Source: Ignavibacteriota bacterium (GTDB lineage Bacteria; Bacteroidota; Ignavibacteria; Kapaibacteriales; UBA2268). From it: 36,041 nucleotides of DNA. Position 1 is the first letter of the stretch. Every line of letters begins with the position of its first letter. Location of the stretch: assembly GCA_016219595.1 (NCBI GenBank), contig JACRLY010000073.1:1-36041 (forward strand), read 5' to 3'. The translations under genes were made by a program, and so were the position numbers. The notes beneath the pieces were generated by a model. It did no database searches, was not told the DNA's origin, and saw nothing but the letters and a program-made list of their open reading frames with translations. Positions 1 through 36,041 of this stretch are shown piece by piece.

Positions 1-24
1 AGATAGTGGCTATTCAAAAAAAAA

Positions 25-1425
25 TTACCTGTTTACCATCAATTTAAACAGTGATGTTATTGTACCGGTTTCCATTTTCAGAAAATACATTCCTTCGGTT
101 AAATAGCCGGTATCAAATGGTTCAGTATAATCCCCTGCTGCTTTATTTTCATCAACGAGAGTTCTGATTTCTTTTCCCATAAAATCAAACAAAGTGATTT
201 TAACATTTGAATTTTCGTATAATGAGAAATTAATTTGTGCTTTGTCATTAGCCGGGTTGGGATAGAGCAAATTAGATTTTGATAGTGTAAAATTTTCAAT
301 AATACTTGTATAATGGTCTTTTATTAGTAATAATCTTCCATCTTGAGTTCCAATGAGATATGTAGAAGAGTCTGGAGACTGGTCGAAACAGGTACCAAAA
401 GTATTTCTAATAATAATTGGATCTTTGTATAAGCCTGATTTAAGATTAATAAATTCAATAGTAGCTCCTACCCCGTTGCCACACTTAATTAAGAAATTAT
501 TATCAACAGAATACATGAATTTTTCAAGATATGTAATGTCAGTTGTTAAATCTTGAAACTTTCTCAATGAATTCCCATTTGTTGCATAATAAATATTTAT
601 ATAACCATCTCTGAAATCTGCTAAATTCTTCGAATCGGGAGAGAAACACATATATAAGGTTTTATCAGGAATAGAATCCCTGTTTTCTGTATAAAAATGA
701 TCCAATATATAAGAAGAATCATTTTCCATATTATAAAGTTCAAGAAAATAATTATAATGATAATCATCAAGATTATCTCTTTGATATGATTCGGTATATC
801 CACTAATAACAAAATGTAATCCATCTGGAGATTTGTCCAAATCATAAGGTATCAAACCAGATAAATTATTAATATATTTACAACTATCTGAACTGTATTC
901 CCCATTCATACCGCTGTTTCCACACACTCCAGCACCATAGTAATTTTTTAACTCAGAAGATAAAATAAAACAATTGTTCGATGAGTTATTTTTAATAAAA
1001 CGATGGTAAAAGACTGTACCAGCTGGATTGGGTGGAATATATATTATTCTTTCACAATTGATAAATTCAGAATCAATATTATAAATATGAATATAATTAT
1101 CATCATACCAATTGATTTCGTCGTGATTGGTGAATGCGAAATATCTAGTATCTGATGAAATATCATACAAGTTAAACCGATAATCGGACATATCAATTTC
1201 TTTAATAAGCGAGCCTGTTTCTGTATCCCATTTTCTTATGATTTTATCTGCGGAATAAGTAAGTATTGTTCTTCCATCCGGTGAAAATTGTACAATGTTA
1301 TATTGTAAAGTTTTCAATTTATTTTCGAGGTAATTGCCTTTGTCGAGCCAGCCACTCTCATTTTGGCTTTTGGCATATTGAGATGTTAGAAAAATTAATA
1401 GAATTATGAATATGATTCTTTTCAT
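25..1425 (-). CDS. Secreted WD40/propeller-like protein with T9SS sorting domain
   Basis: This 466-residue protein starts with a Sec signal peptide (MKRIIFIILLIFLTSQYAKS, cleavage near residue 20). An N-terminal stretch at about residues 45-75 resembles a WD40 blade (FSPDGRTILTYSADKIIRKW). Further weaker blades with SPDG or SPDS turns follow near residues 197, 262 and 353, so a propeller fold is likely but divergent. Residues about 385-466 form a T9SS type A C-terminal sorting domain: LLYPNPANDKAQINF, then LFDFMGKEIRTL, then EGMYFLKM. By family knowledge such proteins cross the outer membrane through the T9SS and are cell-surface or released. The ligand is unknown. The ATG at 1425 directly precedes the signal peptide. 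The downstream end of the gene lies 24 bases from the window edge and nothing recognisable follows it. Confidence 0.85.
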   Translation of the reverse strand: MKRIIFIILLIFLTSQYAKSQNESGWLDKGNYLENKLKTLQYNIVQFSPDGRTILTYSADKIIRKWDTETGSLIKEIDMSDYRFNLYDISSDTRYFAFTNHDEINWYDDNYIHIYNIDSEFINCERIIYIPPNPAGTVFYHRFIKNNSSNNCFILSSELKNYYGAGVCGNSGMNGEYSSDSCKYINNLSGLIPYDLDKSPDGLHFVISGYTESYQRDNLDDYHYNYFLELYNMENDSSYILDHFYTENRDSIPDKTLYMCFSPDSKNLADFRDGYINIYYATNGNSLRKFQDLTTDITYLEKFMYSVDNNFLIKCGNGVGATIEFINLKSGLYKDPIIIRNTFGTCFDQSPDSSTYLIGTQDGRLLLIKDHYTSIIENFTLSKSNLLYPNPANDKAQINFSLYENSNVKITLFDFMGKEIRTLVDENKAAGDYTEPFDTGYLTEGMYFLKMETGTITSLFKLMVNR

Positions 1426-1503
1426 GGACTTTTACCAATTTTGTTCTGATATAATATACAATGACACATGAAACGTGAATTGGTCTCAGAAATTCTGTAA
1501 AAA

Positions 1504-1917
1504 CTATAATTTCGTTTCAAATATATCAAGGAATTGCTTTGGATTTACTATTTTAATATTACCAAACTGTTCTATATGAAGTAATTCCTTATCACCTGAA
1601 ATAATATATTCAGCGCCAAGTTTAACTGCACATTCAATAAATTTATCGTCATCAGGGTCATTGATGACAACTTTAATAGAAGGTGTTTTATTAGCAAAAT
1701 TCATATTTCTATAAGTTGTAAACAATATAAGTAGCTCATTCAATTCTTTTCTATCTAATTTCTCAAGCCTATTTAGAACCTCGATATATTCGTTTAGAAT
1801 ATTTTTACTAAGACACAACCTGATTTTTTCATTTCTCCAGAGGTCAACAATAGCTTTTGGATTACCTCCGTGAAATGAAGATATAATTACATTTGTATCA
1901 ATAACTACTAAAGTCAT
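1504..1917 (-). CDS. PIN-domain toxin (VapC-like, COG1569-type)
   Basis: This 137-residue protein begins VVIDTNVIISSFHGG, the PIN nuclease entry motif with the first metal-binding Asp. Mid-protein it has NDPDDDKFIECAVKLGA and then ISGDKELL, which supply the remaining acidic residues. The PIN family are Mg/Mn-dependent RNases, and this subgroup is the toxin half of type II toxin-antitoxin modules. Its start ATG overlaps the stop of the upstream RHH antitoxin in an ATGA (1914-1917), so the two are translationally coupled. The length is normal for the family and all expected acidic positions look present, so this module appears intact. The RNA target cannot be told from sequence. Confidence 0.88.
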   Translation of the reverse strand: MTLVVIDTNVIISSFHGGNPKAIVDLWRNEKIRLCLSKNILNEYIEVLNRLEKLDRKELNELLILFTTYRNMNFANKTPSIKVVINDPDDDKFIECAVKLGAEYIISGDKELLHIEQFGNIKIVNPKQFLDIFETKL

Positions 1918-2162
1918 TTGTTTGCCCGTCTGACATCTTTAATAGCTTTCTTTATATCCTTTTCTGTTATTCCATGCTGTTTAAATTGTTTACTGATTCT
2001 TTGCCATAAATCCTCAATGTAAGCTGACATATCCCTTTCATTGATATAATCGCTAACAAGTTCCCGGACTACATCACTTGATGTTTTACCTTCTCTTCTG
2101 GCGACAAGGTTAAGTTTATTTTTTATATCGGAATCAATCCTAACTAATAATTGTGTTGTCAT
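1914..2162 (-). CDS. Ribbon-helix-helix antitoxin
   Basis: This is an 82-residue protein with an N-terminal ribbon-helix-helix domain: a beta strand TTQLLVRIDSDIKNKLN, then helices reading VARREGKTSSDVVRELVSDYI. The rest (about residues 50-82) is a charged helical tail of the kind that wraps a PIN toxin. RHH antitoxins bind their own promoter as dimers of dimers and neutralise the cognate nuclease. The gene is upstream of the PIN toxin and overlaps it by 4 bases, the usual antitoxin-first order. Just upstream is a perfect tandem 9-base repeat (2177-2194) that is a good operator candidate. The ATG at 2162 has an AGGAAAAAT sequence ahead of it as a weak ribosome-binding site. Confidence 0.85.
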   Translation of the reverse strand: MTTQLLVRIDSDIKNKLNLVARREGKTSSDVVRELVSDYINERDMSAYIEDLWQRISKQFKQHGITEKDIKKAIKDVRRANK

Positions 2163-2176
2163 ATTTTTCCTAAATT

Positions 2177-2194
2177 ATGATATACATGATATAC
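2177..2194. promoter_or_regulatory. Tandem 9-bp repeat, candidate operator of the RHH/PIN module
   Basis: ATGATATAC occurs twice in perfect tandem, 15 bases ahead of the antitoxin start. RHH repressors commonly bind short tandem half-sites in their own promoter. Binding by this antitoxin is inferred. Confidence 0.45.
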
Positions 2195-2290
2195 AATATA
2201 TATTATATCGAATAGAAAAAAAAATTATTTTAATGCAGTTATTCCTATTTAAATCAAATTCTTAAGATTAAAAATGTAAATATTTTTTGT

Positions 2291-2338
2291 CATAATGTAA
2301 AAAATACTTGACATTATGTAAAATATTTCTTATATTTG
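2291..2338 (+). promoter_or_regulatory. Bacteroidota-type promoter with overlapping direct repeats
   Basis: TTG at 2308-2310 and TATATTTG at 2331-2338 match the Bacteroidota -33 and -7 elements (TTG, about 20 bases, TAnnTTTG). Two copies of CATwATGTAAAA begin at 2291 and 2312, 21 bases apart, about two helical turns. They flank and overlap the -33 element and so could be an operator for the XRE regulator encoded downstream. The start of transcription would be near 2345, giving a leader of about 30 bases before the ATG at 2376. Confidence 0.6.
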
Positions 2339-2375
2339 TATTGAATTGAAAATCAAATTTATGTGAGGTCGAAAA

Positions 2376-2828
2376 ATGGTATCGAAATTTTTATTGCCGA
2401 ACAGATTTAAACTTATAGGATGGGTACTTCTAATTCCATCTTTTATACTTGGAATTTTGTGGCTATGTGATATAAGATACATAATTCAAGCACCTGTGTT
2501 TTCTATATGGGGTGATAAATTATTAAGCATAATACATAAAGATATTTATAATGAGTTAGTTTCGGCTCCTCTATTGATTAGTCTTTTGATGATTACTTTT
2601 GCCAGAGAAAAGAATGAAGATGAATATATATCAAAAATCAGATTGGATTCATTGGTATGGGCAATATATATAAACTACATTTTGCTGTTCATTTCCATTT
2701 TATTCGTTTTCCAGGGAGCTTTTTACACAGTAATGATTTTTAATTTATTTACAATACTTATCCTGTTTATTATCCGCTTTAATATTGTTCTTTATAAATC
2801 AAAACGGCAGATGGATAATGAAAAATAG
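2376..2828 (+). CDS. Small integral membrane protein paired with an XRE regulator
   Basis: This 150-residue protein has about four hydrophobic segments, near residues 13-30, 64-77, 91-112 and 116-136, separated by short charged loops (FAREKNEDEYISKIRLDSL between segments 2 and 3). It has no catalytic motif I recognise. It overlaps the following XRE-type regulator by 11 bases, so the two are co-translated. Membrane-protein/XRE pairs of this size are frequent in Bacteroidota and Firmicutes genomes (the YoaS/YozG arrangement is analogous), but their job is mostly unknown. GTGAGG lies 10 bases before the ATG as a ribosome-binding site. The gene is preceded by a clear promoter at 2308-2338. Confidence 0.75.
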   Translation: MVSKFLLPNRFKLIGWVLLIPSFILGILWLCDIRYIIQAPVFSIWGDKLLSIIHKDIYNELVSAPLLISLLMITFAREKNEDEYISKIRLDSLVWAIYINYILLFISILFVFQGAFYTVMIFNLFTILILFIIRFNIVLYKSKRQMDNEK

Positions 2829-3018
2829 TATTAAAGTGGAAAGAGCAATAAAAAACATAACTCAGGACGAACTTGCTAAGCTTGCAGGAGTGAGCCGGCA
2901 GACAATTAATGCTATGGAACTCGGCAAGTATGTACCTTCGACTGTCCTGGCAATGAAAATAGCAAAAGTGTTTGATAAAAAAGTTGATGATATCTTCAAA
3001 CTCGAAGATACTGATTAA
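2818..3018 (+). CDS. Short XRE/Cro-type helix-turn-helix regulator
   Basis: This is a 66-residue single-domain DNA-binding protein. The HTH is at about residues 14-36 (TQDELAKLAGVSRQTINAME), followed by LGKYVPSTVLAMKIAKVFDKKVDDIF, the standard XRE five-helix end. I chose the ATG at 2818, inside the end of the upstream gene, because upstream in-frame sequence only adds non-homologous residues and the usual family start is a few residues before the HTH. The arrangement suggests that it controls its own two-gene operon, possibly through the direct repeats in the promoter. A partner signal is not evident. Confidence 0.88.
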   Translation: MKNSIKVERAIKNITQDELAKLAGVSRQTINAMELGKYVPSTVLAMKIAKVFDKKVDDIFKLEDTD

Positions 3019-3149
3019 ACTGACATTCTGAAGCTTCAAAATTAATCTGTTTATTAGTATAAATCATGCTGATATACAAGGGGATATTATTGCCTTTTCT
3101 TAAAAAGTAATCAATTAATTATTTGTTTCATTTTAAAATTGGAGAATTT

Positions 3150-3734
3150 ATGAAAAAAGTATTATTAATAATGTTCATCACAACTTTGATGTTAACATCC
3201 GAACTTATTGCAAAAGGGAAACAACGCATTGGAGTTTATGATTCGCGAGTAATCGCAATTTGCTGGTTCCAATCCGAAGAAGGACAGAAAAACATGAAAA
3301 GCCTAATGGACGAGTTTAAAACTGCAAAATCAAAAGGCGACACTGTCCAGGCAAAAAAATTAGAAGAAAAAGGACAGTTAACACAAAGAATATTACATGA
3401 CAAGGGATTTGGCAGAGGTTCGGTTGCAGAAATAATCGAGAATAAATTAAATGAACTGAAAGAACTTGCCAAAAAAGAAAAGTTGATGGCAATATGTTCC
3501 AAATGGGAATTGAATTTTTCAAGTCCTGATGTTGAAGTAGTTGATATTACAATGAATGTATTGGATATGTTCAATGCAACGGACAAAGTAAAGAAAATGG
3601 TGGAAGAAATGAAGGGAATAGAACCAATCAAAGATGCATTTTTTCTTGAGGATCAGTATAGGAATGAGGGCTGTCCTGTTAAAATAAGGACAGCCTTTGT
3701 TTTAATATTACATCAATCCTTTATCTCAAGATAA
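3150..3734 (+). CDS. Exported protein, possibly Skp/OmpH-like, with an anomalous 3' end
   Basis: The protein is 194 residues from the ATG at 3150, which follows a GGAG ribosome-binding site (3141) and starts a signal peptide (MKKVLLIMFITTLMLTSELIA). The mature part begins QRIGVYDSRVIAICWFQSEEG, followed by a long charged helical region (about residues 45-115) and then SPDVEVVDITMNVLDMF. This layout recalls the OmpH/Skp periplasmic chaperone family, but the match is weak. The last 30 or so codons run straight through a strong terminator hairpin (3669-3695) and overlap the convergent gene by 22 bases. One extra T in the T6 run before CTTGAG (around 3640) would instead end the protein at TAG 3659-3661, ahead of the hairpin. 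The true C-terminus is therefore doubtful. Confidence 0.65.
   Translation: MKKVLLIMFITTLMLTSELIAKGKQRIGVYDSRVIAICWFQSEEGQKNMKSLMDEFKTAKSKGDTVQAKKLEEKGQLTQRILHDKGFGRGSVAEIIENKLNELKELAKKEKLMAICSKWELNFSSPDVEVVDITMNVLDMFNATDKVKKMVEEMKGIEPIKDAFFLEDQYRNEGCPVKIRTAFVLILHQSFISR
3669..3702 (+). terminator. Rho-independent terminator
   Basis: GGCTGTCCT (3669-3677) and AGGACAGCC (3687-3695) form a perfect 9-bp stem with a 9-base loop, followed by TTTGTTTT. The T tract is only on the plus-strand side, so it terminates the 3150 gene. It lies inside the open frame of that gene as sequenced. Confidence 0.8.
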
Positions 3735-4396
3735 AAAACCACATAATGATTCAGCTTGTAATACTTATGCCACTCCTCGACTGGTTTCATATTTAATATG
3801 CAATAATTCGATGCTCCACCCCCCATTTCAAAAGGTGGTGCAAAAGTAATAATTGGAATTTTTTTATTAACAGGAATATTGCCTTTATAATCACCACAAA
3901 CAAATAAATCCCTAAGCATATATAATGAATTTTCTTTTTTTGAAATGTGAAAATCAAAGAAAAAACCAGAATAATGAATATGAATTCTAGCTGAACTATC
4001 TTCAGAATTATCACATAAGAAATTAATAGTATATAAAGTGTCATTCTCTTTATATTTTGTTTTTTCACATGGGTCTGAAATATAATAAGGAATAGTATCA
4101 TCGCCAATTTTCATATTAATAGTATCCTTACCACATTCAAATAATGGATTTTCCTTCTTTTTCTCACCATTAATGTATTCTATTTGCGATATAATAAATT
4201 TTTTTCCAATGAGATTTGAATCTGAGAATGAAACAGAAATTTTCTCAACATTGATTAAATCAGCAAGAAGTTTTGTTTCACTATCCTTGAAGCCAACTTG
4301 GATGTTAATTTCGGTGCTGTCAGGTTTTGCAAGTAATGTGAAATTAGTCAGACGAAATAAAGAAATTATTAAACAAATAAGAACACAATGTTTCAT
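3713..4396 (-). CDS. Hypothetical exported protein
   Basis: This 227-residue protein starts with a signal peptide (about residues 1-23, MKHCVLICLIISLFRLTNF). The mature part is rich in beta-prone segments with four cysteines in the middle region (FECGKD, DPCEK, FLCDN, FVCGD). A Gly-rich turn FAPPFEMGGGASNYC is near the C-terminus. No family or catalytic motif is recognised. It has a GGAG ribosome-binding site 8 bases before the ATG and a TAnnTTTG-type site upstream (4431-4438). It faces the 3150 gene convergently. Codon and base use look like the surroundings. Expression seems likely; function is unknown. Confidence 0.7.
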   Translation of the reverse strand: MKHCVLICLIISLFRLTNFTLLAKPDSTEINIQVGFKDSETKLLADLINVEKISVSFSDSNLIGKKFIISQIEYINGEKKKENPLFECGKDTINMKIGDDTIPYYISDPCEKTKYKENDTLYTINFLCDNSEDSSARIHIHYSGFFFDFHISKKENSLYMLRDLFVCGDYKGNIPVNKKIPIITFAPPFEMGGGASNYCILNMKPVEEWHKYYKLNHYVVFYLEIKD

Positions 4397-4430
4397 GTAA
4401 TTCTCCGATTATTTGAATGTTTTAATTATA

Positions 4431-4438
4431 CAAACATA
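4431..4438 (-). promoter_or_regulatory. Candidate -7 element (TATGTTTG)
   Basis: Read on the minus strand this is TATGTTTG, an exact TAnnTTTG match, about 35 bases before the start of the 227-residue exported protein. The only TTG upstream is at 17 bases spacing, shorter than usual, so the -33 element is weak. Confidence 0.4.
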
Positions 4439-4459
4439 CAATAAAAATTATAGAGCAAG

Positions 4460-4672
4460 TTATCTCAATATTTTAATATATAACAGGTAAAAAATAAAAG
4501 CAAGTGAAAATATGAAACCCCATAAAATGATTAAGTATAGTATGAATTTAAATTGAATTTTTAAATATTGTTTAATATCGAATTTCTTACCATTTTTTAA
4601 TGAATGGATGTAATTCCTGTAATCAACTTTAATACTGAAAAAATATCTTAAAAATTTCATTAAATAATACAT
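4460..4672 (-). CDS. Small membrane protein, possibly a fragment
   Basis: An open frame of about 70 codons ends with a strong hydrophobic segment (LYLIILWGFIFSLAFIFYLLYI). It is preceded by a basic, helical stretch (YRNYIHSLKNGKKFDIKQYLKIQ). The N-terminus is uncertain: ATGs occur at 4672 and 4660, and both lie inside the residual toxin frame 4629-4742, so the 5' end may be an accidental join. No ribosome-binding site is visible. It may be the tail of a larger membrane protein left by the rearrangement that cut the PIN toxin. I do not recognise a family. Confidence 0.4.
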   Translation of the reverse strand: MYYLMKFLRYFFSIKVDYRNYIHSLKNGKKFDIKQYLKIQFKFILYLIILWGFIFSLAFIFYLLYIKILR

Positions 4673-4742
4673 CAATTAATTTTGATAATAATTTCCCAAT
4701 CAGAAAGCTGACCCAAATATTAGTATCAATTATTACTTCCAT
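4629..4742 (-). pseudogene. Truncated PIN-domain toxin (N-terminal 37 codons only)
   Basis: The ATG at 4742 overlaps the end of the antitoxin gene and opens with MEVIIDTNIWVSFLIGK, the characteristic first strand and first metal-binding Asp of PIN toxins. The frame continues as LLSKLIDVLFNEIFKIFFQY and stops at 4629-4631. A complete PIN toxin is about 130-140 residues, so roughly three quarters, including the other acidic catalytic residues, is gone. The sequence beyond the stop does not resume a PIN domain in any frame I could read. The product cannot be an active nuclease. Confidence 0.8.
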
Positions 4743-4947
4743 ATTTGGCTTGTCTGACTTCTTCAACTATTGTTGTGATTTCATCTAATGTTATAGGAAT
4801 ATTCTTCATTCGATTTCTGAAATCAATAAGCCAATCTTTTAGAGTAATTTCATTTATATAATCGGCAAGTTTAACTTTTTCTTTCTGATTCATTTGCTTT
4901 ATTAAACTTATAGCTTGTTTATAACTTGTTGTCGTTTTAACAGCCAT
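4726..4947 (-). CDS. Antitoxin of a decayed PIN-type toxin-antitoxin module
   Basis: This 73-residue helical protein starts AVKTTTSYKQAISLIKQMNQ. Its mid segment is QKEKVKLADYINEITLKDWL, and it ends ITTIVEEVRQAKYGSNN. The ending (EEVRQAKYG) is typical of the antitoxins found directly ahead of COG1569 PIN toxins in Bacteroidota and cyanobacteria. It has a strong GGAGG ribosome-binding site just before the ATG at 4947. The toxin frame starts inside its last codons, the normal coupling, but that toxin is truncated. The gene is thus an orphan antitoxin that is still apparently expressible. Confidence 0.75.
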   Translation of the reverse strand: MAVKTTTSYKQAISLIKQMNQKEKVKLADYINEITLKDWLIDFRNRMKNIPITLDEITTIVEEVRQAKYGSNN

Positions 4948-5134
4948 ATTTCCTCCGTTTCCTTTGCATTCATATTAATTTTATAATTTTATTATATTCA
5001 ACGATTAAAATAATGAATAATTGCTAAATTTAATAATGTTCCAAATTATTCAGTCAAATAAATTCTAATATTATTTTCAAAAAAGATAACTGTTTTACTT
5101 TATTACTTTATAAACTTTCAACTCTGACTAATTT

Positions 5135-6946
5135 TCATTTCTTCGGTATCACTTTAAATTCTACACGTCTGTTCTGGGCTCTGCCGGCGTCTGTCTCGTT
5201 TGATGCGACAGGTTTTGTCTTGCCGTAGCCATTAGGAATAAGGCGTTCACGGTTAATACCTTTCCCTGCCAAATAATTTACCACAGACCTTGCTCTTTTT
5301 TCCGATAGTGTATGATTGTAATCATCACCACCTATGTAATCAGTATGCCCGGCAATTTCTATTGTAAATTCAGGTATTGTTTTCAGCAAGTCTGCTAACC
5401 GGTCTAAGTCGGGGAATGATTCAGGTTTCAAATCCCATTTGTCATATTCAAAAAAGACGTTGTTAATTCGAATATTTGTTCCCCCAAGGTGCTTGAGATT
5501 ATAAATGGTAATATCTTCATAAATACCGTAGAAAAATCCCTCGTCATTACGCAGGTCAACATTTTTCGTAATCGGGTAATACCCTTCTTTCTTTGCATAA
5601 ACACCGTAATTTTTACCGAGAGGAAGCACTACAAAATAGGAGCCGTCCTGTGGATTGCTGTGAAGGTGACCAATTTGTTTCCCGGTTTCAAGGTCTTCCC
5701 AGATGATGTCAGCCACTATAGTGTTTCCTTCGTTATCTCTCACTTTGCCTGAAATCGTAACCACTTTTTCAGGTCTGAGTAAATCAGGAACTTTGATAGC
5801 ATATACATCTGTCTTTCCAAATGTTTCATCTTTCTCGCTTGCAGCGAAGTATGAAATATAACCTTCAGTCGAAACGATAGCTCCCCATTCATCTCCGGGA
5901 GTATTAATATACCTGCCCATATTGACAGGCTCGCTCCATTCGGTCCAGGAATCTTCATTCAGGCGTACAGATTTGAATATATCCATTCTTCCCAATCCAT
6001 AATGTCCTTCTGAACTGAAATACAGTGACTTCATATCGGGATGGAGAAAAGGTTTCCTTTCTGCATAGGGAGTGTTGACAACAGGACCAAGATTAACCGG
6101 AGCACTCCATCCTGTGTCGGTTTTGAAACTTATATAAATATCGGTATTGCCATTTTTGCTGCCATGATAAACCTGGTGAATTTTATGGAATCCTCCAACA
6201 GCACCCGGGCGGTCGGATACAAAAAGAATTGCATTCCCTTCGGCTGTCGGTTTGGCATCGCAATCGAACCAACCTGTGTTGATAGGATAAGGAAACGGAA
6301 CAGGCTGATTCCAGCCTTGTTTTGTCATGTCTGCATAGAACAAATCACCCCTGCCAAGACTTTCGTCATAATTTCCGAAAATGATTAACTGGGTTCCGTC
6401 GACTGTAATTCCTTCAGGAGCCTCATTCTTTTGTGTATTGACCGCAGAAGTCAGTTTTTCGGCTTTTTGCCATACACCGTTACCATATTTCGACATGTAA
6501 ATATCTTCGGCACCCCTGCCATCGCGGTTCAATCCTGTGAAGAAGAGTTTAGATTCGTCAGCAGTCGGAATCGGAGAATATTCATTTGCAGATGTATTAA
6601 TCCCCTGACCAAGATTGACCGGGACAAGATATTCACCATCTGTTTTAAGCAAAGTGATAATTTTATCGAACCGTTCTTTCATATTAGGGAATTCAGGCTG
6701 CCATATTTCATAAATTTCAGCGGCACTTTCCCAATGTTTTCTTTTTATAAAAGGTTCTGCGAGTCGTTGAACGGCAACAAATGCATCCTCATCGGGTGAG
6801 AAAGCATGTATGAAATCGAAGAATTGTCCCATTGTGGCGTCGGTAACCGAATTGCAAAGGAAGTCTTCGGGAAGCTGCGAACGTACTTCCCCGCAAACCA
6901 AAAAGAGAAGCGGATATATTAATATATATGCTTTTTTTGATAACAT
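5135..6946 (-). CDS. PorE-like OmpA-family protein (PD40 propeller, CRD, OmpA domain)
   Basis: This 603-residue envelope protein has three visible modules after a signal sequence (residues about 1-24). An N-terminal helical part with a TPR-like stretch (AEPFIKRKHWESAAEIYEIW) covers about 60-110. Five or so PD40/WD40-like blades cover about 125-395 (for example ADESKLFFTG, GNAILFVSDRPG, MKSLYFSSEGHYGLGRMDIF). A carboxypeptidase-regulatory-like fold covers about 396-470. An OmpA C-terminal peptidoglycan-binding domain covers about 490-603 (IEIAGHTDYIGG, TLSEKRARSVVNYL, GRAQNRRVEFKV). TPR, propeller, CRD and OmpA in this order is the layout reported for the T9SS component PorE of Porphyromonas. 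PorE is a lipoprotein. Here a Cys sits at the signal end (FLVCGE) but it is a poor lipobox, so lipidation is unsure. A general OmpA/PD40 protein is the alternative. Confidence 0.8.
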   Translation of the reverse strand: MLSKKAYILIYPLLFLVCGEVRSQLPEDFLCNSVTDATMGQFFDFIHAFSPDEDAFVAVQRLAEPFIKRKHWESAAEIYEIWQPEFPNMKERFDKIITLLKTDGEYLVPVNLGQGINTSANEYSPIPTADESKLFFTGLNRDGRGAEDIYMSKYGNGVWQKAEKLTSAVNTQKNEAPEGITVDGTQLIIFGNYDESLGRGDLFYADMTKQGWNQPVPFPYPINTGWFDCDAKPTAEGNAILFVSDRPGAVGGFHKIHQVYHGSKNGNTDIYISFKTDTGWSAPVNLGPVVNTPYAERKPFLHPDMKSLYFSSEGHYGLGRMDIFKSVRLNEDSWTEWSEPVNMGRYINTPGDEWGAIVSTEGYISYFAASEKDETFGKTDVYAIKVPDLLRPEKVVTISGKVRDNEGNTIVADIIWEDLETGKQIGHLHSNPQDGSYFVVLPLGKNYGVYAKKEGYYPITKNVDLRNDEGFFYGIYEDITIYNLKHLGGTNIRINNVFFEYDKWDLKPESFPDLDRLADLLKTIPEFTIEIAGHTDYIGGDDYNHTLSEKRARSVVNYLAGKGINRERLIPNGYGKTKPVASNETDAGRAQNRRVEFKVIPKK

Positions 6947-7095
6947 TATAATATAAAAATAATTACATAAGAATTGTGTGCAAATAATCTGCCAAAGAAT
7001 GTTATGGTTGGTTTTTATTTTTTATTGGGGTTTTTCTGAAGTTATATGAATATGTGGTCGCTTCTATTAACTTCGCGCTTCAGTATTAGGATTTA

Positions 7096-7230
7096 TTAAA
7101 TATCAGAATCAGATAAGTTTGCAATTTTCATAAAATGTTTTAATAATCCAATTTTCAAGTCATCATTACCATGAATTGGAATTGAGATTCTTTCAATCTT
7201 TCCTTTTTTGTTGTAAAACAGACAAGCATC
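7096..7230 (-). pseudogene. HicA toxin remnant (C-terminal half)
   Basis: Read on the minus strand, the frame ending at TAA 7096-7098 gives LFYNKKGKIERISIPIH, then GNDDLKIGLLKHFMKIANL. This is the second half of a HicA mRNA interferase (the beta strands after the catalytic His and the closing helix). The start, the N-terminal helix and the Gly-Ser/Asp-His catalytic part are absent. An in-frame TAG blocks the frame just upstream and no start codon follows it. It lies one frame off the hicB fragment, which reads directly into it. Confidence 0.7.
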
Positions 7231-7363
7231 CTTCGGCTACTTCATATATATTTTGAATTAATTCTTCGTAACTATTACCTTGTGTGGCACAGCCAGGTAT
7301 TGAAGGCACTTCTGCCCAAAAACCACCTTCCTCTGCAGGATGAACAATTACTTTCAGTTTCAT
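7193..7363 (-). pseudogene. HicB antitoxin fragment, out-of-frame fused to hicA remnant
   Basis: The 56-codon frame starts at ATG 7363. It reads LKVIVHPAEEGGFWAEVPSI, then PGCATQGNSYEELIQNI and EVAEGCLSV, a classic partial-RNase-H HicB antitoxin core. After CLSV the homology stops and the frame runs into hicA DNA in the wrong phase (LQQKRKD, stop at 7193). HicB proteins usually continue with another strand or helix and often a DNA-binding tail. The simplest reading is one deletion that removed the 3' end of hicB and the 5' end of hicA. Outside the two remnants (6947-7095 and 7364-7429) I see no gene in this 483-base gap. Confidence 0.75.
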
Positions 7364-7429
7364 TTCATTCCAAAATAATGATTATAAAGCTATGGCTTAA
7401 ACGTTAATGGTTTTTAAAAAATTGTTTAA

Positions 7430-9469
7430 TTAATGTATAACAATAACTTTCCTCATTCCCACACTTCCAATCTGAACAAAGTAAATCCCGCTCGCAAGTC
7501 CGTTTGTTCTGATTTTTAAATCGCCATCAATTATATTTTTATTTTCATAAATAATATTTCCAAAGGAATCGAAAAGCCTGATGAAATCCGGCTTTAGGAC
7601 ATCTTCATTGAATTTAATTGATATGAAATCATCAGCGGGATTGGGTGTGATATTTAAATTATTAAATTCAACATTTTCTTCATTAACGCCGATATTATTG
7701 AAATCGGATAATTCGGCTCTGAAAACACCTTTCTTCGCAGTACCGGCAAAAATGTACGTTTCATTTACTGCTAATTCGTTAATTGCACTATCTGTTAAAC
7801 CGTTATTAATAGGGTACCATTTTGTGCCGTTATTTGTAGAAAAAAACGCACCATTCTTGCTTGTACCGGCAAATATATTGGTTCCGCTTGCGGCAAATGC
7901 TGCAACCATCGTACCTATTAAACCGGAATTTACCGGAGTCCAATTAATACCGTCATTTGTAGATAAATACACTCCAAAAGAACCATTACTTGCAAAAATA
8001 TTGGTTCCATTTACTCCTAATGTTCCAATATTAAGAATTGTAAAACCGGAATTCCTTGGGTACCAGCTTGTACCATAATCAGTAGATAAACACACACCAC
8101 CTCCTCCTGTTCCTGCAAATATGTTGGTGTCTTTTACGGCTAAAGATAAAACACTAAAACCTGTTAAACCGGAATTCACCGGGGTCCATATTGTACCGTT
8201 ATCTGTAGATAAATACACACCCTGATTGATGGTACCTGCAAAAATATTAGTTCCGATTACTGCTAATGAATTAATTATTTTATCTTTCAAATCGGAATTT
8301 ACCGGAGTCCAATTTGTGCCGTTATTAGTCGAAAAGAACAAACCCATATAAGTTCCTGCGAAAATATTGGACCCGCTTATGGCTAATGCCCTAATAGATA
8401 CATTTGTTAAGCCGACACTTACCGGGTACCAACTTATACCTTCATCTGTTGATAAAAACACTCCGTTATTCCCTGTCCCGGCATAAATATAAGTACCTCT
8501 TACGGCTAATGCAGAAACACCAATATATGGTAATCCTGAATTCACTGATGTCCAGTAAGTGCCGTTATTGGTTGATAAAAAAATACCGCCGCCTGTTCCT
8601 GCAAAAATATTGGATCCGCTGGCTGCAAGATTATTTACTTTAGTATATGTTAATCCTGAACTCACGGGGGTCCAGCTTGTACCGTTATCTGTGGATAAAA
8701 ACACTCCGTTGTTACTTGTTCCTGCAAAAATATTAGTACCGCTTACAGTTAATGAATTAACTAATGTATCTGTTAAACCAGAATTCACCGTCGACCAGTT
8801 TGCGCCGTTATCAGTAGATAAAAACACTCCACCACCCCATGTACCGGCAAAAATATTGGTTCCGCTTACGGCTAATGCTAAAATTGATGTTTCTGTCAAA
8901 CCCGAATTTACAGGTGTCCAACTTGTACCATTATTGGTTGATAAAAATACTCCTTCATAAGCTCCTGCAAAAATATTAGTTCCGCTTACTGCTAATTCAA
9001 TTACATCAGTTTTTTCTATGCCGGTATTCGCCGGTGTCCAGCTTGAACCGTTATCAGTTGATAAAAACACTCCGTTGTGATAAGTACCGGCAAAAATATT
9101 GGTTCCTCTTACAGCTAATGAGTGAATTACTGAATCAGTCATACCGGAATTCACCAGTGTCCAGCTTGTACCTTTATTTGTAGATAGAAATACTCCATCA
9201 CCTGTTCCGGCAAAAATATTGGTTCCGTTTACAGCTAAAGCAAAAACAAATAAATCAGTCAAACCGGAATTCACTGTTGTCCAGTTTGTACCGTTATTGG
9301 TTGACAAAAACACACCCTTACCAAAAGTACCTGCAAATATATTATTATCATTTATGGCAAATGAATAAATAGTTGCACTACAAGGACCGTTTGTTTGCTC
9401 CCACTTTGCATAAGAATTGTAATATGATAAAATAAGAGAAAATACCATGAAGACAACAAGCTTTTTCAT
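7430..9469 (-). CDS. Secreted Asp-box propeller repeat protein with T9SS sorting domain
   Basis: The 679-residue protein has a signal peptide (residues 1-21, ending NSYA). Thirteen near-regular units of about 43 residues follow, from about residue 30 to 595. Each carries GVFLSTNNGTxW, an Asp-box-type motif (S/T-x-D/N-x-G-x-x-W), then a PVNSGLT segment and LAVSGTNIFAGT. Asp-box/BNR repeats build beta-propellers in sialidases, Vps10 and photosystem assembly factor Ycf48. Catalytic sialidase residues are not evident, so binding or structure is more likely than hydrolysis. Residues about 605-679 are a T9SS sorting domain (ITPNPADDFISIKF, LFDSFGNIIYEN, LASGIYFVQIG). Unit-to-unit DNA similarity is high, suggesting recent internal amplification. 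It is a paralogue of the next gene upstream. Confidence 0.9.
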   Translation of the reverse strand: MKKLVVFMVFSLILSYYNSYAKWEQTNGPCSATIYSFAINDNNIFAGTFGKGVFLSTNNGTNWTTVNSGLTDLFVFALAVNGTNIFAGTGDGVFLSTNKGTSWTLVNSGMTDSVIHSLAVRGTNIFAGTYHNGVFLSTDNGSSWTPANTGIEKTDVIELAVSGTNIFAGAYEGVFLSTNNGTSWTPVNSGLTETSILALAVSGTNIFAGTWGGGVFLSTDNGANWSTVNSGLTDTLVNSLTVSGTNIFAGTSNNGVFLSTDNGTSWTPVSSGLTYTKVNNLAASGSNIFAGTGGGIFLSTNNGTYWTSVNSGLPYIGVSALAVRGTYIYAGTGNNGVFLSTDEGISWYPVSVGLTNVSIRALAISGSNIFAGTYMGLFFSTNNGTNWTPVNSDLKDKIINSLAVIGTNIFAGTINQGVYLSTDNGTIWTPVNSGLTGFSVLSLAVKDTNIFAGTGGGGVCLSTDYGTSWYPRNSGFTILNIGTLGVNGTNIFASNGSFGVYLSTNDGINWTPVNSGLIGTMVAAFAASGTNIFAGTSKNGAFFSTNNGTKWYPINNGLTDSAINELAVNETYIFAGTAKKGVFRAELSDFNNIGVNEENVEFNNLNITPNPADDFISIKFNEDVLKPDFIRLFDSFGNIIYENKNIIDGDLKIRTNGLASGIYFVQIGSVGMRKVIVIH
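7735..9380 (-). repeat. Tandem ~129-bp coding repeats (13 units)
   Basis: Within the 679-residue gene, units of about 129 bases recur. Each contains a near-copy of the plus-strand text TGCAAAAATATTGGTTCC (variants at 8351, 8608, 8849, 9092 and 9221) and an ACCGGAATTCACC-like block. DNA-level similarity between units is visible by eye, which makes the locus prone to unit gain or loss. Confidence 0.8.
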
Positions 9470-9502
9470 TTTTTCACCTATTTATAATAAAATCGAATTA
9501 AT

Positions 9503-9556
9503 TATTCAATATTCACTTTCTCCCCTCTTCGCTCGGAGAGGTTGGTGTTGAGGTTC
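9503..9556. repeat. Intergenic hairpin repeat, copy 1
   Basis: TATTCAC followed by CTCCCCTCTTCGCTCGGAGA lies between the two Asp-box genes. CCTCT (9524-9528) pairs with AGAGG (9537-9541). The same text recurs in the next gap at 11672-11732, and a looser version is at 13789-13904. Confidence 0.65.
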
Positions 9557-11638
9557 TTAATGAATCACCACAACCTTTCTTATTCCCAAACTCCCAACCT
9601 GCAATAAATACATCCCACTCGCAATTCCACTTGTATTAATCGTAACTGCATCAGGAGTTACTCCTGATACTGCACCAATTTTGATTCCATTCTCATAAAT
9701 TACATTACCGAATGAATCGAAAAGTTTTATGTAATATGGTACCGCTTCATTTCCCTGAAAATTTATGGTCAAGAAATCATCAGCAGGATTGGGATAATAT
9801 TTTAAACCGTCAATATTTGCTATTGATTTTTCTTCTACATCATTTAAATCAAAATCGCTGAGCTTAGCTTTGAAAACACCTATGTTTGTGGAAGCGTAAA
9901 TTTCTTCGCCCCGGATTATCAAATAATCAGCGCAGGTAGAACTCAATCCCAAATTTATTGGTTTCCAGCTCTCTCCAAAATTGGTGGATAAAAATATTCC
10001 AGGGCACATCCATCCCTGGTCTGCATATCCGCCAAAAACAATAAATATATTCTTACCATATATTAGAATATCTGAAATCCCGCTAAGGATGTTTAAATTT
10101 GAATTTATATCTATCCAGGTTAAACCATCATCAGTAGATACAAAAATTCCTTTATCCTGTGTTCCTGCATATATTTTATTTTCACTGAAAGCAAGAGAAT
10201 ATATAGTCAATGAATCTTTCATATTTGAATCTAACATTGTCCAGTTCTCAGCATCATTAACAGATTTAAATAATCCTTGCTCTGTTGAGGCATAAAGGTT
10301 ATTTCCATTCTTTATCAAAGTATTTACCTGTATATTATTGAAAACGGTGTCTGTTGTTGTCCAATTCATACCGTTTGCGGTTGAAAAAAACATACCCAAA
10401 CCTGTTGCAACAAAAACTTTATTCTCCAACACTAAGAAATCCCATATCCATGATTTTGGTAAACCGGAATTCCCATTTGCCCAGTTTTTGCCAAGGTCTG
10501 TTGATACATAAACTCCTCCTGTACCATACATCCCCGCATAAATATTCGAGCCATTTATTTTGAAAGTCCTCATTGAAGGGTCTCCGGGAAGTCCTGAGTT
10601 TAATGAAGCCCATGTTATTCCATCATCAGTAGAAACCGACATTCCCCATTTATAACCGCAAGCATAAAGCTTACCATTATCAATTTCAATTTCATACACA
10701 TTACATTCTGACAAGCCTTTTGAATTCCAGTTTTGACCATTATCTGCAGATTTGTAAATCCCTGTCATGCTTGTTCCTGCAAAAATAATTTCATCCTTTA
10801 CAGCAAGACCGGTAATATTTTTTGAATTTAATCCCTTATTGATTTCAGTCCAGTTTTGACCATTATTCGAAGATAAAAATAAACCGTTTGATGTTCCTGC
10901 ATAAATATTGTTTTCTTTCACAGTAAATGCCTGAATATATTTATCATTTAAATCCCCGTTAATTGAACTCCAACTTTGTCCCTTGTCCGAAGACATAAAT
11001 ATTCCCCATCCGAATGAGGAGGCATAAATATAATCACCATTAATAATAATTTTATTTATGGTTTTATATAACAAAACACTGTCTGAATAAGACCAACTAA
11101 CACCTAAATCAGTAGATGAATAAATTCCATTATTTGTTCCGGCGAATATTTGACTACCTTCGATTGCAAAGCAATTAATATCCCTTTCGGACAAACCGGA
11201 ATCCGACATAGTCCAGTCTTTTCCTTCATTTGTTGACTTATATATACCTTCCCCACTAACCGCTGCAAATATATTCTCGCTTTCTACAGCAACACTAACT
11301 ATATTTTTCATATATATTGCCATACTTGTTATTTTCCATTCTTTTGCTGTATCAGTAGATACATAGACACCATCATTAGCGCTGGCAAATATTTTATTTC
11401 CAGAAAAATCAAGGTTAGTAATTTTACTAAGCATGTTCCTGGAATAAGTCAGGGACCAGTTATCACCGTTATCGGTTGAACAGAACAACCTTCCGCTTTC
11501 TCCGCAGGCAAAAATTAAATCATCATTAACTGCAATCATTTTTATTGAACCGCCCTGTGGCCCTTTTAGCTGCTGCCACTGAGAATAGGAAGTGATAAAA
11601 GAAAATAACAACAAAATAAGTAATAATAACTTTTTCAT
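9557..11638 (-). CDS. Secreted Asp-box propeller repeat protein with T9SS sorting domain (paralogue)
   Basis: This 693-residue protein has a signal peptide (MKKLLLLILLLFSFITSYS, cleavage near 19). Thirteen divergent Asp-box units follow, at about residues 40-590 (FCSTDNGDNW, VSTDDGITW, LSTNFGESW and others). The units differ more from each other than in the downstream paralogue, so this is the older or less recombining copy. The C-terminus (about 610-693) is a T9SS sorting domain: YYPNPADDFLTINF, LFDSFGNVIYEN, IASGMYLLQVG. Compared with its neighbours this domain carries about seven extra residues (around GAVSGVTPDA) encoded by a palindromic insertion at 9647-9676. The role is probably surface adhesion or ligand binding; no catalytic residues are recognised. 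Confidence 0.9.
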   Translation of the reverse strand: MKKLLLLILLLFSFITSYSQWQQLKGPQGGSIKMIAVNDDLIFACGESGRLFCSTDNGDNWSLTYSRNMLSKITNLDFSGNKIFASANDGVYVSTDTAKEWKITSMAIYMKNIVSVAVESENIFAAVSGEGIYKSTNEGKDWTMSDSGLSERDINCFAIEGSQIFAGTNNGIYSSTDLGVSWSYSDSVLLYKTINKIIINGDYIYASSFGWGIFMSSDKGQSWSSINGDLNDKYIQAFTVKENNIYAGTSNGLFLSSNNGQNWTEINKGLNSKNITGLAVKDEIIFAGTSMTGIYKSADNGQNWNSKGLSECNVYEIEIDNGKLYACGYKWGMSVSTDDGITWASLNSGLPGDPSMRTFKINGSNIYAGMYGTGGVYVSTDLGKNWANGNSGLPKSWIWDFLVLENKVFVATGLGMFFSTANGMNWTTTDTVFNNIQVNTLIKNGNNLYASTEQGLFKSVNDAENWTMLDSNMKDSLTIYSLAFSENKIYAGTQDKGIFVSTDDGLTWIDINSNLNILSGISDILIYGKNIFIVFGGYADQGWMCPGIFLSTNFGESWKPINLGLSSTCADYLIIRGEEIYASTNIGVFKAKLSDFDLNDVEEKSIANIDGLKYYPNPADDFLTINFQGNEAVPYYIKLFDSFGNVIYENGIKIGAVSGVTPDAVTINTSGIASGMYLLQVGSLGIRKVVVIH
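9647..9676. repeat. Palindromic in-frame insertion in a sorting-domain coding region
   Basis: TCAGGAGT (9651-9658) and ACTCCTGA (9660-9667) form a perfect palindrome with one central base, flanked on both sides by TGCA. It encodes the extra residues GVTPDA and neighbours that the closely related CTDs of the adjacent genes lack. The length is about 21-27 bases. Confidence 0.6.
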
Positions 11639-11671
11639 AATTTCCTCAGAAATAATAATAAAATTTATCCT

Positions 11672-11732
11672 TAATTATTCACTATTCTCTTTCTCGCCTC
11701 TCCGCTCGGAGAAGGTCAGGGGGTGAGGTATT
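11672..11732. repeat. Intergenic hairpin repeat, copy 2
   Basis: This gap has ATTCACTATTCTCTTTCTCG, then CCTCTCCGCTCGGAGAAGG and CAGGGGGTGAGG. It closely matches copy 1 (9503-9556) in text and in position, between two T9SS cargo genes. CCTCTCC pairs with GGAGAAGG imperfectly. It may also act as a processing or termination hairpin. Confidence 0.65.
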
Positions 11733-13727
11733 TCAATGTATAACTAAAATCTTCCTCATTCCTGAATTTTCAATCTTCAGAAAATACATCCCACTCGCAA
11801 ATTCGTTTGTTCTGATTTTTAAAACTTTATCATTTATTTTTCTATCTTCATAAACCGTGTTACCATACGAATCGAAAAGTTTTATATATAAAGGTTTCTC
11901 ATAAATATCCTGAAGATTTATTGTAAGGAAATCATCAGCGGGATTGGGAGAAAGTTTTATTTCATTATCACCGGTTATTATTTCATCTACATCATCAATA
12001 ATACCTGTGCCGGACCATTTCGAAGTAACTTCTTCTTCAGCATCGCTGACTGTTTTTAAATATGATGTTGACTGTGAATCCTTATTAGCAACAAACTGTG
12101 CAACAAATTCAATGTATTCACCTTGAGCAAGCTTGAGTGGAAAAATCATAAATGATTTATCATACCTGAAGCCTTCGGTTCCCCAGCTCACAGGGTCAGT
12201 GGCAATCTCATTCCCATTCGGAACAGAAATTAAATCGAAGATTGTAACCGTATCTCCGTAGTGCCAGTCAGAGGCTGATTTATTAGTAATTCTAATTATT
12301 CTGGTACTTGGGTTTAATGTATCATTCAATAAAGTTGAGCCGAAATCATAATCAGAAATTATGATTTGAGGCACTGTTCCGATACCTCTTAATATGGTTT
12401 GAGTAGTACTTTGTGCTGAATTGTCATATCCAAGAATCAATTCATGAGGTCCCGGTACATTAGGATGGAAAATTACAGGTATGTATATTTTCTCTTTCGG
12501 ATTTATCACCCTATTAGTAAGAAGACCCCTGTCAAACTCAAAGGCATTCCCGTTGACATCGCTGATTGTTCTTATATTATATATAGTAACCCCCATCGTT
12601 CCACTGTTTGTTAGCTGTATTACCTGGGAGTTGTTGTCCGGGTCATACGGTCCTGCGGGGAAGTTTTGTCTATCTATTCTTCTACGACCCCAGTCATAAG
12701 AATTTGCAGTAAGGTCAGGTTTGATTCCTCTTCCATTGAGTTCACCGATACTGTCAACTCCATCTTTTTCGCTATTGCTAACGAAGAACATAGAGTCGGT
12801 ATAAATAATTGTGTCAGTAGGTAAAAATCTGACTTCATAACTGAACACCTGTCCCGGTGTTAACCTAAGCGGATTATCCGGTTCAATAAACAGGTCTGGA
12901 ATAAAGATAAATGGCTGTCTTGGACCTGTATATCCTGTGATAATTAAGTCAACATTTCCATAATTTCTAATTTCAATGGAACCGTTTGCAGAAGAATTTA
13001 CAGGTACATCTCCATAATCTACATATCTTACATCAATTATTGGACTGCCGACTCGTGCTTGAACTAGTGATTTGTATTTATAATGGCAATTTGATATCAC
13101 AGCAATCGAATCCCTGAATTCACCATTCCATGTTGCTGTAAAGCCAACAATAACTTTAACCGAATCTCCCGAATTGATAATATAAGGCAGTGTTATACCA
13201 TTTACATCAAATCCCTGAGTATTACTTTTGAAGTCAATCCTAGTAATCGTATCAGTCATTGAAGATTCATTCTTAATCCAGCAATCCAATTCTTTTGATT
13301 CACCTACAGCAAGTAAACCGAAATCAAGTTCTGGTTTTATTGTGAACTTTCTAATAATATAATCAATTTGAATTGCTGTATCATTACCGGCAAAATCGGT
13401 AAAGGTAACAACTAACCGGGCATCTCTATCCTTATCAGTCACTTCAGCACTCCATTTTGTTGTGCCATTTACACCTGGTGCAAAATCATCATAAGTGAAC
13501 CTGAAATTAAAACTTTTCTTTGTATCTAATACAATGCTACCGAGATTTGACCTTTCTGATGATTTAGGCATGTCTTCAACAATAGCATCACCATAATGCA
13601 TCACACCACAACAAGGACAAATCTCAAACACAGGATTCGGCGGAAGGGTGTCAATTGAAGAATAAGAGTTAACTGTCATAGCAAAACAAACAATTATTTC
13701 AAGCAACAAATAGGTAAATGTTTTCAT
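11733..13727 (-). CDS. Secreted choice-of-anchor (SPD-2/hydin-like) protein with T9SS sorting domain
   Basis: The protein is 664 residues from the ATG at 13727, chosen because GAGAGGTG precedes it and a signal peptide (MKTFTYLLLEIIVCFAMTVNSYS) follows. An unusual CPCCG cluster follows the signal peptide. A domain at about 30-200 (AIVEDMPKSSERSNL, WSAEVTDKDRDARLVVTF) is shared with the next gene upstream. Ig-like choice-of-anchor/hydin-type repeats then cover about 200-580 (DYGDVPVNSSANGSIEIRN, YDFGSTLLNDTLNPSTRIIR). The last 75 residues are a T9SS sorting domain (KLSPNPADDFLTINL, LFDSYGNTVYED, FASGMYFLKI), very close to those of the two downstream genes. It is likely a surface structural or adhesive protein; no enzymatic motif is seen. 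Confidence 0.87.
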   Translation of the reverse strand: MKTFTYLLLEIIVCFAMTVNSYSSIDTLPPNPVFEICPCCGVMHYGDAIVEDMPKSSERSNLGSIVLDTKKSFNFRFTYDDFAPGVNGTTKWSAEVTDKDRDARLVVTFTDFAGNDTAIQIDYIIRKFTIKPELDFGLLAVGESKELDCWIKNESSMTDTITRIDFKSNTQGFDVNGITLPYIINSGDSVKVIVGFTATWNGEFRDSIAVISNCHYKYKSLVQARVGSPIIDVRYVDYGDVPVNSSANGSIEIRNYGNVDLIITGYTGPRQPFIFIPDLFIEPDNPLRLTPGQVFSYEVRFLPTDTIIYTDSMFFVSNSEKDGVDSIGELNGRGIKPDLTANSYDWGRRRIDRQNFPAGPYDPDNNSQVIQLTNSGTMGVTIYNIRTISDVNGNAFEFDRGLLTNRVINPKEKIYIPVIFHPNVPGPHELILGYDNSAQSTTQTILRGIGTVPQIIISDYDFGSTLLNDTLNPSTRIIRITNKSASDWHYGDTVTIFDLISVPNGNEIATDPVSWGTEGFRYDKSFMIFPLKLAQGEYIEFVAQFVANKDSQSTSYLKTVSDAEEEVTSKWSGTGIIDDVDEIITGDNEIKLSPNPADDFLTINLQDIYEKPLYIKLFDSYGNTVYEDRKINDKVLKIRTNEFASGMYFLKIENSGMRKILVIH

Positions 13728-13788
13728 CTTTTCACCTCTCTTTAACAAGAGAATTTTTATATAAATATATTTATTCTCAATTATTCAC

Positions 13789-13904
13789 TATTCGTTATTA
13801 ATTATTAATTACTCATTAAAATTACCACCCCTCAAATCCCCTCCTTAATTAAAGAGGGGAAAAAAGGGGAGGTTCACTATCCGAGTGGGACCGGGTGAGT
13901 TTTT
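13789..13904. repeat. Intergenic hairpin repeat, copy 3 (composite)
   Basis: After ATTCACTATTCGTTATTAAT, the gap contains CCCCTC (13838-13843) pairing with GAGGGG (13854-13859) around an AT-rich loop, then a second GGGGAGG and CCGAGTGGGACCGGGTGAG. It shares TTCACTAT and a CCGAGnGG...GGGTGAG core with copies 1 and 2 and carries an additional hairpin. Confidence 0.55.
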
Positions 13905-16277
13905 TTAATGACTAACCATGACTTTAAATGTACTCACCCTTTCAGTCCCAATCTGAATGATATAAAATCCATTTGCTATTCCACTCGTATTAATTTTTAC
14001 TTCGCTTGAATTTATATTCGTGTTTTCATAAACAATATTACCGAATAAATCGAAGAGCTTTATTGTTCCGGGAAGTCTTTCCCCACCGGACATATTAATA
14101 TAGAGCCAGTCATTTTTGGGAGTTTGTGTTATTTCAAAATTCTCATCTGCTTCATCATCAACGTTTGTTGCTTTAATAACATTTGCACGAACTTCGATGA
14201 AATATTCGTTATCTTCACCACCTCGCCAGAAACCTACTGAATCGGCGAACTGTCCTGCTTTACTCGCTTTGAATTTTATTCCTACTTTTGTTTCTCCCCC
14301 AGGAACAAACACAAGATTCGGGGAATCTGAAAATTCAAAACCCATGTTTCCGTTTTTGAATGTCAACTCATCATTAAACTGCTCTTCATTATCAGAACTG
14401 TTATTGATTGTAACTTCTCCCGTCAGTTCATTGCCCACTTTCAAGGTACCGAAATCAATATCGGATGAAAAAGTATATTTTGGTGAATAATAATTCACAA
14501 TAATCGTTGTGTCATTACCCCTGCGGTCTGAAAAAGTGGCAACAAGCCTGGCATCTTTCTTTGTGTCAATTACACTCGCACTCCAGCTTGTATAAGAATC
14601 GTTGCCAGGAATAAAATCGATATAATCGAATTCATAATTCTCACTCATATCGGGATGGAAAACAATCATAGACAGATTCGACCTGTCATCGCCCGGCGGC
14701 ATATCTTCGACCATTCCACCTGAGATTTTGCCATTGCCATAAACCGAGAATTTCGGATCGGGTGGTTCCGGGTCAGCTTTGCTCAAATCTCCAATTGCAG
14801 CGCTTGCAGGAAAACCATAGGAATCAAATGGAGCAAACCCATAAGCATAAGCAGCAATCGGTTCGTTGGATTTTAATTTATATACACCGTCATCCGGTAA
14901 CTTGATTGTAGTAACATTATAATAAACGTCATTAACAGGCTGTGAAAATCTTTTTGTTGACATAAGATTTAATTCATAAACTTTTCTCCATGTAAATTGT
15001 CCGTCAATTACCTGGGCAAATAGCAAGTCATCAGGTATATTCCCGCTAGGTGACTGATAAATAACATTTACATAATTTTCTGAAAATCCAAAACCGGATT
15101 TAATTCCAGGTGTATTAAAAATAATTTCTTTCTGATATTGTTCTAATGGAGTCAGTGCCATCTGGAATGGATCACTATTCACATAATCGTCTATTTGTCC
15201 TGTGTTGTACTGCATTATGTAAATCGGTTTATCCCCTGAAAAAACAATAGGTCTTGGTGCGTTTACATCGGCTCTCATTCTCAGCCAACCGTCTGTTTCA
15301 ATTCCTGAAGATTTTTTTAATTTAACAATAGGTATATTATCAGAATAAATGGTCGTTTCAGGTTCTCTTGCTAATATTTTTATTATCGAATTTTTTATCC
15401 TGTTTACTATAGGTGTATAATGATACTCTTTACCCCATGCGGATGAAGGTATTTCCATTTCTGTCAAGAAATCGCAATATGGAGTGTTCTCAGGCACATA
15501 AGCACAGTAATTACTTGATATTACCGAAACAGGTTTAGTAGCTGAGATTGTGCTCCCTGTCAGGTCAGCCCTTTGTCCTGCTGAACTAACGAGAAATACA
15601 TCGCCTTTATTTAACGTTACTGTTCTTGTTTCTCCGGGAATCATTCCACCACTTGTTCTTGTACTGTTGGTACCACCAAGTGTAAAACTCACTTCAGTCT
15701 GGTCAAAAGCCGAAACAATTCCTGAATAACTCGGAAGATATTGAATTCCATAATCGGAAACATCCGCCCAGGATGCAACTGTATATTCCTTCCCGAGAGC
15801 TGAAACAGGTATTCCAAGATAACCGTCACTAGTAAACTTAAAGCGTGTAATTCCATAACATATAATCGGGTAATCAGCATATACATGAATACCATATCCG
15901 CGAAAAACAGTATCCGGTAATGGAACTTCCCTGTCTGTCTTTCTGTAACATTGTCCAATTATTGGAGGAAATGTAAATTCAATTATATCGTTCGGTACAG
16001 TCATTTTTTCCATACGAAAATCCTTACCGGGTACTTCCACAGTAACCATAGTTGCTATCGCTGAAGATACATAAAGTTTTAAGGCATTACCCGCATTTTC
16101 CGTTTCCCAGCAGGGATTGAAAGTCAGCCAGAATTCCTGACCTGCATTACCTGCACCGAGAAGTTCCGGTAATTGTTCTTTGAATTCAGTGAGATTGAAT
16201 TCTTTGGCAAATACATTAGTTGTGTTCAGCACTGTGAAAACAAGTGCCAAAAGCAGTGAGAATAATTTTGCATTCAT
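13905..16277 (-). CDS. Secreted IgGFc-binding-like protein with choice-of-anchor region and T9SS-type C-terminus
   Basis: The protein has 790 residues with a signal peptide of about 24. Residues about 35-480 resemble the IgGFc-binding N-terminal family: GQEFWLTFNPCWE, ICYGITRFKFTSDGYLGIP, ALGKEYTVASW, and later PVSVISSNYCAYVP. Residues about 510-690 repeat the domain of the downstream gene (GGMVEDMPPGDDRSNL, WSASVIDTKKDARLVATF, DIDFGTLKVGNELTG). The C-terminus (about 715-790) has the sorting-domain pattern (LFDLFGNIVYEN, IANGFYIIQIG), but the usual PNPA entry reads QTPKNDWLYI, so it is a divergent CTD. Immunoglobulin binding itself should not be assumed; the domain is widespread in environmental bacteria and is best read as an adhesin-type module. 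Confidence 0.83.
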   Translation of the reverse strand: MNAKLFSLLLALVFTVLNTTNVFAKEFNLTEFKEQLPELLGAGNAGQEFWLTFNPCWETENAGNALKLYVSSAIATMVTVEVPGKDFRMEKMTVPNDIIEFTFPPIIGQCYRKTDREVPLPDTVFRGYGIHVYADYPIICYGITRFKFTSDGYLGIPVSALGKEYTVASWADVSDYGIQYLPSYSGIVSAFDQTEVSFTLGGTNSTRTSGGMIPGETRTVTLNKGDVFLVSSAGQRADLTGSTISATKPVSVISSNYCAYVPENTPYCDFLTEMEIPSSAWGKEYHYTPIVNRIKNSIIKILAREPETTIYSDNIPIVKLKKSSGIETDGWLRMRADVNAPRPIVFSGDKPIYIMQYNTGQIDDYVNSDPFQMALTPLEQYQKEIIFNTPGIKSGFGFSENYVNVIYQSPSGNIPDDLLFAQVIDGQFTWRKVYELNLMSTKRFSQPVNDVYYNVTTIKLPDDGVYKLKSNEPIAAYAYGFAPFDSYGFPASAAIGDLSKADPEPPDPKFSVYGNGKISGGMVEDMPPGDDRSNLSMIVFHPDMSENYEFDYIDFIPGNDSYTSWSASVIDTKKDARLVATFSDRRGNDTTIIVNYYSPKYTFSSDIDFGTLKVGNELTGEVTINNSSDNEEQFNDELTFKNGNMGFEFSDSPNLVFVPGGETKVGIKFKASKAGQFADSVGFWRGGEDNEYFIEVRANVIKATNVDDEADENFEITQTPKNDWLYINMSGGERLPGTIKLFDLFGNIVYENTNINSSEVKINTSGIANGFYIIQIGTERVSTFKVMVSH

Positions 16278-16512
16278 TTCTTAACCCCTCTTGAATTTGA
16301 AAAAACTATCTATAAAATTTAAAGTTTTCAAATTTTGTGTGATGATTTCATTGTAATAACAATAAAAAAGGCAAAATGTTACAGTGGGTATGAAAAAAAA
16401 ATCCCCTATTATTAATTTAACTTATTCTGCTAACAGAAATTTCATTAAAAAATGAGGGTTGAAACGGGAAATAAATAGATTTACAATAATGAGACAGTTT
16501 TTTTTCCGGAGT

Positions 16513-17406
16513 TTATCTCATTGGTCTGAAAGCAGTGGAATTAAGATATTCCCTATGCCTCATATCAAGTATTTCGTCGACAGGTATGTTTTCGAGCAGA
16601 GAATACTTTTCAGCAAGTGGTTTCAATTTAATCCCAATGTCAGATATGCAATAATATAATAAAATACATAATTCGTAATTGGAAAGATGGTCATGGAACA
16701 GGTTTGTGTAAAACCATTTATTTTTTACATCGCTCGCATCGATGTATTTAATGATATTGTGAACATTCCTTAGGTAATGTCCTAGAATTTCCTGGTGGCT
16801 GTTGAAAAAATTAAGAAAAGCTTCGTTGAGAGTACCCTGAATATCATCTTTTTCAGGAAAAGTACCTCCTACTATTTCGATATGATTTGAAAAAATATAT
16901 TTGAAATCATTGTAGAATTGGAAAAAACACTGTCTCCCTGCAATTTTTCTTTCAGTATTGGAAACAACATCGTAATGTTCTATAGCTATGTTATTCACAA
17001 TATCATTGTGCAGAGTAACCAACTGGAAAAAAGTATTTTCAAATGTCTGAATGAAAAGTGTCTGATTTTGTGCCCTCAATTGTTGAGTCTGTTCAATTAC
17101 CTCCTGCCTGTTTAGTTCAAGCTCGTGCCTTTGTGATTTCAATTCCATTCTTTGGAATCGAAGAGCTTCATAATACAAAATTACACCTGCCAAAGCCCAT
17201 AACGTGCCGACACTACCTTCGAGCAATTGTCCAAGTGAACCTAATTTATTGTCTTGCGCATCACTAATCCAATTAAATACAAAAATATCGAGTGAAAAGA
17301 CAATAAAGATGAGTAATATGACAATAATACCTATCCATATGAGAGATATTGAAAATCCCTCATAAGAAAACAGAGCCGACGGTTGTTTTTTCTTTTTCTC
17401 AAACAT
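16513..17406 (-). CDS. Putative phage abortive-infection protein (putAbiC family)
   Basis: This 297-residue protein has a transmembrane segment at about 19-45 (SLIWIGIIVILLIFIVFSLD) and a second hydrophobic stretch at about 66-84 (VGTLWALAGVILYYEALRF). A coiled coil covers about 87-115 (QRMELKSQRHELELNRQEV). The cytoplasmic part carries the putAbiC signatures QTFENTFFQLVTLHNDIVNN (about 121-140), FFNSHQEILGHYLRNVHNIIKY and LSNYELCILLYYC. The family is named for lactococcal AbiC-like phage resistance; the mechanism is unknown and most members are untested. It is divergent from rtcB, with 133 bases between the start codons. A Bacteroidota-type promoter lies upstream (17436-17467). Confidence 0.8.
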   Translation of the reverse strand: MFEKKKKQPSALFSYEGFSISLIWIGIIVILLIFIVFSLDIFVFNWISDAQDNKLGSLGQLLEGSVGTLWALAGVILYYEALRFQRMELKSQRHELELNRQEVIEQTQQLRAQNQTLFIQTFENTFFQLVTLHNDIVNNIAIEHYDVVSNTERKIAGRQCFFQFYNDFKYIFSNHIEIVGGTFPEKDDIQGTLNEAFLNFFNSHQEILGHYLRNVHNIIKYIDASDVKNKWFYTNLFHDHLSNYELCILLYYCISDIGIKLKPLAEKYSLLENIPVDEILDMRHREYLNSTAFRPMR

Positions 17407-17435
17407 TGATACATCATTAAATTGATTGTTTAAAA

Positions 17436-17467
17436 CAAAGTTAATAAATTTTATAACAATTCGGCAA
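17436..17467 (-). promoter_or_regulatory. Candidate promoter of the putAbiC gene
   Basis: On the minus strand TTG (17467-17465) and TAACTTTG (17443-17436) are separated by 21 bases, close to the Bacteroidota -33/-7 consensus. Transcription would start near 17429, about 23 bases ahead of the ATG. Confidence 0.45.
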
Positions 17468-17539
17468 AAATTATTTTGATTTTATGTGCAAAAAAAAGAT
17501 TATTTTTCGTCATTATTAATTGTTTATCAGGTTAATAAA

Positions 17540-18979
17540 ATGACAGAAAATTTCAAGCAAATTTCGCCGGTTATTTGGGAAATTCCGCAGGGGACAAAAG
17601 ATTTCATGAATGTACCCGCAAGACTATTTGCAAGCGAAGACATGCTCCCGATAGTTACGAGGGACAGGACATTACATCAATTAATAAATGTAACAAGTTT
17701 GCCCGGAATATTATCGTATGCAATGGTAATGCCTGATGCACACGAAGGCTATGGCTTTCCGATAGGTGCGGTTGCCGCCACTGATTTGAATGACGGTGTG
17801 ATTTCTCCGGGAGGAATCGGTTATGACATCAACTGCGGGATCCGCCTGCTTAAATCAAACCTTATTTTCGATGAAATCAGGGACAGGATTGAACGACTTG
17901 CCGGGGAAATATATAAATATGTTCCTTCAGGTGTGGGTAAATCTGGAAGAGTTCAACTTAGTAATGCCGAAATGGAAAAAGTTTTGAATTATGGCTGTAA
18001 ATGGGCTGAAAGCAATGGTTATGCGGAAGAAGGTGATTTGAATTATATAGAATCGGAAGGATACCTTGAATCGGCTGATGCCAAAACTGTTTCCCGTGGT
18101 GCGGTAGACAGGGGAAGAGACCAGCTTGGTACAATGGGTGCAGGGAATCATTTCGTGGAGGTGAATGTCGTTAAAAAAATTTATGATGAGGAGGCAGCCG
18201 CTTCATTCGGATTAAAAGAAAACCAATTTGTCATTCAGATTCACACAGGTTCACGAGGCTTGGGTCACCAGGTAGCAACTGATTATATAAAACAAATGAT
18301 TTCACTTGCACCGCATTACGGTATAAATCTTCCTGACAGGGAACTATCATGTGTGCCTATATCATCCCCCGAAGGACAGCAATATTTTTCAGCAATGTCA
18401 GCATCCGCTAATTTTGCATGGACAAACAGGCAGTTAATTACCTGGGAAATCCGTGATGCATGGAGAAATATATTTGGGAAATCATCAGGAAAACTCGAAA
18501 TTTTATATGATGTTGCACATAATATTGCAAAAATCGAAGAGCATTCGGTAAATGCAGAGAAAAGAAAAGTGATGGTACACCGCAAGGGCGCCACCAGGTC
18601 TTTCCCTGCCGGTCATCCAGAAGTTACAGCAGAATACAGAAGCGTTGGTCAGCCGGTATTGATTCCCGGAAGCATGGGAACTGCTTCTTATGTATTAGCA
18701 GGATTAAGAGGGAGTATGGAACTCAGTTTCGGTTCCACCTGCCACGGCTCAGGACGTCTTATGTCCAGAACAGCCGCAAGAAAAAAAATCAATGTGGAAG
18801 AATTGAAAGTTGAATTGAATAAAAAAGGAGTTCACATTCAGACAGGTTCACTCAAAGGATTAGCCGAGGAAGCACCTGATGCGTACAAGGATGTCGAAAT
18901 GGTTGTGAATGTCGTTGAGGAAGCAGGTATTGCAAAGAAGGTTGCACAATTAATACCTGTGGCTGTGATTAAAGGATAA
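17540..18979 (+). CDS. rtcB: RNA-splicing ligase RtcB
   Basis: The protein is 479 residues from the ATG at 17540 (MTENFKQISPVIWEIPQG). An upstream in-frame extension is unlike the family and has no ribosome-binding site. RtcB joins 2',3'-cyclic phosphate and 5'-OH RNA ends using GTP and Mn2+, acting in tRNA splicing or RNA repair in the cytoplasm. Family landmarks are all present: HEGYGFPIGAVAA, GGIGYDINCGIRLL with metal-binding Cys99, GAGNHFVEV, HTGSRGLGHQVATDY, YDVAHNIAKIEEH, KGATRSFPAGHP, PGSMGTASYVL, and TCHGSGRLMSR with the guanylylated His402. The length is normal and the gene looks intact. No RtcA or archease is next to it. The neighbour is the divergent putAbiC gene. Confidence 0.95.
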   Translation: MTENFKQISPVIWEIPQGTKDFMNVPARLFASEDMLPIVTRDRTLHQLINVTSLPGILSYAMVMPDAHEGYGFPIGAVAATDLNDGVISPGGIGYDINCGIRLLKSNLIFDEIRDRIERLAGEIYKYVPSGVGKSGRVQLSNAEMEKVLNYGCKWAESNGYAEEGDLNYIESEGYLESADAKTVSRGAVDRGRDQLGTMGAGNHFVEVNVVKKIYDEEAAASFGLKENQFVIQIHTGSRGLGHQVATDYIKQMISLAPHYGINLPDRELSCVPISSPEGQQYFSAMSASANFAWTNRQLITWEIRDAWRNIFGKSSGKLEILYDVAHNIAKIEEHSVNAEKRKVMVHRKGATRSFPAGHPEVTAEYRSVGQPVLIPGSMGTASYVLAGLRGSMELSFGSTCHGSGRLMSRTAARKKINVEELKVELNKKGVHIQTGSLKGLAEEAPDAYKDVEMVVNVVEEAGIAKKVAQLIPVAVIKG

Positions 18980-19018
18980 AGCAGAAGGAGTAATTAATAT
19001 TTTACCCCTCTGCTAAAT
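18980..19018. terminator. Bidirectional terminator between rtcB and the DUF1573 operon
   Basis: AGCAGAaGGaGTAA (18980-18993) pairs with TTACcCCTCTGCT (19002-19014), a long stem with one bulge and one mismatch. It begins directly after the rtcB stop and lies between two convergent genes. A short AT-rich stretch follows on both sides. Confidence 0.65.
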
Positions 19019-19032
19019 TTTGATTTAAACAA

Positions 19033-19758
19033 TTATTTATTTTTCTGTGAAGGAATAACTTTCTCAGGGTCACTCACCACGCTGCTTCCCTGAATCGAAA
19101 TTTCAGGGTATTCGGGATGAGAGGTACGCATTTTCAGTGCACATCCGAAATAACCTTTTGCCTTGGGCATCACTGTTGCAATGATTTCTTTTTCTTCATG
19201 CGGCTTCAATTCAAATTCATTCGGAATATTTATTTTGACATAATCAGGTGCAATTGAAACATCTTTGAAAGTAACACTTTGGGAAGAATTGTTTTTAAGT
19301 GTTAGTTTCGATGAAGCTTCAGTACCTAATTTCATATCTTCAAAATTGAAATGCTGGCTTGGTAAAATTTCAATATCAACCTGAACTTCTGCTTTGAGAT
19401 ACAAATTCATATTCGGACTTTTAGGGTCATTCGAAGCTATGAAAACTGTTTTCACTACAGGTCCCGATTTACTTGAAATATTAAGGCGTACATCGAGTTT
19501 TGCCGACTGCCCGGGTTCGAGCTGGCTTGTATCGAGCAGTACTGCCGTGCATCCGCAGGAAGGTCTGACATTACTTATGAATAATTTTTCATTGCCTGTG
19601 TTTTTCAGGATGATTGTTGCTTTCAAAGGTGATTCTTTCGGTTTCACAACATTCCAATTGTAAGAATCCCCTCCTACAATTTCGAGTTTCGGCTGCGCAT
19701 TGACACTGTCAATAAAAACCAGTGCCATAATAAATAAGCTTATTAATATTCTATACAT
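19033..19758 (-). CDS. DUF1573 exported protein
   Basis: This 241-residue protein has a signal peptide (MYRILISLFIMALVFIDSVNA, cleavage near 21). Residues about 35-125 are a DUF1573 Ig-like domain: YNWNVVKPKESPLKATIILK, then NVRPSCGCTAVL with the signature CGCT cysteines, and IASNDPKSPNMNLYLKAEV. A second Ig-like domain, FEDMKLGTEASSKLTLKN, covers about 138-230. DUF1573 proteins are common periplasmic or surface proteins in Bacteroidota; their molecular role is not established. It follows the anti-sigma-like gene by 41 bases on the same strand with no terminator between, so it is probably the third gene of the sigma operon. It has no T9SS CTD. Confidence 0.88.
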   Translation of the reverse strand: MYRILISLFIMALVFIDSVNAQPKLEIVGGDSYNWNVVKPKESPLKATIILKNTGNEKLFISNVRPSCGCTAVLLDTSQLEPGQSAKLDVRLNISSKSGPVVKTVFIASNDPKSPNMNLYLKAEVQVDIEILPSQHFNFEDMKLGTEASSKLTLKNNSSQSVTFKDVSIAPDYVKINIPNEFELKPHEEKEIIATVMPKAKGYFGCALKMRTSHPEYPEISIQGSSVVSDPEKVIPSQKNK

Positions 19759-19799
19759 TTAATTACTCCTCAATAGATATATTTTTACAAAATTAACAT

Positions 19800-21278
19800 T
19801 CATTTACTAATTATGATTTTTTGTACCACCTGTTCGCCGTTTGGCGACTGTATTGCAACGAGGTAAATACCATTCTCCAAATCAGGTAAAGCAAAATTAA
19901 CCGTTTTTTCCCCGGCATCTAATTTCATACTCAAAATAGGTGAAAGCATACATCCTCCGTTTACATCATGCAATGACACTGAAATTTCACGTCTTTCGCT
20001 CAAATTTATTTTTATGTTCACAATATCCTTAGCCGGATTAGGATAAATAGTTGCTTTCGTTATAGCACCCGATTGCATTCTGCATATATCTAAGAGGGAT
20101 TGTTTTCCCTTAAGACCTTTACAGGCATCCTCGGGTTGAATTTCATCATTTTTGATTTTGTTGATATAAGAAATTTCTCTTTGAATTTGCTTCCTGTATC
20201 TTTCGGGTAACGCAGAAAGAAGTTCTTCATTAGGATAAAGGAATAATATAAATTTATCCAGATCCAGAACAGGTTTTGCTTCTTCAACATCCTTCGGGTC
20301 AATTCTTATCGGTATAAGATTATTGGTTATTAACGAATTTTGAGTATTAACCAAATTCCACATGTCTTCTGCCAAATTATTAATCTGTTCAATATCATTT
20401 TGACTGATTAACCTTGAAATATTTTTTGTCTTGTCTTCGAAAATCATTTTATCATTTATGAACTTTTTCCCAAGTGAATCATCAGAAAATAGTAAAACAG
20501 GGGAAGCTACTGAATGTATTGTAGAACTTCCGTCCTTAAAACGACAGGTATAAACTACAGGCTGAACATGATTATAAACAGGATTATTGATGTCAAATTC
20601 CCTTATACTTACAATTTCTTCCGATGAAACCGAATTTTGAATTGTATTTTTATAAGTAACAAGATAGAAGTTCCCTTCTTTTACCATACCGCCGTTTTCT
20701 TTAATAAATTCAGAATCAGATTCTGTAAGCTGTGTTTTGATTTCCTGTGTGATTATTTCGACAGAGTTTTTATTTATGAAAACATTCAGTTTCTTAAATT
20801 CATCATAAGTCAAATTCAAAGTACTAATGCCATTAATATCATAGTTGTCATTATTTTCGTTAATAATTTTATCATGAATTGTTATTTCATCACTCATTAT
20901 TAATACATCTTTCGCGGTTTCATTAGCGGAAGAAAGTATTGGTTTATTTTCTGTGTGCATGACAATTTTATTATCGACATCAAGTGTTGATTCAACACCC
21001 TGCATTTGATTAATCCGGAGAGGAGTATTCCTATTTTTCAATGAATAGTTGTCAGAAGCATTGTTATGGCTGAAAAACCATAACAATCCGCTTGCAATAA
21101 TTAATGAACCGATAGCTGCCATAGTGATTAACCTCCAATTTAAATTTATAAGACCACCTGAATCCGGTTGATTCAGCTTAATATTTACTGCAAGTTGCTT
21201 CAATTCATCCACATTGGAAATTGGAATTTCATTTTTATGTTTTCTTGCAGTTACTAACAGGTTTTCTATTTTTTTCAT
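19800..21278 (-). CDS. Single-pass membrane protein in anti-sigma position carrying a T9SS sorting domain
   Basis: This 492-residue protein is encoded 8 bases after the ECF sigma gene. Residues 1-49 are charged and soluble (KKIENLLVTARKHKNEIPIS), with no cleavable signal. Residues 50-69 are one transmembrane helix (LITMAAIGSLIIASGLLWFF). The remaining 420 residues would be periplasmic. Residues about 410-492 match a T9SS type A sorting domain: TIYPNPAKDIVNIKI, VSLHDVNGGC, LENGIYLVAIQ, VVQKIIISK. Short cytoplasmic N-terminus, single helix and large outside domain next to an ECF sigma is the usual anti-sigma layout, but I see no zinc (HxxxCxxC) motif or clear anti-sigma fold, so sigma binding is inferred. 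A T9SS CTD on such a protein is unusual. Alternatively it could be ordinary cargo with an atypically long signal anchor. Confidence 0.75.
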   Translation of the reverse strand: MKKIENLLVTARKHKNEIPISNVDELKQLAVNIKLNQPDSGGLINLNWRLITMAAIGSLIIASGLLWFFSHNNASDNYSLKNRNTPLRINQMQGVESTLDVDNKIVMHTENKPILSSANETAKDVLIMSDEITIHDKIINENNDNYDINGISTLNLTYDEFKKLNVFINKNSVEIITQEIKTQLTESDSEFIKENGGMVKEGNFYLVTYKNTIQNSVSSEEIVSIREFDINNPVYNHVQPVVYTCRFKDGSSTIHSVASPVLLFSDDSLGKKFINDKMIFEDKTKNISRLISQNDIEQINNLAEDMWNLVNTQNSLITNNLIPIRIDPKDVEEAKPVLDLDKFILFLYPNEELLSALPERYRKQIQREISYINKIKNDEIQPEDACKGLKGKQSLLDICRMQSGAITKATIYPNPAKDIVNIKINLSERREISVSLHDVNGGCMLSPILSMKLDAGEKTVNFALPDLENGIYLVAIQSPNGEQVVQKIIISK

Positions 21279-21286
21279 ATAAATAT

Positions 21287-21778
21287 CTATTCGATTGATA
21301 ATAATTTTCTCAAATTTTTTCTCGCCCTGAAAATCCTGATTTTCACATTTGGCAAACTTATTCCCTGAATTTTTGCGATTTCTTTATCTTTGAATCCCAT
21401 GATTTCAGATAAAATGAACGCTTCCTTTTGTTCCGTACTTATTTTTCCCATGGCATCATAAAGTAAATTCAGGTCCGCCAGTTCATCCGGTCCAATCTGC
21501 TTGCAATACAATTCGTCAAATTGTTGAGGTTCAGCAACAGTAACTCTCCTGTTTTGTTTCAGGATATCACAATATTTCCTTTTTGCTATTGTGAACATAT
21601 AACTTTTAAAAGAACCATTACTATTCAAATTACTAAACGAAGACAATCCTTCGATAATAGTTTCATTAACCAAATCCCTCGAGAAATCCCTGTTACGGGT
21701 TATATGCAAAGCAAATTGCTCGAGGTCTTTCAGAACCGGTTTGACAAGTTCAAAATATTTTTCTTTCAAATTTTCCAT
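21287..21778 (-). CDS. ECF-type RNA polymerase sigma factor
   Basis: The protein has 163 residues. Region 2 is at about 20-85 (FALHITRNRDFSRDLVNETI, with SFKSYMFTIAKRKYCDILKQN as 2.3-2.4). Region 4 is at about 105-160 (LLYDAMGKISTEQKEAFILS, then EIMGFKDKEIAKIQGIS and LPNVKIRIFRARKNLRKLL, the -35-binding helix-turn-helix). It directs RNA polymerase to a specific promoter set. It is first in an apparent operon with the membrane protein that follows after 8 bases. No TAnnTTTG promoter is visible in the 90 bases before it, so it may be transcribed from a different, perhaps self-recognised, promoter. It belongs to the Bacteroidota-type ECF group by feel; the subgroup was not determined. Confidence 0.92.
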   Translation of the reverse strand: MENLKEKYFELVKPVLKDLEQFALHITRNRDFSRDLVNETIIEGLSSFSNLNSNGSFKSYMFTIAKRKYCDILKQNRRVTVAEPQQFDELYCKQIGPDELADLNLLYDAMGKISTEQKEAFILSEIMGFKDKEIAKIQGISLPNVKIRIFRARKNLRKLLSIE

Positions 21779-21854
21779 TCAACCGTTTTTCTTTTGATAT
21801 AGTCCGTTTAAATACTGAAAAGGTTACATGTCATATTTATTTTTATTTTATATT

Positions 21855-21894
21855 TAATAAAAAACAAACAGGGGCAATTAAAGAATTGCCCCTG
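21855..21894 (-). terminator. Strong terminator of the metalloprotease gene
   Basis: CAGGGGCAATT (21869-21879) and AATTGCCCCTG (21884-21894) form a perfect 11-bp stem with a 4-base loop. On the minus strand it is followed by TTTGTTTTTTATT. It separates the metalloprotease transcript from the sigma operon. Confidence 0.9.
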
Positions 21895-21912
21895 AATATT
21901 ACTAACTGTCAA

Positions 21913-21929
21913 GGCGATTCTCAATCGCC
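21913..21929. other. Second hairpin downstream of the metalloprotease gene
   Basis: GGCGATT (21913-21919) pairs with AATCGCC (21923-21929) across a 3-base loop, 18 bases from the large terminator. It has no T tract of its own and may help protect or process the mRNA end. Confidence 0.5.
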
Positions 21930-21943
21930 CAATTTATATTTAT

Positions 21944-24900
21944 TTAATACAGAATCATTTTACCCGAATAAGTCTTATTACCAACATTCAACCTGTAAAT
22001 ATACATGCCCTGATTAGATTTAATTCCATCAGATTGGATACCGTTCCAAACTGCAAATTTCCTTCCTTCGGACTGACCTTCATCGACAAGAGTAGTAATC
22101 AGATTCCCCATGAGGTCATAAATCCTGAGTGAAACATGTTCAGGTTCTGATAATTCATAATAAATAGCAGTTGATGAACTGAAAGGATTTGGATAAACGG
22201 ATATAGCTGAATGTGAGTCCTCATCCTCAACAGAAATAGTGTTATAAGCACTTATAAAATCATTTTTAGTTTTTGTTGAATTTTGGGAACCGTCCGATAC
22301 TGTTAATGATACATTATATATACCCTGTACAGTATAGACATGAGAAGGATTTTGCTGCTGACTTGTTCCCCCGTCACCGAAATTCCATGTCCATGATATA
22401 GGATTACCGAAACTGAGGTCTGTAAAATTAACTGTTAGAGGAATTAGTCCTGAATTAGTATCGGCAGAGAAGGAAGCACCGAATAATTCATAAACAGAAA
22501 TATAATCATTTTTGCTGACCACTGAGGAATCTTCTTGATTCTTTACAATTAGAATAACTGTATAAATACCGGCATCAGTGTAAGTGTGTTTCGGGCTTTG
22601 TTCAGGAGAAGTCTCCCCGTCGCCGAAATCCCAAAGCCATGAAGTCGCTGTACCTTTGGTATGGTCTGTAAACTGAACTTCCAAAGGTTGAATTCCCTCT
22701 AGGGGTGTAGCTGAAAATTCGCCTTGAATCGAGATAACATTAATATATTTATCTTTCGATTCGGTATCCTGGTTATCAGCATTCGAAGCAGTAAGTGTAA
22801 CTCTATAAGAACCTGTGTTATTATAAATATGTAAGGGATTTTTTTCGCTTGAATTTTTCCCGTCACCAAAATCCCACCACCAAGAATTTGGATTGCCTTT
22901 CGATGAATCACTGAATTGAACTGCAAGAGGTGCAACTCCGGATAAAGGTGAGGCTCCGAAATCAGCCATAACGCTTGGGGGAGCGACTGTACCGGGTATA
23001 AGAATTTCGAAATCATCAACAATTCCTTCAGTCATTGTATATGGAACACTTTGAGAATTTATAATTGGCAGCACTGTAAATTTAAATCTCATTCTATTGG
23101 TTAATTTTACGTAATCATCAATTTTAACTAAAATTTTATACCATCCCCATGTGGAAGTATTTAAAGTATCGACAGGTATCCAGGAAGAACCGGCATTACT
23201 CGAAATTGAAAATATGAAAAGTGAACCGTTCTCAGGATTCGGCAGTTCAAATAAATTCCAAAATTCGTTCGTAAACCACCTGAAATATCTGACTATAGGA
23301 TTTGTTACATGAGATAAATCGTACAATCCGGAAATTAGTGTTGTTGTTCCATTCGGCATACCCTGCAATGCACTTTGAACATCATTAAGATATTCGAAAA
23401 AATTACTTGTCCTAATAGGTCTGTCAATAAAAACATTTGACCCGGTAACAAAACATTTATTACCGTTAATTGAATGGTCTTCACCGGGTTGCAGGGTATC
23501 TATATTATCACCGTTTTCAATTGATTCATCTTTTGGTACGGCTCTTTCCCAAACTCCATTGCTGGCATTATCATCGGGACTGCCCACAGACCAATTATTT
23601 TCAATTTCAAATTCTTCCTTGACAAAAGTATCATATCCGATAAGAAATTGATATGGTGTGAAATCAGGGTAATCAACTGTAAATTTAAAATTTCTTCCGC
23701 TTACGCTTTCTTTTGCATGTATATAATATTTTACCATAGTACCCGTTGGTAAAGCAGGAATTTCTGCCTTATATTTTGTATCTAAGGGGTCGTTTGAAAT
23801 TACCTTAATTGCCGGAATAAGATTGAGAGTTTTCATATTATCAATTGAATAAACTATATAAACCGAATCGGGATGGCTGTTTAAATAGTTCGGTTCCGAT
23901 TTCAAATTGAATTCAACTAAATAAGGTTCTGTTATGTTTTTTGTGTCTTCAAGCGGAGTATGTTCGAATGAAATTACCATCGCCAAATCTGTTCCAATAT
24001 GATGCATGTTGAATGCGGTACATATTTCCGATAGATGAGGAGTACCGTTGCTAAGGTCATTATCTCCACTTCCCTGGTTATCATCAGATACAATTGTTTC
24101 GAAAAACCAATCGTTGAAAGCAAGTCCGACATCTAAATTATCAGGAGTACCGTATTTTGCAAAATGAGAAACTTTCTCGACAATATCACGTGAGGTCAAT
24201 TTCTTAAAGTCCCAGAAGGCACCGGATAAAATCTGGCCGTCATGGTGGGATTCTCCATCAATGCTGTCAGGATAAATATTAATATTATTAAGCGTTCTGA
24301 TATTTTTATTGCTATCCGAGGCAAACGCACCTCTTCCTATCATCTCATCGTCAATCATTAAAGCTGAGCCGACATCGGCAGTTGCTTCATTACATGTTAA
24401 ATTCAACATCCCTACGTCAACTGTACCATTAATTTTGTCATATAACTGGTAATTTACATTGTGTGTGTATTCATGATATAATATAGAGGGTGTCTCCGTG
24501 AATTTATATTCGGGTAAATATGGTTCTTGAAAATAAATATCTGAACCTGCTGCTCCGGCATTGGGAGAAAAACTTGCCTGGATATATAAATTCACCTGTT
24601 TATCCAAACCATGAAACGAAGAATCAAGATTCTTCAAATAATCATGAATATATGTAGCATGATAATATAACATCCTCTCTTTAATATCTGAGTTATTATT
24701 ATTCCAGTTCAAGGCAAAATTAGCTCCCGGAGTCAGACTGCTTTCGTAATATGCAGTATCGGATTCATTTCCATAAAAGTCCATATATGATACTTTAGCC
24801 CAGGTCCCTTGCATTTTTGCTGAAATTGAATTCAATGAGGGAACATCTTTTGTAAATACTCCATTCTCATCAGCTACATTTCTTTCAGTACCAATGTTAA

Positions 24901-25786
24901 CATATTGATGGGGGAATGACTTTAATTGTTCAGTCTGATAAGAATATTTATCCTTTACCATTCCTTTGACATTGACAGTTGTATTGATTTCACATACCTT
25001 GTTAATTCTCCAGACGATATTGCCGGAATGTGCATCCACAAAGGAATTATAAAACCCTAATGGTTGTTTTGTTTCTACTTTGATGTCATACACAAGTTTG
25101 AAATCAACTTTACCTTTATTTTTAACAGGTAAAATATAAGTTTTTCCCTCCGATTGGGTAACATCTTTTTTTATATTGTATTTCAATCCGACAGAAGCTG
25201 TTTCCATTGCTTTTTGAAGTGGTACCGTTGGAGTTGTGCTTATATTAATATTATTATAATATTCTACTTTGAATGCCGTAACTTTTCCATCATCACGGAT
25301 TCTAAGCTCAACACCTGAAGTAAGGACTTCCAATCCCTCGTAAACCTGCTTGTACCCAACATACCAGAGCTTATTCACTTTTTTTGCTTTTGTCAATTTT
25401 AAATTGGATGGATTAATATTCAATACGGCAGAATTGACATTCAGGAATTGCATAGAGGCAGACTGAACATTGTCATTCGTTATATTGCTTACATTTTCTA
25501 TTTGAATAGGTTTGCCGAATGCCCTGAAGGGTGTCATAGTTGTCTTGTCAATCATCACACTCCATTTGCCATTGGCATTAAAAAAATCTTTCCATTCCGG
25601 ATTGCTTAAAGGAGCATTAGTAAAATTAGAAACGGTTTTAGTTTTATTTTTTTGTGACGGGAGTAAAATTGAGCCGTCTTTTTCAATAACAAAATTAGTT
25701 TTAGTTTTCGCAAACACAGGCTGGTCAATCAATACGAGAGAAATTACGATTGCTATAACCAGGAAAAATGCACTTCCCTTTTTCAT
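21944..25786 (-). CDS. Secreted gluzincin metalloprotease (M4/M36-like) with three PKD domains and T9SS sorting domain
   Basis: This is a 1280-residue preproprotein: signal peptide (about 1-26), then an FTP/PepSY-type propeptide (about 60-265; LWYVGYKQVYEGLEVLTSGV). The catalytic zinc site is H438-E-Y-T-H442, with the third ligand E467 in NEATADVGSAL. A conserved GESHHDGQILSGAFWDF follows, as in fungalysin-like M36 peptidases. Three PKD domains cover about 940-1190 (each with WDFGDG or WNFGDG and HxY), and a T9SS sorting domain covers about 1195-1280 (VYPNPFSSSTAIYYEL, IYDLMGNLITTLVDEG). It should be secreted, activated by propeptide removal and digest extracellular protein. The gene is complete and monocistronic by its terminator. 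M4 versus M36 assignment is uncertain by eye. Confidence 0.92.
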   Translation of the reverse strand: MKKGSAFFLVIAIVISLVLIDQPVFAKTKTNFVIEKDGSILLPSQKNKTKTVSNFTNAPLSNPEWKDFFNANGKWSVMIDKTTMTPFRAFGKPIQIENVSNITNDNVQSASMQFLNVNSAVLNINPSNLKLTKAKKVNKLWYVGYKQVYEGLEVLTSGVELRIRDDGKVTAFKVEYYNNINISTTPTVPLQKAMETASVGLKYNIKKDVTQSEGKTYILPVKNKGKVDFKLVYDIKVETKQPLGFYNSFVDAHSGNIVWRINKVCEINTTVNVKGMVKDKYSYQTEQLKSFPHQYVNIGTERNVADENGVFTKDVPSLNSISAKMQGTWAKVSYMDFYGNESDTAYYESSLTPGANFALNWNNNNSDIKERMLYYHATYIHDYLKNLDSSFHGLDKQVNLYIQASFSPNAGAAGSDIYFQEPYLPEYKFTETPSILYHEYTHNVNYQLYDKINGTVDVGMLNLTCNEATADVGSALMIDDEMIGRGAFASDSNKNIRTLNNINIYPDSIDGESHHDGQILSGAFWDFKKLTSRDIVEKVSHFAKYGTPDNLDVGLAFNDWFFETIVSDDNQGSGDNDLSNGTPHLSEICTAFNMHHIGTDLAMVISFEHTPLEDTKNITEPYLVEFNLKSEPNYLNSHPDSVYIVYSIDNMKTLNLIPAIKVISNDPLDTKYKAEIPALPTGTMVKYYIHAKESVSGRNFKFTVDYPDFTPYQFLIGYDTFVKEEFEIENNWSVGSPDDNASNGVWERAVPKDESIENGDNIDTLQPGEDHSINGNKCFVTGSNVFIDRPIRTSNFFEYLNDVQSALQGMPNGTTTLISGLYDLSHVTNPIVRYFRWFTNEFWNLFELPNPENGSLFIFSISSNAGSSWIPVDTLNTSTWGWYKILVKIDDYVKLTNRMRFKFTVLPIINSQSVPYTMTEGIVDDFEILIPGTVAPPSVMADFGASPLSGVAPLAVQFSDSSKGNPNSWWWDFGDGKNSSEKNPLHIYNNTGSYRVTLTASNADNQDTESKDKYINVISIQGEFSATPLEGIQPLEVQFTDHTKGTATSWLWDFGDGETSPEQSPKHTYTDAGIYTVILIVKNQEDSSVVSKNDYISVYELFGASFSADTNSGLIPLTVNFTDLSFGNPISWTWNFGDGGTSQQQNPSHVYTVQGIYNVSLTVSDGSQNSTKTKNDFISAYNTISVEDEDSHSAISVYPNPFSSSTAIYYELSEPEHVSLRIYDLMGNLITTLVDEGQSEGRKFAVWNGIQSDGIKSNQGMYIYRLNVGNKTYSGKMILY

Positions 25787-25986
25787 AAATTATCCTTTTT
25801 ATTTAAATTTTGGTTCAGTTATATATTAATAGACACAAAAAATACCGTTTTGTTTCAGTAAAATAGTAATTATTATTCTATAAAATTAATTAAATATAAA
25901 TCAGGTTTGAATTTAATAATTATTCAAAATATCATTTATATTATTAATAATGACACATAAAAAGGGAAAATGTCTCAAAAAAAATA

Positions 25987-26898
25987 TTATTTAATCTTTC
26001 CTTCTGCCGCATCATCATAAATTGTTGAGTTGCTTGGGTCTAGGTATTTCAGGTAATGAAAGACCTGCTTTTTCTGGTAACCGTTGAGCAGACCTGCAAT
26101 TTCCTGTGCTTTAGCATCGAAGAAAGCCTGAAGCATTACGCTGGGACCTGTCATTTTTTGTTCCTTAAAAGCTGACATTTCAGTTATAATACTATCGATA
26201 GATGCAAGAGCCTGCTGTTTGTCAATTGCCATTTTGTCAAGCCCGTCTACATAATAGGCAAAAACCATCTTTCGAAAATCATTGTACCTTACATTATTTA
26301 GTTCTGCTGCAAGATTGAATCTTGTGAATTCACCCGGATTCGAAAAAGTCTGGTAACCTTCAGCATTATATGATGCACCTAGAAGCACAAGATTCTTGGC
26401 AATCTCAAAAGACGGAGAACCGTCCAGTTCTCCATAAGTATCCATATCATAACCGATGACAAGATGCATATAATAATCAATAAGAGTTGTGAATGAGTTA
26501 TATGTATTAGGGTCATATTTCAGGTAAGCACCTAATCCGTATTCAAAATTCCATTTCTGGTCATAAAATTTACAGTTAACAGATTGACCTTTGTCAGGTC
26601 CGTCTAAGTAACGTCTTGAAATAATCAGTAGTCTTGCCGAATACCGGTTATTTGTACCACCACTCAAGTAGATAGTTAAATCAACGGGAATTTTATCACC
26701 TTTCCAATCCAATTTTGTGAACTTTTGATTATTAATATAATTTTTAAGGTCACTTTCCATATTAGAAACCTGTGTGCGTGCTTCGAAGGGAAGCTGTTCC
26801 ATGTTGATTGTAACTGTAGCATCTATTTCCTGTGACAATAGATTTTCAAGGTTTAAAATTAAAAATATAATAAATAAACACAGAGTTATTCTTTTCAT
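25987..26898 (-). CDS. DUF4835 family protein (PorD-type, T9SS-associated)
   Basis: This 303-residue protein has a signal peptide (MKRITLCLFIIFLILNLENLLS, mature start QEIDATVTIN). The whole length fits DUF4835: VTINMEQLPFEARTQV, then DQKWNFEYG, FTTLIDYYMHLVIGYDMDTY, FEIAKNLVLLGAS, FRKMVFAYYVDGLDKM and a C-terminal YQKKQVFHYLKYLDPSN. I recall this family being labelled type IX secretion protein PorD in public annotation; its molecular role is poorly defined. It is 200 bases upstream of the metalloprotease on the same strand and could aid T9SS export, but the linkage may be chance. It has no CTD of its own. Confidence 0.85.
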   Translation of the reverse strand: MKRITLCLFIIFLILNLENLLSQEIDATVTINMEQLPFEARTQVSNMESDLKNYINNQKFTKLDWKGDKIPVDLTIYLSGGTNNRYSARLLIISRRYLDGPDKGQSVNCKFYDQKWNFEYGLGAYLKYDPNTYNSFTTLIDYYMHLVIGYDMDTYGELDGSPSFEIAKNLVLLGASYNAEGYQTFSNPGEFTRFNLAAELNNVRYNDFRKMVFAYYVDGLDKMAIDKQQALASIDSIITEMSAFKEQKMTGPSVMLQAFFDAKAQEIAGLLNGYQKKQVFHYLKYLDPSNSTIYDDAAEGKIK

Positions 26899-26979
26899 TT
26901 TTTCACCGATAAAGTTGTATTTCCAATTGTTTTATAACATTTACAGTTAATTTATATTGTAATACTATAAATTCATAAT

Positions 26980-28005
26980 TTAATTAACCAGGTAAAACTT
27001 ACTGATAAAATTTGAAAATTTTCCAATTACTCTTATAAAAAAAACACCATTAAAATTTCTTTTGGGCAAATCGATACCTAATTTATTAACCCCAAAATCA
27101 GTATTATATCCATTGATTTTTATTATTTCATTGCCCATCAAATCATAAATACCAATATTTAATTGTTCTTTATAATGAGAGTAAAATGAAAGACAAATTT
27201 TAGAATCCAAATTATTAATTTCAATTGAACAATCGCTAATCATATTAATCGAATGTTTATCAACCGTACTAATTCTGTCACCTTTAACTTTAATATCATC
27301 AACTTTCATTTTAGGTCGTGTTCCGCTTGCGGAGTCGTTGGGTATATAATAATATTTCCAACGCAATTGAACAAGTATCCTGTCATCACAATCCTGCGGA
27401 AGAATTACATCGAAAAGTTTTTCATGAGGAGGATGAGGATAATTATTCAGGTAACCGGAATAATTATATTCGACCGGATATCCCGACGAATCGGGAATAT
27501 CCCGGAAATCACCCGAATTGCCAAGCCTGTACTGGAATCGGATGCAGTATTGCCTGTTGCTGCTACCCGAAAGGCTTACCAATCCCGCAGTCCATTTAAC
27601 ATTTATGTTTTTATAATGCACTGTTCTAATAGCAAGAACTGCCTCGCCGACATGTCCCGGATAAAAACAAACAGAGTCATCCTGCGTTTGCCCGGTATTT
27701 ATAAAACCGATTCCATTATCGCCAAGACCGTTAATTCTTGAACGGGTATCCAAATAATAAGGACATTCCCAATCTGTGTCCATTTCATCAAGAAGCTGGG
27801 GGTCGATTTTTTTTGTTTGATGGAATACCATGTTTGGTGGATACGTCCCTGCTGGATTTATTGCCGAAGATGAATCCCAACCGGATAATTGATACGAACC
27901 GTTAGACAAATCATACGGGACGGGTGAACTTGGCTGTGAATATAAGTTGCCCGCTACATTCAATAAACACATCAGGAGAAGAAGATATTTAAATCCTCTT
28001 TTCAT
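26980..28005 (-). CDS. Secreted protein with divergent T9SS C-terminal domain
   Basis: The 341-residue protein has a signal peptide (MKRGFKYLLLLMCLLNVAGNLYS, cleavage near 23). The central part (about 110-245) looks like a beta-sandwich, with VGEAVLAIRTVHYKNINVKW, YCIRFQYRLGNSGDFRDIP and DRILVQLRWKYYYIPND. This is reminiscent of the jelly-roll segment in secreted Bacteroidota nucleases and proteases, but no catalytic part is present. The last 75 residues follow the sorting-domain pattern (IGIYDLMGNEIIKING, FNGVFFIRVIGKFSNF) but lack PNP. It lies upstream of the DUF4835 gene on the same strand, with 81 bases between them, and is divergent from the FAD oxidoreductase. The function is unknown; carbohydrate binding is a guess. 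Confidence 0.75.
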   Translation of the reverse strand: MKRGFKYLLLLMCLLNVAGNLYSQPSSPVPYDLSNGSYQLSGWDSSSAINPAGTYPPNMVFHQTKKIDPQLLDEMDTDWECPYYLDTRSRINGLGDNGIGFINTGQTQDDSVCFYPGHVGEAVLAIRTVHYKNINVKWTAGLVSLSGSSNRQYCIRFQYRLGNSGDFRDIPDSSGYPVEYNYSGYLNNYPHPPHEKLFDVILPQDCDDRILVQLRWKYYYIPNDSASGTRPKMKVDDIKVKGDRISTVDKHSINMISDCSIEINNLDSKICLSFYSHYKEQLNIGIYDLMGNEIIKINGYNTDFGVNKLGIDLPKRNFNGVFFIRVIGKFSNFISKFYLVN

Positions 28006-28110
28006 AATTAATATGGATATTTATTATAAATCATTTTACTAAAATTAAATATTTCTGGTTATAATTCTTAGATTTTTTTTAATTTGATAATAAAAAACCG
28101 GAAAATAAAA

Positions 28111-29244
28111 TTGGAAAAAGTTGATATTACTATTATTGGTGCAGGAGTTGTAGGGCTTGCAATTGCTGCATATGTATCTGACAAAAGCCGGAATGTATTA
28201 GTTGTAGAAAAGCACAAATCCTTCGGACAGGAAACTTCGAGCCGGAACAGCGAGGTAATTCACGCAAGCATTTATTACCCGAAAAATTCACTGAAAGGCA
28301 AGCTTTGTCTTGAAGGCAACGAGATGCTTTGTGAACTTTGTCATAAATATAACATCCCGCACAAGAATACAGGGAAACTGATTGTTGCCTGCAACGATGA
28401 GGAAGTAGCAAAACTTCCGATATTGCTGAATACGGCAATGAATAATGGTGCAAAAGGTGTCCATATAATTTCACAAGATGAAGTGAAAAAGATGGAGCCG
28501 AATGTTGAAGCGAGAGCTGCAATTTATTGCCCTACTTCCGGAATTGTAGATTCGCACTCGTTGATGAGGCATTACGAGGCTATGGCAATAGAAAATGGAG
28601 CTAATGCAATCTATGGAATTGAAGTTGTTTCGATAGATAAGGCAAGTGGTGGATATATTGTCGGATACAAGGACAGAAGCGAAGTTAGGGGAAAATTCCA
28701 ATCGCGAATTCTAATTAACTGTGCAGGATTAGAATCAGGAAAAATTTCTGAAATGGCAGGTATCAACCAGGATGAAGCGGGATATAGGATTCAGAGATGC
28801 AAAGGTATTTATTTCAGAGTAAGACATGGAATTGAAAAATTTCCGAAGATGCTGATTTATCCTGTACCACCTGTTCACGGGCATGTGGGAGTGCATACCA
28901 CTCCTGACCTCGGCGGCGGAATGAGACTGGGTCCACATTTTTACTGGACTGATGAAATGGATTTGAATGTTGATGAAAGTTACAGGGAATATTTTTACGA
29001 ATCGGCAGTTCGCTTTCTTCCATTTCTGAAAATTGAAGATTTACAGCCTGATATCGCAGGATTTTATCCAACACGTCAGAAACCCGGCGAAGGATTGATT
29101 GATTTCATTATCAAGCATGAATCAGAAAGAGGATTAGACAATTTCATCAATCTTGTCGGAATAGAATCCCCCGGCTTGACCGCTTCACCTGCGATAGGAA
29201 AGTATGTGAAGGAATTAATTGATAATTCGATATACCTACTTTAG
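28111..29244 (+). CDS. lhgO: LhgO-type FAD-dependent oxidoreductase (L-2-hydroxyglutarate oxidase-like)
   Basis: The protein is 377 residues if translation starts at TTG 28111, which has GGAAAATAAAA ahead of it and gives the family-typical start (L/M)EKVDITIIGAGVVGLAIA. The open frame extends to another TTG at 28084, but no in-frame ATG exists before the FAD motif. The Rossmann motif GAGVVG and the acidic end of strand 2 (VVEK) are at about residues 9-34. SSRNSEVIHASIYYP is the DAO/LhgO signature, and ESPGLTASPAIGKYV closes the FAD site. Members oxidise L-2-hydroxyglutarate to 2-oxoglutarate, passing electrons to the membrane quinone pool; some relatives act on other 2-hydroxy or amino acids. 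The gene appears to be a single-gene unit. Confidence 0.85.
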   Translation: MEKVDITIIGAGVVGLAIAAYVSDKSRNVLVVEKHKSFGQETSSRNSEVIHASIYYPKNSLKGKLCLEGNEMLCELCHKYNIPHKNTGKLIVACNDEEVAKLPILLNTAMNNGAKGVHIISQDEVKKMEPNVEARAAIYCPTSGIVDSHSLMRHYEAMAIENGANAIYGIEVVSIDKASGGYIVGYKDRSEVRGKFQSRILINCAGLESGKISEMAGINQDEAGYRIQRCKGIYFRVRHGIEKFPKMLIYPVPPVHGHVGVHTTPDLGGGMRLGPHFYWTDEMDLNVDESYREYFYESAVRFLPFLKIEDLQPDIAGFYPTRQKPGEGLIDFIIKHESERGLDNFINLVGIESPGLTASPAIGKYVKELIDNSIYLL

Positions 29245-29259
29245 ATTAAATTAAAGTAA

Positions 29260-29436
29260 TATTTCAAAAATATAATCAATCAGCTTGGTATGCTTTTATT
29301 TGAAAAGAATTATGCCAATGATCCAAATAAAAATAATTATACAATAGATATACAGAAATATCCACAAGGTATTTATTATTTTGTAATCAGAACCGGAAAT
29401 CGCATCGAAACAAAAAGCTTTTTTATTATCAGGTAG
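29260..29436 (+). pseudogene. Orphan T9SS sorting-domain fragment
   Basis: In the gap after lhgO, the plus frame ending at TAG 29434-29436 reads QLGMLLFEKNYANDPNKNNY, then TIDIQKYPQGIYYFVIRTGN and KSFFIIR. This is the last 50 residues of a T9SS type A sorting domain. An in-frame TAA at 29257 blocks it upstream, and the PNP half and the cargo part are missing. There is no ribosome-binding site. It is the tail of a lost secreted-protein gene, in the opposite direction to most cargo genes here. Confidence 0.75.
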
Positions 29437-29443
29437 AGATAAT

Positions 29444-29836
29444 TTAATTCAATTGTTCCTTGGAAAACTTCTCGATACCTTTGGCAACTCTACGTACAAG
29501 GTCATCATTGTTAATCGGCTTAGCAATATAATCGTCAGCACCTGTTTCCCGGGCATAGGTTTCTGCTTTGCTCGAGGCAAGTGCAGTAACCATGATTATA
29601 TATGGACGAGGTTTAATCCATGCATTTGTCCTTCTTATTAATTCGATTCCATCCATGACCGGCATCATCCAATCTACGAGTAGAACATTGAAAGGTTCTT
29701 TCTCTAAGAATTCCATGGCTTCGGCGCCATTATATGCGATTTCTGTCTGGTATCCCTTATTATTAAGAATTTTTTTTAGCAGAAGTGCATTAGTCATTTC
29801 ATCTTCGGCTATTAGTATTTTATATGAAGGTAACAT
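29444..29836 (-). CDS. Stand-alone CheY-like response regulator
   Basis: The protein is 130 residues from the ATG at 29836 (MLPSYKILIAEDE), preferred over the upstream ATG at 29863, which would add a non-family hydrophobic stretch. It is a single receiver domain with all key residues: acidic pocket E11-D12, phosphorylation site D55 (LLVDWMMPVMDG), T84 (MVTAL) and K106 (AKPI). There is no output domain, so it must act through a partner protein or as a phosphorelay carrier. No histidine kinase is in the window. It stands alone between the CTD fragment and the divergent GH5 gene. Confidence 0.92.
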   Translation of the reverse strand: MLPSYKILIAEDEMTNALLLKKILNNKGYQTEIAYNGAEAMEFLEKEPFNVLLVDWMMPVMDGIELIRRTNAWIKPRPYIIMVTALASSKAETYARETGADDYIAKPINNDDLVRRVAKGIEKFSKEQLN

Positions 29837-30014
29837 AATTTCAATGAAAAAATAATAGAACATAAATATTATTTTCAGAAAAAAAGACTTATTTAATTAT
29901 TCGGCATTTCTTTGTTAAACTTTATTTAGTAATATAAACTATTTTAAATAAAACTAAAAAATATTAACAAATTAATGTAAATTAAGTTACGTATTCCAAA
30001 CAAAAGGTGAGATT

Positions 30015-31397
30015 ATGAAAACAAAATATTTTGTAATTGTTAGCTTATTTGTCATTAGATGCATTCTTCTTATTCTTTTTATTAATTCATCATCTGCACA
30101 GTTTTCCAAATTCCAGAAATGGCAGCAGCCTGGTTTTTTCAAAGGTTTTACTATGAGTGTATGGGATGGTAAAGATATGCGTGAGGTAAACCAGGAAGAT
30201 TTCGATAGTCTGAAAGCAATAGGTGCAACACTTGTGGTAATTGAAACCCAGGGTAGTATGGATGTAGAACCGCCCTACGGTCCAAATGTCTATTACCAGG
30301 AAGGCGATTATATAGTACTTCATATTGAGATGCTCGACCAGATGGTAGGATTTGCCAGGAATGCCGAATTAATGTATGTCATTGCTGTTCGTGATGGTCC
30401 CGGTCGAATTGATGTGAGCGGGCAGGGAAATTCTACAATCTGGACAAATCCTGCAGAACAGCAGCTATATGGACAAATGTTAAAAGAAATGGCTGCCAGG
30501 TATTTCCCGGACACACTTTTTGGAGGAATGGTTTTGACAGTTGAACCTAATCCGCTCGGCGAATTATGGGAGCCTCCGGTTTCAGTGATGGACAGCGCCC
30601 TGAGAGCCAATGGTATAGACATCAATGCCATTCAATCCATTTGGATAGATTCAATCAGAACTATCGACAGTGATTTACCATTAATAGTCGGTGGTACACA
30701 TGCGAATCATCCGGAATATTTTTCATTAATGAAAAAACAGGCAGATGATAAAATTGTATACTCAGCTCACTTTTATAATCCGGCAAATTACAGCCACGCA
30801 CAGGAACCTTATTCCGTTACTTACCCCGGAGAATATTGGTGTGTCAGGCTCGATGCTTTGAGTATTTTTGATAAAACTTTCCTGAAAAACGAGTTATACA
30901 AACCTGTATCAGATTTTCAGAATTTATATAATGTTCCGATTTTTATAGGGGAATTTGGATTAAATACTCCTCAGAACGGTGGTCAGCAATACCTTGAAGA
31001 TATTGCTTCGATTGCCTGTGAATCAGGTTGGCATTATGCTATATGGGGATTCAATAACGGTCCTAACTTCAACTATAAAGATTTGGACTCAATATTTGGA
31101 ACTAATTATTGGGAGCTTGTCAAAAGTTTTATGAATTGTGATTTTACGCCTGTAATTGAATCATCAGTTGAGAATCATTGCGTTGTTATTTATCCAAATC
31201 CATTCAGTGATTATTGCGAAATAAAATCCGAGCCGAACTGCGAAATTGAGATATTAGATATTTTTGGGAATATCATTATTAAGGGTAAAGAAGTACTAAG
31301 ATGGCAACCGGAGGGTGATTATTTTAACAGTGTATATTTTGCCAGGTTCAAACAGAACAATAAAACTTATACAAAGCCGATTATTCTGCTCAAATGA
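30015..31397 (+). CDS. Secreted GH5-type glycoside hydrolase (cellulase-like) with T9SS C-terminus
   Basis: The 460-residue protein has a signal peptide (about 1-29, ending SSSAQ). The catalytic (beta/alpha)8 domain is at about 38-375 (FFKGFTMSVWDGKDM, SLKAIGATLVVIETQG). The proposed acid/base is E177 in VLTVEPNP and the nucleophile is E313 in FIGEFGLN, the arrangement seen in clan GH-A and GH5. The usual Asn before the acid/base Glu is Val here, a deviation worth noting. AHFYNPANYSH is in the position of the conserved HxY motif. The C-terminal 75 residues form a T9SS-type domain (VIYPNPFSDYCEIK, ILDIFGNIIIKG). It has AAGGTGAG as ribosome-binding site. The substrate is probably a beta-glucan or mannan, but is not determined. 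Confidence 0.85.
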   Translation: MKTKYFVIVSLFVIRCILLILFINSSSAQFSKFQKWQQPGFFKGFTMSVWDGKDMREVNQEDFDSLKAIGATLVVIETQGSMDVEPPYGPNVYYQEGDYIVLHIEMLDQMVGFARNAELMYVIAVRDGPGRIDVSGQGNSTIWTNPAEQQLYGQMLKEMAARYFPDTLFGGMVLTVEPNPLGELWEPPVSVMDSALRANGIDINAIQSIWIDSIRTIDSDLPLIVGGTHANHPEYFSLMKKQADDKIVYSAHFYNPANYSHAQEPYSVTYPGEYWCVRLDALSIFDKTFLKNELYKPVSDFQNLYNVPIFIGEFGLNTPQNGGQQYLEDIASIACESGWHYAIWGFNNGPNFNYKDLDSIFGTNYWELVKSFMNCDFTPVIESSVENHCVVIYPNPFSDYCEIKSEPNCEIEILDIFGNIIIKGKEVLRWQPEGDYFNSVYFARFKQNNKTYTKPIILLK

Positions 31398-31417
31398 ATT
31401 GAATATTCGGTTGAGTA

Positions 31418-31711
31418 ATGAAAGTTCTGAGAGTAAAAAATATTAATGACTGTTTCGAAAGTACAAACGTCAGGGACGCAATTGTTGATTCTCCCATTAG
31501 CAGTAATTTCATCGATTATATGGGCAAATTGGGTAAGCTGATTTATGAAACATCATTAGAAAGACCTTATTTCAAAGTAATTGTCCGGGCAAAATACACA
31601 ATCAAAGGTTCGCAGGGGAATAAAACCATAAGAATGATGTTTCCCGAAAATGCAGGAGATATGTATGTCAGGGAAATAATTAATTATATTGACGGATATA
31701 GAAAGAATTGA
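31418..31711 (+). CDS. Small conserved-looking protein of unknown function
   Basis: This 97-residue soluble protein has no signal peptide. The N-terminal half is LRVKNINDCFESTNVRDAIV and the middle is GKLGKLIYETSLERPYFKVI, with a beta-rich VRAKYTIKGSQGNKTIRM. It starts 20 bases after the GH5 gene and is followed closely by the LRR gene, suggesting one transcript. I do not recognise a family. The even amino-acid use and complete start argue that it is a real gene. Confidence 0.65.
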   Translation: MKVLRVKNINDCFESTNVRDAIVDSPISSNFIDYMGKLGKLIYETSLERPYFKVIVRAKYTIKGSQGNKTIRMMFPENAGDMYVREIINYIDGYRKN

Positions 31712-31809
31712 TAATAATGATTAATATAATAAAATTTGATAACCGGATTTTAAAAAAAATGTTTAATTTCGATTTGTTAATTCTTGCAACAATTAATTTG
31801 AGTTTGATT

Positions 31810-32457
31810 ATGAAAATAATATCGCGAATATTTATTTTATTCATTGCATCTATAAGTTTGTTTGCTTTGAATTTACCTCAGGACACAGTTACCAAGGACG
31901 AGGATAAGGTATACAATTCGTTTGACACAGCTCTTATGAATCCCTTAAAAGTATATAAATTGGATTTGAATAACAGTGAATTGAATTCACTTCCTGAATC
32001 TGTCGGTACTTTTACAAACCTGAAAGAACTTGTGTTAATGATTAACAATCTCAGCAAACTTCCTGAATCAGTAGGCAAACTAACAAACCTTCAAAAGCTT
32101 GATGTTTTCCAGAATAAAATCAAATCGCTACCAAAAAGTATTACAAATCTGCAAAACCTGGAAGTGCTTGATTATTCAGACAACGGGATTAACAAAATTC
32201 CCGAAAGCATTTTTTCATTAAAAAAGCTGAAAAGACTGATTCTCAGTTCAAACGAAATTAGTTCTGTCCCTGCAAATATTGAAAATCTAATTAATCTCGA
32301 ATATCTCGATTTGATGGGTAATAATATAACTAAATTACCGTATAACATGAGTAAATTAGTTAACCTGAAACATTTAAACCTGAGACAAAATAAATTTTCT
32401 GACCAGGAAAAAGAAAAAATAAATATAATGCTTCCCAATACTAAAATCAAATGGTGA
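31810..32457 (+). CDS. Exported leucine-rich-repeat protein
   Basis: The protein is 215 residues from the ATG at 31810, which opens a signal peptide (MKIISRIFILFIASISLFA). The longer open frame from 31708 adds a poor, AT-rich leader. Residues about 45-190 hold six to seven leucine-rich repeats of 23 residues with the pattern LPxSxxxLxNLxxLxLxxNxI (FTNLKELVLMINNLSKLPES, LINLEYLDLMGNNITKLP). They end with NKFSDQEKEKINIMLPNTKI, the cap seen in many Bacteroidota LRR proteins. LRRs make protein-binding surfaces, and this one would act outside the inner membrane. No T9SS CTD is present, so it is either periplasmic or exported otherwise. It sits between two secreted glycoside hydrolases. Confidence 0.87.
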   Translation: MKIISRIFILFIASISLFALNLPQDTVTKDEDKVYNSFDTALMNPLKVYKLDLNNSELNSLPESVGTFTNLKELVLMINNLSKLPESVGKLTNLQKLDVFQNKIKSLPKSITNLQNLEVLDYSDNGINKIPESIFSLKKLKRLILSSNEISSVPANIENLINLEYLDLMGNNITKLPYNMSKLVNLKHLNLRQNKFSDQEKEKINIMLPNTKIKW

Positions 32458-32542
32458 AATAACATCATAATTGTTTAGGGAAATAATTGTAATATCTTCA
32501 CTAAAAAAGTTGGATGCTTTATCTATTTTATAACCAAAATAA

Positions 32543-32550
32543 TACTTTTG
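32543..32550 (+). promoter_or_regulatory. Candidate -7 element (TACTTTTG) for the second GH5 gene
   Basis: An exact TAnnTTTG match lies 80 bases before the ATG at 32631. No TTG is at the usual distance upstream, so support is weak. The inverted repeat at 32577-32606 would fall in the leader. Confidence 0.3.
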
Positions 32551-32576
32551 CCGGTAATATTTAATTAAGTAAATTA

Positions 32577-32606
32577 GATGAAACTAAAATATAATTTAGT
32601 TTTATC
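32577..32606. promoter_or_regulatory. 12-bp inverted repeat ahead of the second GH5 gene
   Basis: GATGAAACTAAA (32577-32588) and TTTAGTTTTATC (32595-32606) pair over 12 positions with one G-U, spaced by 6 bases. It ends 24 bases before the ATG. It may be an operator, an mRNA leader hairpin or a weak terminator of the LRR transcript. Confidence 0.55.
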
Positions 32607-32630
32607 AAATTATTTTTAAATGGGGTATAA

Positions 32631-33965
32631 ATGATAAAGAATTTTTATTTTACTGCAATAATATTTTATATTGTTATCAGCACTATTACTGCATTAGCAC
32701 AGCCTACACATACTACTTTATATATAAGCGGCAGGTATCTTTACACACCATGTACCGAAATCGTTGTTTTGAGAGGTGTAAATAAAATGGTAGTATGGAC
32801 AAATGACTTGAACCTTAGAAAAGCTGCTTATGCTGAAATCAGGAAGACCGGTGCTAATTGTGTCCGCATAGTATGGCTGGCAAATCCCGGACAGAATGAA
32901 GTTGACGCAGGTCCCGATGGATTAGACCGCACAATACAGGATTGCATTGATAATAAATTGATTCCTATGGTCGAACTTCATGATGCCACAGGTTATTGGC
33001 CCGGATTACAACAGTGCGTCGATTACTGGATTTCACCATCGGTTTTAAATGCTGTGAAAAAGCATGAGAAATATCTCTTGCTGAATATAGCGAATGAATG
33101 TGGCGATGACCAGGTAAGCGATGAAATGTTCAAAGCCGGTTATGAGAATGCAGTTAATCAAATACGTACAGCAGGTATAAAATGCCCGCTCGTTATTGAT
33201 GCAAGCGATTGGGGAAAGAATCTCGGTCAATTGAGAAATACCGGGCAATACTTATTAGATGCAGACCCGGAACATAATCTTTTATTCTCAGTGCACATGT
33301 ACTGGGCTATAAGCGATGGTGCTAATGAAGCATACATAACAAATGAAATATTACAAACTGTAAATTTATATATACCTGTAATGGTCGGAGAATTTTCCTA
33401 TAAATTCAATAGGGAAAAGGAATGTAATTATGAATGTGATTATAATACAATCATCAAGGTTTGCCAGGAAAATAAAATCGGCTGGCTGGCTTGGGAGTGG
33501 GGTCCAGGAAATGAGTATGCAGATCCTACCTGCGATATTATGAATATGACAACTGACAGTTATTTCAATACATTGAAAGACACATGGGCGAAGGTTGTTA
33601 CCAAGTCAAGCCCATACAGTATTCAAAACACTTCGTCAACATCGAAGTATATTTTGAACGGCGGCAAGTGCGAAACAAGTGCTGTCGATGATAATGAAAA
33701 CAATTACTTCCGGTTAAGTGTAAGTCCTAATCCATTTTCAGAGCAGACAAAAATAACAGTGAATCTACCCGAATCAGATTATTTAGAAATCAGGATTTAT
33801 AATAATCTAGGACAATTAGTTTATGCCTCAGGTGAAGTTTATTATGAAAGTGGTACACATGATATTAAAATTGATTTAGGACAGTCAACCGGGCAGGGTG
33901 TTTATTATTGCATTTATACAGATAGCAACAGAACTGAAATTGCAATGCTCAATTTAGTGAATTAA
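32631..33965 (+). CDS. Secreted GH5-type glycoside hydrolase (mannanase-like) with T9SS sorting domain
   Basis: The 444-residue protein has a signal peptide (about 1-22, ending ITALA). The catalytic domain is at about 30-325: VVLRGVNKMVVW, TGANCVRIVWLA, PMVELHDATGY, then the acid/base E156 in LNIANECGD, HMYW at about 223 and the nucleophile E254 in VMVGEFSYKF, with a closing WLAWEWGPG. This is a textbook clan GH-A, GH5 order, closest in feel to bacterial endo-beta-mannanases. Residues about 365-444 are a T9SS sorting domain (LSVSPNPFSEQTKITV, IYNNLGQLVYASG, GQGVYYCIYT). It differs from the other GH5 gene, so the two probably act on different linkages. There is an inverted repeat just upstream. 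Confidence 0.9.
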   Translation: MIKNFYFTAIIFYIVISTITALAQPTHTTLYISGRYLYTPCTEIVVLRGVNKMVVWTNDLNLRKAAYAEIRKTGANCVRIVWLANPGQNEVDAGPDGLDRTIQDCIDNKLIPMVELHDATGYWPGLQQCVDYWISPSVLNAVKKHEKYLLLNIANECGDDQVSDEMFKAGYENAVNQIRTAGIKCPLVIDASDWGKNLGQLRNTGQYLLDADPEHNLLFSVHMYWAISDGANEAYITNEILQTVNLYIPVMVGEFSYKFNREKECNYECDYNTIIKVCQENKIGWLAWEWGPGNEYADPTCDIMNMTTDSYFNTLKDTWAKVVTKSSPYSIQNTSSTSKYILNGGKCETSAVDDNENNYFRLSVSPNPFSEQTKITVNLPESDYLEIRIYNNLGQLVYASGEVYYESGTHDIKIDLGQSTGQGVYYCIYTDSNRTEIAMLNLVN

Positions 33966-34004
33966 TTTAATGTCGTGTATTAGAGAAGTATAAAAGTCAG
34001 AAAC

Positions 34005-34481
34005 ATGATGTTGGAACCCGTAAAAGATACAATGTCAAATCAACTATATCCGAAGTTTAACTTATATAGCAGGATTGTTCGTGCAAAACTTTTCATTGAC
34101 AATAACTATTCAGAGGATATTGATATAGACAACATTTCAGATGAGGCATACTTTTCAAAATTTCATTTCATAAGAGAATTCAAAAAAATTTATGGTAAAA
34201 CTCCTCATCAATATTTGAAAGCAGTCAGAATTGAAAAATCAATTCAACTTTTACGTGCAGAAATCCCGGTCTCGGAAGTATGCTATTCAGTAGGTTTTGA
34301 AAGCCTGAGTTCATTCAGCGGATTATTCAAACGAATTGCAGGCATGACTCCTTCTGCCTATCTTAAGCAACAACAGCAAATCAAAGCTCAAGTTAATAAT
34401 TATCCTCTTAAATATATTCCCGGTTGTTTTGCCAAAAAAAACGGCTGGACAAAAAATAGCAATTTTGAAGAAATGAATTAA
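34005..34481 (+). CDS. AraC-type regulator (DNA-binding domain only)
   Basis: The protein has 158 residues. Two helix-turn-helix motifs form one AraC/XylS domain at about 25-125: first IDNISDEAYFSKFHFIREFK, second VSEVCYSVGFESLSSFSGLF, followed by TPSAYLKQQQ. There is no N-terminal effector domain, so ligand sensing must be elsewhere. A VOC-fold protein is encoded 52 bases downstream on the same strand. The pairing of a short AraC regulator with a VOC/glyoxalase-like protein is common in Bacteroidota. The C-terminal tail (FAKKNGWTKNSNFEEMN) is typical of these short members. ATG 34005 and ATG 34008 are both possible starts. Confidence 0.9.
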   Translation: MMLEPVKDTMSNQLYPKFNLYSRIVRAKLFIDNNYSEDIDIDNISDEAYFSKFHFIREFKKIYGKTPHQYLKAVRIEKSIQLLRAEIPVSEVCYSVGFESLSSFSGLFKRIAGMTPSAYLKQQQQIKAQVNNYPLKYIPGCFAKKNGWTKNSNFEEMN

Positions 34482-34533
34482 TAAATCATCACTGATATTT
34501 GTATTAATATTAACAAAGAAAGAGTAAAAAGAA

Positions 34534-34947
34534 ATGATTACAAAAATGAATCATGTATGTGTATATGTGCTGAACCAGGAAAGTGCTTATGAGTTTTATG
34601 TGAACAAACTTGGATTTAAAGTTCACACTGATGTTCCGATGGGTGAAGGTATGCGTTGGTTAACAGTAACAGCGCCGGAACAACCGGGTTTAGAAATTAC
34701 ATTAATGCCAATTAGGGACGGAATGATGTTCACAAAAGAGACAGCCGAACAAATGCGTAATCTCGTAAAAAGCGGGACATTCGGTTTTGGAGTTTTTGAG
34801 TGTGATGACATCTATGCAACCTACGAAGAACTAAAAAATAATGGAGTTGAATTCACAAAAGCTCCGAAGCAGGAATTTTATGGAATCGAAGCATTATTTA
34901 AAGATGATTCGGGAAACTGGTTTTCACTTGGTCAAAAAAATAAATAA
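34534..34947 (+). CDS. VOC superfamily (glyoxalase/bleomycin-resistance-like) protein
   Basis: The 137-residue protein is built of two beta-alpha-beta-beta-beta halves: MNHVCVYVLNQESAYEFYVN with LGFKVHTDVPM, then FGFGVFECDDIYATYEELKN with GIEALFKDDSGNWFSLGQ. VOC proteins bind a metal (His, Glu) and catalyse varied reactions, or sequester drugs. Candidate metal ligands are H4, E56 (LEITL) and the acidic residues in the second half. The substrate is not evident. It probably forms an operon with the AraC-type gene ahead of it. Confidence 0.9.
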   Translation: MITKMNHVCVYVLNQESAYEFYVNKLGFKVHTDVPMGEGMRWLTVTAPEQPGLEITLMPIRDGMMFTKETAEQMRNLVKSGTFGFGVFECDDIYATYEELKNNGVEFTKAPKQEFYGIEALFKDDSGNWFSLGQKNK

Positions 34948-34956
34948 GTTTTTAAT

Positions 34957-35670
34957 TTAAAAAAGAAAAGCAAGCTTTAATACTTCAGCCCAGTGTATGA
35001 ATGCTCGGAAGCCGAGAATTGTGCCGAAACCAATAAGAGTAAAACCTGCAAACTGGTGAATTCGAGCCATGAATTGAGGTGACATTTTTTCACGGTAATG
35101 CAAAAGAATTCTCAGAACGATGTATAGCCAGAGAAAATTTCCCAATCCGAATCCTACTGAGAATAACACATTGTTCAATGCAGTATTATCAATAATACCA
35201 AAACTGTGAACATTCATAGTAACATAAGCCATCGATGGCAAGAAAGTTGGATTGGCTATATTTGTTATTGCAACAGCAAATCCCAAAAGGAAAGGTCCTT
35301 TGTGAGCAAGATTATCGAGGAATTTGTTTTTTGGCTTGATAAAATCATTATCTCCATTGATAAGCTCTTCTTTAATCCTAAATTGGAAAAGCCCGATTAA
35401 TATAACAGAAGCTATAACAACAATCTGGAAAATCAGTAGTATCAGAGGAAAGCCATTAAGAAAGTTTGTTATAAGGGACACGAGAGCAGATGCGGCAAAC
35501 ATTGAAATCAGGCAGAAGAACACATCCATCAATCCCGTTCCCAATGAAGCAGATACAGCATGCTTCATGCCTTTATTCAATCCAAGCTTTATGGCAGTAA
35601 CCGCTACCGGACCCGGCGGTATGCCCATTATAATTCCAATTATCATTCCGGCTAAAACTGATACGAGCAT
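34957..35670 (-). CDS. LysE-family amino-acid exporter
   Basis: This 237-residue inner-membrane protein has about six hydrophobic segments. The N-terminal motif IIMGIPPGPVAVTAIKLGLN matches the LysE/RhtB family signature, followed by GMKHAVSASLGTGLMDVFFC. The second half has FLLGFAVAITNIANPTFLPS, in the position of the conserved NP in helix 4. Such proteins export amino acids or related compounds. The start at 35670 has a TATCTTTG -7 element about 43 bases upstream on its strand, overlapping a palindrome (35728-35747). The gene is divergent from the cobB/cbiA-like gene and convergent with the VOC gene, with only 9 bases between the stops. Confidence 0.85.
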   Translation of the reverse strand: MLVSVLAGMIIGIIMGIPPGPVAVTAIKLGLNKGMKHAVSASLGTGLMDVFFCLISMFAASALVSLITNFLNGFPLILLIFQIVVIASVILIGLFQFRIKEELINGDNDFIKPKNKFLDNLAHKGPFLLGFAVAITNIANPTFLPSMAYVTMNVHSFGIIDNTALNNVLFSVGFGLGNFLWLYIVLRILLHYREKMSPQFMARIHQFAGFTLIGFGTILGFRAFIHWAEVLKLAFLF

Positions 35671-35712
35671 AATTTAACTTTCTCATTCCCCTAAATTCAA
35701 CATCAAGGAAAA

Positions 35713-35747
35713 CAAAGATAATAAAAAGTGTGTAATTTTTTACACAC
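35713..35747. promoter_or_regulatory. Operator-like palindrome over the lysE-type promoter
   Basis: GTGTGTAA (35728-35735) and TTACACAC (35740-35747) are perfect 8-bp arms with a TTTT spacer. The minus-strand -7 element TATCTTTG is at 35720-35713, so a repressor bound at the palindrome would cover the promoter. The regulator is unknown. Confidence 0.55.
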
Positions 35748-35786
35748 AATAATAAATTTTTTTTCATTATATATTAACTTACTTTT

Positions 35787-35794
35787 TATATTTG
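35787..35794 (+). promoter_or_regulatory. Candidate -7 element for the CobB/CbiA gene
   Basis: TATATTTG is an exact TAnnTTTG match, 34 bases before the ATG at 35829. The -33 element is not clear. Confidence 0.45.
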
Positions 35795-35828
35795 TCATTA
35801 ATTATAATATCTTAATTCAAATTATTTT

Positions 35829-36041
35829 ATGCTTCATAAAATACCAGGAATATTAATTGCAGGCACCGGCGGTGATTCGGGCAAGACATTTGTAAGTTGT
35901 GGAATCATATCAGTATTAAAAAGTAGAGGGATTAACCTATGCGTTTTTAAAAAAGGTCTGGATTATATTGACCCCGCATGGCTAAAACTTGCTTCCGGAA
36001 ATAATGTCAGAAACCTGGATACATACCTGATGGGAGAAGAA
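35829..36041 (+). CDS. Cobyrinic/hydrogenobyrinic acid a,c-diamide synthase (CobB/CbiA), 5' end only
   Basis: The first 71 codons are present and the gene runs off the window. The start MLHKIPGILIAGTGGDSGKT contains the P-loop GTGGDSGKT for ATP. It continues to LKSRGINLCVFKKGLDYIDP and AWLKLASGNNVRNLDTYLMG, all conserved in CobB/CbiA (the family has KKGPDYID; here KKGLDYID). The enzyme amidates the a and c side chains of the corrin ring using glutamine and ATP, an early cobalamin step. No cobalamin riboswitch was seen in the 158 bases upstream. Whether a cob gene cluster follows lies outside this window. Confidence 0.88.
   Translation, partial: MLHKIPGILIAGTGGDSGKTFVSCGIISVLKSRGINLCVFKKGLDYIDPAWLKLASGNNVRNLDTYLMGEE

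Follow-up and report, generated by a model that had tools for sequence, protein, structure and literature searches.

Single-pass membrane partners of ECF sigma factors that end in a T9SS sorting domain: a class-wide family of probable anti-sigma factors

Introduction

What holds and releases an ECF sigma factor whose neighbouring gene encodes not a recognised anti-sigma factor, but a membrane protein ending in a secretion signal? In Bacteroidetes, a recognised class I anti-sigma factor neighbours only about 6% of ECF sigma factors (PMC7406223), and for this reason the regulation of the remaining ones is an open question. The locus considered here poses it in an unusual form. It lies in a contig of an Ignavibacteriota bacterium (JACRLY010000073.1; 'the window' below is the whole analysed stretch of 36,041 nt), where an ECF sigma gene is followed by a gene for a single-pass membrane protein that carries a type A C-terminal sorting domain (CTD) of the T9SS. 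A reading made from the sequence alone had proposed that the CTD may be the sensor of an anti-sigma factor, such that T9SS cargo or machinery genes would be expressed according to secretion capacity. Here we use homologous loci, structure prediction and promoter searches to ask how much of this proposal stands, and what the partner protein might do instead.

Results

An ECF sigma gene with a membrane partner

The gene order that the sequence-only reading described holds on the minus strand: the ECF sigma gene (21287..21778), a gap of 8 nt, the ORF for the 492-aa partner (19800..21278) and then a DUF1573 gene (19033..19758). The sigma factor has 163 aa and consists of regions 2 and 4 only, with Pfam matches better than the cut-off to both Sigma70_r4_2 (E-value 4e-13) and Sigma70_r2 (8e-8), as expected of the ECF group. 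The DUF1573 protein (Pfam) begins with a signal-peptide-like stretch. A DUF1573 gene is the first or second gene 3' of the partner in only about a dozen homologous loci, a minority drawn from families f1, f4, f6, f9 and f13, and is therefore best described as a recurrent but optional member of the operon. Two other CTD proteins are encoded close by on the same strand, one with an IgGFc-binding domain (13905-16277) and the other a fungalysin-like metalloprotease with PKD repeats (21944-25786).

Pfam, hydropathy and AF2 bear out the anatomy first proposed for the partner, namely a short cytosolic N-terminus, one transmembrane (TM) helix and a CTD at the end. The only hydrophobic segment spans residues 50-68 (21075..21131) and falls within a helix that AF2, run on a 26-row family alignment, predicts at residues 46-72. 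In front of it lies the probable sigma-binding part (residues 1-45; 21144..21278), with a conserved LDxYFxxAK...E motif and two helices predicted at residues 2-14 and 23-33 with moderate to low pLDDT. Two helices within fewer than 50 residues correspond in size to a class II anti-sigma domain of the CnrY kind, although searches of Pfam and NCBIfam gave no match in the N-terminus, to an anti-sigma family or otherwise, and a profile search of solved structures found no anti-sigma factor. In one homologue (L071; G018:C49), the cytosolic part within the first 110 residues is enlarged by short repeats of the GTGNREQGTGN type. The N-terminus does not read as a cleavable Sec signal peptide, since in the long form about 50 conserved residues precede the TM helix; given the conserved motif, the two predicted helices and the adjacent sigma gene, we rejected a simple signal-peptide reading.

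Beyond the membrane, residues 72-149 (20832..21065) are predicted to be disordered (pLDDT < 50) and form a linker whose median length in the family is 90 residues. It leads into an ectodomain of mixed predicted structure and no known family (residues 150-405; 20064..20831). The family consensus runs from NLDxYFxxAK...E through the TM helix and linker to GI.xIxLtxeELekLGI, NKLIPxxI...ILWYxPTxEFI..LPER, an invariant cysteine (Cys386) and the CTD.

The CTD itself (residues 411-490; 19809..20048) is of the type A found in T9SS cargo. It gives the sole Pfam match of the protein, to Por_Secre_tail (E-value 8.9e-14; 52 bits, cut-off 27), as well as a TIGR04183 match (37.8 bits, cut-off 23). AF2 folds it as an Ig-type domain (residues 405-492, pLDDT about 90), whose structural matches in Foldseek include latent PorU (6za2) and a T9SS-bound RemA CTD (8gl6_D, TMt 0.59). 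Por_Secre_tail is present in all 26 aligned members, other Pfam families in none, and the CTDs conserve a YPNP motif and a C-terminal GEQAVQRIIIE-like motif. That the genome has a T9SS is indicated by SprA (SprA_N match), the one component searched for, and about 30 CTD proteins were found in it in one search.

A class-wide family paired with sigma genes

The genomes searched were draft MAGs, and the profile search of contigs worked with an 8-row alignment; the 26-row alignment was too divergent and a scan with the single protein gave no matches. Within its own genome the partner family has three paralogues, on contigs C59, C15 and C128, and a sigma gene immediately precedes every one of them. 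Region 2 of the sigma gene on C15 is interrupted in this assembly by an in-frame TAG (L031, ~5318, minus strand), which marks either a pseudogene or an assembly error.

The sigma neighbour, the single TM helix of predicted N-in topology and the CTD occur together well beyond this genome. An ECF sigma ORF lies upstream in 42 of 44 homologous loci of the GTDB family; in the 40 loci measured the gap ranges from -41 to +22 nt, and often the two ORFs overlap by ATGA. In the rest of the order, the sigma is upstream or fused in 37 of 40 sampled loci (36 within ~200 nt, and one fusion); the other three comprise one locus with a sigma gene ~1 kb away and two without, one of these at a contig edge. For other orders of the class, the count is 10/10 readable loci. 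Among 395 sampled genomes of the phylum, matches were confined to this class, and those relatives that bear names are Candidatus Kapaibacterium and Ignavibacteria MAGs. With three paralogues in one genome and dozens of homologues of the same layout, the design of the 492-aa protein is not due to chance: it is that of a large class-wide family, not a one-off.

Two exceptional members show how the parts can be recombined. In L159 (2268-4787, plus strand), sigma and partner are naturally fused in frame as a single ORF of 840 aa, in the order sigma, two-helix segment, TM helix, PpiC-type rotamase domain and CTD, the rotamase domain sitting within the ectodomain; the CTD of this distant member scores below the Pfam cut-off. 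AF2 predicted both N-terminal helices of the fusion but no confident dock on the sigma (pTM 0.41), in a run on an alignment with trimmed sigma rows that carried no covariation for the partner N-terminus, because the partner N-termini aligned wrongly, with the sigma region of the fusion. Conversely, L164 (G107:C21) has an ordinary signal peptide, the ectodomain and the CTD, and neither a sigma nor the cytosolic part, so the ectodomain and CTD can exist as a separate secreted protein.

A putative promoter motif at the sigma operons

Upstream of the sigma genes we found a common motif, TG(A/T/C)AAC(C/T)TTTTT-N12-13-(C)ACTTA, whose dyad CTTTT-N14-ACTTA occurs in 13 of 41 sigma upstreams; in shuffled sequences the best dyad reached 4-5. 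The putative ECF promoter of the window reads TGTAACCTTTT-N13-GACTAT (21799..21829, minus strand). That an ECF-type motif is common to the sigma genes implies their autoregulation. In its strict form the motif has three sites in the genome, of which two belong to the sigma operons on C15 and C128, and 13 sites match the backward pattern that served as a control; a looser form has six, including two at C59 and C128, and the variant in the window is unique. Further candidate targets, on C58 and C94, encode secreted proteins, the first VIT-domain-like and the second of 211 aa. Behind the sites found in these scans of the genome lies no known gene of the T9SS machinery, and the scans thus lend no support to the idea that T9SS genes share a promoter recognised by this sigma or are under its control.

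One genome (G028) has a consensus-like promoter 117 nt before the start of htrA (L211; G028:C2:421106-421132, minus strand), and a weaker site occupies the corresponding position in G030. We considered htrA as a conserved regulon member and rejected it: 30 upstream regions of htrA orthologues displayed no general enrichment (median p 0.49), and the site, seen in genus g17, is no general feature of the family.

A predicted internal start at the membrane boundary

Where the TM helix begins, the partner gene contains an in-frame ATG (Met53; 21120..21122), a predicted second start, and 9 nt before it a GGAGG Shine-Dalgarno (SD) sequence (21132..21136) with a duplex energy of -10.0. An ATG occupies this position in 37 of 40 family members. 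Few of the first hundred residues are as well conserved as the boundary methionine; the residues preceding it vary, and the SD is nonetheless kept in most members.

We compared SD strength with that of synonymous-codon controls for 32 representatives that share less than 50% identity in their first 110 residues. Their duplex energies averaged -6.40, a value reached by none of 1000 synonymous-codon sets (-4.26 +/- 0.31); other in-frame ATGs averaged about -0.9. An energy of -5 was reached by 81% of the representatives against 44% after synonymous-codon randomisation; counted over internal sites the share is 81-84%, and over other in-frame ATGs it is 7-8%. The spacing from motif to ATG is mostly 7-10 nt, and the same SD is encoded by quite different residues (NWRLIT, RGDFK, YGVNK, AGGII and GRHLF). 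Eight other ECF sigma partners in the same genome, which end in a barrel-like domain (see Discussion), have an ATG at the site in one case and an SD in none. Since the observed SDs are stronger than the codon-randomised controls in 1000/1000 sets, the lineage of the window probably makes a second product that lacks the sigma-binding part. This short form is not universal, because several sister families have a weak internal SD or none at all: the SD is clear in f11, L154 and L159, missing from f7 and most of f13, and mixed in others. Starting from Met53, most members would have no basic residue before the hydrophobic stretch and no obvious signal peptidase site.

Discussion

We consider it probable that the locus encodes an autoregulated ECF sigma factor together with its cognate anti-sigma factor, a single-pass, Dma-like protein whose outer end is addressed to the T9SS. 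The sequence-only reading was thus right about the sigma neighbour, about an N-terminus that is not a signal peptide and about the fold of the CTD, and its proposal that T9SS genes are the output found no support.

The gene pairing, the topology features, the identity and predicted fold of the CTD, the linker, the common promoter motif and the conserved internal SD and ATG can all be read from the DNA, and it is from these that we infer sigma binding, engagement by the T9SS, a signal, a release mechanism and a function for the short form. Residues 1-45 would probably hold the sigma at the inner membrane, where the TM helix would anchor the partner. The disordered linker, typically 70-150 residues, would be long enough to span to the outer membrane, so that the ectodomain and CTD could be presented to the T9SS and would probably be carried outward by it, with the CTD taking the place of a Dma-type beta-barrel as the route to the outer membrane. 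To our knowledge, export by the T9SS is without precedent for a substrate anchored in the inner membrane. In the family of the window, the short form would lack the sigma-binding part and retain the TM helix, linker, ectodomain and CTD, and it may determine how many of the competing molecules bound to the T9SS hold a sigma. Release of the sigma would presumably follow proteolysis, as it does for IutY (PMC5411451). In its fullest form, this becomes a model of class-wide trans-envelope anti-sigma factors, in which the T9SS would build the receptor by taking its outer end to the cell surface, and another product of the same gene, one that lacks the sigma-binding part, would vie for the same export or ligand and thereby determine the switch point. 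We put this forward tentatively, as a possibility that is less likely than not.

A periplasmic version of the first proposal for this locus would keep the partner in the inner membrane and periplasm, with its CTD as a decoy on the periplasmic side of the T9SS; saturation with cargo would displace the CTD, and the anti-sigma factor would then be cut or relax and free the sigma. The same anatomy would serve this arrangement, CTDs are known T9SS signals, complete export is made unlikely by the inner-membrane anchor, and PorXY-SigP control in P. gingivalis receives input from a CTD protein, PorA (PMC7712824). Against it speaks a consensus promoter that in this genome lies almost only at sigma operons and not at T9SS genes. 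Genomes also hold several paralogues whose ectodomains diverge, for which the sensing of particular ligands or clients is a better fit than one general load sensor, and we regard this version as rather unlikely. A different objection would grant the pairing with sigma and deny the link with the T9SS, the C-terminal Ig domain being merely structural or ligand-binding. CTD-like Ig folds do resemble many unrelated beta-sandwich domains in Foldseek, and L159 falls below the Pfam cut-off; that every aligned member matches Por_Secre_tail with its two motifs conserved, in a genome that has SprA and many CTD proteins, and that L164 retains the same ectodomain and CTD behind a signal peptide and without a sigma, makes this quite improbable in our view.

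It could also be argued that the partner is ordinary T9SS cargo, co-transcribed with a sigma gene by chance, and that its first 50 residues are a long signal-peptide n-region. Such cargo normally has signal peptides, and the internal start would yield a form of that kind, yet the N-terminal segment has a motif and two predicted helices of its own, adjacency to sigma persists across families and orders, and a sigma fusion exists; we give this reading hardly any credence. The final alternative bears on the second product only. The SD and the methionine at the TM boundary might be by-products of positive-inside K/R-G residues, or of a translational pause for membrane targeting, with no start codon involved. 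Local residues alone do raise SD-likeness (a synonymous null of -4.3 against -0.9 at other ATGs), and several sister families keep the methionine without the SD. Against this, the observed SDs exceed all of the synonymous sets, their spacing to the ATG is mostly that given above and unrelated residues encode the same SD, while a pause would need no ATG; we therefore regard a by-product as unlikely.

If an anti-sigma factor with a T9SS-addressed outer end is indeed what the partner is, the family would offer one answer, for a whole class, to the question of how such ECF sigma factors are regulated. Should the CTD prove functional, it would be the first direct wiring of a sigma to the T9SS as far as the searched literature goes, and it would raise the question of whether the T9SS can handle a substrate anchored in the inner membrane. 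The conserved internal start leads to a testable prediction, that each such anti-sigma gene gives two products. We found neither a T9SS-CTD anti-sigma factor nor a dual-start anti-sigma factor in the literature within the reach of our search, which lay outside most subscription papers.

Several known systems share individual features with the partner. CnrY has a class II anti-sigma domain, a short cytosolic two-helix domain with a single TM helix, and adjoins its ECF sigma (PMC4598750, PMC7406223), all of which recalls the present arrangement; it differs in working with the metal sensor CnrX and in lacking a large ectodomain or CTD, and has no detectable sequence relation to the partner. PorA is likewise a T9SS CTD protein that feeds information to an ECF sigma: its CTD binds PorV, and it informs SigP via the PorXY two-component system (PMC7712824). 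However, PorA combines a signal peptide, a lectin-like Ig domain and a CTD and acts through PorXY, a description that does not apply to the 492-aa protein; it has no TM helix or sigma-binding part and occurs only in Porphyromonas (PMC7712824). IutY of Pseudomonas putida joins sigma and anti-sigma in one single-pass protein, as L159 does, and its sigma is freed by Prc and RseP (PMC5411451). Unlike L159, IutY belongs to TonB-dependent cell-surface signalling, has another periplasmic domain and involves no T9SS.

The remaining comparison is with Dma, the type of anti-sigma factor that Pardue and co-workers are said to have described in 2024 and that a beta-barrel reportedly anchors in the outer membrane. 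By this account, Dma resembles the partner in having an ECF sigma, a cytosolic N-terminus, one inner-membrane helix, a long linker and a C-terminal part bound for the outer membrane, and in coming from Bacteroidota. In contrast to Dma, the partner has a T9SS CTD instead of the outer-membrane beta-barrel, a short two-helix N-terminus and an internal start codon. The genome studied here also encodes eight more ECF sigma factors, each followed by a partner of 378-463 aa (L184, L186, L189, L190, L193, L197, L199 and L201). These eight partners have about 95 cytosolic residues, one TM helix and a barrel-like C-terminus ending in F, in which they resemble Dma, and their linkers are similar in length to those of the CTD family. 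Because CTD partners and barrel-type partners occur together in one genome, the comparison suggests a general rule, that anti-sigma factors here co-opt BAM or the T9SS, both of them delivery routes to the outer membrane, in order to position their sensor.
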